DNA of 64,000 nucleotides from Thalassobaculum sp. OXR-137. GTDB taxonomy: Bacteria; Pseudomonadota; Alphaproteobacteria; Thalassobaculales; Thalassobaculaceae. The notes below the pieces were generated by a model. That model was not told where the DNA came from. It saw only the letters and a program-made list of their open reading frames with translations, and ran no database searches. The position numbers and the translations under genes are program-made. Positions within the stretch are counted from its first letter, which is position 1, and every line of letters begins with the position of its first letter. This document shows, in pieces, positions 1 to 64,000 of this stretch. The DNA is taken from NCBI RefSeq assembly GCF_034377285.1, contig NZ_CP139715.1, positions 5,250,501 to 5,314,500 on the forward strand. The letters are read 5' to 3'.

Positions 1-432
1 GGTCAGGCCGGCCACGGTCTTCATTTCCTCCAGAAAGCCGTCGCATTTCGGCAGGTTGCCGAGCACCTGCGGCCGGGCGGTCTGCGGATCGTTCTCGAGG
101 ATGGTGGTCACCTCGATGGTGCGCATGACCACGTCGCGTTGAAAGGCGGCTTCGTATTCCTTCTGGGAATGGCCGCGCTTGGCGAGGGTGTCGAACACGG
201 AAAGAAAAGTCTGCCGCTTCGCCTCGTTGCCCTCGATCGGCAGTTCCAGCTCGGCCATGGCGGCCTGATAGAAAGCCACGCAGGATGCGGCGATGCCCAT
301 GAGTTGGCGTTCGCGGTCGGACAACGACCCGGCGGTTTGCGCCTGCGCCGCGCCAGTCCAAAGGACCGACGACCACAATACCATCATGGAAAACGCCACA
401 CACCCGAACAACCGCACCATGGTCTTGCCCAT
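1..432 (-). CDS. Secreted protein of unknown function, cut by the window edge
   Basis: An open frame of 144 codons runs off the left edge, so the C-terminus is missing. The start is ATG at 432, with a GGGAAAG ribosome-binding site about 8 bases upstream; a second in-frame ATG lies at 420. The N-terminus has a basic start, a hydrophobic stretch ([14 protein letters not shown]) and an AQA cleavage-like site near residue 33, so export to the periplasm is likely. The mature part is mostly helical, with single cysteines near residues 51 and 130 that could pair. It diverges from the nitroreductase gene. I do not recognise the family. Confidence 0.7.
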
Positions 433-528
433 TTGAGTTCTTTCCCGCGACCTTTACGCCGAGCAATAAACACGCATATCGAAGCCGTAACAACCGCCGG
501 CATAAAGCGGTTCACAAGAGGAGAATTC

Positions 529-1173
529 ATGACCGACGCCGCAGTCGCCGCCGCTCAGGAGGCCGTCCGGTCGCTCAAGCAGCGCATCCAGGCCCTCGAC
601 GAAAACGGGCTGGACCTGATCTTCCGCGAGGCGCGGACGTTCAACGGCTGGCAGGATCGCGCGATCTCCGACGATCTCCTGCACCAGCTCTTCGACCTCG
701 CGAAGATGGGCCCGACCGCCGCCAACGGCTCCCCCATGCGGCTGGTCTTCGTCAAGACGGCCGAGGGCAAGGAGCGGCTGAAGCCGGCCCTTTCCGCCGG
801 CAACCTGGACAAGACGATGGCCGCTCCGGTCTGCGCCATCGTCGGCTACGATCCGAACTTCTGGGAGAAGTTCCCGTTCCTGTTCCCGCACCGCGACATG
901 TCCGGCGCCTTCAAGGACAAGCCGGAAGCGGCCGAGACCGGCGGCTTCCGCAACGGCTCGCTCCAGGGCGCCTATCTGATGATCGCCGCGCGGGCCCTGG
1001 GGCTCGATTGCGGGCCGATGTCGGGCTTCGATCAGGCCAAGGTGGATGCCGAGTTCTTCGCCGGCACCACAATCAAGTCCAATTTCCTGTGCAACCTGGG
1101 TTACGGAAACCCGGAAACCGTGTTCCAGCGCCTGCCGCGCTTTGACTTCGAGGATGTTTGCAGCATCGTATGA
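529..1173 (+). CDS. RutE/HadB-like malonic semialdehyde reductase or nitroreductase
   Basis: This 214-residue flavoprotein belongs to the nitroreductase superfamily. Conserved blocks include [21 protein letters not shown] and the C-terminal LGYGNPE, both typical of the RutE/HadB branch, which binds FMN and reduces malonic semialdehyde or nitro compounds with NAD(P)H. The start at 529 is set by AGAGGAG five bases upstream. The open frame continues to 139, but that part reads antisense to the divergent gene and was left out. No other rut genes lie nearby, so a role in pyrimidine breakdown is not supported and a general nitroreductase is equally possible. Confidence 0.85.
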
Positions 1174-1289
1174 TCCTGCGCCGCGTCGCGGACACATCCG
1201 GGCCGGGAGCCGACGCCTCCGACACGCGTTGGCCCAGTTCAGCCTGAAAAGACCGCCGACCCGGCGGATGAACGAATTGGGGAGTAGTT

Positions 1290-4200
1290 GTGCGTAAGGT
1301 CCTGATTGCGATCGTAGGTCTGGTCATCGTTCTCGTCGCCGCCGTTCTGGTGGTGCCGAGCCTGATCGACTGGAACGGATACAAGCCGGAGATCCAGGCC
1401 GCCGCGCGCGATGCCACCGGGCGGGAATTGAAGATCGACGGCGACCTGTCGCTGTCGATCCTGCCCTCGCCCACCCTCTCCGTCGCCGATGTCAGCCTCG
1501 CCAATGTCGAGGGCGGCTCGACCCCGAACATGGCGAGCCTTGAGTCCCTCGACGTCTCGGTCGCCCTGATCCCGCTGCTGTCCGGCGATATCCGGGTCAC
1601 CTCGGTCACCCTGGTCAAGCCGGTCATCACCCTGGAGACGCTTCCCGACGGCCGGGTCAACTGGGCCTTCGACAGCGGCCCGTCGGCCGAGGGCGGGGCC
1701 GGCGACGCCCCGTCGGAAGGCGGCGACGCGCCTGCCCTGGCGATCGACGAGGCGGTGATCGAGGACGGCCGACTGGTCTACCGTGACGCCTCGACCGGCG
1801 CCGAGCACACCCTGTCGGACGTCAATCTGGAAATCTCCGCCGGCGGGCTGAAGGGCCCGTTCGAGATCGACGGGAGCGTCGGCTACCAGGGCGTGCCCTT
1901 GACCCTCGCCGCCTCGGTCGGCGCGCTGGATGCCGGCCGCGCCGCGCCCGTGAAGCTCACCGCTACCGGCCAGGAAGGCGCGATCGAGGTCGCCCTCAAC
2001 GGCACCGTCGACATGGATGCGGGGCCGGCCTTCAAGGGCCGCCTGGAGGCGAAGGCGCCCGACCTCGCCAAGGCCGCCGAGATCGCCTCGACCTTCGGCG
2101 CCGACGCGCCCTCGGGCATGCCGGCCAATGCCGCCTCCGTCAGCGCCGACGTGGACGGCTCGCCGCAGAGCGTGAAGGCCAGCAACCTGGTCGTCACCCT
2201 GGGCGACTCCCGCTTCCAGGGCGAAGTGACCGCCGCGCTCGACCCGAAACTCTCCATCGACGCCACCCTGTCCGGAAACCGGCTCGACCTGGACGCCCTG
2301 CTGCCGCAGGACGGCGCCTCCGACGACGCCAAGCCGGCGGCGGCAGATAGCGCCTCGGCCCAGCCGCCGACCGCCCCCTCGGGCACCAAGACGGCGTCCG
2401 GTGCCGCAGCACTGCCAACCGATATCGACGCCCGGATCGACCTGAAGATCGATGCGGTCCAGTACAATGGGGCCGCGATCCGCAACGTGCAGGTCGACGC
2501 CTCCCTGCGCGACGGGGTCGGCGATCTGCGTCTGGCGACCGCCCAGCTTCCCGGCGGCACAGACGTCACCCTGATCGGCGGACTGGAGAGCGGGCCGAGC
2601 TTCGTCGGCCGCCTGGAAGCCGCGTCCGACAACCTGCGGGCCACCCTGGACTGGCTGCAGGTCGACCTAACCTCCGTGCCGGCCGACCGCCTGCGCAAGG
2701 CGGTGGTGAGCGCCGCGATCCGCGCGTCGGGCGAGGAGATCCAGGTCTCCGACTGGACCATGGAGCTGGACGCCACCAAGGCCCAGGGCGGCCTGACCCT
2801 GGCCCTGCGCGACCGGCCCGCCTTCGGCCTGAGCCTGGCCGTGGACCGGATCAACGTCGATGCCTACCTGCCCCAGGGCGACAGCCCGGCGGCGGCGTCC
2901 GGCGGAACCTCCGGCGGCGCCCAGCCTGCCGCCGGCGGCGGGTCCGACAACGCCGAGGCGCTGGCGGTTCTGGACAGTTTCGACGCCAATATCGACCTGC
3001 GGGTCGGCGAGGCGACGGTCGGCGGCATCACCCTGGCGGATGCCCGGATCGACGCCCTGCTGCAGAACGGCACCCTCACCCTGCGCAAGGCGTCGGTCGG
3101 CGACATGGCCGGCGCCGCCGGCACGATCTCCGGCGTGCTCAAGGATGCCGCGCGCCAGCCCTCGGTCGATATGAGCTTCGACGTGTCGGTGAAGGACGCC
3201 GACCGGTTCGCCCGCCTGCTGTCGACCGACAGCCCGGTTCCGGCCAAGCAGCTCGGCACCGTGGCGCTGAAGGGCACGGCCTCCGGCGACATGAGCGACG
3301 TGAAGCTGGATGCCCAGCTCACCGTCGCCGGCGGTACCCTCGACGTGGCGGGCACCGCCCAGCCGCTGACCTCGCCGCCGACGGTGAACGTCACCTACAA
3401 GCTGCAGCACCCGGACGCCAATCGGCTGGTCTCCACCCTCTCGCCGGGGGCGCTGGCCGGCTTCGGCTCGCTGGGCACTCTGCAGGTGGACGGCGAACTC
3501 ACCACCCGGGACGACGGCCGCTACGCCAACAAGCTCGCCGCCTATACCGGCGGCGGACGGCTAGACTTGGTCGGCAACATGGATCTGTTCGCGGCCACGC
3601 CCGACGTGAACATGAAGATCGTCGTCAGCCACCCCAACGCGGCCGACGCCATCCGTCTGGCCTCGCCCGGCTACCGGGCCCAGGGAGGCAATCCCGGCGC
3701 ATTCGAGGCCTCCACCTTGTTGAACGGGCCGGTCGACGGGCTGACCCTCAGCGAGACATCCATCGTCGCCGGGCCGATCCGGATCAGCGGCAGCGGCTCG
3801 ATCGCCAATACCGGTGCCCGGCCGCATATCTCCCTGGCCCTGACCTCCAACCGGATCGCGGTCGATCCGTGGCTGCCGCCCGGCTCGTCGTCGCCCCAGG
3901 GCGCGGCACCGGCCGCGGCTCCGACCGGCGGATCCGGGGCCGGCGGCGGCTGGTCGCGGGAGAAGATCGACACTTCGGGCCTCTCCGCGGTCGATGCCGA
4001 CGTGACCATGGACATCGAGGCGATCGAATACGGCAGCTACGTGGTCGACAACGCCCAGCTCGCCGCCGCCGTCAAGGACGGCGTGCTGCGGGTCTCGAAG
4101 CTCACCGGCGGCATGTTCGGCGGCACCTTCGACCTGACCGCCATGCTGGCCGACCGCCCGACGCCGGAAGCCGCCGTGACCGTGAAGGTGCGCAACGCCG

Positions 4201-4928
4201 ACGTCCGTCAGGCGGCGAAGACCGCGGCCGAGACCGACGTGGTCAGCGGCATCCTCACCTACGACACCGACCTGAAGGCGACCGGCGGATCGGAATACGA
4301 ACTGGTCTCCAACCTGAACGGGACCGGGTCGTTCGAGGTCCGCGACGGCACGGTGAAGGGCTTCGACCTGCGGGCGTTCTCCGACCGTCTGAAGGAGCTG
4401 AATGGGGCCACGGACTTCCTGGACCTCACCCAGCGCGCCCTGTCCGGCGGCCAGACCGCCTTCTCCGCGCTGACCGGCAGCTACACGGTGCAACAGGGCG
4501 TCCTGCGCTCCAACGACATCGCCCTGAATGCCGACGCCGCCAAGGGCTCGGCCACGGCGGTGCTGGACCTGCCGCCGCGCCAGATGGACGTCAACGCCAA
4601 GGCGCGCCTGACCGACCACCCGAACGCCCCGCCGGTCGGCATGCGGCTGGTCGGGTCGTTCGACAATCCGCGCCAGATCCTCGATATCGACGAGATGCAG
4701 CGCTACGTGGTGCAGACCCTCGGCACGCGGACGCTCAAGCAGCTCGACAAGAGCGGCACGGTGGAGAAGCTGGACAACCTGCTGAACGGCGGTGCTGCGG
4801 GCGGTACGACCGGAGGGACCGACAGCGGCACGCCAGACAGCGGCTCTGCCGCGCCGGCGCCGCAGGATCCCAAGAAGCAGCTCGAGGACGCGGCCAAGGG
4901 GCTGCTGCAGAACCTGCTGAAGAAATAG
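1290..4928 (+). CDS. Giant AsmA family protein
   Basis: A 1212-residue protein with one N-terminal membrane helix (about residues 4-24) followed by a long beta-rich region, the layout of AsmA-type bridge-like envelope proteins thought to move lipids or help outer-membrane assembly. The AsmA N-terminal signature (RVTSVTLVKPVITLE near residues 105-120) and the C-terminal AsmA block (GTGSFEVRDGTVKGFDLRAF near 1010-1030) are clear. Low-complexity Ala/Gly/Ser/Pro linkers occur near residues 345-370, 530-550 and 865-885. The start is GTG at 1290 with GGGGAG upstream. A second, half-length AsmA gene lies at 54080-55927. Confidence 0.88.
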   Translation: MRKVLIAIVGLVIVLVAAVLVVPSLIDWNGYKPEIQAAARDATGRELKIDGDLSLSILPSPTLSVADVSLANVEGGSTPNMASLESLDVSVALIPLLSGDIRVTSVTLVKPVITLETLPDGRVNWAFDSGPSAEGGAGDAPSEGGDAPALAIDEAVIEDGRLVYRDASTGAEHTLSDVNLEISAGGLKGPFEIDGSVGYQGVPLTLAASVGALDAGRAAPVKLTATGQEGAIEVALNGTVDMDAGPAFKGRLEAKAPDLAKAAEIASTFGADAPSGMPANAASVSADVDGSPQSVKASNLVVTLGDSRFQGEVTAALDPKLSIDATLSGNRLDLDALLPQDGASDDAKPAAADSASAQPPTAPSGTKTASGAAALPTDIDARIDLKIDAVQYNGAAIRNVQVDASLRDGVGDLRLATAQLPGGTDVTLIGGLESGPSFVGRLEAASDNLRATLDWLQVDLTSVPADRLRKAVVSAAIRASGEEIQVSDWTMELDATKAQGGLTLALRDRPAFGLSLAVDRINVDAYLPQGDSPAAASGGTSGGAQPAAGGGSDNAEALAVLDSFDANIDLRVGEATVGGITLADARIDALLQNGTLTLRKASVGDMAGAAGTISGVLKDAARQPSVDMSFDVSVKDADRFARLLSTDSPVPAKQLGTVALKGTASGDMSDVKLDAQLTVAGGTLDVAGTAQPLTSPPTVNVTYKLQHPDANRLVSTLSPGALAGFGSLGTLQVDGELTTRDDGRYANKLAAYTGGGRLDLVGNMDLFAATPDVNMKIVVSHPNAADAIRLASPGYRAQGGNPGAFEASTLLNGPVDGLTLSETSIVAGPIRISGSGSIANTGARPHISLALTSNRIAVDPWLPPGSSSPQGAAPAAAPTGGSGAGGGWSREKIDTSGLSAVDADVTMDIEAIEYGSYVVDNAQLAAAVKDGVLRVSKLTGGMFGGTFDLTAMLADRPTPEAAVTVKVRNADVRQAAKTAAETDVVSGILTYDTDLKATGGSEYELVSNLNGTGSFEVRDGTVKGFDLRAFSDRLKELNGATDFLDLTQRALSGGQTAFSALTGSYTVQQGVLRSNDIALNADAAKGSATAVLDLPPRQMDVNAKARLTDHPNAPPVGMRLVGSFDNPRQILDIDEMQRYVVQTLGTRTLKQLDKSGTVEKLDNLLNGGAAGGTTGGTDSGTPDSGSAAPAPQDPKKQLEDAAKGLLQNLLKK

Positions 4929-4952
4929 CCGGCACCCTGCCGGACAAAAAAA

Positions 4953-4980
4953 GACGCGGGCCGTTACAGCGGCCCGCGTC
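4953..4980. terminator. Bidirectional intrinsic terminator
   Basis: A perfect 11-bp stem (GACGCGGGCCG with CGGCCCGCGTC) has a 6-base loop. Seven A residues precede it, so for the minus-strand aspartate dehydrogenase the hairpin is followed by seven U. On the plus side the tract is weaker (TGCGTTTG). It sits between two convergent genes and probably ends both. Confidence 0.85.
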
Positions 4981-5012
4981 TGCGTTTGTAGCTCGAAAAG
5001 CCGGTATCGGGC

Positions 5013-5843
5013 TCAGGTGCCCGCGGTCATCGGCGCGCCCAGGCGGCGCAGGGTGGCGATCACGCTGAGGGCAGTGATCTTGCCGGTCTTTGGGTTCTCC
5101 TGGGTCGGCACGTTCTCGATGGTCATCGTGAACCGCGCGCTGTCCGCCTCCACCGTGATGGTATGGGTGTTGCGGGTGACCGAGGGATCGGCCCAGATCT
5201 CCAGCTTGGTGGCGTCCGGGCCGATGCCGGCCAGGGACAGGGCCGCCGCCACGTTGACGTTGGCCGGGAAGCCGGCAGCACCATCGCGGGCGGAACCGTC
5301 GAACACCTTCTTCGCCTCGGTCAGCCCCTCCACCGAGATGTCGTTCTCGATCAGATAAGGCGCGCCGGCGAGACCGCCCGGCGGCTTGCGGGTGACGAGA
5401 CGGACCTCGGAGATCTCCCCCTCGGCCGCCGCGCGGACCGCGTCCAACCCGATCAGGGCACCGGTCGGCACCACGATGCGGGCGCCCGTGCTGCGGGCGC
5501 GCTCGACCAGATCCTCGTGCCGCAGCAGGGCGCCGACGCTGATCGGCACGAAGATCCGGCCGCGCTCGACCGCCGCGCGGCCGACCTCGGCAAACACCGC
5601 CGCCGGCGCGCATTCGATGACGATGTCGGCGAGCTTGGCCAGTTCGGCCAGTGGCACCACCGGCACCGCCGTCTTGAAGCCGGCCATATTGGCCTTCGCC
5701 TTGTCGACGTCACGGGCGGAGACCGCCACGAGCTTCAGCCCTTCGATGCTGCCGTTGTCGAGCGCCGCGGCCACTTTCTGACCGATCGCTCCAAATCCTC
5801 CGATGCCGACCGTAAGCGGTCCCGTCGCGGGCGATGTTGACAC
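5013..5843 (-). CDS. nadX: L-aspartate dehydrogenase (NadX family)
   Basis: A 276-residue NAD(P)-dependent enzyme that oxidises L-aspartate to iminoaspartate. An N-terminal Rossmann motif GIGGFGAIGQKVA is followed by the family blocks PTGALIGLDAV and FPANVNVAAALSLAG, and by RNTHTI, which carries the conserved catalytic-type histidine. The start is GTG at 5843 with GAGGAGGAC upstream; the frame stays open further upstream only as an overlap with the divergent gene. No nadA or nadC is nearby, while a carboxylate uptake locus is, so a role in aspartate breakdown fits better than NAD synthesis. This is inference from context. Confidence 0.85.
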   Translation of the reverse strand: MSTSPATGPLTVGIGGFGAIGQKVAAALDNGSIEGLKLVAVSARDVDKAKANMAGFKTAVPVVPLAELAKLADIVIECAPAAVFAEVGRAAVERGRIFVPISVGALLRHEDLVERARSTGARIVVPTGALIGLDAVRAAAEGEISEVRLVTRKPPGGLAGAPYLIENDISVEGLTEAKKVFDGSARDGAAGFPANVNVAAALSLAGIGPDATKLEIWADPSVTRNTHTITVEADSARFTMTIENVPTQENPKTGKITALSVIATLRRLGAPMTAGT

Positions 5844-5895
5844 GCCGTCCTCCTCGTCCAAGGTTGGTCGCTGTCGTAGCCCCGGTGTGTCGTCC

Positions 5896-6906
5896 ATGTC
5901 CAGCCGTCCATCCACGCTCGCCCACCGCATTCGCTCGGCCACCGTCCTTCTGGGACTGACCGCCGCCATTGGCGCGGCAAGTCCGGCGGCGGCGCAGCAG
6001 ACCGGCGCGGCGATGCCGGCACCGCCCTGTCGGATGGCGACCCTCGTCGTATCGGGCGGAGCCGGCAGCGGCACCGATCTCGTCGCCCGTGCCTTGGCCG
6101 ACGCCACGGCCCGGACCGGCATGGAGCCGCCGCTGAAGGTGCGCAATATCGACGGGGGCGACGGCGTCGACGGCGCCCGGGCGGTTCTGGAGGCTTCCGG
6201 CGACGGCTGCACGATGCTGGCCGCCCACCAGGGGCTGCTGGCCAATTTCCTGACCTGGCGGGCGCCCTTCGCCTGGCACGACTTCCGGCATGTCGCCCTG
6301 CTGACGCGAACGCCGCTGGCTCTGGTCGCCCCGGTCTCCGCCCCGTTCGCCGATGCCGAAGGCCTGCTGTCGGCGGCCCGCGGCGGCGCGGTGCGGACAG
6401 GCGTGGGACCCGGCACGATCTCGGAATTCTCCCTGCGGGCCATGGCCAAGGCGGCGAAGATCGACCTTCAATACGACACGATCGAGGGCGGACGGGACCG
6501 GGTGGCCGCGCTGCTGGCGGCCGATATCGACCTCGCGGCGGTGCCCACCGCCCTGGCCAAACGCCTGGATGCGACGCAGACGGTCCGCCCCATCGCCATC
6601 ACCGACCGGGAACCGAGCGCGCTTCTGCCGGAGGTTGCGACCCTGCGCAGCCAGGGTGTCGCTTTCGACTATGCCGTGGATCTCGGCATTCTGCTGCCGG
6701 CCTCCGCTCCCGCGGCGCTGGCCGAGCGGCTGGCGGGCGATCTGGAGAAGGCGCTGGAGGACCAGCAGTTCCAGCGCACGCTGTCCGACTTTGACGTCCG
6801 GATCGATTTTCGACCGCTCACGCAATACTCGATCTATTGGGAGAACCTCATGGCCTCCTGGCGCGAGATCGCCGAAGAGGCCGGCTACGAACGCTCCACC
6901 CGCTAG
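5896..6906 (+). CDS. TctC-like substrate-binding protein, first paralog
   Basis: A 336-residue TTT-family periplasmic binding protein with a signal peptide (residues 1-28, ending near AAAQ). It is clearly a diverged copy of the next gene: both share GAGxxTD, NIxG, DGCT, HQ, a W-x-x-F-x-x-VA block and LTRTP in the same order. The usual loop PWGAGGETD is altered here to SGGAGSGTD, so ligand contacts probably differ. It diverges from aspartate dehydrogenase with a 52-bp gap. The start has no clear ribosome-binding site and the first codon is uncertain. It may be a second-specificity binding protein for the same TctAB channel. Confidence 0.8.
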   Translation: MSSRPSTLAHRIRSATVLLGLTAAIGAASPAAAQQTGAAMPAPPCRMATLVVSGGAGSGTDLVARALADATARTGMEPPLKVRNIDGGDGVDGARAVLEASGDGCTMLAAHQGLLANFLTWRAPFAWHDFRHVALLTRTPLALVAPVSAPFADAEGLLSAARGGAVRTGVGPGTISEFSLRAMAKAAKIDLQYDTIEGGRDRVAALLAADIDLAAVPTALAKRLDATQTVRPIAITDREPSALLPEVATLRSQGVAFDYAVDLGILLPASAPAALAERLAGDLEKALEDQQFQRTLSDFDVRIDFRPLTQYSIYWENLMASWREIAEEAGYERSTR

Positions 6907-7100
6907 GAAATCGGGAGCATCGCCCCGTCCCGGAATATGGACGGTTGATTGACACACTGCAGCATGACGTTAAGAAGGTGGGATGGTCGTGCTGTTGGTT
7001 AAAGCCGACGATCAGGATTCAAGAGCGGAGACCAAAAGCACGGCATTCATGTCCGGATTCAAACCCGATCAATCAACAGGACGAACAGGGGAATCGACCG

Positions 7101-8081
7101 ATGAAGATTAAATCGACCCTTCTCGCGGCTGCGGCCGCCGTCGTCGTCGCCGGTACGGCGTTCGGCACCAGCCCGGCCTCGGCCGCCGATTTCGGCTGCC
7201 GCACCGCAAAACTGATCGTTCCGTGGGGCGCGGGCGGCGAGACCGACATCATCTTCCGTCAGTTCGCCGAGACGGTGAACAAGAACGGCGCCGAGCCGGA
7301 GATCCAGGTCGTCAACATCGGCGGCCAGGGCGGCAACAAGGGTGCCAAGGAAGCGGAAGAGGCGAAGCCGGACGGCTGCACGCTGTTCGCCATCCACCAG
7401 AGCGCGCTGACCAGCTACTTCACGGGCCGCATCGACTTCACCTGGGACGCGTTCCAGCCGGTCGCCATGCTGACCCGCACGCCGTCGATCTTCGGTGCCA
7501 ACGCGAAGGTGCCGTACAACGACATCGAAGAGATGGTGGCCTACGCCAAGGAGAACCCGGGCAAGATCAACGCCGGCGGCACCCTCGGCTCGACCAGCCA
7601 GTTCGTCTACCTGCTGCTGGAAGACGCGGCCGGCATCAAGTTCAACCACATCTCTTATGACGGTACCCGTCAGCGGATGACCGCCCTGCTCGCCAACAAC
7701 ATCGACACCGGCGAGATCAACCTGGCGGCGGCCAAGCAGTACATCACCTCCGGCGAACTCAAGGCGCTCGGCATCACCACCGAGAAGCGCAACCCGGAGA
7801 TCCCCGACGTCAAGACCGTCAAGGAGCAGGGCTACGACCTGATCTACGGCGTCGACCGGGGCATCATGCTGCCGAAGGGCGCCTCCCAGGAGGTGATCGA
7901 CCACTATGCCGGTCTGTTCGAGGCCGCCTCGAAGGACCCGGCCATCACCAAGGCGATGACCGACATGGGCACCGACGTGTTCTTCCTGAACCCGACGGAA
8001 TCCGCCAAGTACTGGAGCGACACCCAGGCCAAGTGGGGCAAGATCGCCAAGGACGTCGGCATCTACAAGGCCAAGGACTGA
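7101..8081 (+). CDS. tctC: TctC-like substrate-binding protein of the TTT transporter
   Basis: A 326-residue periplasmic binding protein. A clear signal peptide (MKIKSTLLAAAAAVVVAGTA, cleaved near ASA-AD) is followed by KLIVPWGAGGETDI, the TTT loop that holds the ligand carboxylate. Two cysteines (FGCR near the mature N-terminus and DGCT) are also present in the upstream paralog and may form a disulfide. It is followed by tctB and tctA, so it delivers ligand to that channel. A TTGACA at 6949-6954 with a poor -10 lies in the 194-bp gap upstream. The ligand is unknown; dicarboxylic amino acids fit the neighbours. Confidence 0.9.
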   Translation: MKIKSTLLAAAAAVVVAGTAFGTSPASAADFGCRTAKLIVPWGAGGETDIIFRQFAETVNKNGAEPEIQVVNIGGQGGNKGAKEAEEAKPDGCTLFAIHQSALTSYFTGRIDFTWDAFQPVAMLTRTPSIFGANAKVPYNDIEEMVAYAKENPGKINAGGTLGSTSQFVYLLLEDAAGIKFNHISYDGTRQRMTALLANNIDTGEINLAAAKQYITSGELKALGITTEKRNPEIPDVKTVKEQGYDLIYGVDRGIMLPKGASQEVIDHYAGLFEAASKDPAITKAMTDMGTDVFFLNPTESAKYWSDTQAKWGKIAKDVGIYKAKD

Positions 8082-8098
8082 CCTTAGAGCCGCTTGGG

Positions 8099-8130
8099 AC
8101 GGGCGTCGGCAGACATGCCGGCGCCCGTTT
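8099..8130 (+). terminator. Stem-loop between tctC and tctB
   Basis: A 12-bp stem (ACGGGCGTCGGC with GCCGGCGCCCGT, one G-T pair) has a 6-base loop and is followed by TTTCGTTTG. It probably works as a partial terminator that keeps binding-protein mRNA more abundant than membrane-subunit mRNA, as is common in transporter operons. Confidence 0.65.
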
Positions 8131-8182
8131 CGTTTGATACAGTCGAACTCCGAACGAGATTTGAAGACGGGGAGATCCGACA

Positions 8183-8668
8183 ATGTCGGTGAGCCGCGAC
8201 ACGATCGTCGCCATTCTGCTTCTGGCGTTTTGCGGCCTGCTCTGGCAGGCGTCCTACGACATTGAGGTCACCACGTACGGCACGATGCAGAGCAGCGTCT
8301 GGCCACGGATCATCATCGTTGCGCTCGGCCTGTTCTCGGCCCTGCTGCTCCTCCAGTCTATCTTCCGCCCGGACCCCAGCGTTGCCGCCGAAACGGAAGC
8401 CCCGAGCGCGCCGGCGCATGTGCGCTACCGCAACGCGGGCATCATCTACGTGCTGTTTCTGCTGTTCCTGCTGACGCTGCCGACCCTGGGCATGCTGCTG
8501 GGCGGCGCCCTCTTCGTCTTCCTGTCGCTCACCGCGCTGGGGCGCCCGTCAGCCAAGCTGGTCGCGATCCATGCCACAGTCGCGATCGTGTCGGTCGGCT
8601 CCATGTGGGCAATTTTCACTTTCGGCCTGCGGGTGATCCTGCCCCAGGGCGACATCCTGCCGATCTGA
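8183..8668 (+). CDS. tctB: TctB family small membrane subunit of the TTT transporter
   Basis: A 161-residue membrane protein with about four hydrophobic segments (residues 8-24, 41-59, 87-125, 132-150), the size and pattern of TctB. It starts at ATG 8183 after a GGGGAG site and ends 18 bp before tctA. TctB is the small, poorly conserved integral subunit that works with TctA in ion-driven uptake of carboxylates. Sequence identity is low across this family, so the assignment rests mainly on topology and gene order. Confidence 0.85.
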   Translation: MSVSRDTIVAILLLAFCGLLWQASYDIEVTTYGTMQSSVWPRIIIVALGLFSALLLLQSIFRPDPSVAAETEAPSAPAHVRYRNAGIIYVLFLLFLLTLPTLGMLLGGALFVFLSLTALGRPSAKLVAIHATVAIVSVGSMWAIFTFGLRVILPQGDILPI

Positions 8669-8686
8669 GCGGGGAGAACAGAGACC

Positions 8687-10366
8687 ATGATCTTCGAGCA
8701 CGTTGTCTTCGCCTTCGGCGAGGTCTTCCACTGGAAGAACCTGGGCCTGATGTTCCTCGGCACGACGGCCGGGCTGATCGCCGGCTCGATCCCGGGCTTC
8801 ACCATCGCCATGGCCGTCGTCCTGACGCTGCCCTTCACCTTCGGCATGACGTCGGTGGAAGGGCTGTCCACCATGATCGGCGTGTTCGTGGGCGGGCTGT
8901 CCGGCGGCCTGATGTCGGGCATGCTGACCGGCATCCCCGGCACCCCCTCCTCGATCGCCACGACCTTCGACGGCTTCCCGATGGCCCGCAACGGCCGCCC
9001 CGGGCTGGCGCTGGGCCTGGGCGTGTGGTCGAGCTTCTTCGGCGGCATCTTCAGCGCCGTCCTGCTGGTGACCCTGGCCCCGAGCCTGGCCAAGATCGGA
9101 CTGGAATTCGGACCCTGGGACTATTTCGCCCTGGTTCTGTTCGCCCTGACCATCACCGCCAGCCTGTCGGGCGAGACCCTGATCAAGGGGATCATCGCCG
9201 GCCTGCTCGGCCTGTTCGTCGCCTCCATCGGCGAGGACGACGTCAACGGCGTGGCCCGCTTCACCTTCGACATCGAGACCCTGGAGAGCGGGTTCGACTT
9301 CCTGCCGGTCCTGATCGGCCTGTTCGCCTTCAGCCAGCTCCTCTCCGACGTCCAGGACCGGGACAAGGCGCGCGAGCCGCTGATGACCGGCGTCGAGGCC
9401 AAGGGGATCCGGGTCGAGCATCTGGCCGCGATCAAGATGATCGCGGTCCGGTGGGTCAATGTCGTGCGGTCCTCGGCGATCGGCGTGTTCACCGGCGTTC
9501 TGCCGGCGGCCGGCGGCTCAATCTCGAACATCCTGGCCTACGATCAGGCGAAGAAGGCGTCGAAGAAGCCCGAGGAGTACGGCACCGGAATCCCGGACGG
9601 CATCATCGCGCCGGAATCCGCCAACAACGCGACGGCCGGCGGCGCGCTGATCACGATGATGGCGCTCGGCATTCCGGGCGACGTCATCACCGCCGTCATG
9701 CTGGGCGCGCTGCTGATCCACAACGTGCAGCCGAGCCCGACCTTCATCAGCCAGAACCCCGACCTCGCCTACGCGATCTTCATCGCGTTCTTCCTGGCGC
9801 ATTTCATCATGATCATCATGCAGACCTTCTGTCTGCGCGCCTTTCTGCTGGTGGTCCGGATCCCGATGTACATGCTGGCGGCGGTGATCCTGGCCTACTG
9901 TGCCATCGGCGTGTTCGCCCTGAACAACGTCATGGAGGACATCTGGGCGCTCTTCGTCTTCGGCCTGATCGGGTACGGGATGAAGCTGCTCGGGTTCCCG
10001 CTGGCGCCGATGATCCTGGGCGTGGTTCTCGGCAGCGTTGCCGAGCTCAACCTCAGCCGGGCGATCTCCCTGTCGGGCACCACCGAGCAGTTCCTGCTGG
10101 ACATGGTGATGCGGCCCTGGGCGCTGTTCTTCCTGGTCGTGGCGGCGTTCTCGATCCTGTTCCCGTGGTACCAGAAGGCGCGGGAGACGGCCGTCTGGAC
10201 GCTCGGCTACATTCCCGGGCTGATGGTCTGTCTGGCGGTGCCGATGTTCATGATGGAAGGCTGGCCGCGCACACTTATCGCTGTGGCGTTGGTGCTGGGC
10301 GCGGTTTATCTTCTGGTCCAAAGCGCGCGTCGTGGGTGGAGCGTTAACCCCGACGGCGCCGCCTGA
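8687..10366 (+). CDS. tctA: TctA family large permease of the TTT transporter
   Basis: A 559-residue polytopic protein with the two hallmark TctA loops: GSIPGFTIAM with GIPGTPSSIATTFDGFP in the N-terminal half, and ALGIPGDVITAVMLGAL in the C-terminal half. It also has GVLPAAGGSISN and a run of hydrophobic segments. TctA forms the translocation path that accepts ligand from TctC. It is somewhat longer than the usual 500 residues, with the excess at the C-terminus. A GGGGAG site precedes the start. It is co-directional with the DgcN-like gene 67 bp downstream. Confidence 0.93.
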   Translation: MIFEHVVFAFGEVFHWKNLGLMFLGTTAGLIAGSIPGFTIAMAVVLTLPFTFGMTSVEGLSTMIGVFVGGLSGGLMSGMLTGIPGTPSSIATTFDGFPMARNGRPGLALGLGVWSSFFGGIFSAVLLVTLAPSLAKIGLEFGPWDYFALVLFALTITASLSGETLIKGIIAGLLGLFVASIGEDDVNGVARFTFDIETLESGFDFLPVLIGLFAFSQLLSDVQDRDKAREPLMTGVEAKGIRVEHLAAIKMIAVRWVNVVRSSAIGVFTGVLPAAGGSISNILAYDQAKKASKKPEEYGTGIPDGIIAPESANNATAGGALITMMALGIPGDVITAVMLGALLIHNVQPSPTFISQNPDLAYAIFIAFFLAHFIMIIMQTFCLRAFLLVVRIPMYMLAAVILAYCAIGVFALNNVMEDIWALFVFGLIGYGMKLLGFPLAPMILGVVLGSVAELNLSRAISLSGTTEQFLLDMVMRPWALFFLVVAAFSILFPWYQKARETAVWTLGYIPGLMVCLAVPMFMMEGWPRTLIAVALVLGAVYLLVQSARRGWSVNPDGAA

Positions 10367-10433
10367 TCCTCGGCACGGTCGGCCGGTATTGATCCCGGCC
10401 CCTGCCACCACCTGCAATCCCCTGGGGAGCGTC

Positions 10434-11450
10434 ATGTCGCGTTTCGAGATTCAGAACCCGTATCTGCTGTTCCTGGGCGACGCCCCCGACCAGCTCGCCG
10501 CCAAGACCGCGAACGGCGTGAAGGTGTGGCGTCCGGACTGGTGCGTCGGCCAGTTCCGCTTCCCCGCCTGCAAGGCCGATCTCGGCCTGCCCGACATGAC
10601 CATCGAGGAAGCGGCCGCCGCCGGCGTGAAGACCGTGATCCTGGGCGTCGCCAACCGCGGCGGCTTCATCCCGGAGAGCTGGATCATCGAGCTCGTCAAG
10701 GCGCTGAACCTGGGCATGGACATCGCCTCGGGCCTGCACACCCGGATCACCACGATCCCGGCCCTGAAGGAAGCCGCCGAGAAGAACGGCCGCAAGCTGT
10801 TCGACGTGCGCCACCCGACCCGCGACTATCCGGTCGCCAGCGGCGTGCCGCGCAAGGGCAAGCGCCTGCTGACCGTCGGCACCGACGTCTCCGTCGGCAA
10901 GATGTTCACCACGCTCGCCATCGAGAAGGAAATGCGCGCCCGCGGCATGAACGCCGACTTCCGCGCCACCGGCCAGACCGGCATCTTCATCGCCGGCTCG
11001 GGCCTGTCTGTCGACGCGGTGATTGCCGACTTCATCTCCGGCTCCATCGAGTGGCTGGCGCCTGAGAACAGCGAGGACCACTGGGACCTGATCGAGGGTC
11101 AGGGCTCGCTGTACAACGTGTCCTATTCCGGCGTGACCCTGGGCCTGATCCACGGCGCCCAGTCCGACGCCCTTGTGATGTGCCACGAGATCGGCCGCCC
11201 GCACATGCGCGGCCTGCCGGACTACGAGGTCCCGGCCATCCCGACGGCGATGGACACCATCCTGCACATGGCCAAGATGGTGAACTCGGACGTCAAGTTC
11301 GTCGGCGTGTCCCTGAACACCTCCAACGTGTCGGCCGCCGAGGCCGAGGCCTTCAAGAAGAAGACCGCCGAGGAGACCGGCCTGCCCGTCGTCGATCCGA
11401 TCAAGGACGGCGTGGCGCCGATCGTCGACAACATCGTCGCCAGCTACTGA
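10434..11450 (+). CDS. dgcN: DgcN-like N-acetyltransferase (DUF1611 family)
   Basis: A 338-residue DUF1611 protein with an N-terminal Rossmann-like domain and a C-terminal P-loop domain; the nucleotide-binding motif GTDVSVGKMFTT is at residues 149-160. Characteristic blocks are YLLFLGDAP at the start and DLIEGQGSLYNVSYSGV. In marine proteobacteria DgcN acetylates D-glutamate so that the racemase DgcA can convert it to N-acetyl-L-glutamate. No DgcA-like gene is in this window. The start at 10434 follows GGGGAGC. Its place directly after tctA suggests it acts on the imported substrate. Family assignment is firm; the D-glutamate specificity is inferred. Confidence 0.8.
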   Translation: MSRFEIQNPYLLFLGDAPDQLAAKTANGVKVWRPDWCVGQFRFPACKADLGLPDMTIEEAAAAGVKTVILGVANRGGFIPESWIIELVKALNLGMDIASGLHTRITTIPALKEAAEKNGRKLFDVRHPTRDYPVASGVPRKGKRLLTVGTDVSVGKMFTTLAIEKEMRARGMNADFRATGQTGIFIAGSGLSVDAVIADFISGSIEWLAPENSEDHWDLIEGQGSLYNVSYSGVTLGLIHGAQSDALVMCHEIGRPHMRGLPDYEVPAIPTAMDTILHMAKMVNSDVKFVGVSLNTSNVSAAEAEAFKKKTAEETGLPVVDPIKDGVAPIVDNIVASY

Positions 11451-11453
11451 GCG

Positions 11454-11798
11454 GTGACAGAGATCGCCGACCTGCTGCGCCCGGTCCTTGAGGATCGGGC
11501 GCGGGCGGGGGCGACGATCATCTACGCCCATCTCGCCCATGCCGCCGGGGTCCCCTCCCCGCACTCGGTCCACAAGACCGGAGAGGCGCTGGAGGTGCTG
11601 ATGGAGCAGGATGCCGCGCACGGCCGCCCTCTGCTGGCGGCCGTCGCCATTTCCAAGGCCCGCGACGGGCTGCCGGCGCCGGGGTTCTTTCAGAAAGCGG
11701 TCGAGCTCGGCCTGTATTTCGGCCCGGACCGGGGCGCGCAGGCGGCGACCTACCACGCCCTGGAGCTGGAGAAGGTCTGGGCGGCGTTCAGGGATTAA
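11454..11798 (+). CDS. Small conserved protein coupled to the DgcN-like gene
   Basis: A 114-residue protein starting at GTG three bases after the DgcN-like stop codon, so translation is probably coupled. It is soluble and mostly helical, with blocks such as HLAHAAGVPSPHSVHKTGEAL and AAVAISKARDGLPAPGFF. The SKxRxxLPxxGFF-type segment reads like a conserved nucleic-acid- or nucleotide-related motif, but I cannot name a family. Codon use matches the neighbours. A partner or regulator of the acetyltransferase is possible, on position alone. Confidence 0.7.
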   Translation: MTEIADLLRPVLEDRARAGATIIYAHLAHAAGVPSPHSVHKTGEALEVLMEQDAAHGRPLLAAVAISKARDGLPAPGFFQKAVELGLYFGPDRGAQAATYHALELEKVWAAFRD

Positions 11799-11817
11799 CC
11801 TCCCCCTCGCCTCTAAA

Positions 11818-11933
11818 CGTCTTCCCGGGCTTGCCCCGGGATCCAGAACAGCCGTCGCTGGAGCGGTGTGAGAGTAGTGTCTGGTGCTCCAGCACGCCCT
11901 TTTCCTAGGTCCCGGATCAAGTCCGGGAAGACG
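11818..11933. repeat. Nested inverted REP-like pair (BIME-like)
   Basis: CGTCTTCCCGGGCTTGCCCC at 11818 returns in inverted form ending at 11933 (core GTCCGGGAAGACG). Between them GCTGGAGC (11857-11864) pairs with GCTCCAGC (11886-11893). The whole 116 bp can fold as one long hairpin. It lies between convergent genes, so it may also end transcripts. Confidence 0.75.
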
Positions 11934-11957
11934 GAGAAGTGGAGAGGCGCTTGCCCC

Positions 11958-12898
11958 TCACCCCATCCCGTCGGTGCCGGCGCCGCAGACGATGGTGCAG
12001 ACCGTCTCGCCCTTCGCCGCCGTGACCGCGCCGGACTGCAGTGCCGCCAGGCCCGCCGCGCCCGCGAGCTCCGCCCCGATGGCGCATTCGGCCCAGAGCC
12101 ACCGGGCGGCCGCGACCATCGCCGCGTCGTCCACCAGGACGATGTCGTCTACGTTTGCCGAGATCAGGTCGTAGTTCACCTGCTCGCTGCGGCGCGGCGC
12201 CAGGGTGCCCGCCGCCGTCGAAATCGCGTCCAGGGTGACCAGCCCGCCCGCCTTGCGGCTCTCGTAGTGGGTCGGCGCCCCCACCGGCTCGACCCCGATC
12301 ACCTTCACCTGCGGCCGGGCCGCCTTGACCGCGGTCGCCACGCCGGAAATCAGCCCGCCGCCGCCGATGGCGACCACCAGTGTGTCCAGATCCGGTACCT
12401 GGTCGAGGATCTCCAGCCCCAGGGTGCCCTGGCCGTTGATCACGCTCTCCGGCGCGAAGGGATGGACCCAGGTCATGCCATCGGCCTCGGCCCGCGCCAT
12501 GGCGGCGACCGCGGCCTCGTCGAAGACGGTCCCCTCGATCACCACCTCCGCGCCCCAGCGGCGCAGGGCGTCTGCCTTGGAGGACGGCGCGGAGCTGGGC
12601 AGATAGACCACCGCCTTCACCCCGCCCATCCAGGCGGCATAGGCCACGGCGAGACCGTGGTTGCCGCCCGACGCGGTGATCAGCCCGCGCGACACGTCCT
12701 CCGCACTCAGCGACTTCAGCGTATTCACCGCCCCGCGGACCTTGAAGGAGCCGGTCGGCTGCAGGAAATCGAGCTTGAGGACGAGCCGTCCCTCGGTCAC
12801 CGGATTGAGCAGCCCCACCGGCTCCAGGACCGGGGTGGCGCGCACATGGCCGGCGATCCGGGCCTGGGCGGCGCGGATGGTGTCGAGTGTCACCGTCA

Positions 12899-12899
<1 letters not shown>
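11958..12899 (-). CDS. Threonine/serine dehydratase-like PLP enzyme
   Basis: A 313-residue fold-type II PLP enzyme. The lysine that holds the cofactor is K53 in PTGSFKVRGA, the phosphate loop is IGGGGLISG near residues 177-185, and the substrate loop is ASGGNHG near 76-82. There is no C-terminal ACT regulatory domain, so this is the short catabolic type. Its start codon shares one base with the stop of the SDR gene upstream (TGATG), so the two are translated together. Serine, threonine or 3-hydroxyaspartate are possible substrates; the last would suit the aspartate dehydrogenase nearby, but that is speculation. Confidence 0.85.
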
Positions 12900-15273
<2,374 letters not shown>

Positions 15274-15322
15274 GCCGACGGTATGGGATGTCTAGACCCA
15301 GTTTGCTGGGTGGTCCGGTGCC

Positions 15323-15493
15323 CGGATCCTGATTTGCATCAGGATGACGTAAAAAAATAAGCCCGTCGTCCTGACGAAAGTCGGGACCAAGCCCCTGGCC
15401 TCACCACCGAGAGAAACTGGTATCAAGCCCCGCAGAAGGTTGGAGCGAACCGGCGGTTCGTATCACGGTCCTGACTTTCGTCAGGATGACGGC
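15323..15493. repeat. Three-copy REP-like array
   Basis: Copies lie at 15323-15349 (inverted), 15363-15391 (direct, CCGTCGTCCTGACGAAAGTC core) and 15465-15493 (inverted). Each is a palindrome built on CCTGAC-N-GTCAGG or a diverged CCTGAT form, and orientations alternate as in BIME clusters. They fill most of the 222-bp space between the GIY-YIG gene and the molybdoenzyme. The middle copy is an empty-site match for the IS110 insertion. Confidence 0.8.
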
Positions 15494-15495
15494 CC

Positions 15496-17808
15496 CTACC
15501 CCTCCACCTTCGGCTTTCGCATCACCGTCACGTCCGGGACCACGCCATCGACCTTGGCGACCTGCACCAGCGTCGAGTGCGCGGTCGGGCCCTGGCCCAG
15601 CCGCGAGGTGCCCCGGTCTCGAGTGAGCACGTTCGGGTTGCCGTGGACTTCCAGCCCGCCCGGGGTCTCCGGGTCGTACCAGGCGCCGGTGGAGAGCTGG
15701 ATCACGCCCGGCATCACCTGATCGCTGACGATCGCGCCGGCGAGACACGCGCCCCGGTCGTTCCAGACCCGCACGACGTCGCCGGAGGAAATCCCCCGGG
15801 CCGCCGCATCGTCCGGATGCAGGGTCATCGGCTCGCGCCCGGCCACCTTGGAGCCCTGGCTGACCTGGCCGCAATCGAGCTGGCTGTGCAGACGGGTTCG
15901 CGGCTGGTTCGACATCAGGTGCAGCGGGAAATCCTTCGCCCTCTCCGCCCCCAGCCACTCGTCCGGCTCGCGCCAGACCGGATGGCCCGGGCAGTCGTCG
16001 TAGCCGAAGCCGTCGACGGTCGACGAGAAGATCTCGATCTTGCCCGACGGGGTCTGCAGCCGGTGGGTGTCCGGATCGGCGCGGAAGTCCTCCAGCATCA
16101 CCATCGGCTTCTCGGGATCGGGGAGCTCCACATGCTCCTGCTCCCAGAAGGTCTCGAAGTCCGGCAGTTCGAACCCGGCCTCGGCGGCGCGCTGGCGGGA
16201 CTGGTCCCAGAGATGGCGGATCCAGTCCATCTCGTCGCGGCCCTCGGTGTAGCGCTCGGAAAAGCCCAGACGGTCGGCGAGACCGGTGAAGATCTCGTAA
16301 TCCGGCCGGCTCTCGCCCACCCGCGGGATCGCCTGCTTCATCGCCGAGGAGAGCGGCTCCCAATGGGTGATGGAGAGGTCGTTGCGCTCCAGCGCCGTGG
16401 TCGACGGGAAGACGATGTCGGCGTGCCGCGCCATCGAGGTCCAGAAGATCTCGTTGACGATGATCGTGTCCGGCTTCTGGAAGGCGCGGACGAGCTGGTT
16501 GATGTCCTGATGGTGGTGGAACGGGTTGCCGCCGGCCCAGTAGACCAGCTTGATGTCCGCATAGGTCCGCCGCTCGCCGTTGAAATCGTACTCGGCACCG
16601 GGGTTCAGCAGCATGTCGGAGATGCGGGCGACCGGAATGAAGTCGCTGACCGTGTTGATACCCTGGGGCACCGACGGCCACGTGAACTGCTTCACCGGGT
16701 TGCCGATGCCGTTCTCCGAGCTGTAGCCGAGGCCGAACCCGCCGCCCGGCAGGCCGATCTGGCCGAGCATGGCGGCCAGCACGACGGTCATCCAGATCGG
16801 CTGCTCGCCGTACTCGGCGCGCTGCATCGACCAGGTCGAATTGATCATGGTCCGCTTCGACGCCATGCGCCGGGCGAGGCCGCGGATGGTCTCCGCGTCG
16901 ACGCCGCTGATCTTGGCGGCCCAGTCGGCGGTCTTCGGCTGGCCGTCGGTCTCGCCGCGTAGATAGGCCTCGAACGGCGCGAAGCCGGTGGTGTAGCGCT
17001 CCAGGAACGCCTTGTCGTGCAGCCCTTCGCTGAGCAGCGTGTGGGCCAGCGCCAGCATGATCGACATGTCCGAGCCGGGGCGCGGGGCGATCCACTCGCC
17101 GCCCAGATCCGGCGGCAGGTCGGAGCGGATCGGGCTCAGATAGACCAGCTCGCAGCCGGCATCGGCGCAGTCGCGCAGGCCGTGGTAGCAGGTGTGACGG
17201 CCGACCCCGCCGGAGGTGACCTGGGCGTTCTTCACCGGCATGCCGCCGAACATCACCAGCAGCTCGCAATGCTCGGCGAGCACCGGCCAGGTGGTGTGGG
17301 TGTTCAGCACGTCGCGGAACGGGCCGACCACATAGGGAACGATCGCCTCGGCCGCGGCGTAGGAATAGGTGCCCCGGTGCGAGACATAGCCGCCGAGCTG
17401 ATTGAAGAACCGGTGGATATGCGAGTTGGCGTGGTGGAACCGCCCGGCGCTCGCCCAGCCGTAGGAGCCGGCATACATCGACCCGTTGCCGTGCTCGTCC
17501 TTCACCCGCTTCAGTTCCTGGGCGGCCATGTCCAGCGCCTCGTCCCAGGGCACGGCGACGAACGGCTCGTTGCCGCGGCCGGTGCGGTCGCTGTTGTGGC
17601 GCTTCTCCAGCCAGCCCTTGCGGACATGCGGACGGGCGACGCGGGTCTCGTGGGTGACCGCGTCCACGATGCCCGGACCGATGATCGCCGGGGCCGGGTC
17701 CTTCTCGTAGTCATGCACCGCGAGCAGCCTGTCGCCCTCGACCTCGGCGTAGTAGGTGCCCCAATGGGTGGCGGTCGGAACCAGGGTGCGCTTGATCGCG
17801 GTGCTCAT
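15496..17808 (-). CDS. Cytoplasmic molybdopterin oxidoreductase, BisC/TorZ-like (DMSO reductase family)
   Basis: A 770-residue protein containing bis-MGD molybdenum enzyme domains. The block YGWASAGRFHHANSHIHRF near residues 120-140 carries the serine expected to bind molybdenum in biotin-sulfoxide, TMAO and DMSO reductases. YWAGGNPFHHHQD and the C-terminal dinucleotide domain (SNQPRTRLHSQ) are also typical. There is no Cys-rich iron-sulfur motif at the N-terminus and no Tat signal, so it acts in the cytoplasm like BisC. It starts 25 bp after the SucA-like stop codon and is probably co-transcribed with it. The substrate may be a sulfoxide or N-oxide; it is not determined by sequence alone. 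Confidence 0.85.
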   Translation of the reverse strand: MSTAIKRTLVPTATHWGTYYAEVEGDRLLAVHDYEKDPAPAIIGPGIVDAVTHETRVARPHVRKGWLEKRHNSDRTGRGNEPFVAVPWDEALDMAAQELKRVKDEHGNGSMYAGSYGWASAGRFHHANSHIHRFFNQLGGYVSHRGTYSYAAAEAIVPYVVGPFRDVLNTHTTWPVLAEHCELLVMFGGMPVKNAQVTSGGVGRHTCYHGLRDCADAGCELVYLSPIRSDLPPDLGGEWIAPRPGSDMSIMLALAHTLLSEGLHDKAFLERYTTGFAPFEAYLRGETDGQPKTADWAAKISGVDAETIRGLARRMASKRTMINSTWSMQRAEYGEQPIWMTVVLAAMLGQIGLPGGGFGLGYSSENGIGNPVKQFTWPSVPQGINTVSDFIPVARISDMLLNPGAEYDFNGERRTYADIKLVYWAGGNPFHHHQDINQLVRAFQKPDTIIVNEIFWTSMARHADIVFPSTTALERNDLSITHWEPLSSAMKQAIPRVGESRPDYEIFTGLADRLGFSERYTEGRDEMDWIRHLWDQSRQRAAEAGFELPDFETFWEQEHVELPDPEKPMVMLEDFRADPDTHRLQTPSGKIEIFSSTVDGFGYDDCPGHPVWREPDEWLGAERAKDFPLHLMSNQPRTRLHSQLDCGQVSQGSKVAGREPMTLHPDDAAARGISSGDVVRVWNDRGACLAGAIVSDQVMPGVIQLSTGAWYDPETPGGLEVHGNPNVLTRDRGTSRLGQGPTAHSTLVQVAKVDGVVPDVTVMRKPKVEG

Positions 17809-17833
17809 GTCTTTCGTCCTCTCCGTCGGCCGA

Positions 17834-20542
17834 TCAGGCCAGCGCGGCCTCGATGACCGCCGCCTGCTCCGCCTTGTGCCACACGCCCCAGCCCACGGCC
17901 GGGGACGGTGCGGCATCGCGTCCAACATAGGTGGCACGAGCCCCGGACTCGCGCAAGCCACCGAGAATGCGGGCGAGATGCGGATCCAGATGGCGCCAGG
18001 CCCCCATATTCTCCGGCTCTTCCTGGGCCCAGACCACCTCGGCCTTGGGATGCTTCTTCAGGATCGCGGCGATCGCCGTCTCCGGCACCGGATACAGCTC
18101 CTCGATCCGGACCAGGGCCACGTCCTCGATCCGCCGCTCCCGCCGGGCGGCGGCGAGGTCGAAATAGGTCTTGCCGGAGGTCAGCACGACCTTGCGGGCA
18201 TCGGCGTCGACCTGGGCGTCGTCGATCACCGCCCGGAACGACGTGCCGGCCCCCATCTCGCTGAGCCTGGACTGGGCCTCGGCGTGGCGCAGACCGGACT
18301 TGGAGGTCAGCAGCACCAGCGGCCGGCGCCACGGAGCCAGGAGCTGGCGGCGCAGGGCGTGGAACAGGTTGGCCGGCGAGCCGCAGGCCACGACCGAGAT
18401 GTTGTTGCGTGCCGCCATCTGCAGAAAGCGCTCCGGCCGGGCGGAGGAATGCTCCGGCCCGCCGCCCTCAAGCCCATGCGGCAGCATCAGGACGAGGCCC
18501 GACTGGCGCAGCCATTTGTCGTCCCCCGCGACCAGGAACTGATCGATCACCGCCTGGGCGCCGTTGGCGAAGTCGCCGAACTGCGCCTCCCAGCAGACCA
18601 GCATGTCCGGGTCGGTGATGGACATGCCGTATTCGAAGGCCATGCAGGCCTCCTCGGTCAGTGGGCTGTCGGCGAAGGTCAGGTGGTGCGGCGTTGCCGC
18701 AAGCGCGGCGAGCGGGGTGTGCTCGGCACCGGTCTTCTGGTCGAACACCACCGCATGGCGCTGGGAGAAGGTGCCGCGCCGGCTGTCCTGGCCGGTCAGG
18801 CGCACCGCCTTGCCATCCTCCAGCAGCGAGGCGAAGGCCAGCGCCTCCGCTGTGCCGAAATTGATCCCGTCTTCGAGGGTGTCGAGCCGCTCGCCCCATT
18901 GCCGGGCGATCTTGGCGTTCAGCGCGAAACCTTCCGGCACGGCGACACTGGCCTCCGCCAATCGGCGCAGACGGGCGGCCCCGACACCGGTGACCGGCAC
19001 CTCGCCCGCGCCCACCGTCGACAGGGACGACCAGCGGCCCTGCAGCCGGTCGGCCGCGTTCGGCTTGTAGCTCTTGGCCCGGTCGAAGGCGTCGTCCAGG
19101 GTCGACCAGTGGGCCTCGGCCATGGCTGTCGCCTCGGCCTCCGGCACCACCCCGGCGGCGGCGCAGGCCTCGGCGTAGCGCTGGGGGATGCCGGGCGTCT
19201 CGGCGATGCGGGTGTAGCGCACCGGCTCGGTGAACATCGGCTCCTCGAGCTCGTTATGCCCCCGGCGGCGGAACCCGACGATGTCGACCAGGATATCCTT
19301 GCCGAACTTGCGGCGGTATTCGAGCGCGATCCGGCCGGCCCGGGCACAGGCGTCCACGTCTTCGGAGGAGACATGGATGACCGGCGCGCCGATCGCCTTG
19401 GCCACGTCGCTGGGATGACGGGACGAGCGGCCGTGTTCCGGCTTCACCGTGAAGGCGAGCTGGTTGTTCACCAGCACATGCACCGACCCGCCGACGCCAT
19501 AGGCCGGCAGCCCGGCGAGCTGCAGCATCTCGGCGATCACGCCCTGGCCGGAGAAGGCGCCGTCGGTGTGGATCAGCAGCGGCAGCACGGCGCTAGTCGG
19601 ATCCGCCTCCCCGGACCGGCGCCGCAGGTCGAGGGTCGCCCGCGTCTTGCCCAGGGTGACCGCGGAGACGATCTCCACATGGCTCGGGTTGGACGGCATG
19701 GTCAGGCGGATGCGCCGCTCGATCCCGTCCGCGTCGGTGAAGCTGCGCTCGCCGGTGAACCCCAGGTGATAGGGCACGTCGGACGACGCCTGGGTGCCGT
19801 CGGGCACCTGGGGCGTGCCCAGCAGTTCGGAGAAGGCGGCGGTCAGCGGCTTGCCCACCAGCCGGGTGATCAGGGTCAGCCGGCCCCGGTGCATCGGCGC
19901 GATGACCGCCTTGTCCATGCCCGCGCGGGCGGCATCGCCGACGATTGCCTCGAGCAGAACGATCAGCGATTCCAGTCCTTCCAGGCCAAACCGCTTGTTG
20001 GTCGGCAGGCGCTTGTTCATGAAGGTTTCCATGGCGTCCGCCGCCAGCAGGGCGTCGAGACGGTCGCGCCGCTCGTCCGCCGCCGGCTCGCCGTAGAGGC
20101 CGCCTTCCACCGCCTCGACCAGCCAGTCCCGGGCCGCGCGGTCCTCCACATGCATCACCTCGGCGGTGAACCGCCCGCCCCAGGCGGCCTGCAGCCGCGC
20201 CGTCAGTTCCCGCGGCGTGGTGCCGCCGACATCGACGTCGAGATCGCTCTCGTCCAGGCCGTGGGCGTCCGGCGACAGGTCCGGATGGCCGGGCGCCTGG
20301 TTCAGGTCCAACGGATCGAGAGACGCCGCCAGGTGGCCGTACAGCCGCCATGCCGTCTTCAGCCGCTCGCAGGCCACCGCAATGCGCCCGTCCCCGGCCG
20401 CCGCCGGGCGCGGTCCGTCCGACCGGTCGGCATAGGGCGCGAACATCGCCCAGAGGGAGGGATCGATCGACAGCGGGTCCTTGAGGAAACGGGCGTAGAG
20501 GTCGTCGAGATAGCCGGCGCCGGCTGTGGGAAGCGTATTCAT
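17834..20542 (-). CDS. SucA-like 2-oxo acid dehydrogenase E1 paralog
   Basis: A 902-residue thiamine diphosphate enzyme of the 2-oxoglutarate dehydrogenase E1 family. It has the N-terminal E2-docking-like segment (YLDDLYARFLKDP), MHRGRL, NPSHVEIVSAVTLGK, the Mg/ThDP region (IHTDGAFSGQG...VNNQLAFT), RRRGHNELEEP and the C-terminal EEPENMGAWRH. The usual HGDAA is HTDGA here, keeping the metal-binding Asp. It is about 60-80 residues shorter than typical SucA, and no sucB or lpd follows; a molybdoenzyme does. A specialised paralog is more likely than the TCA-cycle enzyme. Substrate unknown. Confidence 0.85.
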   Translation of the reverse strand: MNTLPTAGAGYLDDLYARFLKDPLSIDPSLWAMFAPYADRSDGPRPAAAGDGRIAVACERLKTAWRLYGHLAASLDPLDLNQAPGHPDLSPDAHGLDESDLDVDVGGTTPRELTARLQAAWGGRFTAEVMHVEDRAARDWLVEAVEGGLYGEPAADERRDRLDALLAADAMETFMNKRLPTNKRFGLEGLESLIVLLEAIVGDAARAGMDKAVIAPMHRGRLTLITRLVGKPLTAAFSELLGTPQVPDGTQASSDVPYHLGFTGERSFTDADGIERRIRLTMPSNPSHVEIVSAVTLGKTRATLDLRRRSGEADPTSAVLPLLIHTDGAFSGQGVIAEMLQLAGLPAYGVGGSVHVLVNNQLAFTVKPEHGRSSRHPSDVAKAIGAPVIHVSSEDVDACARAGRIALEYRRKFGKDILVDIVGFRRRGHNELEEPMFTEPVRYTRIAETPGIPQRYAEACAAAGVVPEAEATAMAEAHWSTLDDAFDRAKSYKPNAADRLQGRWSSLSTVGAGEVPVTGVGAARLRRLAEASVAVPEGFALNAKIARQWGERLDTLEDGINFGTAEALAFASLLEDGKAVRLTGQDSRRGTFSQRHAVVFDQKTGAEHTPLAALAATPHHLTFADSPLTEEACMAFEYGMSITDPDMLVCWEAQFGDFANGAQAVIDQFLVAGDDKWLRQSGLVLMLPHGLEGGGPEHSSARPERFLQMAARNNISVVACGSPANLFHALRRQLLAPWRRPLVLLTSKSGLRHAEAQSRLSEMGAGTSFRAVIDDAQVDADARKVVLTSGKTYFDLAAARRERRIEDVALVRIEELYPVPETAIAAILKKHPKAEVVWAQEEPENMGAWRHLDPHLARILGGLRESGARATYVGRDAAPSPAVGWGVWHKAEQAAVIEAALA

Positions 20543-20583
20543 GGGAATCCGAATGGCTCGCTCGCGGGGGGCTTTTAGATTGT

Positions 20584-20595
20584 ATGCAAGTGCAT
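20584..20595. promoter_or_regulatory. Candidate operator dyad between divergent genes
   Basis: ATGCA-AG-TGCAT lies in TTGTATGCAAGTGCATGC in the 126-bp space between the SucA-like gene and the ComD-like gene. The TTGTATGCA half resembles sites used by GntR/FCD regulators. A shared regulator of both divergent units is possible; no regulator gene is next to it. Confidence 0.35.
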
Positions 20596-20668
20596 GCCGC
20601 TATCTTTACAGACCTCCATCAGGCCGCCTAGCCTTCGGATTCCCTTAACAAAACGGATCCGACAGCCC

Positions 20669-21205
20669 ATGGATGAACATTGGAGCGTGGCGGCCCACCG
20701 TCACTTGAAAGCGGCCGGCGTTCGCCAGATCGGCTACGTCCCAGACGGCGGTCTCCGCCTCCTGATCGAGCGCTGTCTGGCCGACAACGAGATCGAGACG
20801 GTGATGTGCGCCACCGAAGAGGAAGCGGTCGGCCTGTCGGCCGGCGCCTGGCTCGGCGGGCAGAAATCGGCGGTGTTCATGCAGTCCAGCGGCGTCGGCA
20901 ACACGATCAACGCGATCGCGTCGCTGATCTCCTCGGCCAACTTCCCGTTCTTCGCCATCGTGACGATGCGCGGGCAGTGGGGTGAGGGGAATCCGTGGCA
21001 GGTTCCCATGGGCCAGGCCGTGGTCCCGACGCTGGAGGCGGTCGGCGTGAAGACCTTCCTGGCCGAAAGCCCGGAAGCCGTGGACATGATGATCGAGTCC
21101 GGCCTGCGCATGGCCTATTCGACCGACACCCCGGTCGCCGTCCTGGTGGGTCAGAAGGTGATCGGCTCGAAGATCTGGACGGCCGGAAAGGCGGTGAACC
21201 AATGA
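20669..21205 (+). CDS. ThDP-dependent decarboxylase alpha subunit, ComD-like
   Basis: A 178-residue protein equal to the N-terminal pyrimidine-binding domain of ThDP decarboxylases, as in the split sulfopyruvate decarboxylase ComD or the phosphonopyruvate decarboxylase N-half. It has the conserved glutamate in CATEEEAVGLSAGAW, FMQSSGVGNTINAI and the MRGQWGEGNPWQ block. The start ATG at 20669 gives the expected domain start. Its stop overlaps the start of the next gene by 4 bp (ATGA), so the two chains are made together. A 2-oxo acid carrying an acidic group is the likely substrate type; sulfopyruvate itself is not proven. Confidence 0.82.
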   Translation: MDEHWSVAAHRHLKAAGVRQIGYVPDGGLRLLIERCLADNEIETVMCATEEEAVGLSAGAWLGGQKSAVFMQSSGVGNTINAIASLISSANFPFFAIVTMRGQWGEGNPWQVPMGQAVVPTLEAVGVKTFLAESPEAVDMMIESGLRMAYSTDTPVAVLVGQKVIGSKIWTAGKAVNQ

Positions 21206-21798
21206 GCGCGATCACTCTCCATCGGCGCGATGTGCTCGGCGCCGCCATGGCCGAGCGCGGCGACACCCTGTTCGTGTCCGGCCTCGGCTCCACCACCTGG
21301 GATCTGGCCTCCTTCGGCGACCGTCCAGAGAACTTCTATCTCTGGGGGGCGATGGGCAACGCCTCGATGATCGGGCTCGGCATCGCGCTGGCCCAACCGG
21401 AGCGCCGGGTCGTGGTCATCACCGGCGACGGCGAGATGCTGATGGGCATGACCAGCTTCTCCACCATCGGCGCCAAGCGGCCGTCCAACCTGGCGGTCTG
21501 CGTGATCGACAACGAGACCTATACCGAGACCGGCCGTCAACCGACCGCGACCGGCCGCGGCACCGACCTGTCGGCGGTGGCCGCGGCCTGCGGTTTCGCC
21601 AAGACGGCGATGATCCGCACCGAGGCCGAGGCCAAGGGTCTGGCCCAGCTCCTGTTCCGTGAGCCGGGACCGGTCTGCGCCGTTGTGAAGGTGGTGGACG
21701 AGGACCTGCCGATGTCGGTTCCGCCGCGCGACGGCGGATACCTGAAGACCCGCTTCCGCATCGGGTTACTCGGCGAGGAGAAGGCGATCCAACCGTGA
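21202..21798 (+). CDS. ThDP-dependent decarboxylase beta subunit, ComE-like
   Basis: A 198-residue ThDP-pyrophosphate domain. The cofactor motif is GDGEMLMGMTSFSTIG followed about 30 residues after GDG by DNETYTETGRQ, the Asn that completes Mg binding. The front part SGLGSTTWDLASF is typical of ComE and phosphonopyruvate decarboxylase C-halves. It pairs with the preceding alpha subunit through a 4-bp overlap. Together the two would decarboxylate a 2-oxo acid to an aldehyde, which could feed or bypass the divergent SucA-like enzyme. That link is inferred only from position. Confidence 0.85.
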   Translation: MSAITLHRRDVLGAAMAERGDTLFVSGLGSTTWDLASFGDRPENFYLWGAMGNASMIGLGIALAQPERRVVVITGDGEMLMGMTSFSTIGAKRPSNLAVCVIDNETYTETGRQPTATGRGTDLSAVAAACGFAKTAMIRTEAEAKGLAQLLFREPGPVCAVVKVVDEDLPMSVPPRDGGYLKTRFRIGLLGEEKAIQP

Positions 21799-21804
21799 CC
21801 GCGA

Positions 21805-21841
21805 CCCGGCGGGCACAGGCCAGCAGGCCAAGCCCGCCGGG
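21805..21841 (+). terminator. Strong stem-loop after the ComE-like gene
   Basis: CCCGGCGGGC (21805-21814) pairs perfectly with GCCCGCCGGG (21832-21841). The loop has a second small stem (GGCC/GGCC). No U-run follows, so termination may be weak or factor-assisted. Confidence 0.5.
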
Positions 21842-22198
21842 TTCGCCAGGCGACGACTTACAGGCGCCAATAGAACGATTTTATGTAATTTTGTAGATTT
21901 ATTTGTTGCTTTGACAGCGCAGCCGTTTGCCCTAAAACTGCGCTTTCTGAAGCCATTGGCGCAGTCAGTTCTGCCGCCACGGCATAATCCCTCCGCGGAT
22001 TTACCCGCTCTTTACCCATCGATGTTAGAGTTCATGACACTCGATCCATAGGCCCACCTCAAAGTGGCCGCTTTCGACCGCCGGACCCTGTCTGTGCCCG
22101 TAGCGCAATACCCCAGCGACCCACCTCATAGGGTGCGGGGGACGCGCGACATTTTCCGCCCTTCGTTTTCCCGACACCACGAAAGACCCGCGCCCGTC
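21842..22198 (+). promoter_or_regulatory. AT-rich upstream region of the protoglobin gene
   Basis: This 357-bp stretch has no convincing gene. Bases 21860-21920 are markedly AT-rich for the window. TTGACA (21911-21916) and TAAAAC (21933-21938) with a 16-base spacer resemble a sigma-70 promoter about 260 bp before the globin start. The long leader after it shows no riboswitch I can recognise. Confidence 0.35.
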
Positions 22199-22795
22199 AT
22201 GTCTCCCATTTCCGACAGCGACCTGAACGGTGGCTCGTCGCGCCGGCGACGGTTCGACCCGGAACTCCATCAGATGGTCACGAACCGGATCTTCCAGAAC
22301 GTCCAGTCCCGGCTGCGGCTGGACTCGATCGACGACTACACCCGCGAGCGGCTCCAGGCGTTTCAGCCGACCATCGCGGAGGAAATGTACGCGATCCTCT
22401 CGGACTTCTATCGCCACATGACGCAGTTTCCGCAGACCCGGAAATTCTTCGTGAACAGCGATATCAACGTCCTGAAGACGCGGCAGTCCCAGCATTGGCA
22501 GCGCCTGTTTTCCGCCGAATTCGATCGCGAGTATATCTCGTCGGCGGTCCGCATCGGCCTGGTCCACCATGCCATCGGCCTGCCGCTCCACCTGTATCTG
22601 TCGGGCTACAACCGGGTGCTGTGCGATCTGACGACCCTGGCGATCCACCATTACGCCGGGTCGCTGGCCTCCTCCGATACGGTGAACGCCATCATCAAGG
22701 TTGTCTCCCTCGACATGGATATCGCGATCTCCTGCTATTTCCTGGCGGAGAACCTGCGCCTGAAGTCGGACGATCCGACGGTCGGACTGGTCTGA
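22199..22795 (+). CDS. Single-domain protoglobin (globin-coupled sensor domain)
   Basis: A 198-residue protein that is almost entirely a globin-coupled-sensor/protoglobin domain. KTRQSQHWQRLF near residues 93-104 is the conserved E-F region and G-x-x-H-x-x-IGL at 120-128 gives H123 as the haem-binding proximal histidine. Unlike HemAT or diguanylate cyclase sensors there is no output domain; about 20 basic residues precede the globin and the C-terminal helix ends soon after it. It may bind O2, NO or CO and act by protein contact, or serve as a haem enzyme. The start at 22199 has only a weak site. It is monocistronic. Confidence 0.83.
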   Translation: MSPISDSDLNGGSSRRRRFDPELHQMVTNRIFQNVQSRLRLDSIDDYTRERLQAFQPTIAEEMYAILSDFYRHMTQFPQTRKFFVNSDINVLKTRQSQHWQRLFSAEFDREYISSAVRIGLVHHAIGLPLHLYLSGYNRVLCDLTTLAIHHYAGSLASSDTVNAIIKVVSLDMDIAISCYFLAENLRLKSDDPTVGLV

Positions 22796-22859
22796 CGAAT
22801 CACGAGACGGGTTCCGCCGCAAGCCGGGCCGGGTCACTCTTTGTGCCTGTTTCACAGCG

Positions 22860-23336
22860 ATGAGGCATGGGCGGATGACCTTCACCTGGGACGTACCCGA
22901 AGAGGATCGGGCGGCGATCGCGCACTGGTTCGCGACCTGGAGCGATCAGGTCGCCGCCGTGGATTTCGCTCCGGCGATGGACCTGTTCGCCGACAACATC
23001 GCGAGCTTCGGGACGCATATGGACGTGGTCGAGGGCCTGGAGGCGCTGGCCACGAACCAGTGGCGCAACGTCTGGCCGACCATCGAGGATTTCCGTTGGC
23101 GGCTGGAGACGTTGAAGGTCGGGGTTTCGCCCGACCGGCGGTTCGCCATCGGGATCATCGCCTTCTCCTCCACCGGCATCGCGGCCGACGGATCGCGGTT
23201 CGACCGGCCGGGCCGCGGCACCGTCGCCTTCGCCCGCTCCGCCATCGACGCGCCTTGGAAGGGCGTGCACACGCACGTCTCCCTGAACCCCGGCACGCCG
23301 CAGAAGAGCCACGGGGCCCGACCGGCGAAAAGCTGA
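22860..23336 (+). CDS. SnoaL-like (NTF2 fold) protein
   Basis: A 158-residue protein with an NTF2-like cone: a helix around AIAHWFATWSDQVAAVDF, then DLFADNIASFGTHMDVVEG and several strands ending in WKGVHTHVSLNPG. Such proteins are small ligand-binding or isomerase-like domains; Asp and His residues in the middle are suitable for catalysis but no function can be named. A second ATG at 22875 has a more purine-rich upstream stretch, so the protein may start five codons later. It lies 64 bp after the globin gene and may share its transcript. Confidence 0.75.
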   Translation: MRHGRMTFTWDVPEEDRAAIAHWFATWSDQVAAVDFAPAMDLFADNIASFGTHMDVVEGLEALATNQWRNVWPTIEDFRWRLETLKVGVSPDRRFAIGIIAFSSTGIAADGSRFDRPGRGTVAFARSAIDAPWKGVHTHVSLNPGTPQKSHGARPAKS

Positions 23337-23357
23337 GCGTCGGGAAGCACGCGGCCG

Positions 23358-23500
23358 CCCTTCGACACGTTGCTGCGCTCCTGCTAGGGCGAGGGCAATG
23401 CTGGAAGTCCAACGACCTCTTTGAGACTGCAATGCCCCCGCCCAGAGCAGCCCCGCGGACCCGGTTGTTCAGCCCGGTCCGGGGGGGGCGTGTCGAAGGG
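23358..23500. repeat. CCCTTCGACACG inverted repeat, copy 1
   Basis: CCCTTCGACACG (23358-23369) is repeated in inverted form at 23489-23500, with GC-rich sequence and GCCCGGTCC between. The same 12-bp arms flank a similar element at 47403-47500, so this is a dispersed family. Confidence 0.7.
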
Positions 23501-23514
23501 TCGGCGAGCTGCCC

Positions 23515-24453
23515 TCAGCCGTTCCAGGGCAGCGCCGACTCGTTCTCCGCCACCAGCCAGCACCCGCCAAGCGAGCCTGGAAGCACCAGGGACAGCACGC
23601 CCGGCCACTCGGTGTCCTTCGGGGTGAACCCACGCCCTTCGAGGAAGCTCCGCGTTGCTGCCAGATCGTCGGACAGCAGCGCGTAGCCGGCCACGCCCGG
23701 TGCCGGCGGCACCGTCGCCCCCGGCAGGAGCGCCGCCGCCCGGTCAGGCGTGGCCAGCAGGATGCCGCCGCGCGCCAGCGGATAGCGGATCAGACCGTCG
23801 CCGAGCCGCTGCGGCGAAACCTCGGTGAAGCGGGCGTAGCGCTCCTCCGCCTCGCCGAGATCCTTCGGCACGATGATGACGTCGCGCAGGGCGACGATCC
23901 CGTTGTCGTGACGCATCCAGAACTCCTGCCACACCAGATCCTCGGTGTGGTGGCTCAACACCTGGACCCGGCCCTCGGGCATGTCCTCCTCGGGGTTCTT
24001 GATGACGGTGAAGGCCGCATCGCCTGCCCCGGTCTCCGTGCCGTCCTCGGCCAGGATGGGCACCGGACGCTTGAGCGGGGTCGGCTCCTGCGGATGAAAG
24101 CCGGCCGCCGCCTGCCGCGCGCGCCGGGCCATGGCGTCCGGGTCGGTCATCGCGACGATGTGAACGCCGGTATAGCGGTCGAGCTGACGCTGGGTGCGGG
24201 AGCCGGTCGGCGTCGAGCCGTCGGTGACCGTGAGCACTTCCAGATAGCCTTCCCGCAGCATGACGCACCGGTTGGCCGTTCCCATCGGCTGGCGCTGCCC
24301 GGCCGCGTCGGTGAAGGCATGCAGGACGTAGGGGGTCTGCTTGAATCCGAGCCGGGTCAGCTCCTCGTGGGCCGCCTCCATGTCCGGAACGAAGTGGCCA
24401 AGGTGGTCGAGAAACGTCTCGCCCGTCGTCGGAAGCTGTCGCCATGCCGCCAT
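23515..24453 (-). CDS. Glyoxalase-like domain protein (VOC superfamily)
   Basis: A 312-residue protein with a first glyoxalase-like half starting at LDHLGHFVPDMEAAHEELTRLGF (His 17 is a likely metal ligand) and a second VOC-like half near residues 215-305 (GVAGYALLSDDLAATRSFLEGRGF). The two-module layout resembles glyoxalase-like PF13468 proteins that bind aromatic or small hydrophobic compounds. Start ATG at 24453 has AAGGGC upstream. It stands alone, divergent from the small membrane peptide. Enzyme activity is not known. Confidence 0.8.
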   Translation of the reverse strand: MAAWRQLPTTGETFLDHLGHFVPDMEAAHEELTRLGFKQTPYVLHAFTDAAGQRQPMGTANRCVMLREGYLEVLTVTDGSTPTGSRTQRQLDRYTGVHIVAMTDPDAMARRARQAAAGFHPQEPTPLKRPVPILAEDGTETGAGDAAFTVIKNPEEDMPEGRVQVLSHHTEDLVWQEFWMRHDNGIVALRDVIIVPKDLGEAEERYARFTEVSPQRLGDGLIRYPLARGGILLATPDRAAALLPGATVPPAPGVAGYALLSDDLAATRSFLEGRGFTPKDTEWPGVLSLVLPGSLGGCWLVAENESALPWNG

Positions 24454-24570
24454 GTTTCTGCCCTTTTCGGGAGTGAGCTTTACTAATCAGTAGAGTGGAC
24501 CATGATAGAGAAGATGAGCTGGGTGACCAGACGGTGTTGACGCCGTGACCCCGCCCAAAGGGAGGATGCC

Positions 24571-24720
24571 ATGAACGACCGTATCCGCCGCTGCCACTGC
24601 CGGGCTGCCCTGACGGCCAGAGCCGCCCACGCTCAATTCACCGATACCCTGGTGGTCGGAACGATGATGGCAGCCGCCATCGCCGCCACCGCCTGGCTCA
24701 TGATCCAGCTCGCGATCTGA
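24571..24720 (+). CDS. Small single-span membrane protein, 49 residues
   Basis: A short open frame with an excellent ribosome-binding site (GGAGG six bases before ATG). The product has a basic, Cys-containing N-terminus (MNDRIRRCHCRAAL) and one membrane helix (VVGTMMAAAIAATAWLMIQL, about residues 29-48), ending in LAI. The basic end before the helix predicts an inside N-terminus. It lies in the gap between the glyoxalase-like gene and an MFS gene 153 bp downstream. I do not recognise it. Support comes from the ribosome site and a coherent membrane-peptide composition. Confidence 0.6.
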   Translation: MNDRIRRCHCRAALTARAAHAQFTDTLVVGTMMAAAIAATAWLMIQLAI

Positions 24721-24873
24721 GCCGAAACGGTCCGCCCCAGCCTTCCGCGTCTCGGGCGGGCCGCAGCGCAGGCGTTTGCCGCACCGGCATGCGGGGATAG
24801 CACCGCAAGCCTCGGATAGCCGGGTTCCCGCCCGCCGATTACTGATCGCCGAAACAACCTCGGAGATCAGTAC

Positions 24874-26085
24874 GTGTCCGTCGTAACCCGTCTTCAGATC
24901 GCCGGATGCGGTATGCATCTGGCCGACCAGATCGCCCTCGTCGGCGTCCCGCTCGCCGCCGCCCTCGCGTTCGGCGCATCCGCCGAGGTGATCGGCGTTC
25001 TCGTCGCCTGCCAGTCTCTCGCCCACCTGCTCGGCTCGATCCCGGCCGGCCTCATTGTCGACCGCGGCGCGCCTCGGCGGGTCGCCCTGGCCGCCGTGCT
25101 GATCTCCCTGCTCGGCTTCGCAGGAACCGCCGTCAGCGTCGCCGCCGGCAACCTGATCGGCTTCGGCGCCTGCGTGACCGTCGCCGGCTTCGGCATCGTG
25201 CTCTTCGTCCTGACGATCCTGTCCATCGTGCCGCGCAGCGTCCCGGCCGGAGCCCTCGCCCAGGCGAACGCGCGGATCGAGATGCCGCGGGCGGCCGCTT
25301 CCTTCGCGGTCCCGCTGGCCCTGGGTGCGGTGGTGACGGTGGGCACCGTCGACTGGATCTTCGCCGCCGCCGTCGCCGGCGGCGCGGTCGCCCTGGCGGC
25401 GGTCAGCGGCCTGCCGGATTACGAGCCCGGACGGCCGCACGGGCAGAGCCCCCTGCGCCGGATCGTCGAGGGCGGCGCTTTCGTCCTGTCGAACGATCTG
25501 CTGCTGGCGATCTCCGGCTGCGCGCTGTTCTGGAACTTCGCCTTCTCCGCCCTTCTGGTGACCATGGTGCCGCTGATCACCGACGTCTTCGCCATGGAGG
25601 CCGGGGTCTTCGGCATCGCCATGGCGGCCTTCGGGCTCGCCGCCTTCGCCGGGTCCAGCCTCGCCGCCCGCTATGCCGGGCGCGTGCGGCCGAGCCTCGT
25701 CCTGCTGTTCGGGCCGGGCAGTTCGGTGCCGGCCGTCCTGCTGCTGCTGACGGTGTCGCCGGGCAGCTCGCCGCTGCCGATCTATGCGGGGTTCTTCCTG
25801 CTGGGGTTCGGGCCGTCCATGTGGATGATCGCCCAGAACTCCGTGCGCCAGCTCGTGAGCCCGCGCGACATGCTGGGACGGGTCAATGCGGTGATCCAGA
25901 CGTCGATCTACGGCGTGCGCCCGCTCGGCGCCCTCTGCGCGGGCTTCCTGATCGCCCACAGCTCGCCGCGCACCGCCCTGGTCTTCATCGCCGCGATCTA
26001 CGGCCTGTCCTTCGCCGCGGCCGCCTTCAGCCGGCTGCGGTCGATCCGGAGCTACGGGGAGCTGGGCGCGCTTACGGTTGCCTGA
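24874..26085 (+). CDS. MFS transporter
   Basis: A 403-residue major facilitator protein with about 12 hydrophobic segments. The A-motif region between helices 2 and 3 reads GLIVDRGAPRRVALA, and a matching loop in the second half reads RYAGRVRPSLVL. The pattern is closest to the small drug or macrolide-type efflux group (MefA/EntS-like) with AQANARIEMPRAAASFAVPLALG. The start is GTG at 24874 with CGGAGA upstream. Substrate unknown. It converges with the FAD oxidoreductase gene with only 17 bp between stops. Confidence 0.85.
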   Translation: MSVVTRLQIAGCGMHLADQIALVGVPLAAALAFGASAEVIGVLVACQSLAHLLGSIPAGLIVDRGAPRRVALAAVLISLLGFAGTAVSVAAGNLIGFGACVTVAGFGIVLFVLTILSIVPRSVPAGALAQANARIEMPRAAASFAVPLALGAVVTVGTVDWIFAAAVAGGAVALAAVSGLPDYEPGRPHGQSPLRRIVEGGAFVLSNDLLLAISGCALFWNFAFSALLVTMVPLITDVFAMEAGVFGIAMAAFGLAAFAGSSLAARYAGRVRPSLVLLFGPGSSVPAVLLLLTVSPGSSPLPIYAGFFLLGFGPSMWMIAQNSVRQLVSPRDMLGRVNAVIQTSIYGVRPLGALCAGFLIAHSSPRTALVFIAAIYGLSFAAAAFSRLRSIRSYGELGALTVA

Positions 26086-26102
26086 CCGCTTGTCGCACCT
26101 GG

Positions 26103-27479
26103 CTACTTCGCGCGCTTGAGTTCCAGGCGGTCGGTGCGGCGGTTCCACGGTAGCCAGACGGAAAACGCCATGGAGGCCAGTGCCGGGAAGGCCACGGGAT
26201 CGGCCTTGGTGATGGGAATCGGCAGTCCCTCGTTCGAGCCGCCGGCGAGCCACAGGGCGATCCGGCGGCCGAGCGCCGTCGTCATCGCCATGCCCCGGCC
26301 GTTGCAGGCGATGGCCGACCAGCCCTGGTCGCCCTCGCCGGAGCCCAGCGTCATCAGCCGCGGCATGAAGTCCCGCGCCGCCGCCAGCCGCCCCTGCCAG
26401 GCATAGGCGGATTGCATCGGCGGCAGTTGCGGCAGCATCTCGCTCAACCGGGCCAGATGATAGACCTGCGCCCGCTCGGCCGACCCGAAGGGCGAGGCCA
26501 GCAGGCCGCCGGTGACGATCCGGTTGTCCCAGGTCCAGCGATAGGCGATCAGCTCCTTGCGGGTATCGGCGGATGCCCGGTCGTTCGGCAGCACGGCCTC
26601 GCGCAGAGCGGGATCCAGCGGCTGGGTCGCCATCTGGAACAGGGTGATCGGGAACTGGGTGGCCTCGGCCTGGGGGGCCAGGCCGCCGCCGGTGGAGTTC
26701 GTGGTCAGCAGCAGCCGCTTGGCGATCACCGTGCCGCCATCGGTCGACACCCGCCAGCGGTCGCCCTGACGCTCGATCTTGCGAGCGCGGGAGCCGGTAA
26801 ACAGGGTCGCGCCGGCCGTCACCGCCGCGGCGGCCAGACCGCGGCAATAGGCCAGCGGGTTCAGATGCCCGCCGGTCGGGTCGAGGAAGGCGCCGTGATA
26901 AACGTCGCTGCCGGTCTCGTAGACCGCCTCGTCGCGGGACAGGGCCCGCACCGGCCGGCCGAGCTTCTGCCATTGGACCACCCGGTCCTCCAGCCAGGCC
27001 CGCTTCTCCGGGGTATGGATCGGCTGGATCCAACCGCTCTGCCGCGCTTCGCAGTCGATGCCGTGGCGCCGGATCAGCTCGAACACCAGCTCGCCGCCCT
27101 GACCGATCATGTCGCAGACTTGGCGGCCGTATTCCGGGCCGAGCGCGTTCGCCATCACCGTCGGGTCGAGCCCGGTGAGCAGGTTCGGCACCACGAAGCC
27201 GGTGTTGCGCCCCGACGCCCCAAAGCCGGGTTCGTCCGCTTCCAGCACGGCCACCTCGACCCCGGCCTCCGCCAGATGCAGCGCCGTGGAGAAGCCCAGA
27301 TAGCCGCCGCCGACGACCGCGACATCGGTCTCCACCTCCCCGTCCAGCGGACCACTTTGCGGAGCGGCGGGTGCGGTGGCGTGCCAGAACGACGACTGGA
27401 ACGACACCGACGGATGCGGGGCCGCGGCAAGCCGCTCGAACAGGGTGGGGCGATAGCCCTCATGCGCGATCTTCGTCAT
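26103..27479 (-). CDS. FAD-dependent oxidoreductase, PuuB/DAO-like
   Basis: A 458-residue flavoprotein of the D-amino-acid oxidase fold. The FAD motif VAVVGGGYLGFSTALHLAE begins near residue 53, followed by VLEADEPGFGASGRNTG, the signature of the gamma-glutamylputrescine oxidase and glycine/sarcosine oxidase branch. The C-terminus has ACNGRGMAMTTALGRRIA, which closes the FAD site. It would oxidise a secondary or primary amine. The start at 27479 matches the usual N-terminal extension; upstream frame was discarded. It is divergent from the next MFS gene, which may handle its substrate. Confidence 0.87.
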   Translation of the reverse strand: MTKIAHEGYRPTLFERLAAAPHPSVSFQSSFWHATAPAAPQSGPLDGEVETDVAVVGGGYLGFSTALHLAEAGVEVAVLEADEPGFGASGRNTGFVVPNLLTGLDPTVMANALGPEYGRQVCDMIGQGGELVFELIRRHGIDCEARQSGWIQPIHTPEKRAWLEDRVVQWQKLGRPVRALSRDEAVYETGSDVYHGAFLDPTGGHLNPLAYCRGLAAAAVTAGATLFTGSRARKIERQGDRWRVSTDGGTVIAKRLLLTTNSTGGGLAPQAEATQFPITLFQMATQPLDPALREAVLPNDRASADTRKELIAYRWTWDNRIVTGGLLASPFGSAERAQVYHLARLSEMLPQLPPMQSAYAWQGRLAAARDFMPRLMTLGSGEGDQGWSAIACNGRGMAMTTALGRRIALWLAGGSNEGLPIPITKADPVAFPALASMAFSVWLPWNRRTDRLELKRAK

Positions 27480-27629
27480 GGCCTCGATGCTAGATCGGGA
27501 CGGGCCGGCGCGGAATGGCCTATCGGCGCGATCTGGCCCTCCTGCGTGAGACGACCGAAGCATTCGGCATTTTCGCTTTTGCGTGAATTGCACTACCCGA
27601 GCGGTGATTGCCGCTGTTTAGTGCCCTTC

Positions 27630-28868
27630 ATGGCCCAGACCACCGCGACCCCATCCGAGAACAAGCCGAAACTGCGCGATCTTCTGGTCGTGGTGTTCTT
27701 CACCACGATGGTGATGACCCTCGCCAGCATGTCGGTGCTCTGGATCCCCGCGATCGCCCCGGCGGTGGCCGCCGATCTCGGCATCTCCCCCTCCCTGGTC
27801 GGCTACCAGTTCACCCTGGCTTATATCGGCGCGATGACATCGAGCCTGCTGGTCGGCGGCTTCGTCCAGCGCTTCGGCGCCTGGCGGACCAGTCAATGCA
27901 GCCTCGGCATGCTGGCGATCGGACACCTTATCCTGATGAGCGGGCATCTGGAGCTGATGGTGGTCGGCTCGATCGCCACCGGTTTCGGCTACGGCATGAT
28001 GAACCCGCCGGCCATGGACCTGCTGAACCGGGTGGTCACGCCGTCCAACCGCAACCTGGTCTTCTCTGTCCGCTTCACCGGCGTGCCCCTGGGCGGGGTC
28101 CTGGCCAGCCTGGTGGCGCCGTCCCTCACCCTGGCGGTCGGCTGGCAGCCGACCATGATGGTCGTGGGCGCCTTGGGTCTGGTGCTGTTCGCCGCCATGC
28201 AGCCGCTGCGCGCCCGGTTCGACGCCAACCGGCAGCGCGAAGCCTCGGTGATCCGCGATCCGTTCTCCGGGCTGAAGCTCATCCTGCGGTCCCGCGCGCT
28301 GCGGTTCTTCGCCTTCACCGGCCTGTGCTTCGCCGCCGTCCAGCTCTCGCTCATGTCCTTCGCCGTCACGTTGCTGGTGGACGAGGTGGGGTGGACCCTG
28401 GTGAGTGCCGGCGTGGCCCTGTCCTGCGTCCAGGTCGCCGGCGTGATCGGCCGCGTGAGTTGGGGCGTGATCGCCGACCGGCTGCGTTCCAGCACCGCGG
28501 TCCTGATCATCATCGGCAGCGCCATGGCCGTGGCCAGCCTCACCGCCTCGCAGATCGAGGCCGCCTGGCCGCAGATCGCCGTCTTCGCGTTCTTCTTCGT
28601 CTTCGGTCTGGTCGCCGTCGGCTGGAACGGCGTCTTCGCCAGCGAGGCCGCCCGGCTGAGCCCGCCGGGATCCATCGGCCACGCGACCGGCGGAGTGCTG
28701 TTCATCACCTTCTCCGGCGTCCTGTTCGGGCCGGTGGTGTTCTCGATGCTGTTCCAGGTCACCGGCAGCTATTCGGCGACCTTCCTCGCCTCGGCGGCGT
28801 TGGCCGCCCTCGGCGTGGCGTTCCTCGGCGTCTCCCGCCGGGCCGCGCGCAGCGACGCCGCTCAGTAG
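27630..28868 (+). CDS. MFS transporter
   Basis: A 412-residue major facilitator with 12 predicted helices and the loop GFVQRFGAWRTSQ after helix 2. DRLRSSTAVL is the equivalent loop in the second half. It resembles the NNP/cyanate or oxalate-formate antiporter-like groups (GFGYGMMNPPAMDLLNR), which take up or exchange small organic anions. The ATG at 27630 is preceded by TTAGTGCCCTTC with no good ribosome site. It is divergent from the FAD oxidoreductase. Its last 7 bases overlap the end of the convergent DUF3179 gene. Confidence 0.85.
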   Translation: MAQTTATPSENKPKLRDLLVVVFFTTMVMTLASMSVLWIPAIAPAVAADLGISPSLVGYQFTLAYIGAMTSSLLVGGFVQRFGAWRTSQCSLGMLAIGHLILMSGHLELMVVGSIATGFGYGMMNPPAMDLLNRVVTPSNRNLVFSVRFTGVPLGGVLASLVAPSLTLAVGWQPTMMVVGALGLVLFAAMQPLRARFDANRQREASVIRDPFSGLKLILRSRALRFFAFTGLCFAAVQLSLMSFAVTLLVDEVGWTLVSAGVALSCVQVAGVIGRVSWGVIADRLRSSTAVLIIIGSAMAVASLTASQIEAAWPQIAVFAFFFVFGLVAVGWNGVFASEAARLSPPGSIGHATGGVLFITFSGVLFGPVVFSMLFQVTGSYSATFLASAALAALGVAFLGVSRRAARSDAAQ

Positions 28869-29824
28869 ACGATCTTGCCGTCCGGCCGGAAGGCGTGGAA
28901 CACGAAGGCGAAGGTGATCTCGTGGGTCACGTCGGTGCCGTCGCGGGTGACGACCACATTGCCGATATCGCGTCCCTCGGCGATCTTTCGGGTGTCCAGT
29001 GCCGAGTTCTGACCGGGCTCCCACGTGATCATCAGATCGCCGTCGCTCCACCAGCCCTTCTCGCGTAGCATGGCGAGGCTCCAGGCCATGTCGCCGATCA
29101 CTACGACCCGCGCCATCGGGTCCAGCCCCTTCGGCATGTCGCCGTCATAGAGGAACGGCACCGGCATGGTGTCGTAGCCCTTGTAGGGGTTGATGCCGTA
29201 GGGCCGGGCCTCGGGGTCGTTGGGGATCAGCACCTTGCCGCCGGCATGGCGTTCGGCGAAGCGCTCCGCACTCTCCAGGCGCGCCGGGACCGAGCGGAGC
29301 TGTTCACCGGTCATCGCGCCGACGATCCCCTCGCCGGTATACTGCTGCCACCAGCTTTCGGTCTGCCGGTCGTACATGATCAGCCCGGAATTGCGGATGT
29401 TGCCGGTGGTGCCGAAATCGAGCGGTCGCCCCTCCACCCGCCGGTCGAACACGATGGCGGTATTGCACAGCGGGCAGTAGGTGACCGCCACCGGAACGCC
29501 GCCGACCGTGTCGTTGACGATCTCGTGCCAGATCAGGATGCGCAGCGGATACGCGCGGGCGTCGCCGGCGATGGCGACGGAGACGACGGGCTCGGTCGGC
29601 GCCACCCCGGCGAACCCGGTGGTGACGTCGGCGAAGACCGGCCGGTCGATCGGGGGGATGTCGTCCCGGCCCGGTCCACCGGACGCGATCTCGTTCAGCG
29701 GCACCGAATGCTGTGAGAAGTCGGTCCTCGGCCACGCCTTCTCCCAGGCGTTTCCGGCCAGGGCGGCTGTCGAGAACATCAACAGGGCGGCAAGCAGCGA
29801 CAGTAAGATGCGCGGGTCAGACAT
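28862..29824 (-). CDS. DUF3179 domain protein, exported
   Basis: A 320-residue protein with a signal peptide (MSDPRILLSLLAALLMFSTA) and a DUF3179 domain: IWHEIVNDTVGG, VAVTYCPLCNTAIVFDRR and DFGTTGNIRNSGLIMYDRQT. The CPLC motif is a feature of the family and could bind metal or form a disulfide. Function is unknown. A start six codons upstream (29842) is also open; 29824 was chosen because the signal peptide then begins normally. Neither has a strong ribosome site. The 3' end overlaps the convergent MFS gene by 7 bp. Confidence 0.85.
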   Translation of the reverse strand: MSDPRILLSLLAALLMFSTAALAGNAWEKAWPRTDFSQHSVPLNEIASGGPGRDDIPPIDRPVFADVTTGFAGVAPTEPVVSVAIAGDARAYPLRILIWHEIVNDTVGGVPVAVTYCPLCNTAIVFDRRVEGRPLDFGTTGNIRNSGLIMYDRQTESWWQQYTGEGIVGAMTGEQLRSVPARLESAERFAERHAGGKVLIPNDPEARPYGINPYKGYDTMPVPFLYDGDMPKGLDPMARVVVIGDMAWSLAMLREKGWWSDGDLMITWEPGQNSALDTRKIAEGRDIGNVVVTRDGTDVTHEITFAFVFHAFRPDGKIVY

Positions 29825-29905
29825 GGCCGAACAATGCGTCACCCGATGCCTTCAACGGAAATCACGAACCGGGGAAATCGCGTGTGCGGCCATGGTGGCC
29901 CCGGA

Positions 29906-30220
29906 TCAGCCGGTGCCGAGCTTGGACGACCGGGAGCGGATGTTGGACAGGCGGGGATCGGGCGGCAGGTCGGTGACCGGATCGTCAATATCCCCGAACT
30001 GGCGGAAGAGTTCGGCCGATTCGATGGCGGTGGAGTGCACCTTGCGGGTCTCGCGCGGGTTCAGCATACCGAACGCCTTGCCCGCATGCCGGCGGTCGAT
30101 GTCGGCCAGCGTGTTGGCGGCTTTGACGACCGCTGCATGCACGAACCCGGTACCGACGGTGCGATCGACTGCGTCGGCCAATATCTCCAAAGCTTTGCGA
30201 TCCGAATCTGGCTTCGCCAT
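29906..30220 (-). CDS. Hypothetical protein, 104 residues
   Basis: A small soluble protein with a helical first half (ALEILADAVDRTVGTGFVHAAVVKAANTLADIDRR) and a polar C-terminus rich in Asp, Pro, Arg and Ser. ATG at 30220 with GGGTGGC upstream is preferred over ATG at 30241. It has coding-like third-base GC and sits alone between the DUF3179 gene and an AT-rich spacer. I do not recognise the family and it could be specific to close relatives. Confidence 0.55.
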   Translation of the reverse strand: MAKPDSDRKALEILADAVDRTVGTGFVHAAVVKAANTLADIDRRHAGKAFGMLNPRETRKVHSTAIESAELFRQFGDIDDPVTDLPPDPRLSNIRSRSSKLGTG

Positions 30221-30474
30221 GCGCCACCCAGAGGCGTCCATTAAAGACGCTCATCATCACCAACCGTAAATCAGAGTTAATGATTCGACCGAGTCGCGCA
30301 AGTGAATTTGATTTTAATGATTCCCTATTTATCGTTAACCGGCCGCGTCTATTTGTGAACCGAAAGCGCCCATCGATCGGGCGCCCAGGGTCGCCGCGAT
30401 TGCCGGGGCGCGCGGGCTCCGCTAGCGTGATGCGCGGTCCCGGTCGAGGGGCGGCCCAGCCAGGGAGTGCGGCG

Positions 30475-30900
30475 ATGAAATTCCTGATCCCGCTCGTTGT
30501 CTTCGCCGGGCTGATCGCGCTTGCCGTCCGCATGACGCTGCGGCAGGTCCGCCTCGACCCGTTTGCCGCGGCGGACGGCTCGCCGGCAGCGACGGGGATC
30601 GTCGCCGCAGCCGACCAGAACGGCAAATTCCACCAGATCACCGACGGGTTGGAGGAAATGCGCCGGACCTGGCATCCGGTGCGCTTTCCCTCCGGGCGGG
30701 ATTCCCGGTCCGGCGGCTTTCCCGAAGAGAAGGCCTACGCGGACCAGAACATGATCCTGCGCCGCGACTGGTGTGCCGACCATTGCGAGGAGCCGTGGCG
30801 GGTCGAGGTGGTGCGCGGGTCGGCGCCGATCTTCTGGTTCCAGTCGCCGCGCGACGCCAGCGCTTTCACCTATGCCTGGTTCCCGTTCAAATGCTCCTAG
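30475..30900 (+). CDS. Membrane-anchored or secreted hypothetical protein
   Basis: A 141-residue protein with an N-terminal hydrophobic helix (FLIPLVVFAGLIALAV, residues 3-18) that could be an anchor or uncleaved signal. The rest is polar, with WHPVRFP, a pair of cysteines in DWCADHCEEPW and a final Cys near the end (KCS). The Cys pair and the aromatic residues suggest a small folded periplasmic domain. CAGGGA lies 10 bases before the ATG. An AT-rich spacer of about 250 bp precedes it and may hold its promoter. Family not recognised. Confidence 0.65.
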   Translation: MKFLIPLVVFAGLIALAVRMTLRQVRLDPFAAADGSPAATGIVAAADQNGKFHQITDGLEEMRRTWHPVRFPSGRDSRSGGFPEEKAYADQNMILRRDWCADHCEEPWRVEVVRGSAPIFWFQSPRDASAFTYAWFPFKCS

Positions 30901-30910
30901 AGCACATCAC

Positions 30911-30932
30911 GATCAGATGGACACATCTGATC
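30911..30932. repeat. GATCAGATG palindromic element
   Basis: GATCAGATG (30911-30919) pairs with CATCTGATC (30924-30932) across 4 bases, inside a larger imperfect dyad GAGCACATCAC...GTGAATATGCTC. Elements of this form (AGAGCA...GATCAGATG) are widespread in alphaproteobacterial intergenic DNA. Here it lies between convergent genes and may help to end both. Confidence 0.65.
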
Positions 30933-30981
30933 GCGTGAATATGCTCTCTCTTGAATAGGTTGGAGCGGCGGCGCCCGACGG

Positions 30982-31470
30982 CTATTGGTTCTGCTTGCGC
31001 CACTCGGCCGGGTGCTCGAATTTGAGACCCCAGATCCCGACCTTCTCGCTCTTCGCCATCTTCTCGAGCGGAGCGTAGTCCGGGCGCTCCTCCGGAAGAG
31101 CGACCGCCCACCCGGTGCGCACCATGCGGGTGTTCAGGTTCATATCGCCGGAATAGCAGGTGCCGACCATCCGGCCGTCCTCGTCAGCACCTTCCTTGAC
31201 GCAGACCACGTCGTTGCGGCCGACCAACTCGCGCAGCGCGTCCATCGCCTGAATGCCGCACTGATAGGGCCGGCCGAACTCGTTCTCGCAGTATTGATCC
31301 ACTTCCGGCGCATCGATCCCCGACAGGCGGACGGTGTCGCGCCCGATCGACAGGGTATCGCCCGACGTCACGCTTGGCCGCCCCTTGATCTGCTGCGCCT
31401 GAACGGCGAAGGGCGTTGCAACCAGTCCGATGGCCAGTACGGCGGCGGTCGTCATCAGGCGTCTGCGCAT
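30982..31470 (-). CDS. Secreted thermonuclease-family (SNase-like) protein
   Basis: A 162-residue protein with a signal peptide (MTTAAVLAIGLVATPFAVQA, cleaved near AQA-QQ) and an SNase-like OB domain: GDTLSIGRDTVRLSGIDAPEVDQ, with the Arg and Asp of the nuclease site, followed by ALRELVGRN and the NLNTRMVRTGWAVA block. It is shorter than staphylococcal nuclease-type enzymes. Four cysteines (residues near 61, 72, 95, 106) probably form disulfides in the periplasm. It is related to proteins annotated ExoI-like. Nuclease activity is plausible but unproven. Confidence 0.85.
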   Translation of the reverse strand: MRRRLMTTAAVLAIGLVATPFAVQAQQIKGRPSVTSGDTLSIGRDTVRLSGIDAPEVDQYCENEFGRPYQCGIQAMDALRELVGRNDVVCVKEGADEDGRMVGTCYSGDMNLNTRMVRTGWAVALPEERPDYAPLEKMAKSEKVGIWGLKFEHPAEWRKQNQ

Positions 31471-31577
31471 ATGTCCAACTCTCGATTTCTTCGAAGGGTC
31501 GTAAAACTGCGCGCAGTCTACATGAGATCCGGCGTCTGTCCGATACCCGGATTGATCGTCCGGTTAACCGGGCAGGG

Positions 31578-32408
31578 TCAGAGGATCTCCAGGTGCTTCT
31601 TCGCCTTCGGCGGCGGAAAAGCCGCATCGAGGGCCGCCAGGTCGTCCGCGTCGAGCGCGACATCCAACGCGGCCGCGTTGGCGCGCACATGCTCCGGCCG
31701 CGCCGCCTTGGGAATGGCGATCACGCCGTCGCGCCGCAGCACCCAGGCAAGAGCAATGGTCAGGTCGGACACGCCGTGCTTCTGGGCGACCGGCTGCAGC
31801 GCCTTGTGACCGCCGAGCCGACCCTGCTCCAGCGGCGAGTAGGCCATGACCGGCATGCCCTTGCGGTCGCACCAGGGCAGCAGGTCGAATTCCGGGCCGC
31901 GGCGGGTGAGGTTGTAGAGGATCTGGTTGGTGGCACAGGCCCCGTTCCCGGCGTCATGCACGTCCTCCATCTCGCCGGTGTCGAAATTGCTGACGCCCCA
32001 ATGGCGGATCTTGCCCTCGCGCTGGAGCTGTTCGAAGGCGCCGAACGTCTCCTCCAGCGGCGAGGAGCCGGGCCAGTGCAGCAGGTAGAGGTCGATGGTC
32101 TCGATCCCCATGCGCCGCAGGCTGGTCTCGCAGGCCTCGACCGTCCCGGTATGGTCGGCGTTGTAGGGCAGGACCTTGGAGACGATGAACAGCCCGTCGC
32201 GCCGGCCGGCGATGGCGTCGCCCACCACCTCCTCCGAGCCGCCCGAGGCATACATCTCGGCGGTGTCGATCAGGGTCATGCCGAGATCGATGCCGAGGCG
32301 GAGCGCATCGGCCTCCGCTTTCCTGTCGGAGCCGCGCTCGCCCATATGCCAGGTGCCGAGCCCCAGGGCCGGGACGCTCTCGCCGCCCGGCAATGTCACC
32401 ATCTTCAT
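31578..32408 (-). CDS. Aldo/keto reductase
   Basis: A 276-residue NADPH-dependent AKR. The catalytic tetrad is visible: D in LIDTAEMY, Y in the same block, K in VSKVLPYN and H in LLHWPGS. GVSNFD and the C-terminal IPKAARPEHVRANA cofactor block are typical of the small prokaryotic AKRs. Two ATGs lie in tandem; the second (32408) has the better spacing from GGGAGG, while the first (32411) shares its A with the stop of the crotonase gene (TAATG). It is the last gene of a three-gene operon. Confidence 0.9.
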   Translation of the reverse strand: MKMVTLPGGESVPALGLGTWHMGERGSDRKAEADALRLGIDLGMTLIDTAEMYASGGSEEVVGDAIAGRRDGLFIVSKVLPYNADHTGTVEACETSLRRMGIETIDLYLLHWPGSSPLEETFGAFEQLQREGKIRHWGVSNFDTGEMEDVHDAGNGACATNQILYNLTRRGPEFDLLPWCDRKGMPVMAYSPLEQGRLGGHKALQPVAQKHGVSDLTIALAWVLRRDGVIAIPKAARPEHVRANAAALDVALDADDLAALDAAFPPPKAKKHLEIL

Positions 32409-32410
32409 CA

Positions 32411-33160
32411 TTACCTCCCTCGTGCGTCGCGGGCGCGCTTGACCTCCTCCTGGTACTGCCGGACCCGATCCTTGAGGCCCGGCCGCGCGGCGGAGGCGAC
32501 GAGCGCCGCCATGTCCCGCGCCCGTCCGTCTTCCAGGGTGAGGTCCGCCACCCGTGCCAGGATGCCGCTTTCCAGGCGCGTCGCCATGGCTCCATAGGCC
32601 TCGATCTCGCCGGCAACCGCATCCTCGTCGATCACCGCATCGATCAGGCCGAGCGCCAGCGCCTCGTCCTGATCGAGACGGCGGCCGCCGGCGACGATCT
32701 CCAGCGCCTTGTCCGAGCCGACCCGTCCGGCCAGCCGCCGGGTGCCGAGCGCGATGCCGAAGCCGGCGCCCGGAAAGGCGAAGCGTCCGCTGCCCACGAC
32801 GATCCGGCGCCGGCAGGCGGCGACCAGATCGGCGCCGGCACCCATCGCCGCCCCGCGCACCACCGCCAGGGTCGGCACCGGCGCGTGATACACCGCCTGC
32901 AGCAGCGTCTCGATCCGCACCAGCCGCAGCAGCAGGTCGCCGTCGCTCAGCGCGTCCAGGTCGCTGAGATCGAAACCGGCGCAGAAATGCTTGCCCTCGC
33001 CCGCCAGGACGATCAGGCGCACGCCGTCAGCGGGTGCGGCCTCTACCGCCGTCAGCAGCGCCTCGACGATATCCGGGCCCAGCGCGTTGCTGCGCTCCGC
33101 CCGGTTCAGGGACAGCCGCAGGACGGCGCCGTCCCTGGTCGACAGAACCGGATCGCTCAC
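32411..33160 (-). CDS. Enoyl-CoA hydratase/isomerase family protein with altered active site
   Basis: A 249-residue crotonase-fold protein with GKHFCAGFDLSDL and the oxyanion loop RGAAMGAGADLVAACRRR. In true hydratases two glutamates act: one in GGGCEL and one in xPEx. Here these positions read GAGADL and FPGAG, so both glutamates are absent. Hydratase activity is therefore unlikely; a thioesterase, isomerase or decarboxylase-type reaction is possible. It overlaps the upstream dehydrogenase gene by 4 bp (ATGA) and touches the AKR start. Confidence 0.85.
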   Translation of the reverse strand: MSDPVLSTRDGAVLRLSLNRAERSNALGPDIVEALLTAVEAAPADGVRLIVLAGEGKHFCAGFDLSDLDALSDGDLLLRLVRIETLLQAVYHAPVPTLAVVRGAAMGAGADLVAACRRRIVVGSGRFAFPGAGFGIALGTRRLAGRVGSDKALEIVAGGRRLDQDEALALGLIDAVIDEDAVAGEIEAYGAMATRLESGILARVADLTLEDGRARDMAALVASAARPGLKDRVRQYQEEVKRARDARGR

Positions 33161-34224
33161 CCTACTGCTCCGAGCGCGTCGGCGATCGCCTTGCCGGCCT
33201 CCTTGGTCGAGGCGGTACCGCCGAGATCGACGGTCCGGCCGGCCGGCTTGGCGACCGCGGTATCCACCGCCTCTTCCAGCGCCATGGCCGCGCGCAGGGC
33301 CGTGTCGTCGCCGGTGTTGCGGGCGATCCAGCCGATCAGCATGGCGGTCGACAGCACCAGGGAGGTCGGGTTGGCAATGCCTTTGCCGGCGATGTCGGGC
33401 GCGGTGCCGTGGGCCGCCTGGGCGATGGCGTATTTGTCGCCGGCGTTCAGCGAGCCGGCGACGCCGAGCCCGCCCGCCAGTTCCGACGCCTGGTTCGACA
33501 GGATGTCGCCGAACATGTTGGTGGTGCAGATCACGTCGAACCGCTCCGGCTCGCGCACCAGCAGCGAGGCCATGGCGTCGACCAGCACCTCTTCCACCTC
33601 CAGCCCGCCCTCATCCAGGGCCGCCGCCTTCACCGCGTTTCGGAACAGGCCGTCGGACAGCTTCAGCACGTTGGACTTGGTGACGATGGTCAGCTTCTTG
33701 CGTCGCCCCGCCGCCAGCGCCGCCGCGGTCCGGCCGATCCGCTCGGAGCCCTGGCGGGTGATCTTGCGCACGGCCAGCGCCAGATCTGGGGTCGGCATGA
33801 ACTCGCCGGAGCCGATATGCATGGTGCGGTCGGCATAGAAGCCTTCCGTGTTCTCCCGCGTGATCACCAGATCCATGGACTTCGCCAGGGACGGCACGCC
33901 GGCGCGGGTGCGCGAGGGACGGATATTGGCGTAGAGGTCGAGCCGCTTGCGGAACTCGGCCGAAGGGTTCAGCCCGCCTTCGGCCGGCGGCGGATAGGCG
34001 GCCGTGTCCACTGGCCCGAGGATCACGCCGTCCACCGCGGTGGACCGGGCGAAGGTCTCGTCGCTGACGGTAATGCCGTCCTGCTTGAGGCCTTCCTGCC
34101 CGACCCGGCCCATCTCGATCTCGAGCCCCAGACGGAAGACCGTTTCCAGCCGGTCCAGCACGCTCGCGACAACGTCCGAGATCTCGGGACCGATCCCGTC
34201 GCCGGGCAACATCAGCAGCTTCAT
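33157..34224 (-). CDS. Isocitrate/isopropylmalate dehydrogenase family protein
   Basis: A 355-residue member of the beta-decarboxylating dehydrogenase family. It begins with LMLPGDGIGPEIS, keeps RENTEGFYADR, the metal-binding region DAMASLLVREPERFDVICTTNMFGDILSN and HGTAPDIAGKGIANP. It is the size of 3-isopropylmalate, tartrate or homoisocitrate dehydrogenases, but no leu genes are near, so leucine synthesis is unlikely. It heads an operon with the unusual crotonase and an AKR. A GGGGAGAC site precedes the start. Likely oxidises a 2-hydroxy dicarboxylate. Confidence 0.87.
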   Translation of the reverse strand: MKLLMLPGDGIGPEISDVVASVLDRLETVFRLGLEIEMGRVGQEGLKQDGITVSDETFARSTAVDGVILGPVDTAAYPPPAEGGLNPSAEFRKRLDLYANIRPSRTRAGVPSLAKSMDLVITRENTEGFYADRTMHIGSGEFMPTPDLALAVRKITRQGSERIGRTAAALAAGRRKKLTIVTKSNVLKLSDGLFRNAVKAAALDEGGLEVEEVLVDAMASLLVREPERFDVICTTNMFGDILSNQASELAGGLGVAGSLNAGDKYAIAQAAHGTAPDIAGKGIANPTSLVLSTAMLIGWIARNTGDDTALRAAMALEEAVDTAVAKPAGRTVDLGGTASTKEAGKAIADALGAVG

Positions 34225-34423
34225 CGTGTCTCCCCAAGGCGCCGCGGCGCGCGGCGGCCGAATTCGTAATCCTGTAAGGCCGGCGCAACGAAACCGTCAC
34301 GGACCGCCGGTATCCAGTGCGGCGACAAAGACGCGCGACCAGACGCGTCTCGCTTCGACACCGGCCCGGACCATCCCGGTCCTGCAGGCAGGCCGCCGTT
34401 ACCGGCCTTAGGGAGACATACCC

Positions 34424-36334
34424 ATGGATCACACGCAAGATACCGATCGCTCCGCCGCCGCCGATCGCCTCAGCTTCGACGACTGGGACGAGCTGCAGTC
34501 GCCGCCGCCGGCCACCACCGATTTCGACGCCGTGGTCGAGCGCGCCATGTCGCGCCGCGGCTTCCTGGGCGGCCTCGCCCTGATGGGCGGTGCGGCCTTC
34601 CTGATGGGCACGTCGGCCCTCACCCCGGCCCGCGCCGCCTCGCGTCTCGGCTTCGAGCCGGTGGCCGCGAATACCCTCGACACCGTCACCGTGCCGAAGG
34701 GCTACCGCTGGCAGGTCCTGACCGCCTGGGGCGATCCGCTGTGGTCCGACGCCGCCGCCTTCGATCCGCAGACCCGCGGCACCGGCGCCAGCCAGGAGCG
34801 GGCCTTCGGCGACAACAATGACGGCATGGCGCTGTTCACCGACGGCGCACGCAGCATCCTCGCGGTGAACAACGAATACACCAACCTGGAGCACACCTAC
34901 GGCAACCGTCCCGACGGCAAGCCGGTCGATGCCGACGACGTGCGCAAGGGCAAGGCGGCCCATGGCGTCTCGATCTTCGAGGTGAAAGAGGCCGATGGTG
35001 GATGGAGCGTCGTCAAGGACAGCCCGTTCAACCGCCGCATCACCGCCGACACGCCGATGGAGATCACCGGCCCGGCCCGCGGTCACGACCTGCTGAAGAC
35101 CGCCGCCGATCCCGAAGGCACCACCGCGCTCGGCACCTGGAACAACTGCGGCAACGGCCGCACGCCCTGGGGCACCTATCTGACCTGCGAGGAGAACTTC
35201 AACGGCTACTTCTCCTCCTCCGATCCCGAGTACAAGCCGAGCAAGGAGCTCGCCCGCTACGGCGTGAAGACCGAGGACTGGGGCTATGCCTGGGCCATGG
35301 CCGACGCGCGGTTCGACATCTCCAAGAACCCGAACGAGCCGAACCGCAACGGCTACATCGTCGAGATCGACCCGTTCGACCCGACCGCCACTCCGAAGAA
35401 GCGCACCGCCCTCGGCCGCTTCAAGCATGAGAACGCCGAGCTGGTGATCGACCGTTCCGGCCACGCGGTCGTCTATATGGGCGACGATGAGCGCGGCGAG
35501 TTCCTTTACAAGTTCGTCTCCGACGGCACCTACACGCTGGGCGGCGACAATTCCGGTCTGCTGGAGTCCGGCTCCCTGTTCGTCGCGAAATTCAACGACG
35601 ACGGCACCGGCGAGTGGCTGGCCCTGACGCCGCAGACCACCGGCATGGCGTCGCAGGCGGAGATCTCCATCCACACCCGCCAGGCCGCCTCGGCGGTGGG
35701 TGCGACCACGATGGACCGGCCGGAATGGGTCTCGGCCAATCCGAAGAAGGCCGAAGTCTACTGCTGCCTGACCAACAACAAGAACCGCGGCGTGAAGCCG
35801 AATGCCGGCGGCGACGCGACCCCGGCCAACGGTCCGAACCCGCGCGAGAAGAACAACTACGGCCAGATCGTCCGCTGGATGCCGGAGGGCGGGGACCACA
35901 CCGCCGCCGGTTTCACCTGGAACCTGTTCGTGCTGGCCGGCAACCCGACCGTCCATAAGGACGCCTACGCCGGCTCGGCCAACGTGACCGCCGACAACAT
36001 GTTCAACTCGCCCGACGGCCTCGCCTTCGACAGCACCGGCCTGCTCTGGATCCAGACGGACGGCAGCTACAAGAACGAGGGCGACTTCGCCGGCATGGGC
36101 AACAACCAGATGCTGATCGGCGATCCGGAGACCGGCGAGATCCGCCGCTTCCTGGTCGGCCCGAAGGAGTGCGAGATCACCGGCATCACCTGGAGCGCCG
36201 ACCGCCGCACGGTCTTCGTCGGCGTCCAGCATCCGGGCGAGAAGGGTGGCAGCAGCTTCCCCGGCGGAGAGGGCTCGGTCCCACGCTCCTGCGTCATCGC
36301 CATCAAGCGCGAGGATGGCGGCCTGATCGGCTGA
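34424..36334 (+). CDS. phoX: PhoX-type alkaline phosphatase, Tat-exported
   Basis: A 636-residue DUF839/PhoX family enzyme, a Ca- and Fe-dependent phosphatase that releases phosphate from organic esters outside the cytoplasm. A Tat signal S-R-R-G-F-L (residues 43-48) precedes a hydrophobic stretch and cleavage near ARA-AS. The 42 residues before the twin arginines are typical for PhoX. Conserved blocks include NNEYTN, TWNNCGNGRTPWGTYLTCEEN (ligand Cys/Glu region), RFKHENAE, MGDDERGEFLYKF and NMFNSPDGLAFD. It is monocistronic. No convincing Pho box was found in the 199 bp upstream. Confidence 0.9.
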   Translation: MDHTQDTDRSAAADRLSFDDWDELQSPPPATTDFDAVVERAMSRRGFLGGLALMGGAAFLMGTSALTPARAASRLGFEPVAANTLDTVTVPKGYRWQVLTAWGDPLWSDAAAFDPQTRGTGASQERAFGDNNDGMALFTDGARSILAVNNEYTNLEHTYGNRPDGKPVDADDVRKGKAAHGVSIFEVKEADGGWSVVKDSPFNRRITADTPMEITGPARGHDLLKTAADPEGTTALGTWNNCGNGRTPWGTYLTCEENFNGYFSSSDPEYKPSKELARYGVKTEDWGYAWAMADARFDISKNPNEPNRNGYIVEIDPFDPTATPKKRTALGRFKHENAELVIDRSGHAVVYMGDDERGEFLYKFVSDGTYTLGGDNSGLLESGSLFVAKFNDDGTGEWLALTPQTTGMASQAEISIHTRQAASAVGATTMDRPEWVSANPKKAEVYCCLTNNKNRGVKPNAGGDATPANGPNPREKNNYGQIVRWMPEGGDHTAAGFTWNLFVLAGNPTVHKDAYAGSANVTADNMFNSPDGLAFDSTGLLWIQTDGSYKNEGDFAGMGNNQMLIGDPETGEIRRFLVGPKECEITGITWSADRRTVFVGVQHPGEKGGSSFPGGEGSVPRSCVIAIKREDGGLIG

Positions 36335-36359
36335 TCCGAACGGACACCGCAAACGACAG

Positions 36360-36379
36360 GGGCGGCTCTCGAGCCGCCC
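36360..36379. terminator. Hairpin between convergent phoX and hydrolase genes
   Basis: GGGCGGCT pairs with AGCCGCCC across CTCG, followed by TTGTTGC on the plus strand. The position right after phoX and between convergent stops supports a terminator, although the T-tract is short. Confidence 0.65.
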
Positions 36380-36388
36380 TTGTTGCGT

Positions 36389-37243
36389 TCAGGTCCGGCC
36401 GATGACGTCGAGCGCCACCGGGTTGAACCAGTCAGCGTCCTCGTATTGCACCCAGTGGCCCACACCGTCGCGCATGACGATGCCGGCCTCGGGCTGGATT
36501 GCCTTCAGGGCGGCATGGCGCGGTTCGAAGAAGCCGACCGCGGTGACGTCCTCGCTGCCCCAGATCAGGTTGATCCGCCCCTTGATCAGCGGGAACGTCC
36601 GGGCCAGCCGGTCGCTCAGCGAGATCGGGCGCGAGCGGATGCGGTTGCGCGCCATGTTGACCTCCTGGATGTGGTCGGCGAGCGCGTCGATCTTGCCCTC
36701 GTCGGCGAACATCAGGATGCCGAGATTGTGCCGGCGCAGGCGGGTCTGCTCCTCTTCCGGCATGTCGGGCGTGATGCGGATCATCTGTCGGGTCGCCGGC
36801 CCCCGGTCGCCCATCCCGGCGGCCCCGACGCCGGTATAGCTCAGCACCCGATCGCCCAGGGTCGAGGCGACCACGCCGCCGATGATCGAGCCGAAGGAGA
36901 AGCACATCATCCGCAGCGGGTCGTCGCCCGGCACCACCTGGCGCACGCCGTCGGCCACAATGGCGGCCAGGCTGTCGGCATCGTAGGGATGGTCCGGGTC
37001 GTCGCTGTCGCCCTGCCCCGGCATGTCGGCGGCGATGACCCGGTAGTGCTGCGCCAGGAACTCGACATTGCGGACCCAGTGGTTCCACGACCCGAAGCCG
37101 CCATGCAGCAGGATCAGCGGTTCCCCCTGCCCCCATTCGCGCCACACCATGCTGCCGGATCCGCAGGGGGTGCGGATCACGCGGGACAGGGCTTCGATAC
37201 GGGCGAGTTCGGCGGCGGGATCTGCCGCAGGAGAGCTGTTCAT
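36389..37243 (-). CDS. Alpha/beta hydrolase with unusual nucleophile elbow
   Basis: A 284-residue alpha/beta hydrolase. LILLHGGFGSW gives the oxyanion loop, DMPGQGDSD follows, and DGVGHWVQYE carries the catalytic His. The nucleophile elbow reads C-F-S-F-G instead of G-x-S-x-G, keeping the serine but losing the first glycine. It is the last gene of a minus-strand operon after an MFS, an aminotransferase and an LLM flavoprotein, and probably cleaves an ester or C-C bond in the same pathway. Substrate unknown. Confidence 0.85.
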   Translation of the reverse strand: MNSSPAADPAAELARIEALSRVIRTPCGSGSMVWREWGQGEPLILLHGGFGSWNHWVRNVEFLAQHYRVIAADMPGQGDSDDPDHPYDADSLAAIVADGVRQVVPGDDPLRMMCFSFGSIIGGVVASTLGDRVLSYTGVGAAGMGDRGPATRQMIRITPDMPEEEQTRLRRHNLGILMFADEGKIDALADHIQEVNMARNRIRSRPISLSDRLARTFPLIKGRINLIWGSEDVTAVGFFEPRHAALKAIQPEAGIVMRDGVGHWVQYEDADWFNPVALDVIGRT

Positions 37244-37274
37244 GGGCCGATCGAAGCGAGACCGGAGACGGAAG

Positions 37275-38513
37275 TCAACGCCTCAACTCCGGTACGAAGA
37301 AGACCAGCAGCGCCATCGCCGCCAGCCCCTCCAGCGAGATCACCGTCAGCGCCATGGACCCGCCCAGCCAGTCGGCCAGCCAGCCCACATGCAACACGCC
37401 GAGGGGCCCGGCGCCGATGCAGACCGACAGGATGCCCATCAGCCGGGAGCGGATCTCCGGCGGGGCTTCGGAGAACATGATCGCACTCTGCATGGAGGCG
37501 AATCCGGAGATCCCGACCCCGCCTACGACCAGAACCGCCAGGGCGACCCCATAGTCAGTCTGCAGAGAGAACAAGAAGACGCAGAAGATGAACAGGCACG
37601 ACCCCAACAGATAGATCCGCCGGAACCGCTCCGGTGCGGCGAGGAAGGCGACGGTCATCGCCCCGGCGAAGGCGCCCGCTCCCTCGACCGAGAGCATCAG
37701 CCCGGTCCAGACCGCATCGGCGCCGAAGGTCTCCTTGCCGACCACCGGGATCATGGCGGCGTAGGGGAAGGCGAAGAGATTGACGATCACGGTCACGCCG
37801 AGATGGCCGACCAGGGCGCGGGAGCGGCGCAGATAGGCGAAGCCGTCGCGGATCTCCGAGAACAGCGCGAAGGGCCGCGGCTCCTTCGCCGCCGGGCGGT
37901 AGACGACCAGCACCGCCAAGAGCACCGAGATTGCGAAGATCGTGCCGGAAACAGTGAAAATTCCCTGCATTCCGATGGTGGCGTAGAGCCCGCCGCCGGC
38001 GATCGGCCCGACCATGCGGGTGGCGTTGTTCGACGCGCTGTCCATGGCCATCGCCGCCCCCAGCCGCGCGGTCCCGACCGACTCGCCCAGGATGGTGCGG
38101 CGCACCGGGAAATCCGTCGACCAGCCGAGCCCCGACAGAAAGGCACCGATCCCGACCTGCCACAGGGTCAGCGTCCCGGCCCAGGCGGACAGCGCCAGCA
38201 GGCCGGCCGTCGCCGCCATCAGCGACAGCGAGCCGATCAGCAGCAGCTTGCGGTCGAGCCGGTCGGCGATGACCCCGGTGACCGAGCCGAACAGGGCCAT
38301 CGGCGCCATCCGCAGCATGGTCATCACGGCAGTCATCACCGCCGACCCGGTCTCCGCATAGGCCCACACGCCGACCGCCAGCATTTCCAGCCAGCGCATC
38401 GCGCCCATCAGCACGCCGATGGTCCAGAGCTTTCGGAAGGTGGGGTCGGCGATGAGGGACAGCGGACCGGACGCCCGGCCGGCCCCATCGCCGCTCCCGG
38501 AGGCGAGGGTCAT
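37275..38513 (-). CDS. MFS transporter, EntS-like
   Basis: A 412-residue major facilitator of the EntS/transmembrane-secretion type, with DPTFRKLWTIGVL at the N-terminus, the loop GVIADRLDRKLLLIGSL between helices 2 and 3, and TDFPVRRTILGESVG in helix 5. It starts 10 bp after the aminotransferase stop codon, so it is in the same operon. Export or uptake of a pathway compound is likely. Confidence 0.87.
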   Translation of the reverse strand: MTLASGSGDGAGRASGPLSLIADPTFRKLWTIGVLMGAMRWLEMLAVGVWAYAETGSAVMTAVMTMLRMAPMALFGSVTGVIADRLDRKLLLIGSLSLMAATAGLLALSAWAGTLTLWQVGIGAFLSGLGWSTDFPVRRTILGESVGTARLGAAMAMDSASNNATRMVGPIAGGGLYATIGMQGIFTVSGTIFAISVLLAVLVVYRPAAKEPRPFALFSEIRDGFAYLRRSRALVGHLGVTVIVNLFAFPYAAMIPVVGKETFGADAVWTGLMLSVEGAGAFAGAMTVAFLAAPERFRRIYLLGSCLFIFCVFLFSLQTDYGVALAVLVVGGVGISGFASMQSAIMFSEAPPEIRSRLMGILSVCIGAGPLGVLHVGWLADWLGGSMALTVISLEGLAAMALLVFFVPELRR

Positions 38514-38523
38514 CTAGGCGCCA

Positions 38524-39912
38524 TCAGATCTGGCCGGCGCGGCGCAGCATGTCGATGGAGGCGGACAGCGCCTCGGCGGCCCGTTCAACCTCGGCCGTGC
38601 CGTGGGTGGCGGAGACCAGACCGCCGCAGGCCGGGTTGAGGTCGACGCCGTTCACCAGCATCGCCAGACGCAGCAGGCGTATCAGCTCCTTGGGCCGGTC
38701 CTTCATCGCCACCGACGGCAGCGCCAGCGGATCGAAGGCGAACGGATCCGCCACGGGGTGGCCGTCCTGGACGAACAGGTGGAAGATCGAGAAGTCGCCG
38801 TAGACCGCCCAGGGCACGCCCTTGTCGGCGATCACCCGGTTCAGCGCCGCGCGCAGGGCGGCACCGGTCTCGTTCGCCTTCGCACAGGCATCGCCCTCGG
38901 CGATGATCGTCAGCGCGGCGGTGCCGGCGGCGGCGGAGACCGGGTTGGCGTTGAAGGTGCCGGGATGGCCGATCTTGTCGCGGCCCTTCGCGGCGGCGGC
39001 GTCGAAATCCAGGGCGTCCAGGATATCCTGGCGGCCGCCGATGGCGCCGCCCGGCATGCCGCCGGCCAGGATCTTCGCCCAGGAGGTCAGATCGGGGGTG
39101 ATCCCGAAAGCCTCCGTCGCCCCACCGGGTGCCACGCGGAAGCCGGTGACCACCTCGTCCAGGATCAGCAGCACACCGTGCTTTTCCGTCTCCTCGCGCA
39201 GCATCGCCAGGAAGCCGGGCGCCAGCGGCGTGTAGCCGGTGCTGCCGCCGATCGGCTCGATGATCGCGGCGGCGATGTCCTTGTCCTCGGCCAGAACCCG
39301 CTTGAGCTGCTCCGGCTCGTTGGGATCGACCAGCACCACCGCATTGGTGACGCCGCCCAGCACGCCGGGGGTCGAACGCCCGTCGAAATGCGAGGCGACC
39401 CCGTGGGTCATGTGGTCATGCCAGCCGTGGAAATGGGTGCGGAAGCGGATGATCTTGTTCCTGCCGGTGAAGTCGCGGGCGAGCCGCAGCCCCATCAGGG
39501 TCGCCTCGGTCCCCGACGAGGTGAAGCGCACCCGCTCCACCGCCGGATAGAGCCGTTTTACCGCCTTGGCCCAGGCGATCTCCCGGCGCTGGCCGGCGGC
39601 GAACTGGGTGCTTTCGGCGACCGCCTCCTGGGTGGCAGCCGTCACCCGCGGATCGGCATGACCGAGCAGCAGCGCCCCGTGACCGCCGAAGAAGTCGACA
39701 TAGTCGTTGCCGTCCACATCCCATTTGATCGGCCCGGACGCCCTGTCGACATAGAGGCCGTAGGGCTTCAGGTACCGGGCGTCGTGGGTGATCCCGCTGG
39801 GGAACAGCTCGCGCGCCTCGGCTGCCAGGGCCGCCGAACCCGGCGTCTTCTCGCGATAGGCGGCTTCGATCGGCGAGTTGGTGAGACGCTCTTCGGCGGC
39901 ACTGTCGGGCAT
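38524..39912 (-). CDS. Class III aminotransferase, glutamate-1-semialdehyde aminomutase-like
   Basis: A 462-residue PLP enzyme of the GSA/class III group. Visible motifs are FGGHGALLLGHADPRV, SSGTEATLMGLRLAR for phosphate binding, LLILDEVVTGFRVAPGG with the cofactor Asp, and TSWAKILAGGMPGGA with the Schiff-base lysine. It is longer than HemL and lacks its other signatures; it resembles the aspartate aminotransferase family proteins linked to catabolic clusters. It lies 35 bp after the LLM gene and before MFS and hydrolase genes. Confidence 0.88.
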   Translation of the reverse strand: MPDSAAEERLTNSPIEAAYREKTPGSAALAAEARELFPSGITHDARYLKPYGLYVDRASGPIKWDVDGNDYVDFFGGHGALLLGHADPRVTAATQEAVAESTQFAAGQRREIAWAKAVKRLYPAVERVRFTSSGTEATLMGLRLARDFTGRNKIIRFRTHFHGWHDHMTHGVASHFDGRSTPGVLGGVTNAVVLVDPNEPEQLKRVLAEDKDIAAAIIEPIGGSTGYTPLAPGFLAMLREETEKHGVLLILDEVVTGFRVAPGGATEAFGITPDLTSWAKILAGGMPGGAIGGRQDILDALDFDAAAAKGRDKIGHPGTFNANPVSAAAGTAALTIIAEGDACAKANETGAALRAALNRVIADKGVPWAVYGDFSIFHLFVQDGHPVADPFAFDPLALPSVAMKDRPKELIRLLRLAMLVNGVDLNPACGGLVSATHGTAEVERAAEALSASIDMLRRAGQI

Positions 39913-39947
39913 GGGAGATCCTGTTCGGTCGGTTTACTCGGTGGTGG

Positions 39948-41063
39948 CTACTCGGCGGCGGCCGACATCCGTTTGTCGGCCATATAGGCGGAGAGTTTCG
40001 GCCAGACGCTCTCGGCCAGGGTGGTGAAGGACCGGCGCCACAGGGGCAGCGCACCCTCCATGTCGTGGCCGGTCAGCATGAGGGTGCCGAAATCGCCGAC
40101 CTGATCGCGGAAGGCGATCAGCCGGTCGAGCACGGTGGAGGCGGTGCCGGCGATCACCAGGTCCTTGGCCTTGACCATGGCTTCGGCCTTGGCGGCAGCC
40201 CAGTCGATATCGGTGTTGAAATCCCCGCCCGCGAGTTTCCCCTGGGCGTTCAGGTAGGTGTAGTACCAGGTGAAGGTGCCCTCGGGATCGTCAAGGATCT
40301 CCTGCGCCTCGGCATCGCTGTCGGTGATCAGCACGCTGCGGCCGACCCGCCAGACCGATGGGTCCGGCCGGCGTCCCGCCTGCTCGGCCCCGGCGACATA
40401 GGACGGCCAGTGGGTGGCGATGTCGGCGGCCGGGACGAAGTTCCCGGACAGCAGACACCAGCCGCGCTGGCCGGCGAAATTCGCGGTCATCGAATTGGCG
40501 CCGCGCACCGATACCGCGATCGGCGGATGCGGCTGCTGGTAGGGCCTGATGAAGCGGCCGATGCCCATCTCCGGCAGGATCCGGTCGGTCAGCGAGGTCC
40601 GGACGTGCTCGCCCTCGTGGGTGAAGGGCGGGTCCTCGGTCCAGATCTTCATGATCAGGTCGATGGACTCGATCATCGCCATGGCGCGCTTGCGGCCGTC
40701 GAGATTGCCGAACACCTCCCAGTCGCTCGACAGCCCGCCGGAACCGATGCCGAACAGGAAGCGGCCCTTGGAGAGATGGTCGAACAGGGCCGCGTGGCAG
40801 GCGACCACCACCGGATGCTGCTGCGGCAGGGAGACGACGCCGGTACCGAACTTGATCTGTTTGGTCTCGGCGATCAGCGAGGCGTTGAAGATCAGCGGCG
40901 AGGGGATCGGCTCGCCGGTGGAGGTGTAGTGCTCGCCCATCCAGGCCTCGGAGAAGCCGAGCCGGTCGCCCAGCAGGACGAGCTCGCGGTTCTCCTCGAT
41001 CACGGTGGTCAGATCGCGCGCCGGCGGGTGCAGCGGCATCATGAACAGGCCGAGATTGACCAT
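39948..41063 (-). CDS. LLM-class flavin-dependent oxidoreductase (luciferase-like)
   Basis: A 371-residue bacterial luciferase-like TIM-barrel monooxygenase. The N-terminus LGLFMMPLHPP, EAWMGEHYTSTGEP and FGTGVVSLPQQHPVV are family landmarks; FGIGSGGLSSDWEVFG lies in the flavin region. It uses reduced FMN and O2, so it needs a partner flavin reductase, which is not in this window. A GGGAGAA site precedes the start. As the first gene of its operon it probably performs the opening oxidation of the substrate. Confidence 0.88.
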   Translation of the reverse strand: MVNLGLFMMPLHPPARDLTTVIEENRELVLLGDRLGFSEAWMGEHYTSTGEPIPSPLIFNASLIAETKQIKFGTGVVSLPQQHPVVVACHAALFDHLSKGRFLFGIGSGGLSSDWEVFGNLDGRKRAMAMIESIDLIMKIWTEDPPFTHEGEHVRTSLTDRILPEMGIGRFIRPYQQPHPPIAVSVRGANSMTANFAGQRGWCLLSGNFVPAADIATHWPSYVAGAEQAGRRPDPSVWRVGRSVLITDSDAEAQEILDDPEGTFTWYYTYLNAQGKLAGGDFNTDIDWAAAKAEAMVKAKDLVIAGTASTVLDRLIAFRDQVGDFGTLMLTGHDMEGALPLWRRSFTTLAESVWPKLSAYMADKRMSAAAE

Positions 41064-41181
41064 CGACGGTTCTCCCTGAGCGAAGCGACCTCTTCTTCGG
41101 GTCGGTTGAGCGGATCTCCGAACGGTAGCATCCGCCTCGGGGGCGGCGGAAGTTGGGGAATCTCGGAGGGACCTTCAGCCT

Positions 41182-41293
41182 CCTCCCACTCCCCGGACTT
41201 ATTCCGGGGCAAGGCCCGATGCCGTGCCGAGGCTGTCGTACACCACGCAAGGTCTCGGCCTCGCCCCGGAATAAATCCGGGGAGTGTGGGAGG
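41182..41293. repeat. Long inverted repeat, CCCCGGA-TTATTCCGGGG family
   Basis: Left arm CCTCCCACTCCCCGGACTTA (from 41182) and right arm TAAATCCGGGGAGTG-TGGGAGG (to 41293) are near-perfect inverted copies about 100 bp apart, each holding its own small palindrome (CCCCGGA...TCCGGGG). It fills most of the space between the LLM gene and the SDR gene, both on the minus strand. Confidence 0.75.
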
Positions 41294-41350
41294 GGGATAT
41301 GGAGAAATGGTCCCGGCCTCCGCCGGGACGTGAAACCGGCTAGGCTGGTT

Positions 41351-42106
41351 TCACGCCTTATGCCGGTCGAAGGTCGGGCTCATCAGGATCTCGTTCAGGC
41401 ACGCGCCCGGGCTCAGCGCCGCCAGGAAGGCGACCACGTCGGCCACGTCCTCCGGCTGGATCACCTGCTTCAGTTCTTCGGCGGTGAGCTTCTTCGGCCG
41501 ACGGTCCAGGATCGGCGTGCGCACCTCGCCCGGACAGATTGCCGTGGCGCGGATGCCATCATTGCCGTGCTCGCGCTGGATCAGGAAGCTCAACGACATG
41601 ACCGCGTGCTTCGACGCGCCATAGGCCACCCCGGCCACCTCGGAATAGAACCGCCCGGCCCAGGAGGAGGTGGTCGCGATCACCCCGTCCTTCTGCCGCA
41701 GCATGATCGGCAGGGCGGCCGCGACGCCGTTATAGACGCCCTTGACGTTGGCATCGATCACATCGTCCCAGCCGTCCAGCAGCGACGGGTCGGCCGCCGC
41801 CTCGCGCCAGGTGCGTTGGGTCACGTTCATGCCCGCATTGTTGAACTGGAGGTCGAGCCGCCCGTGATCGGCGTCGATGCGCTTGCCGGCTTCCAGAACC
41901 GCGGCCCGGTCGGTGATGTCCAGCGCGATGACCTGGGCCTTGCCGCCGTCGGACCGGATCGCCTCCGCCAGGGTCTGCAGCGGCTCCTCGCGACGGCCGC
42001 TGAGCACAACCGTCATGCCGTCGCCGGCCAGCCGCCGCGCCGTCGCCTCGCCGATCCCGGTCCCCGCCCCGGTGATCCACGCCACCATTCCGTCAACACT
42101 GCGCAT
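41351..42106 (-). CDS. SDR family oxidoreductase
   Basis: A 251-residue classical SDR. The NADP-type motif is TGAGTGIG near residues 12-19, NNAGMN follows, and the active site is S (TTSSWAGRF) with YGASK. The start at 42106 has GGGAGAGGGAG upstream. Its C-terminal half (ICPGEVRTPIL) is typical of the group related to serine/3-hydroxy acid dehydrogenases such as YdfG. It stands alone, divergent from the EamA gene, and its substrate cannot be named. Confidence 0.87.
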   Translation of the reverse strand: MRSVDGMVAWITGAGTGIGEATARRLAGDGMTVVLSGRREEPLQTLAEAIRSDGGKAQVIALDITDRAAVLEAGKRIDADHGRLDLQFNNAGMNVTQRTWREAAADPSLLDGWDDVIDANVKGVYNGVAAALPIMLRQKDGVIATTSSWAGRFYSEVAGVAYGASKHAVMSLSFLIQREHGNDGIRATAICPGEVRTPILDRRPKKLTAEELKQVIQPEDVADVVAFLAALSPGACLNEILMSPTFDRHKA

Positions 42107-42162
42107 TGGCTCCCTCTCCCGTTTAGTTGATACTGTTTTTCCAATCCCCAAAGCTTAGCGAT

Positions 42163-43146
42163 ATGCCCCCTCCTTCCGACAGTCCTCAAAGTGCCGAAAG
42201 CGGTACATCGCCGGCGCTCACAACCCCGCTTGTTCGCTTCCGGGCGTGGTGGGACGGTCTGTCCGGCAATGTGCGGGGATCGATCTGGCTGTTCGCCGCG
42301 GGGCTGGTCTTCGCCGTCATGGGCGCGCTGATCAAATTCGTCGGCCAGCGTCTGCCGGTGGTGGAGATCCTATTCCTGCGCCAGGCCTTCGTCATCCTCG
42401 TCGTCTCGCCGGCGATCATCAAAGGCTTTCCGGCGGTGTTCCGGACCGAGCGGCTGGGCCTGCACATGCTCCGGGTCGGGCTGTCGGCGATCGCGATGAC
42501 GACCGGGTTCACCGCGCTGGTCCATCTGCCGCTCGCCGAAGCGACGGCGATCAGCTTCTCGCGGACCCTGTTCACGACCATGCTCGCCGTCGTCATCCTG
42601 CACGAGATCGTCGGCTGGCGGCGGTGGACCGCGACGGCGGTCGGTTTCGTCGGCGTCGTCATCGTCGCCCATCCCTCGCCCTCTGGGCTGAACGAATATG
42701 CGCTGCTCGCCCTACTCTCGGCCTTCTTCGTGGCGATGATCATGATCTGCCTGCGGATGCTGGCGCGCACCGAACGGCCGGCGACCATCATCGCCTACCA
42801 GTCGGTCTGCCTGACGGTCATCCTGGCCGGACCCGCCTGGTATCTCTGGGTCTGGCCGAGTTGGGAGGATCTGGCGCTGACGGCCGTGATCGGCGGGGTG
42901 ATGTCGCTGGCCCAGTTCGTCAACATCAAGGCCTATTCCAACGGCGAGGCGGCGGCCATCGCGCCCGTCGAGTACGTGCGCCTGCTGGCCTCCGCCGGGC
43001 TCGGGTTCATGATGTTCAGCGAGGTTCCGACGATCTACACGGTGGTCGGCGCCGTGTTCATCATCGCCTCCACCTTCTACACGGTGCGCCGCAACGCGAT
43101 GAAACAGACGCCGGTCCCGCCGCGCCCGCCGGAAGTCGCTCCCTGA
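42163..43146 (+). CDS. DMT superfamily (EamA) permease
   Basis: A 327-residue membrane protein with ten predicted helices in two EamA repeats: first half near residues 42-170 (FAVMGALIKFVGQRLP, LRQAFVILV) and second half near 185-310. The Pro/Ser-rich N-terminal 35 residues and the proline-rich tail are cytoplasmic. Such permeases export or import metabolites. The start ATG at 42163 has no strong ribosome site, so a leaderless or slightly different start is possible. It is divergent from the SDR gene with 56 bp between. Confidence 0.87.
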   Translation: MPPPSDSPQSAESGTSPALTTPLVRFRAWWDGLSGNVRGSIWLFAAGLVFAVMGALIKFVGQRLPVVEILFLRQAFVILVVSPAIIKGFPAVFRTERLGLHMLRVGLSAIAMTTGFTALVHLPLAEATAISFSRTLFTTMLAVVILHEIVGWRRWTATAVGFVGVVIVAHPSPSGLNEYALLALLSAFFVAMIMICLRMLARTERPATIIAYQSVCLTVILAGPAWYLWVWPSWEDLALTAVIGGVMSLAQFVNIKAYSNGEAAAIAPVEYVRLLASAGLGFMMFSEVPTIYTVVGAVFIIASTFYTVRRNAMKQTPVPPRPPEVAP

Positions 43147-43161
43147 CGCCCCGCGGTAGCC

Positions 43162-44496
43162 TCACACAGACTCGATGAACAGACGGCCGACGGCGCCGCG
43201 GTCGCCCTTGCCCGTCGCCCCTGTCGGCAGGGCGGCCACGACCTTGAGACGGGACGGCAGCTTGTAGCGTTCGAGCCGCTCCCCCGCCCAGGCGAGGATG
43301 TCGGCCGGTTCCGGCTCGCGGCCCGGTGCCGCGGTGATGACGGCAATCACCGCCTCGCCCGACTGCGGATCCGGGACACCGGCCACCAGGGCGCCCGCCA
43401 CATCCGGATGGGAGGCCAGCACCGCCTCCACCTCGAGCGGAGCGACCTTCATGCCGCCGCGATTGATCAGGTCCTTCGCCCGGCCGACCAGGATCACCCG
43501 TCCATCGTCGCGCCTCTCGGCCAGATCGCCGGTCCGGAAATAGCCGTCGCCGTCGAAGGCGTCCGCCGTCCGCTCCGGGTCCCGCAGATACCCCACCATG
43601 CCGTAGGGCGACCGGATCCGCAGTTCACCGTCCTCGGCGATGCGAATGTCGATATCGCCGCCCGGACGACCGAGCGATCCGCTTGCCGCGTCATACTCCG
43701 GGGGATCGACGAAGAAGTCGCAGGTCCCGGTTTCCGTCAGCCCATAGATGTCGCCGATCCCGGCCCCGGGCCAGGCGCCTCGGATCTTGCCGCCGAGCCC
43801 GGCGGGCAGGACTTCTCCACCGGCCATCACCGTGCCGTTCCATCCCGCCAGGGCGGCCGTCTCCGGACGGTCGAGCAGCCCGCGCAGCAGGGTCGGGACG
43901 GCGGGCAGCCGGTCGACGTCCTGACGCGCCAGAACGCCGGCGACCGCCTCGACGGAGAGCTTCTCGGGAAACACCAGCGTGCCGCCGGACAACAGGGTCA
44001 GCCAGGTCACCCACTGGCCGAAGCTGAAGGTCAGCTGCAGCGCCAGCAGGGTCCGCCGCCCGTCCTGCCAGCCGGTCTCGCGCCGGATCATCTCCAGCTT
44101 CGCCGCCTGCCGCTCGGCCGACAGGACCGCCGCCTTCGGCGCACCCGTCGTTCCGGAGGTGAAGACGATGGTGGAGGCGCCATGGAGCATCGGATCCGGC
44201 ACCAGCCGGGCCACCAGCTCCTCGATCCGAGAGCGCGGAGTGGCCCGATGGATCGGCACCGCCACGCCGTTGGCGCGATACACCGCCAGCAGCTCGACGA
44301 GATCGATCGGGCTGTTGTCGACCAGCACCGGCTGCGGCCGGAAGGCTCCCACGCCCTCCCCCATCAGTTCCAACGCCCGGGTCTCCGCCCGGCGGCACAA
44401 CTCGCCGTGGCTCAGGACGGCGCCCGCCCGTTCGATGGCGGGCGCGTCGCCATGGGCCGCCATCGCGGCGAACAGGGTGTCGGCGAAGACGGTCAT
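43162..44496 (-). CDS. Short AMP-binding acyl-CoA ligase/synthetase
   Basis: A 444-residue adenylate-forming enzyme. Motifs are TIVFTSGTTGAPKAA (phosphate loop), YGLTETG, TGDLAERRDDG, GRAKDLINRGG and the C-terminal TGKGDR with the adenylation lysine. It is 60-100 residues shorter than usual, with a compressed N-terminal domain, but all core motifs are present so it is probably active. It is divergent from an enoyl-CoA hydratase that could use its product. A carboxylic or aromatic acid is the likely substrate. Confidence 0.87.
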   Translation of the reverse strand: MTVFADTLFAAMAAHGDAPAIERAGAVLSHGELCRRAETRALELMGEGVGAFRPQPVLVDNSPIDLVELLAVYRANGVAVPIHRATPRSRIEELVARLVPDPMLHGASTIVFTSGTTGAPKAAVLSAERQAAKLEMIRRETGWQDGRRTLLALQLTFSFGQWVTWLTLLSGGTLVFPEKLSVEAVAGVLARQDVDRLPAVPTLLRGLLDRPETAALAGWNGTVMAGGEVLPAGLGGKIRGAWPGAGIGDIYGLTETGTCDFFVDPPEYDAASGSLGRPGGDIDIRIAEDGELRIRSPYGMVGYLRDPERTADAFDGDGYFRTGDLAERRDDGRVILVGRAKDLINRGGMKVAPLEVEAVLASHPDVAGALVAGVPDPQSGEAVIAVITAAPGREPEPADILAWAGERLERYKLPSRLKVVAALPTGATGKGDRGAVGRLFIESV

Positions 44497-44572
44497 CGGC
44501 GGGGCAGACAGAAAGAGATCATGGTCATACCCTCATCCTCACCCGCCCAATGCAAACGGACAAGCCAAAGCC

Positions 44573-45394
44573 ATGACCGACACCGTTCTCTACGAGCGCC
44601 GGGGCAAGGTCGCCCTGATCACCCTGAACCGGCCCGAGCGCCTGAACGCCATGGATCAGGACATGCTGAAGGCGCTGGAGGCGGCCTGCGACAAGGCGGA
44701 GGCGGACGAGGAGGTCGGCGCGGTCGTGGTCACCGGCGCGGGCAAGGCCTTCTCCTCCGGCTTCGACCTGCAGGCTCAGGCGCGCAACACGCCGAAGGGC
44801 GTGGCCGAGTGGCGGCCGGTGCTGCGCCGGGACTTCGACTGCACCATGCGGTTCTGGCACATGAGCAAGCCGACGATCGCCGCCGTGCACGGCCCGGCCC
44901 TGGCCGGCGCCTGCGAGCTGACCATGGCCTGCGACATCACCGTGGCGGCGGAGGACGCGATCTTCGGCGAGCCGGAGGTGAAGTTCGGCGCCGGCATCGT
45001 CACCATGATCCTGCCCTGGGTGGTCGGCCCGAAGCGGGCGAAGGAGATCATCCTGCTCGGCCTCGACGACATTCCGGCCGCCGAGGCCAAGGAGATGGGG
45101 CTGATCAACCGCATCGTGCCGGTCGGCCAGGACGTGGAGGTCGCGCTGACCCTGGCCCGGCGCATGGCCGCCATGGACCGCACCCTGATCCGCGAGACCA
45201 AGCGGGCGGTGAACCGGACCTACGAACTCATGGGGATGGGCACGGCGCTGGAATCCGCCCTGGAGGTGGACATGCTGATCGAGGGCGAGGGCATGGCCAC
45301 CAAGCATCGCTTTCTCGAGATCGCCCGGTCCGACGGCCTGCGCGCCGCATTGAAGTGGCGCGAGGAGCGGGCGGCCGAGGCGGAGCGGGAGTAG
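44573..45394 (+). CDS. Enoyl-CoA hydratase/isomerase
   Basis: A 273-residue crotonase. Unlike the crotonase at 32411-33160 it keeps both hydratase-type glutamates: GACELTMACD and FGEPEVKFGAG. GKAFSSGFDLQ forms the first part of the oxyanion site. The C-terminal helix pair (RAALKWREERAAEAERE) is long and charged. It starts 76 bp from the divergent acyl-CoA ligase gene. A normal hydratase role in acyl-CoA breakdown is likely. Confidence 0.88.
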   Translation: MTDTVLYERRGKVALITLNRPERLNAMDQDMLKALEAACDKAEADEEVGAVVVTGAGKAFSSGFDLQAQARNTPKGVAEWRPVLRRDFDCTMRFWHMSKPTIAAVHGPALAGACELTMACDITVAAEDAIFGEPEVKFGAGIVTMILPWVVGPKRAKEIILLGLDDIPAAEAKEMGLINRIVPVGQDVEVALTLARRMAAMDRTLIRETKRAVNRTYELMGMGTALESALEVDMLIEGEGMATKHRFLEIARSDGLRAALKWREERAAEAERE

Positions 45395-45472
45395 CCGCCG
45401 GCCTGGACGGTCGGCCCGTCGATATACATCTCTGGAAGGCGCGCCCCTCTCACGGCGCGCGAGGAGGACAGC

Positions 45473-45943
45473 ATGGCGAAGGCGATTTTCGGAGCCGGAT
45501 GTTTCTGGAGTCCGGAGGAGCAGTTCCGCAAGGTACCGGGCGTAACCGGCGCGGCCGTCGGCTATGCCGGCGGCACGAAGGAGAACCCGACCTACGAGGA
45601 GGTCTGCAGCGGCAATACCGGCCATGCGGAGGTGGTCGAGGTGGAGTACGACCCGGCGAAGGTGACGTACGAGGAGTTGCTGGAGGTGTTCTTCGACATC
45701 CACGATCCCACCCAGGTCAACCGCCAGGGGCCAGATATCGGCATCCAGTACCGCTCTGCCGTGTTCGTCGAGGATGACGAGCAGGAGGCGACCGCCCGTG
45801 CGGTGAAGGAGAGGCTCGCGGCTCATGGCGTGCCGGTCGCCACCGAGATCGCCAGGACGGGCACCTTCTGGCGGGCCGAGGACTACCACCAGCAGTTCCT
45901 GGCGAAGCGCCGCAAGGGCGCATTCGGGAATCTGTTCCGATGA
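45473..45943 (+). CDS. msrA: Peptide methionine sulfoxide reductase MsrA
   Basis: A 156-residue MsrA that repairs methionine-S-sulfoxide. The catalytic cysteine is in [12 protein letters not shown] (Cys 10); the usual sequence is GCFWGxE, so the Gly-to-Ser change is minor. Other family blocks are [41 protein letters not shown] and the C-terminal E-D-Y-H-Q-Q-F. No C-terminal resolving Cys is seen, so recycling may rely on the internal Cys in EEVCSG or on thioredoxin directly. Its stop overlaps the bicupin start by 4 bp. Confidence 0.95.
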
Positions 45944-46614
45944 GCGCCGCGGCGGACGGTCTGAACAGCGACCTGTCGGTGTTCGCGCGCATCGACACCA
46001 ACCGGGTCGAGTGGCAGGTGAGCCCCAGTCCCAGCGTCTTTCGCAAGCGTCTCGACCTCGCCGGGGATAAGGAGGCGAGCCGCGTCACCTCGGTCGTGCG
46101 CTACGAACCCGGCAGCCGGTTCCACAGCCATCCGCACCCGGACGGCGAGGAGATCCTGGTGCTGGACGGCGTGTTCTCGGACGAACACGGCGATTATCCG
46201 GCCGGCACCTTTCTGCTGAACCCGGAAGGCTTCGAGCACGCCCCGCGCTCCAAGGACGGATGCATCCTGTTCGTGAAGCTGCGGCAATACCCGGGCGCGC
46301 GGCGGCAGATCACGGTGGATACGACCACAGGTGCCTGGCGGCCAGGTCTGGCAGCGGGAATCGAGGTGCAGGACCTGTACCGGGAGGACGGCCACCCGGA
46401 GCATATCCGGCTGGCCCGCTTCGCGCCGGGCGCAGCGACGCCGGAGCATGTCCATGCGGGCGGGGAGGAGGTCTTCGTCCTGGAAGGGTCGGTGGAAGAC
46501 GAGCACGGCGTCCATCCGGCCGGTACCTGGGTGCGCTACCCGGCCGGCTCGCGCCATACCGCGACCTCCCCCGGCGGCGCCCTGCTCTACGTGAAGAGCG
46601 GGCATCTGGCCTGA
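45940..46614 (+). CDS. Bicupin protein, ChrR-like cupin pair
   Basis: A 224-residue protein made of two similar cupin domains. The first carries [21 protein letters not shown] with GFEHAP, the second [19 protein letters not shown] with SRHTATSP. Each set of His and Glu residues can hold a metal. The cupin type is that of the anti-sigma factor ChrR, but the zinc-binding anti-sigma domain is missing, so it is probably a metal-dependent enzyme or sensor. It is coupled to msrA (ATGA overlap), which points to an oxidative-stress role. Confidence 0.87.
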
Positions 46615-46663
46615 ACCGGGCGCACGTCCTATCCTCCCCGCACAATCAAAGGGAGGAAACACA

Positions 46664-47394
46664 ATGGCGAAAATCGCCCTCGTTACCGGCGGATCGCGCG
46701 GCATCGGCGCCGCGACCTGCCGCCTGCTCGCCCGCGACGGCTGGGACGTGGCCGTCAACTATGCCGGCAATGCGGAGGCCGCCGAAAGGGTCGCCGCCGA
46801 TATCCGCGCCGCCGGGCCATGACGGTTCAGGCCGATGTGGGCGACGAAGCCCAGGTGGTGGCGATGTTCGCCGCGGTGGAAAAGGACCTCGGCCCGATCG
46901 ACGGGCTGGTGAACTCCGCCGGCATCATCGGCCCGGTCGGCCGGGTCGACGCCCTGAAACCCGCCGATATCGACCGGGTGCTGAAGACCAATGTGGTCGG
47001 CTGCATTCTCAGCTGCCGCGAGGCGGTCAAACGCATGTCCACCAAATACGGCGGCAAAGGCGGGGCGATCGTGAACGTGTCCTCCGGCTCCGCCTATATC
47101 GGCAACCCGGGATCCCAGGTGATGTACGCGATCTCGAAGGGCGCGGTGAACTCGCTGCATATCGGCCTGAGCCAGGAGGTCGCCGGCGAGGGCATCCGGG
47201 TCAACGCGGTCTCGCCCGGCATGACCGCCACCGACATGGTCACCGAGGAGGCGGCGGCCGCGAATAAGGGCCGTATCCCCATGGGCCGCCTCGGCGAGCC
47301 GGAGGAGATCGCCGAGGCGATCGTCTGGCTGATGAGCGACAAGGCGGGCTATACGGCCGGCGCCAATATCCGCGTGGCGGGGGGACGGCCGTAG
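46664..47394 (+). pseudogene. SDR family oxidoreductase split by a frameshift
   Basis: The first part (46664-46822, 52 residues) begins with a strong GGGAGG site and has LVTGGSRGIGAATCRLLARD, then stops at TGA after RAAGP. The second part (46819-47394, 191 residues) starts at an ATG that overlaps that stop by 4 bp, with NSAG, NVSSGSAY, YAISK and the C-terminal VAGGRP. Together they make one complete SDR with only about four bases (GGRA region, AAGGRAM expected) missing. It is a deletion mutation, a sequencing error, or a two-chain gene. Natural loss seems most likely. Confidence 0.8.
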
Positions 47395-47402
47395 GGAGCC
47401 GG

Positions 47403-47500
47403 CCCTTCGACACGCTCCCTCCGGTCGCCGCTCAGGGCGAGGTCATTGCTTTAATAAAACGACCTCTCCCTGAGCAGGAGCGCAGCGACGTGTCGAAGGG
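47403..47500. repeat. CCCTTCGACACG inverted repeat, copy 2
   Basis: CCCTTCGACACG (47403-47414) pairs with CGTGTCGAAGGG (47489-47500). Inside it, CAGGGCGAGGTC pairs with GACCTCTCCCTG across an AT-rich turn. The arms match those at 23358-23500, which defines a family. Confidence 0.75.
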
Positions 47501-47601
47501 GCGCGCCAGCCGCGAAGGGTAACAAACAGAACAAAAAAAGAACTTTTCACCCACGACCCACCCTGGCACTCTGCCGATCCAAAAGATGGGGAGGACGTCT
47601 G

Positions 47602-48033
47602 ATGGCTGACCATCCGGTGCGTACCGGCGGCTGCATGTGCGGCGGTGTGCGCTACAAGATCACCGGCCCGATCAAGCAGATCGTTGCCTGCCACTGCCGC
47701 GAGTGCCGGCGGATGACGGGGCATTTCCTGCCCTCGTTCGACGTCTGGAACGAGCATTTCGAACTGACCGAGAGCCGGGATCTCGGCTGGTACCGGTCTG
47801 GGCCGAAGAGCCGGCGCGGCTTCTGCAAGACCTGCGGGTGCTCGATCTTCTTCCGCATGGACGGCGGGGAGAAGATGTCGGTCGCCGCGGGGTCCCTGGA
47901 CGACGGCTGCGACGGTGAACTCCGGATCGCCGCTCATATCTTCACCGCCGAGAAGGGCGACTACTACGACCTGGACGGCGCCCCGGCCTATGCCGATGGC
48001 GGCGACAGCGTCCCCATGCCGCCACGGGGGTAA
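47602..48033 (+). CDS. GFA family zinc protein (CENP-V/GFA domain)
   Basis: A 143-residue protein with the beta-rich GFA fold and zinc-binding cysteines: GGCMCGGVRY, CHCRECRRMTG and FCKTCGCSIFF. GFA proteins bind zinc and are named for formaldehyde-glutathione adducts, although most have unknown function. A GGGGAGG site precedes the start. A second GFA gene lies at 48198-48617 on the other strand; the two share only the zinc motifs. Confidence 0.9.
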   Translation: MADHPVRTGGCMCGGVRYKITGPIKQIVACHCRECRRMTGHFLPSFDVWNEHFELTESRDLGWYRSGPKSRRGFCKTCGCSIFFRMDGGEKMSVAAGSLDDGCDGELRIAAHIFTAEKGDYYDLDGAPAYADGGDSVPMPPRG

Positions 48034-48059
48034 GGCCATTCTCCCACATCACATTCAAC

Positions 48060-48176
48060 CGTCATCCCGGCGTCCTCCGGGCCTGACCCGGAGGGCGGCC
48101 GGGACCCAGTGACGGGCGCCAGTTTCTCGGTCCCGGTCGGCCTCCGGATCACGTCCGGGGTCCACCGGGATGACGG
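48060..48176. repeat. Long inverted repeat, GTCATCCCGG family
   Basis: CGTCATCCCGGCGTCCTCCG at the left edge is answered by CACCGGGATGACG at the right edge; smaller palindromes (CCTCCGGGCCTGACCCGGAGG and its counterpart) lie within each arm. It fills the gap between the convergent GFA genes. Confidence 0.75.
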
Positions 48177-48197
48177 GTATGAAGGAGTTGGAGGCAC

Positions 48198-48617
48198 TTA
48201 ATCCGGCTGCGTCGCCAGCCGTCGCATCTCCTCCGGCAACACCAGCCATCGGTGGCAACTCCTGCCGAAGTAAAGCGTCCGCGGTGCCGGAAAAGCCGGA
48301 TCCGCGAAGCAGCCCACGGCGATGCAGATCACGCCGGGCTGAAGTTCGGAGATCTGGAAAACCTGGGTGCCGCAGGTAGGGCAGAAGCTGGTTTCGATCC
48401 ACCGCCCAGACGGAACGATCCGCCGCCAGAGCCGGGCCTGTCCGGTCACGATCGCGGCGGCGTCGAGATAGCTCGCCGTGTAGGTGAAGACACCCCCGGT
48501 CTCGCGCTGGCAGTTGAGGCAGGAACAGGCGTAGACCTCCAGAGGCTCGCCAGTCACCCGCACCGACAGTGCGCCGCAGCCGCAGCGTGCCGTGCGGCCT
48601 GCGCTGTCCTCGGCCAA
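48198..48617 (-). CDS. GFA family zinc protein, second
   Basis: A 139-residue GFA-domain protein. Zinc cysteines are RCGCGAL, CSCLNCQRETGG and FCPTCGTQVF. No ATG lies near the conserved start; TTG at 48617 gives MAEDSAGRTARCGCGA, the expected beginning, and sits two bases after the stop of the HEPN-like gene, so reinitiation is likely. A start in a longer upstream frame would overlap the HEPN-like gene for hundreds of bases and was rejected. Confidence 0.82.
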   Translation of the reverse strand: MAEDSAGRTARCGCGALSVRVTGEPLEVYACSCLNCQRETGGVFTYTASYLDAAAIVTGQARLWRRIVPSGRWIETSFCPTCGTQVFQISELQPGVICIAVGCFADPAFPAPRTLYFGRSCHRWLVLPEEMRRLATQPD

Positions 48618-48619
48618 GC

Positions 48620-49096
48620 CTAAGCCGCCCCGGCCAGGGCGTCGGCCATGAGGTCGACCGCCTTGCGGGCCTCCTGCTCCATGCGCGCGGACTCCAAAGC
48701 AATTTCGCGCGCGGTGATCGCCGGAAGGCGGTCGTCGTTGTGGATGTAGCCGTTGCGCTTGTCCCGCAGCCAGACGTAGTCGCGGCCGAACCGGACCGTG
48801 TTCAGGTGCAGCCCGCCGCCGCCATATCCCATGCCGACCGCCACGTCCGCCTCCTCGGCCTCCCAGTCGTCGTGGCCCACCTGGTCGGCCACGTCGCTGT
48901 CGATGGCGGTCTGGGCGAGGATCACGGCGGTCACCCAGGCCCCGGCGGCGAAGACCCGGCGCAGCTCGGTGAGGATGGCTTCGGTCTGGGCATCGACCTG
49001 AAGCGGCCGGTCGCCGCCGGCGCGGCGCAGCCGGTCGTCGAACCAGCGCAGCCGCTCGGTCCATTGCCGATGGGACGGGGGATCGATGGGCGTCAT
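48620..49096 (-). CDS. HEPN-like helical protein of unknown function
   Basis: A 158-residue mostly helical protein. R114-N-G-Y-I-H119 in RDKRNGYIHND matches the R-x4-H motif of HEPN ribonucleases, and the helix before it (ALILAQTAIDSDVADQ-type) could be the first HEPN helix. A Gly-rich loop (GMGYGGGGLHL) lies between. No MNT partner or antitoxin is next to it; instead it is coupled to a GFA gene. Strong GAGGAGG ribosome site before the ATG at 49096. HEPN assignment is tentative; it may be an unrelated conserved protein. Confidence 0.6.
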   Translation of the reverse strand: MTPIDPPSHRQWTERLRWFDDRLRRAGGDRPLQVDAQTEAILTELRRVFAAGAWVTAVILAQTAIDSDVADQVGHDDWEAEEADVAVGMGYGGGGLHLNTVRFGRDYVWLRDKRNGYIHNDDRLPAITAREIALESARMEQEARKAVDLMADALAGAA

Positions 49097-49241
49097 CGCG
49101 GCCTCCTCGCGTCGTCTCTGGGAGAACGATACGGCGCGGCACCCGATCCGTCAGCCCGGTGCGGGCGGCTCAGGGATTGCACGGCGATGGGTCGTGGGGG
49201 TTCCGGGTCACCGGGGTCGAATCGCTACCAAACTCCCCTCT

Positions 49242-49336
49242 CCGACTTCCTGGAAGCGCCACAGGCGCTGTCCAGGACCGTGACCCCGACGTCCGCTCAT
49301 GGTCCTGAATGACGCTGCGCGCCTCCAGGAAGTCGG
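49242..49336. repeat. Inverted repeat CCGACTTCCTGGA
   Basis: CCGACTTCCTGGA-AGCGC (49242-49259) is answered by CTCCAGGAAGTCGG (49323-49336). GAAGTCGG appears again at 49349. It occupies part of the 280-bp gap between the HEPN-like gene and acylphosphatase; the rest of the gap shows no gene. Confidence 0.65.
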
Positions 49337-49376
49337 GAAAATATTGGGGAAGTCGGATCTGTTCGGGAATGAATCC

Positions 49377-49661
49377 CTACTCGGTCGCCACCTGCACGAA
49401 GGACGGCCCGAGATCGGGGTCGTCCTCCACCGCCGTCACCGCCACGTTCTCTACCAGCGCCATCGGCGGCCCGCGCCGGCAGCGCTCGGCCAGGGCGTCC
49501 AGTTCCTCCGGCTCGCCGCGGACGGCGATCTCGACCGAGCCGTCCCGCCGGTTGCGGACCCAGCCGGCGAGGCCGAGTTCCTTGGCGGTGCCGACGGTCC
49601 AGGCGCGGTAGGCCACGCCCTGCACCCGGCCGGTGACGGTCAGGTGTCGGGTCTCGGCCAT
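49377..49661 (-). CDS. acyP: Acylphosphatase
   Basis: A 94-residue enzyme that hydrolyses acyl phosphates such as acetyl or carbamoyl phosphate. The signature GRVQGVAYR supplies the phosphate-binding Arg 19, and GWVRNRRDGSVEI supplies Asn 37. It starts 14 bp after pccA and has GAGGACC upstream, so it is probably the last gene of the propionyl-CoA carboxylase operon. Confidence 0.93.
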   Translation of the reverse strand: MAETRHLTVTGRVQGVAYRAWTVGTAKELGLAGWVRNRRDGSVEIAVRGEPEELDALAERCRRGPPMALVENVAVTAVEDDPDLGPSFVQVATE

Positions 49662-49675
49662 GCGGTCCTCCCGTT

Positions 49676-51664
<1,989 letters not shown>

Positions 51665-51713
51665 CTGGCGTTCTTCCCTACTCTTAAGTCCTAAGAGGCC
51701 CGGCGGGCGGCAA

Positions 51714-53246
<1,533 letters not shown>

Positions 53247-53343
53247 CGTCGATGCCCCTTATGCGTTTCCCACAGTCGTTCGGCCGGCGATCCTAGAGCA
53301 ATTCGCCGGTCTATGTGACCGGGAATTCATATTGTGCGCCCGC

Positions 53344-54042
53344 TCAGGCGTCCAACAGCATCTTGAAGCGCTCGGCCGCCTTCATCTCGGCCAGCAGGTT
53401 GCGGCGGCGCAGTTCGGCCTCCCGGTCCTGGCCCCATTTCTCCACCTGGAACGCCTCGTCGATCTGCGAGAGGTCGAACGCCTCCAGCGCCGCGAGGGCG
53501 CCGTCGAGGAAGGCCAGCGCCAGAACCAGCGATCCGGTTATCGAGGTGGCGGTATGAAGCGGCGCCAGACGCCAGTCGTCCACCGCGTCCACGGCCGCAC
53601 GGAAGGCGGCCAGCGCCTCCGGCGGCTGCCGCACCGGCATGACCCCGGCGGTCACCGCAAGACGCATGGCCAGACGTTTCTCCGCCCGCTCGCGCCAAGG
53701 GGTCCACTGACTGACCTGCCGGCCGACCAGCTCGTCGGGCCCCTCGGCCAGGAAGCACAGGAGGTCTGAACCGCCGAATCCGGCGATCTCGTCGACCACA
53801 TGCTCGCGCTGGGGCGTGACCCGGTCGGTGACGGTGGCGGCGAAACTCATCATCGCCATGGAGGAGGGATCGATCTCCTCCTTCTGGGTCTCCCATTCCT
53901 CGGCCACCGCCTCGGCCACGCCGCGGGTCGGCAGCCGCAGCGGGCGCTTGGCCGGGGAGCTCAGGTTGCGGCCGTCCAGGGTGACGAGAAAGGCGCCGTC
54001 ATCCGCATCGGTCACGGCGACGGACTTGTAGAAGCGTTTCAT
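53344..54042 (-). CDS. ATP12 family F1-ATPase assembly chaperone
   Basis: A 232-residue protein like mitochondrial ATP12, which helps the alpha subunit of F1-ATPase to assemble. Family segments are FLVTLDGRNLSSPAKRPLRLP, AVAEEWETQKEEIDPSSM, and the C-terminal ALAFLDGALAALEAFDLSQIDEAFQVEKWG. The gene is found in alphaproteobacteria and mitochondria, supporting the taxonomic placement. It is 37 bp downstream of an AsmA gene. Confidence 0.92.
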   Translation of the reverse strand: MKRFYKSVAVTDADDGAFLVTLDGRNLSSPAKRPLRLPTRGVAEAVAEEWETQKEEIDPSSMAMMSFAATVTDRVTPQREHVVDEIAGFGGSDLLCFLAEGPDELVGRQVSQWTPWRERAEKRLAMRLAVTAGVMPVRQPPEALAAFRAAVDAVDDWRLAPLHTATSITGSLVLALAFLDGALAALEAFDLSQIDEAFQVEKWGQDREAELRRRNLLAEMKAAERFKMLLDA

Positions 54043-54079
54043 GCGGGTCGCGTCTTTCCTGTGTCGGTTCGCGGGGCGG

Positions 54080-55927
54080 CTATTCCACGGCTTTGCGCAG
54101 GCTGTCGAACAGGCCCTTGATGCCGCCCGGCTTGTTCTCCTGTTCGTTCGACCCCGCGCTGCCGGCGCTCGGCATCGGCTTGGAGCCCTGGGCGACGGCG
54201 ATCGCTTCGGCGCAGGCCGGCTCGGTCGATCCCGAGGACACGAAGGGCAGCATCAATGCCAGCGGGCCGGCCAGGGCGGCCGCGCCGACCACCGAGCCCA
54301 CCCCCTTGGCGACCGCCAGCGGGTCGGGTGCGATCTGCGGGTTCGCGATCGGGCCGGTAATCATGACCGGCGTGGCAAGGCTGACCAGGCTCGCATCCTT
54401 CGGGTTCGGCATCAGGCGCATGTCGAGGGTCTCGCGGGCGAGGTCGATCGTGCCCTGGCCGCCGACGGTGACCCGGTCGCTGTCGACCATCATCACCACC
54501 GTCTCCGCCACACCGCGCTTGAGGGTCCAGCGGCCGACGGCGCATTTCAGGGTGCCGCGCCCCGCCCCTTCCAGGAAGGGCAGGAAGTTGGTGGCGAGGT
54601 CTTCGGCGATCAGTTCCCAGTCCTCGTTGGCGATGTGACCGTCCCGGGAGGTGATCCAGGCGGTGCCGGCGAGGCTGGCGATCATGTCGCGGATGCTGGT
54701 GCCGGAGGCCGACAGGTCGACCGCCGCGTCGCCCCTGGCATCCAGGGTGTCGGAGCCGTGGAGGGTGTGGGCGAGCTTGCCGAAATCCGCACCGCGCCAG
54801 GTCGCCTTCAGCGCCTGGGCCGGCACCGTGTCGGAGGCGACCACCATCAGCTTGGCGCTGATCGCGCCGTCGGAGACCGTGGCGTCGAGCGGATCGAGGC
54901 GCAGGGTGCCGTCGGTCAGGGTGGCGGTAGTGGACAGATTGGACAGAATCAGGGGGTTTCGCGAAATTTCCGCGGCCGAAAACTTGACCTGCGCGTCAAT
55001 CAGCGTCAGCAGGTCGAAGGGCAGCGGTGCCTCCAGCCCGTCGCCGCCGCCGTCCCCGCCTTCGGGCAGGGCGATGGTATCGCTCTTCAGATCGGCCACC
55101 AGCTTCGGACGCGGGCCGTCCAGGGCCAGGGACGCGGAGCCGGTCACGGTGATCCCGTCCGCGGTCAGCGACAGCCTGTCGGCCTCGATCGAGGACAGCG
55201 CCCCATCCTTCGCCACCGCGTAATGCAGGTTGGCCGCCAGCGCGACATCGCGGCCGCCGACGGATCCGGTCACGTCCACCGGCAGGGTCGCCCCGGGCCG
55301 CAGGGCCTCCGACAGGGCCGGCAGGGTGCCGTCGAACGCGATCGGGTCGCCGTTCACATCGGCTTCCAGGCTCACGTCCAGGGGCGTGTTGCCGTCCTCC
55401 CCCTCCAGGGTGAGCCGGCTGATCCGCACGGTCTGGGTCTCGGCATCGGGCGAGGGCTTCCAGCGCACCATCACATCGACCAGGTCGACGCTGCGCAGCA
55501 GTGGCACCGTCTCGGCGCCGCCGCCGGACGAGTCCCCACCGAGCTGCCAGTTCGCCGCCCCCGTCGCGTCCCGCTCCAGCAGCAGGTCGACATCGGCCAG
55601 GGCGACCCGCTGCACGTCCAGGGTCCCCGAAAGCAGCGGCACCACGTCCACCGCGACCTCCAGGCGACCGATTGTCGCCATGTCGGGCCGGCTGCCCCAG
55701 GAGGCGTTGGCGAAATGCACGGTCTCGGTGGTGAGCGTCGGGCGCGGCGTCCAGGCGAGGTCGAGATCGCCCTCGATGGTCAGATCGCGGCCGGTCGCCT
55801 CGCGCACCGCCGCCTCGATCTCAGCCTTGTAGCTGTTCAGGTCGAGGGTCGCGACGAAGATCACCAGGCCGATGACGGCGATCGCCAGGACACCGACGAG
55901 ACCGGCCAGAATGTGGAGCCAGCGCAT
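54080..55927 (-). CDS. AsmA family protein
   Basis: A 615-residue AsmA protein with an N-terminal membrane helix (LAGLVGVLAIAVIGLVIFVATL) and an AsmA domain (DLTIEGDLDLAWTPRPTLT, LDVQRVALADVDLLLERD). Near residue 500 it has the C-terminal AsmA signature (LVSLATPVMITGPIANPQIAPDP). Its last 40 residues are Ser/Gly-rich followed by GLFDSLRKAVE. It is shorter than the protein at 1290-4928 and belongs to the YhdP/AsmA envelope lipid-transport group. It starts 4 bp after the HAD gene. Confidence 0.9.
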   Translation of the reverse strand: MRWLHILAGLVGVLAIAVIGLVIFVATLDLNSYKAEIEAAVREATGRDLTIEGDLDLAWTPRPTLTTETVHFANASWGSRPDMATIGRLEVAVDVVPLLSGTLDVQRVALADVDLLLERDATGAANWQLGGDSSGGGAETVPLLRSVDLVDVMVRWKPSPDAETQTVRISRLTLEGEDGNTPLDVSLEADVNGDPIAFDGTLPALSEALRPGATLPVDVTGSVGGRDVALAANLHYAVAKDGALSSIEADRLSLTADGITVTGSASLALDGPRPKLVADLKSDTIALPEGGDGGGDGLEAPLPFDLLTLIDAQVKFSAAEISRNPLILSNLSTTATLTDGTLRLDPLDATVSDGAISAKLMVVASDTVPAQALKATWRGADFGKLAHTLHGSDTLDARGDAAVDLSASGTSIRDMIASLAGTAWITSRDGHIANEDWELIAEDLATNFLPFLEGAGRGTLKCAVGRWTLKRGVAETVVMMVDSDRVTVGGQGTIDLARETLDMRLMPNPKDASLVSLATPVMITGPIANPQIAPDPLAVAKGVGSVVGAAALAGPLALMLPFVSSGSTEPACAEAIAVAQGSKPMPSAGSAGSNEQENKPGGIKGLFDSLRKAVE

Positions 55928-55931
55928 GGGG

Positions 55932-56618
55932 TCAGTCCTCCGGTTGCGGCGCGATCAGCTCGGCCGCCACGGACGGGAGCTGGTCGAACCTGTCCAGGAT
56001 GATAACCGATCCGGCCGCCTGAAGCCGAAGCGCATCGTGATAGCCCCAGGAAACCCCGATGGCCCCGGCGACCTTGGCGTTGACCGCCGTCTCCATGTCG
56101 AAGCTGGTATCGCCGACCATGACCGTGCGGCGGCGCTCGCAGCCGGCCTCGGCAATGGCCTCCAGCAGCAGGGTCGGGTTCGGCTTGCCCGGCCCGTCAT
56201 CGGCGGATTTCAGCGACACGAAGCGCCGGCGGATGCCGTGGGCGTCCAGCACGTGGAGCAGTCCGCGCCGGCTTTTGCCGGTGACGATGGCGAGCAGCCA
56301 GCCCTCCGCCTCCATGGCGTCGAGCATCTGGCGGGTGCCCGGAAACAGCGGCTCCGGCGCCTCGCCGTCGTGGCGCGGGTCGAAATAGGCGTCGCGATAG
56401 GCTTCCACCAGCCGCTCGACCTGCAGGCCGCCGACGCCCGGCGCCAGCCGTCGGATCGCCACGTCCAGCGGCAATCCCACCACCTGGCGCACGCTGTCCG
56501 GGGTCGGCGCCACCTGCCCCTCCGTCGCGAAGGCGGCGGTCATGGAGGCGACGATGCGGTGCTGGCTGTCGACCAGGGTGCCGTCGAGGTCGAAGGCGCA
56601 GAGCTTCAGGCCGGGCAC
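55932..56618 (-). CDS. HAD-family phosphatase, Gph-like
   Basis: A 228-residue HAD hydrolase. Motif I is FDLDGTLVDSQ (Asp 10 and Asp 12), the Lys of motif III lies in GKPNPTLL, and motif IV is VGDTSFDMETAVNAKVAGA. The cap domain is helical (residues 20-85). The start is GTG at 56618 with GAGGAG six bases upstream and overlapping the end of the pseudouridine synthase gene. It is similar to phosphoglycolate phosphatase; the substrate is not proven. Confidence 0.9.
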   Translation of the reverse strand: MPGLKLCAFDLDGTLVDSQHRIVASMTAAFATEGQVAPTPDSVRQVVGLPLDVAIRRLAPGVGGLQVERLVEAYRDAYFDPRHDGEAPEPLFPGTRQMLDAMEAEGWLLAIVTGKSRRGLLHVLDAHGIRRRFVSLKSADDGPGKPNPTLLLEAIAEAGCERRRTVMVGDTSFDMETAVNAKVAGAIGVSWGYHDALRLQAAGSVIILDRFDQLPSVAAELIAPQPED

Positions 56619-56620
56619 GG

Positions 56621-57610
56621 TTACTCCTCGAAGGGCTCGAACGGCGACCCGTCCAGCTCCGGCTCCAGGCCGAAGAAGTCGAAGGAGCGGATCATGTGGT
56701 CCTGCAGCGGCGCGATGATCTCGATCGGAACGCCGTCCTCGTCGGGGATGCGGATGGCGCGGGCGTGCAGGTGCAGCTTGCGGCTGATCCCCTCGCCCTG
56801 CAGGAACGCCTCCGCAGCACCATACTTGCCGTCGCCCAGGATCGGGGTGCCGATGGCCTCCATATGGACGCGAAGCTGGTGGGTGCGGCCGGTCACCGGC
56901 GACAGGGCGACCAGCGCGGCGCGGCGGCCGAGCTTCTCCAGGGTGACGTAGCGGGTGACGGCCGACTGACCGTTCTCGTGGTCGACGGCCATCTTCTCGC
57001 CGAGCTTGCCCGGGAGCTTGGCGATCGGCAGCTCGATCTGGCCGTTGGTCGGCTTCGGCTCGCCCACCACCAGCGCCCAGTAGATCTTCAGCGCCGACTT
57101 TGCCCGGAACGCATGGGTCAGCCGCCGGGCGGCCCGCTGGGTACGGGCCAGGATCAGAACGCCGGAGGTGTCCTTGTCCAGCCGGTGCACCAGCCGCGGC
57201 CGCTCGCTGTAGCCGAAGCGCAGGCTGTCGAGCGCGCCGTCGATATGCTTGGTGGTCCCCGAGCCGCCCTGCACCGCAAGGCCCGCGGGCTTGTTGATCG
57301 CGATCATGTCGTCGTCGCGGTAGATGACCGCCTCGATCAGGTCCGCCCCGGTCTCGCTGTCGCGCCGGGCCGGCTTGGCGAACTGCAGATGCGGCTGGGC
57401 ATCGCCCAGGGGCGGGATGCGGATCTGCTGCCCGGCCTCCAGCCGCTGGTTCGATTTCGCGCGCTTGCCGTCGATGCGGATCTGTCCGGTGCGCAGCAGC
57501 TTGGAAAGCTGGCCGTGGGTGACGGCGGGGAAATGCCGCTTGAACCAGCGGTCCAGCCGCTGTTCCGCCTCGTCGGCATCGACGGTGCGGGTTTCGACAT
57601 AGGCACTCAT
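56621..57610 (-). CDS. RluC/RluD-family 23S rRNA pseudouridine synthase
   Basis: A 329-residue enzyme with an N-terminal S4 RNA-binding domain (QLSKLLRTGQIRIDGKRAK) and a pseudouridine synthase domain. The catalytic Asp is in RLVHRLDKDTSGVL, and GRTHQLRVHMEAIGTPILGD is the C-terminal signature. It modifies uridine in 23S rRNA helices; which of RluC or RluD sites cannot be told here. Its start overlaps the crcB stop by 4 bp (ATGA) and it runs into the HAD gene. Confidence 0.92.
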   Translation of the reverse strand: MSAYVETRTVDADEAEQRLDRWFKRHFPAVTHGQLSKLLRTGQIRIDGKRAKSNQRLEAGQQIRIPPLGDAQPHLQFAKPARRDSETGADLIEAVIYRDDDMIAINKPAGLAVQGGSGTTKHIDGALDSLRFGYSERPRLVHRLDKDTSGVLILARTQRAARRLTHAFRAKSALKIYWALVVGEPKPTNGQIELPIAKLPGKLGEKMAVDHENGQSAVTRYVTLEKLGRRAALVALSPVTGRTHQLRVHMEAIGTPILGDGKYGAAEAFLQGEGISRKLHLHARAIRIPDEDGVPIEIIAPLQDHMIRSFDFFGLEPELDGSPFEPFEE

Positions 57611-57987
57611 GCTACCACCGTTCGAACGAGGGCGAGGCCGGCGAACAATGCCAGGATCGACAGAGCCACCGAGCCCGCAATGTAAGCGCCGGTCGACATG
57701 ACCGCGCCGCGTTCCCAAAGCGTCGCCACGTCCAGCGAGAAGGTGGAGAACGTCGTGAAGGCGCCGAGCAGGCCGACCGCGAGAAACGCCCGCATCTCGC
57801 CCGACAGGTTCAGCTTCAGCGCGCCCAACTCGACCAGCGCGCCCATGGCGAACGAGCCGATCACGTTGACCGCCAGGGTGCCCCAGGGAAAACCGTGCCC
57901 CATCAGGTGCGCGATCCATCCGACGGCCTTATACCGCAGGACGGCCCCGACGGCGCCGCCCAGGGCCACAGCGAGAAGCATCTTCAT
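57607..57987 (-). CDS. crcB: Fluoride channel CrcB/Fluc
   Basis: A 126-residue membrane protein with four helices. GGAVGAVLRY, the Asn in GTLAVNVIGSF and the conserved GLLGAFTTFSTFSLD motif are the Fluc signature that forms the fluoride pore as a dimer. It lies inside the degP-rarA operon and lacks room for its own fluoride riboswitch upstream (15 bp gap), so expression is likely constitutive. Confidence 0.95.
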   Translation of the reverse strand: MKMLLAVALGGAVGAVLRYKAVGWIAHLMGHGFPWGTLAVNVIGSFAMGALVELGALKLNLSGEMRAFLAVGLLGAFTTFSTFSLDVATLWERGAVMSTGAYIAGSVALSILALFAGLALVRTVVA

Positions 57988-58002
57988 GAGCGCGGGCTTA
58001 TC

Positions 58003-58866
58003 TCAGGTGACGCCGAATATCCAGCCTTCCAACCGAGAGGCCGGCTCCCGCCCGGGCGCGGACCAGACCGCCGGGTCCTCCGACAGCGCCCGCAGCGCCG
58101 CGGCGGCGACCACCGCATCGGCCTTGTCCTCGGTATCCAGGACGGGACCACTATAGGCCGCGCTGCCGTATCCGGCGAGGGTGGCGTCGACCGTCGCCCG
58201 CTCCCGCCACGCCCTTGGGTCCTGCCCGGCCGCGATGAAATATCGGCGGGGGAACACCTCCACCAGCGTAACCGGGCCCGGTGCGGCGAAAGGCCAGACG
58301 GCGGCGCGGTCGGCGATCCGGTGCAGCAGCCGCATCCCCGCCACCGAGCCGGTACCCACATTGGCGGCACCGATGCACTTGAACACCGGATGCGGCGTGG
58401 TGACGCCGGCGCAGGCCTGCTCGGCCCGGCGCTGCCGGTAGGCATAGAGCGAGCCCCGCCCCAGCGGCGACAGGTAATGGTCGGCGACCGGCGAGCCCGG
58501 AGCATAGACCGACCCCGCATAGAGATCCTCGGTCTCGCCCGCGAGATCCTCCACGAAGGCCCAGAGCGCGCGGATATCGGACGGGTCCGGGCCGGTCTCC
58601 GGGAAATAGGCACCGCGATCGGCATGGGCATAGGCGAAGGCGAAGTCGAACCCGGCCAGCACCCGCGTCCCCGCCGCGATCTCGCGCTCCAGCAGCGCCA
58701 GCACGTCCAGTCGCCGCCACAGCCCGCCCGACTGCGGGCCGTCGAGCAGGTTCGGCGCCGCCGTGCCCGGCGCGCATTCCGCCACCCGAAGCCCCGGCAG
58801 GCGCCGCGCCTTGGAGCCCGACCAGTCGATCCCGTAGAAGCGGTCGAAGGCCGGGACGGCCGTCAT
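58003..58866 (-). CDS. DUF429-like protein of unknown function
   Basis: A 287-residue soluble protein beginning FYGIDWSGSKARR, a motif seen in DUF429 and other RNase H-like fold proteins, where the Asp would sit on the first strand. LAGFDFAFAYAH is a possible second active-site strand, and DKADAVVAAAALRAL near the C-terminus provides a third acidic site as in RuvC/YqgF-type nucleases. Function is unknown. It starts inside the rarA stop (4-bp overlap) and ends 16 bp before crcB, so it is made together with the recombination factor RarA. The nuclease idea is inference. Confidence 0.65.
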   Translation of the reverse strand: MTAVPAFDRFYGIDWSGSKARRLPGLRVAECAPGTAAPNLLDGPQSGGLWRRLDVLALLEREIAAGTRVLAGFDFAFAYAHADRGAYFPETGPDPSDIRALWAFVEDLAGETEDLYAGSVYAPGSPVADHYLSPLGRGSLYAYRQRRAEQACAGVTTPHPVFKCIGAANVGTGSVAGMRLLHRIADRAAVWPFAAPGPVTLVEVFPRRYFIAAGQDPRAWRERATVDATLAGYGSAAYSGPVLDTEDKADAVVAAAALRALSEDPAVWSAPGREPASRLEGWIFGVT

Positions 58867-60200
58867 GCGTCCTCGTCCGGCGTGTCCTGGGTGTCGGCGG
58901 GGGCCGTGCCCTGCGACTGCCGGCGCTTGCCGCGCAGCTTGTCGAAATAGTCGACCCGCTTGCGGATCTCGCGCTCGAAGCCGCGCTCCACCGGGTTGTA
59001 GAACCGCTGCCGCGCCATGCCCTCGGGGAAGTAGTCCTGACCGGAGAACCCGTCCTCGGCGTCATGGTCGTAGGCGTAGCCTGCGCCGTAGCCCAGTTCC
59101 TTCATCAGCTTGGTCGGCGCGTTGAGGATATGGGCCGGCGGCATCAGCGAACCGGTCTGCTTGGCCGCCCGCTTGGCCGCCCCATGGGCCTTGTAGCCGG
59201 CATTCGACTTGGGCGCGGTGGCCAGGTGGATGACGAGCTGGCTGATCGCCAGATCCCCCTCCGGCGAGCCCAGACGGTCGTACGTCTCCCAGCAGGCGAT
59301 GGCGGTGGTGACGGCGGTCGGATCGGCCATGCCCACATCCTCCACCGCGAAGCGGGTCAGCCGGCGCAGGATATAGGCCGGGTCCTCGCCGCCGGCGAGC
59401 ATCCGGGCCAGCCAGTACAGGGCCGCGTCCGGGTCGGAGCCGCGCATCGACTTATGCAGCGCGCTGATCAGGTTGTAATGCTCTTCCCGGTTCTTGTCGT
59501 AGACCGGGGCGCGGCGGTTCACGCCGGCGGCCACACCGGCGGAATCGAGCGGCTGGTGCGGCGAGAGCTCGAAGACCTCCTCGGCCATGTTCAGCAGGAA
59601 GCGGCCGTCGCCGTCGGCCATGGCGCGTAGGGTGGCCCGGCCGTCCTCGGTCACCGGCAGCGGCCGCCCCTCCTCCTCCGCCGCCCGGTCGAGCAGCCGG
59701 TCCAGGGCCGCATCGTCCAGCCGACGCAGCACGAAGACCTGGGCGCGGGACAGCAGCGCCGCATTCAGCTCGAAGCTGGGGTTCTCGGTGGTGGCGCCGA
59801 CCAGGGTGACGGTGCCGTCCTCGACCACCGGCAGGAAGCCGTCCTGCTGGGCGCGGTTGAAGCGGTGGATCTCGTCCACGAACAGCAGGGTGCCCTTGCC
59901 CGAGGCGCGCAGGCCGCGGGCCTGTTCGAATGCCTTCTTCAGGTCCGCCACGCCGGAAAACACCGCCGAGAGCGGCATGAATTCAAGCCCCGCCTTCTCC
60001 GACAGCAGCCGGGCGATGGTGGTCTTCCCGCAGCCCGGCGGGCCCCACAGGATCATCGAGGCCAGCCGCCCCTTGGCCAGCATCCGCCCGATCGGCCCTT
60101 CGGGGCCGAGCAGGTGGTCCTGGCCGACCACGTCCTCCAGCCGTTCCGGGCGCAGCCGGTCGGCGAGCGGTCGCGGGGCTTGGGTCTCGAACAGGCTCAT
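58863..60200 (-). CDS. rarA: Replication-associated recombination protein A (RarA/MgsA)
   Basis: A 445-residue AAA+ ATPase related to clamp loaders and eukaryotic WRNIP1. Walker A is GPPGCGKTTIARLL, Walker B LLFVDEIHRFN, and sensor 1 is in GATTENPSFELN. The C-terminal tetramer domain includes YWLARMLAGGEDP and YPEGM-like GQDYFPEGM. It acts at stalled forks with single-strand DNA. It is 7 bp from degP, a neighbour pairing common in alphaproteobacteria. Confidence 0.95.
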   Translation of the reverse strand: MSLFETQAPRPLADRLRPERLEDVVGQDHLLGPEGPIGRMLAKGRLASMILWGPPGCGKTTIARLLSEKAGLEFMPLSAVFSGVADLKKAFEQARGLRASGKGTLLFVDEIHRFNRAQQDGFLPVVEDGTVTLVGATTENPSFELNAALLSRAQVFVLRRLDDAALDRLLDRAAEEEGRPLPVTEDGRATLRAMADGDGRFLLNMAEEVFELSPHQPLDSAGVAAGVNRRAPVYDKNREEHYNLISALHKSMRGSDPDAALYWLARMLAGGEDPAYILRRLTRFAVEDVGMADPTAVTTAIACWETYDRLGSPEGDLAISQLVIHLATAPKSNAGYKAHGAAKRAAKQTGSLMPPAHILNAPTKLMKELGYGAGYAYDHDAEDGFSGQDYFPEGMARQRFYNPVERGFEREIRKRVDYFDKLRGKRRQSQGTAPADTQDTPDEDA

Positions 60201-60207
60201 GGGTGAC

Positions 60208-61644
<1,437 letters not shown>

Positions 61645-61781
61645 TGTCGGATCTCCAGCCCGTGCAGGTCGGTTGTGGCCCCGGGCAGCTGTGTTAGGCT
61701 TCCCAATCTAGGGAGTCCAGCCGACCGTGCCAGAGGGCATGTTGACCCTGGCCCCCGCGACAGGAAAAAAGGAGGCGCGCG

Positions 61782-62966
61782 ATGACCGACGCGCCGACAC
61801 CTCGGGGACGGAACCCCGGGACGGGACCGCTGGAGGCAGCCCGCTGCGCCGCCGAGGCGATCGCCGATCATTCCCGCACCCCCACCGACCCCGCCGCTGC
61901 GCGGGACGCCTTCGATTTTCTGCGCGCGATGGCCGACGGCCACCCCCATGCCGAGGGCATGATGCGGGTCGCGGTCTGCGGCGCCACCCGGTTCCTGGCG
62001 ATCGGCCGCCGGGTCGGCGATATCGCCATCGTGCGCGACGCCCACCTGTTCCTCGCCACCCTGTCCCTGCGCGACGAGGACGACCCCCTGCCCCACCGCG
62101 CCCTGGCCGAGGCTTCGGTCGACCTGATGCTGGCCGAGGCCCGGCAGACCGGCTTCCACCGGGCGCTCGACACCTACCGCACCGTCGTGGCGATCAGCCT
62201 GGCGCGCGGCGGCGACCCCAACGTCGCCTGTGCCCATGCCAAGGGCGCGGCCAACCTCGTCGCCCTGGCGCTGGAGGCCGACGCCCCAGCGGAGGCCGAC
62301 CGGGCGCTGGCCGATCTCGCCCGCCTGGAGGCCGCCCAGCCGGAGATCCTGCCGGTGCGCCAGCAGCGCGGCCGCGGCCTGTTCAACCGGGTCGCCCATG
62401 CCGCGCGGCGGGCCGAGACCGGGTCCGATCCCGATCCGCGGACCGGCCGGCGCACCCCCGATGGCGGCGGCCTGCCGGAGCTGGCGGCGCTGATCGAGGT
62501 CGCCCGCCGGGCGCCGGTCGATCCCGATCTGGTCGATCTGGCGGCCGAAGGCCTGTTCGCCTTCGTCACCGGGCTCGGCACGCGCGGCGAGCTGGCCCTG
62601 GCCCGCCGCCATTACGACGACCTGTCCGCCCTGTCGCAGCTCCCGGAGGCCGGGGCGCCGGTCCGCCGCCGGCTGGCCGACGCCGCGTTCAACCTGATCA
62701 CCGACCTGTGCGAGGCGGGCGAAACCGGCACCGCCACCCTGCTCTACGGCGAGCTGTCGGGGCTGTCGGTGGCCCATGACGACGACCCCTCCATCTGCCT
62801 CGCCCACGCCAAGGCCTCGGCCAATCTGGTTCTGACCCATCGCGACCGGGGCGACCACGCCGCCGCCGACCTCATCGCCGACGACCTGCGCGGCCTGGTG
62901 CTGGCCCATCCGGACGACATGGACCTGATGCAGGTCGCAACGTTTCTGGATCTGGCGGACGCCTGA
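61782..62966 (+). CDS. Helical repeat-like protein of unknown function
   Basis: A 394-residue Ala-, Arg- and Asp-rich helical protein. Two segments are similar: AHAKGAANLVALALEADAPAEADRALADL (about 150-178) and AHAKASANLVLTHRDRGDHAAADLIADDL (about 345-373). This suggests a duplicated TPR-like array, with a disordered Arg/Gly/Pro linker near residues 200-225. No signal peptide. GGAGG lies before ATG at 61782. It is divergent from degP and precedes Ku. Likely a protein-binding scaffold; family not identified. Confidence 0.65.
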   Translation: MTDAPTPRGRNPGTGPLEAARCAAEAIADHSRTPTDPAAARDAFDFLRAMADGHPHAEGMMRVAVCGATRFLAIGRRVGDIAIVRDAHLFLATLSLRDEDDPLPHRALAEASVDLMLAEARQTGFHRALDTYRTVVAISLARGGDPNVACAHAKGAANLVALALEADAPAEADRALADLARLEAAQPEILPVRQQRGRGLFNRVAHAARRAETGSDPDPRTGRRTPDGGGLPELAALIEVARRAPVDPDLVDLAAEGLFAFVTGLGTRGELALARRHYDDLSALSQLPEAGAPVRRRLADAAFNLITDLCEAGETGTATLLYGELSGLSVAHDDDPSICLAHAKASANLVLTHRDRGDHAAADLIADDLRGLVLAHPDDMDLMQVATFLDLADA

Positions 62967-63094
62967 CGGCCTTTCCTTTCGGACTCCGTCGCGCGACTCG
63001 CCGCGGAACCGCCGATCCCGGCGGGCGTTTGTCTGTGTGGGACCCGCCGTTGCGGCGCGGACCCCGGCACCACGCCCGATCGACGAGGATCCCG

Positions 63095-63991
63095 ATGCCC
63101 ATCTCCGCCCGTGCCATCTGGAAAGGTCAGTTGCGGCTGTCGCTCGTCTCCATTCCGGTCGAGCTCTATTCCGCCACCGACCGCCGCGCCCGCATCAGCC
63201 TGCGCCAGTTCCATGAACCGAGCGGCGAACGGATCCGCTACGAGAAGACCGTCCCCGGCATCGGTCCGGTCGATACCGACGAGATCATCAAGGGCTACGA
63301 GGTCGAGGACGAGTTCATCCCGGTCACCCAGGAAGAGCTGGACGAGATCAAGCTGGAGAGCCGCAAGACCGTCGAGCTGGTGCAGTTCGTCGGCGCCTGC
63401 GAGATCGACCCGATCTATTTCGACAAGCCCTACTACGTCGTGCCCCAGGACGAGCTGTCCGAGGACGCCTTCCGGGTGCTCCGCGACGCCCTGAAGGAAT
63501 CCGAGAAGATCGGCATCGGCCAGATGACCCTCCGCGGCCGGGAATACCTGGTCGCGGTGAAGAACTGCGGCAACGGCCTGCTGCTGGAGACCCTGCATTA
63601 CGAGGAGGAGATCCGGAAGACGGACTCCTTCTTCGCCGAGCTGGACTCTTCCTCCGCCGAGGAGGACCTGCTGAAGGTGGCGCGCGACCTGATCGCCTCG
63701 AAGAGCGAGAAGTTCGACGCCGGCGCCTTCAAGGACCGCTATTCGACGGAACTCCGCAAGCTCATCGACCGCAAGGCCAAGGGCAAGACGCCGATCGCCA
63801 AGGGCGGCAAGTCCAGTGGCGGGAGTACCGGCGGCGACAATGTCATCGACCTGATGTCGGCCTTGAAGAAGAGCCTGGCGGACAGCGGCGGCTCGCGGAA
63901 GCGCAGCACCAAAGCACCGGCCAAATCCTCAGGTAAATCCTCCGCGAAGAAGTCCAAATCCGGCTCCAGCCCGAGCCGCAAAGCGTCCTGA
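63095..63991 (+). CDS. ku: Ku protein for non-homologous end joining
   Basis: A 298-residue bacterial Ku that binds DNA ends as a homodimer and recruits ligase LigD. The Ku core begins RAIWKGQLRLSLVSIPVELYS and includes RIRYEKTVPGIGPVDTDEIIKGYE and FDKPYYVVPQDELSEDAF. The C-terminus (about 265-298) is a Ser/Lys-rich tail typical of Ku extensions that bind DNA or LigD. No ligD lies in the window; it may follow beyond the right edge. The start at 63095 gives the standard N-terminus. Confidence 0.95.
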   Translation: MPISARAIWKGQLRLSLVSIPVELYSATDRRARISLRQFHEPSGERIRYEKTVPGIGPVDTDEIIKGYEVEDEFIPVTQEELDEIKLESRKTVELVQFVGACEIDPIYFDKPYYVVPQDELSEDAFRVLRDALKESEKIGIGQMTLRGREYLVAVKNCGNGLLLETLHYEEEIRKTDSFFAELDSSSAEEDLLKVARDLIASKSEKFDAGAFKDRYSTELRKLIDRKAKGKTPIAKGGKSSGGSTGGDNVIDLMSALKKSLADSGGSRKRSTKAPAKSSGKSSAKKSKSGSSPSRKAS

Positions 63992-64000
63992 ACGGAGGCC

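Follow-up and report, generated by a model that had tools for sequence, protein, structure and literature searches.

An altered SucA-family E1 between a BisC-type molybdoenzyme and a split ThDP decarboxylase in Thalassobaculum

Why is an E1 subunit of the 2-oxoglutarate dehydrogenase family encoded apart from E2 and E3, ahead of a molybdoenzyme and opposite a decarboxylase? The question is raised by a locus of Thalassobaculum sp. OXR-137, analyzed here within a 64,000-nucleotide stretch of contig NZ_CP139715.1 (the window). Genes for a 770-residue BisC-type molybdoenzyme (15496-17808; start set at MSTAIK rather than at the listed GTG) and a 902-residue SucA-family E1 (17834-20542) lie on the minus strand. 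Facing them on the plus strand are the genes for the alpha (pyrimidine-binding, PF02776; 20669-21205) and beta (diphosphate-binding, PF02775; 21202-21798) subunits of a split ThDP decarboxylase, which overlap by 4 nt. All genes of the locus are intact, and the E1 reading frame has no internal stop. A preliminary description of this DNA knew of no described pathway with such a gene set, and our literature searches found no description of one either.

Elsewhere in the genome (contig C1, approximately 989-998 kb) lies a sucA-sucB-lpd operon with mdh, sucC and sucD ahead of it. Its sucA and sucB were found by search, and mdh, sucC, sucD and lpd were read by eye from translations. Because the same genome contains this full operon, the E1 in the window is a paralogue. 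It is not the genome's only SucA, and the neighborhood recurs in six other genomes, so neither outcome named as refuting in the preliminary description holds. A canonical SucA gene was additional to the orphan E1 in all seven genomes that carry it. No SucB match was detected in any E1-bearing locus, and no E2 adjoined any of the 11 orphan E1s found, a number that is a lower bound given that few candidates were scored per genome in the class and phylum surveys (two each for E1 and BisC). A separate scan of genome contigs covered its best 80 matches.

The E1 passed the NCBIfam SucA cut-offs (NF006914, 938.6 vs 764; TIGR00239, 797 vs 770) and barely exceeded that of NF008907 (887.5 vs 878), which models E1/E2 fusions of actinobacteria, yet the protein lacks an E2 domain. 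Automatic annotation by scores would thus name the gene SucA. Phylogeny gave a different picture. After removal of duplicate short loci (L001 and L003-L008 among them), the comparison set contained 142 rows: seven of this E1, four other orphans, and 131 others taken regardless of neighbors, some of them at contig ends where sucB would not be visible. In trees of 48 and 27 of these rows, hand-picked for spread, the orphan E1s formed a deep clade, separated from the canonical E1s and the actinobacterial ones that were included (tree support 100/100); the orphan E1 of genome G724 (L287) was in neither tree. Identity to canonical E1s was 41-45%. The protein thus represents an old E1 type distinct from the others, and no E2 or E3 belongs to it.

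The preliminary description had also noted that the HGDAA motif is changed to HTDGA, and the change recurred in all seven orthologues; at the G-to-T position, all 131 other rows have G. Throughout the orphan clade, HTD replaces HGD together with K296P, while 2-oxoglutarate-type pocket residues are retained. Fold and domains are those of SucA, and the seven E1s keep H260, H298, H729, D357 and N389 as well as F227, Y297, F394 and D688 (E. coli numbering). Four substitutions adjoin the active site (M258P, K296P, G356T and A358G), which may imply a different substrate. A putative N-terminal E2/E3-docking peptide, YLDDLYARFLKDPLSIDPSLWAMF, was present in all seven E1s of this lineage; its counterparts are human E1 peptides that bind E2/E3 (PMC8146983, PMC10003691). 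The corresponding domain, PF16078, scored just below its cut-off in the window's E1 (26.3 vs 27) and was matched at E≤0.01 by 8 of the 11 orphan E1s. The linker behind the peptide, compared by eye, is far shorter than in the canonical E1. Values of dN and dS against three relatives (0.040/0.338, 0.109/0.704 and 0.099/0.518) indicate purifying selection on E1.

The BisC-type gene and the split decarboxylase are divergent neighbors in 26 of the 36 genomes of the order, all of which belong to one family, such that shared descent accounts for part of the synteny. E1 is absent between them in 19 genomes and present in seven (this one and six others), oriented like BisC; its position is the same across three lineages whose E1s are 65-94% identical, and the gap between the E1 and BisC coding matches is 28-63 nt in all seven. 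In the BisC tree, the seven E1-bearing loci formed one group, adjoined by the E1-less G010. Given that the pair occurs without E1 in 19 genomes and with E1 in a single BisC-tree group, BisC and decarboxylase, usually with an MFS transporter, are by gene order the older module and E1 arrived later. It probably joined once. Thus, the facing arrangement of E1 plus BisC and the decarboxylase, which the preliminary description treated as one set, is conserved, but it was not one set originally.

Further conserved neighbors lie beyond position 21798, where that description ended. A gene for an FAD-dependent amino-acid-oxidase-like protein (DAO; PF01266; 26103-27485, minus strand) was near the module in all seven E1-bearing loci, as well as in the E1-less L309 and L325. 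The MFS transporter gene (PF07690; 27636-28868, plus strand) was present in five of the seven; it follows the decarboxylase genes in 18/18 E1-less loci examined, coming after the FAD gene in L309 and L325. A DUF3179 protein (PF11376; 28862-29842, minus strand) was encoded in all seven, with a tentative link to the module. Also on the minus strand are genes for an aldo/keto reductase (PF00248; 31578-32411), kept wherever the locus extends far enough, an enoyl-CoA hydratase/isomerase-family protein (PF00378; 32438-33124), also seen in L039, L056 and L116, and a conserved isocitrate/isopropylmalate dehydrogenase-family protein (PF00180; 33157-34224), which fell under all NCBIfam cut-offs listed.

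The shared divergent region that had been proposed was borne out by an alignment of nine loci, namely the seven with E1 and those of the two nearest E1-less genomes. An operator-like palindrome, ATTGTATGCA with an imperfect second half (20579-20598, plus strand), contains ATTGTRTRCA, and is followed by a promoter-like element, CTTTACA, 17 nt, then CTAGC (20604-20634, plus strand). Both sequences were invariant in all nine loci, and the promoter-like element faces the decarboxylase genes. A sigma-70 consensus scan of the region called no promoter; it did report a single stem resembling a terminator, located at the operator (20582-20597). Just one genomic site was found for the operator at up to two mismatches, which gives no support for a regulon. 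A perfect 11-nt inverted repeat flanks the intergenic region in the window and was not found in relatives.

The BisC-type protein passed the bisC_fam cut-off (TIGR00509, 1035 bits vs 1017.55). It resembles biotin/methionine sulfoxide reductases in its aligned SYGW and YS stretches and in an N-terminus, MSTAIKRTLVPTATHWG, in which no Tat signal was seen by eye, as for a cytoplasmic protein. However, it is 43% identical to E. coli BisC and has fixed partner genes in the order; its closest solved relatives are DMSO reductases.

The decarboxylase subunits are similar to RhiE (alpha; 9iz3_A) and RhiF (beta; 9iz3_B), and they share the split alpha/beta organization of ComDE sulfopyruvate and RhiEF phosphonopyruvate decarboxylases, with most of each subunit aligning. 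A ComDE-type pathway for sulfopyruvate or another sulfonate, suggested in the preliminary description, has in its favor that sulfopyruvate decarboxylase was the best named match of alpha and the second-best of beta. In addition, a regulon study (PMC5320631) assigns by prediction to taurine regulons of some Rhodobacterales a COG665 oxidoreductase and a different bisC, the latter accompanied by dmsC and hybA. Nevertheless, both subunits missed the curated cut-offs (TIGR03845, 114.8 vs 147.95; TIGR03846, 136.9 vs 221.5), and unlike the known enzymes the pair is partnered with bisC and an MFS gene. Xsc (sulfoacetaldehyde acetyltransferase), the one sulfoacetaldehyde fate searched, was above cut-off only in G728 among the 36 genomes; the best match in this genome reached 265.9 vs 676.4 bits. 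The family cut-offs and the missing Xsc leave the sulfonate reading unsupported, and we regard it as very unlikely.

Our preferred explanation, with a probability of about 0.4, is that an inducible module for 2-oxo acids and S-oxides gained an alternative 2-oxoglutarate-type E1 that is partnered with housekeeping E2/E3. The comparisons show that BisC, the divergent decarboxylase and usually a following MFS transporter make up the module, and that a deep-branching SucA-family E1 was received between its arms in one lineage, upstream of bisC and in the same direction. The module would be an inducible unit in which the ThDP pair decarboxylates a small 2-oxo acid to an aldehyde, possibly consumed by the conserved aldo/keto reductase, and BisC would reduce an S- or N-oxide. 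E1, made together with the module, would still bind ThDP/Mg as well as a substrate resembling 2-oxoglutarate, which it would most likely decarboxylate before passing the acyl unit to E2/E3 supplied by sucB-lpd. We count in favor of this explanation the 26/36 pairing, the BisC-tree group, the pocket residues, the putative docking peptide and the second SucA, together with the conserved operator- and promoter-like elements, the tight spacing and purifying selection. Counted against it are the sub-threshold PF16078 score, the short linker and the changes near the active site, as well as simulations in PMC10003691, which suggest that E2 shields the N-terminal E1 region without direct contact. The sigma-70 scan, the one-family sampling and the separate occurrence of BisC and the pair elsewhere also weigh against it.

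Absence of an adjoining E2 from all 11 orphan E1s, the short linker and a next gene predicted to encode an aldehyde-forming ThDP enzyme would also fit an E1 that needs no E2/E3 and acts by itself as a decarboxylase of 2-oxoglutarate or as a carboligase, and that may join a four-carbon ThDP-bound unit to the decarboxylase's aldehyde. The top-scoring solved relatives point the same way: they are mycobacterial and corynebacterial enzymes (KGD/OdhA) that go by the names 2-oxoglutarate decarboxylase and multifunctional 2-oxoglutarate metabolism enzyme, but score differences are small. Unlike KGD/OdhA, the window's protein has E1 domains only, and it lies apart in trees. With the docking-peptide motif kept in all seven E1s and PF16078 matched in most orphans, the stand-alone alternative is possible but rather doubtful. 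Its specific form, in which a stand-alone 2-oxoglutarate:aldehyde carboligase is fed by the adjacent decarboxylase and BisC handles the substrate as an S- or N-oxide, appears unlikely; if true, three ThDP polypeptides and a molybdoenzyme would provide a previously unknown C-C bond-forming route. We consider it improbable that E1 is a SucA copy kept idle or as a back-up and placed between bisC and the decarboxylase genes by chance: it passes SucA cut-offs and has canonical pocket residues, but is deeply diverged from the genome's own SucA, and its constant position in three lineages, tight bisC spacing and purifying selection argue against chance. Finally, a 2-oxoadipate-type (DHTKD1-like) E1 in lysine/pipecolate breakdown would make the FAD protein a pipecolate oxidase. 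AmaA was indeed the best model for that protein, and an isocitrate/homoisocitrate-type dehydrogenase is encoded nearby, yet the AmaA score was 276.9 bits against a cut-off of 600. Of the 15 listed solved sequences, DHTKD1 scored lowest (544.4-544.9), though by a narrow margin, human OGDH reaching 546.3. Moreover, at the positions of the polar DHTKD1 pocket residues Tyr190, Tyr370 and Ser263, given in PMC8146983 as separating the human 2-oxoadipate and 2-oxoglutarate enzymes, all seven E1s have the 2-oxoglutarate-type Phe, Phe and Tyr. These residues leave the 2-oxoadipate reading unsupported, and we regard it as highly improbable.

Marine Thalassobaculum bacteria thus carry, amid a conserved gene pair, an additional citric-acid-cycle enzyme copy that is old and altered, in what would be a small metabolic unit. 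Relatives with the same module, seven with E1 and 19 without, permit a direct comparison of what the orphan E1 contributes, and the locus offers a handle on a putative BisC-decarboxylase pathway of marine bacteria. Outside the order, BisC and the decarboxylase pair were found separately in many other Alphaproteobacteria, and their mutual dependence is therefore not universal. No widely common neighbor was seen in 19 BisC loci there (the next commonest gene family occurred in 4/19), in stretches of about 8 kb, some of which yielded few genes to a simple caller, so that these neighborhoods suggested no role. In the DNA retrieved around 18 decarboxylase loci, no bisC scored over 60 bits. In G126 and G231, decarboxylase alpha homologues (44% and 45%) share a contig with bisC at distances of about 8.6 and 11 kb, outside the stretches surveyed, and a loose linkage may therefore exist beyond the order. 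In one decarboxylase locus outside the order (L234), a TctA-like gene adjoins the pair.

All genes named in the preliminary description were found, intact, in the window: bisC, encoding a BisC-type molybdoenzyme (15496-17808, minus strand), a SucA-family E1 gene without an adjoining E2 (17834-20542, minus strand), and the alpha (20669-21205, plus strand) and beta (21202-21798, plus strand) genes of a split ThDP decarboxylase, with all four starts picked by conservation. The genome is a Thalassobaculum of 5.65 Mb in three contigs, and T. litoreum DSM 18839 was the nearest named record among the matches listed (E1 identity 94%). The earlier question of whether this E1 is the genome's only SucA was answered in the negative: searches found a canonical sucA (966 aa) and sucB at a second locus, L119, where mdh, sucC, sucD and lpd stand with them as read by eye. 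Two SucA-family matches were present in all seven genomes carrying the window-type E1.

The conserved gene arrangement was confirmed. In 26 of the 36 genomes of Thalassobaculales (one family), bisC lies next to the decarboxylase alpha gene and is transcribed away from it; an E1 gene separates the two in seven, and none does in 19 (18 loci compared by neighbourhood; G727 judged from coordinates). Neither bisC nor the decarboxylase pair occurred in G001 and G005 (same genus), and G012, G725 and G726 lacked bisC and a close alpha gene. bisC was present without a close alpha gene in G014, and alpha without bisC in G015 and G024; in G023 the two were on separate contigs, with no bisC near alpha, and in G020 alpha was near a contig end. 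Although rated 99% complete in the genome table, G001 and G005 each consist of a single 1.5-Mb contig; both retain a canonical SucA.

Measured between coding matches in 18 E1-less loci, the bisC-alpha gap was 170-291 nt in all but two, where it came to 560 and 1186 nt; the corresponding E1-alpha gap was 120-150 nt. Among the genes tested, an MFS transporter gene directly followed the pair in 16 of the 18 E1-less loci; at L309 and L325 (in G010 and G019) it comes after the FAD oxidase gene. Because genomes of one order are related, the argument for a module rests on the pair being kept even as flanking genes change and BisC identity drops to about 58%. In the BisC tree, the seven E1-bearing loci formed one group (support 92), adjoined by E1-less G010 inside a fully supported group. 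A single insertion of E1 is the most economical account of this pattern; alternatively, G010 may have lost E1. These comparisons show a BisC-decarboxylase module of one order, into which a deep-branching orphan E1 was inserted later. Within the stretches fetched outside the order, no decarboxylase pair was seen near bisC (0/19 BisC loci) and no bisC near the decarboxylase (0/18 decarboxylase loci); G126 and G231 each carry an alpha homologue past those stretches, at about 8.6 and 11 kb from bisC, respectively. Literature searches found no description of the BisC-decarboxylase-orphan E1 arrangement.

The window-type E1 is an old paralogue of SucA. Alignment identified 26 positions at least 95% conserved in 131 other E1s and changed in the seven window-type E1s; two of these changes, G356T and K296P, are identical in four further E1s without E2 beside them (L117, L118, L151 and L152). 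A branch with full support separated the orphan E1s from those of Alphaproteobacteria, E. coli, Bacteroidota, Actinomycetota and others, both in a tree of 48 rows (11 of them orphans) and in a more careful tree of 27 rows (9 orphans). The order of branching within the orphans is less certain, and L117 forms a long branch. A model built from the 11 orphans matched above 1200 bits in 10 of the 36 genomes of the order (the seven with window-type E1, plus G017, G724 and G010); across 349 genomes of the phylum, with two candidates scored per genome, only the window's own E1 did so.

Catalytic H260, H298, H729, D357 and N389 (E. coli numbering) are retained in the window-type E1, as are substrate residues F227, Y297, F394 and D688, which appear in a list comparing 2-oxoadipate and 2-oxoglutarate enzymes in the review PMC8146983; therefore, a 2-oxoglutarate-like substrate is predicted, with an altered active-site edge. 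The peptide YLDDLYARFLKDPLSIDPSLWAMF is the counterpart of human E1 peptides YVEEM and LENPKSVHKSWDIF, which are protected upon E1 binding E2 or E3 according to PMC8146983 and PMC10003691. At E<=0.01, PF16078 was present in eight of the 11 orphans; the window's E1 scored slightly under its cut-off, and the linker after the docking peptide is short by eye. Simulation in PMC10003691 has the N-terminal regions shielded by E2 without direct contact. Function with the housekeeping E2/E3 is the favoured reading of this E1.

BisC exceeded the cut-off of its family model and retains the SYGW and YS stretches found in DMSO reductases. The split decarboxylase is similar to RhiEF and ComDE (PMC12141560) and falls under the curated cut-offs of both sulfopyruvate and phosphonopyruvate models. 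With this sulfopyruvate result, and with sulfoacetaldehyde acetyltransferase not over cut-off in this genome (1 of 36 exceeded it, G728), the sulfonated keto acid proposed initially was not supported. In a regulon study (PMC5320631), taurine use in some Rhodobacterales was tied to a different bisC, one associated with DmsC and HybA; no partners of that type were seen at the window's bisC locus. Conservation in some of the loci extends to genes for an aldo/keto reductase, a member of the isocitrate/isopropylmalate dehydrogenase family, a member of the enoyl-CoA hydratase family and the DAO-type FAD oxidase (26103-27485, minus strand); these suit 2-oxo-acid and aldehyde metabolism and name no substrate.

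Upstream of the decarboxylase genes (20579-20634), ATTGTRTRCA, and CTTTACA followed after 17 nt by CTAGC, are invariant in nine loci (the seven E1-bearing ones, G010 and G019); in G010 and G019 a second half completes the palindrome. This looks like a candidate operator, perhaps akin to GntR-type regulator sites, right upstream of a putative decarboxylase-gene promoter. The whole element was not seen in the 16 other E1-less loci (L324 viewed in part), where parts recur, and the operator sequence is a single site in the genome at <=2 mismatches. A sigma-70 scan of the region found no promoter.

Other neighbours varied. TctC/TctB/TctA-like transporter genes (named by eye) and then a DgcN-type N-acetyltransferase gene (526.7 versus a cut-off of 480) occupy 5803-11798; TctA and DgcN were also near the module in relatives' loci L036 and L037, and not seen in other loci. 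Directly downstream of bisC (13790-15273) are a transposase gene read by eye as IS110-like and a small GIY-YIG-like gene, the latter in opposite direction in L037. A protoglobin-domain protein gene (PF11563; 22064-22795) follows the decarboxylase genes; at the thresholds applied, L036 has a match (69%), and L037 and L038 have none. Neighbours of the four further orphan E1s differ from those of the module: a xanthine-dehydrogenase-type gene adjoins E1 in L117, a GlcD-like FAD oxidase gene (under the GlcD cut-off) in L118, and in L151 a similar oxidase gene is about 7 kb off, with CoA-transferase- and TRAP-like genes (by eye). Near the E1-less module in L184, L319, L320, L322, L323 and L324 is a gene of the alkaline phosphatase superfamily, for an ester hydrolase or sulfatase (11987-13579 in L184), with PehA as its best model at a score under the cut-off.
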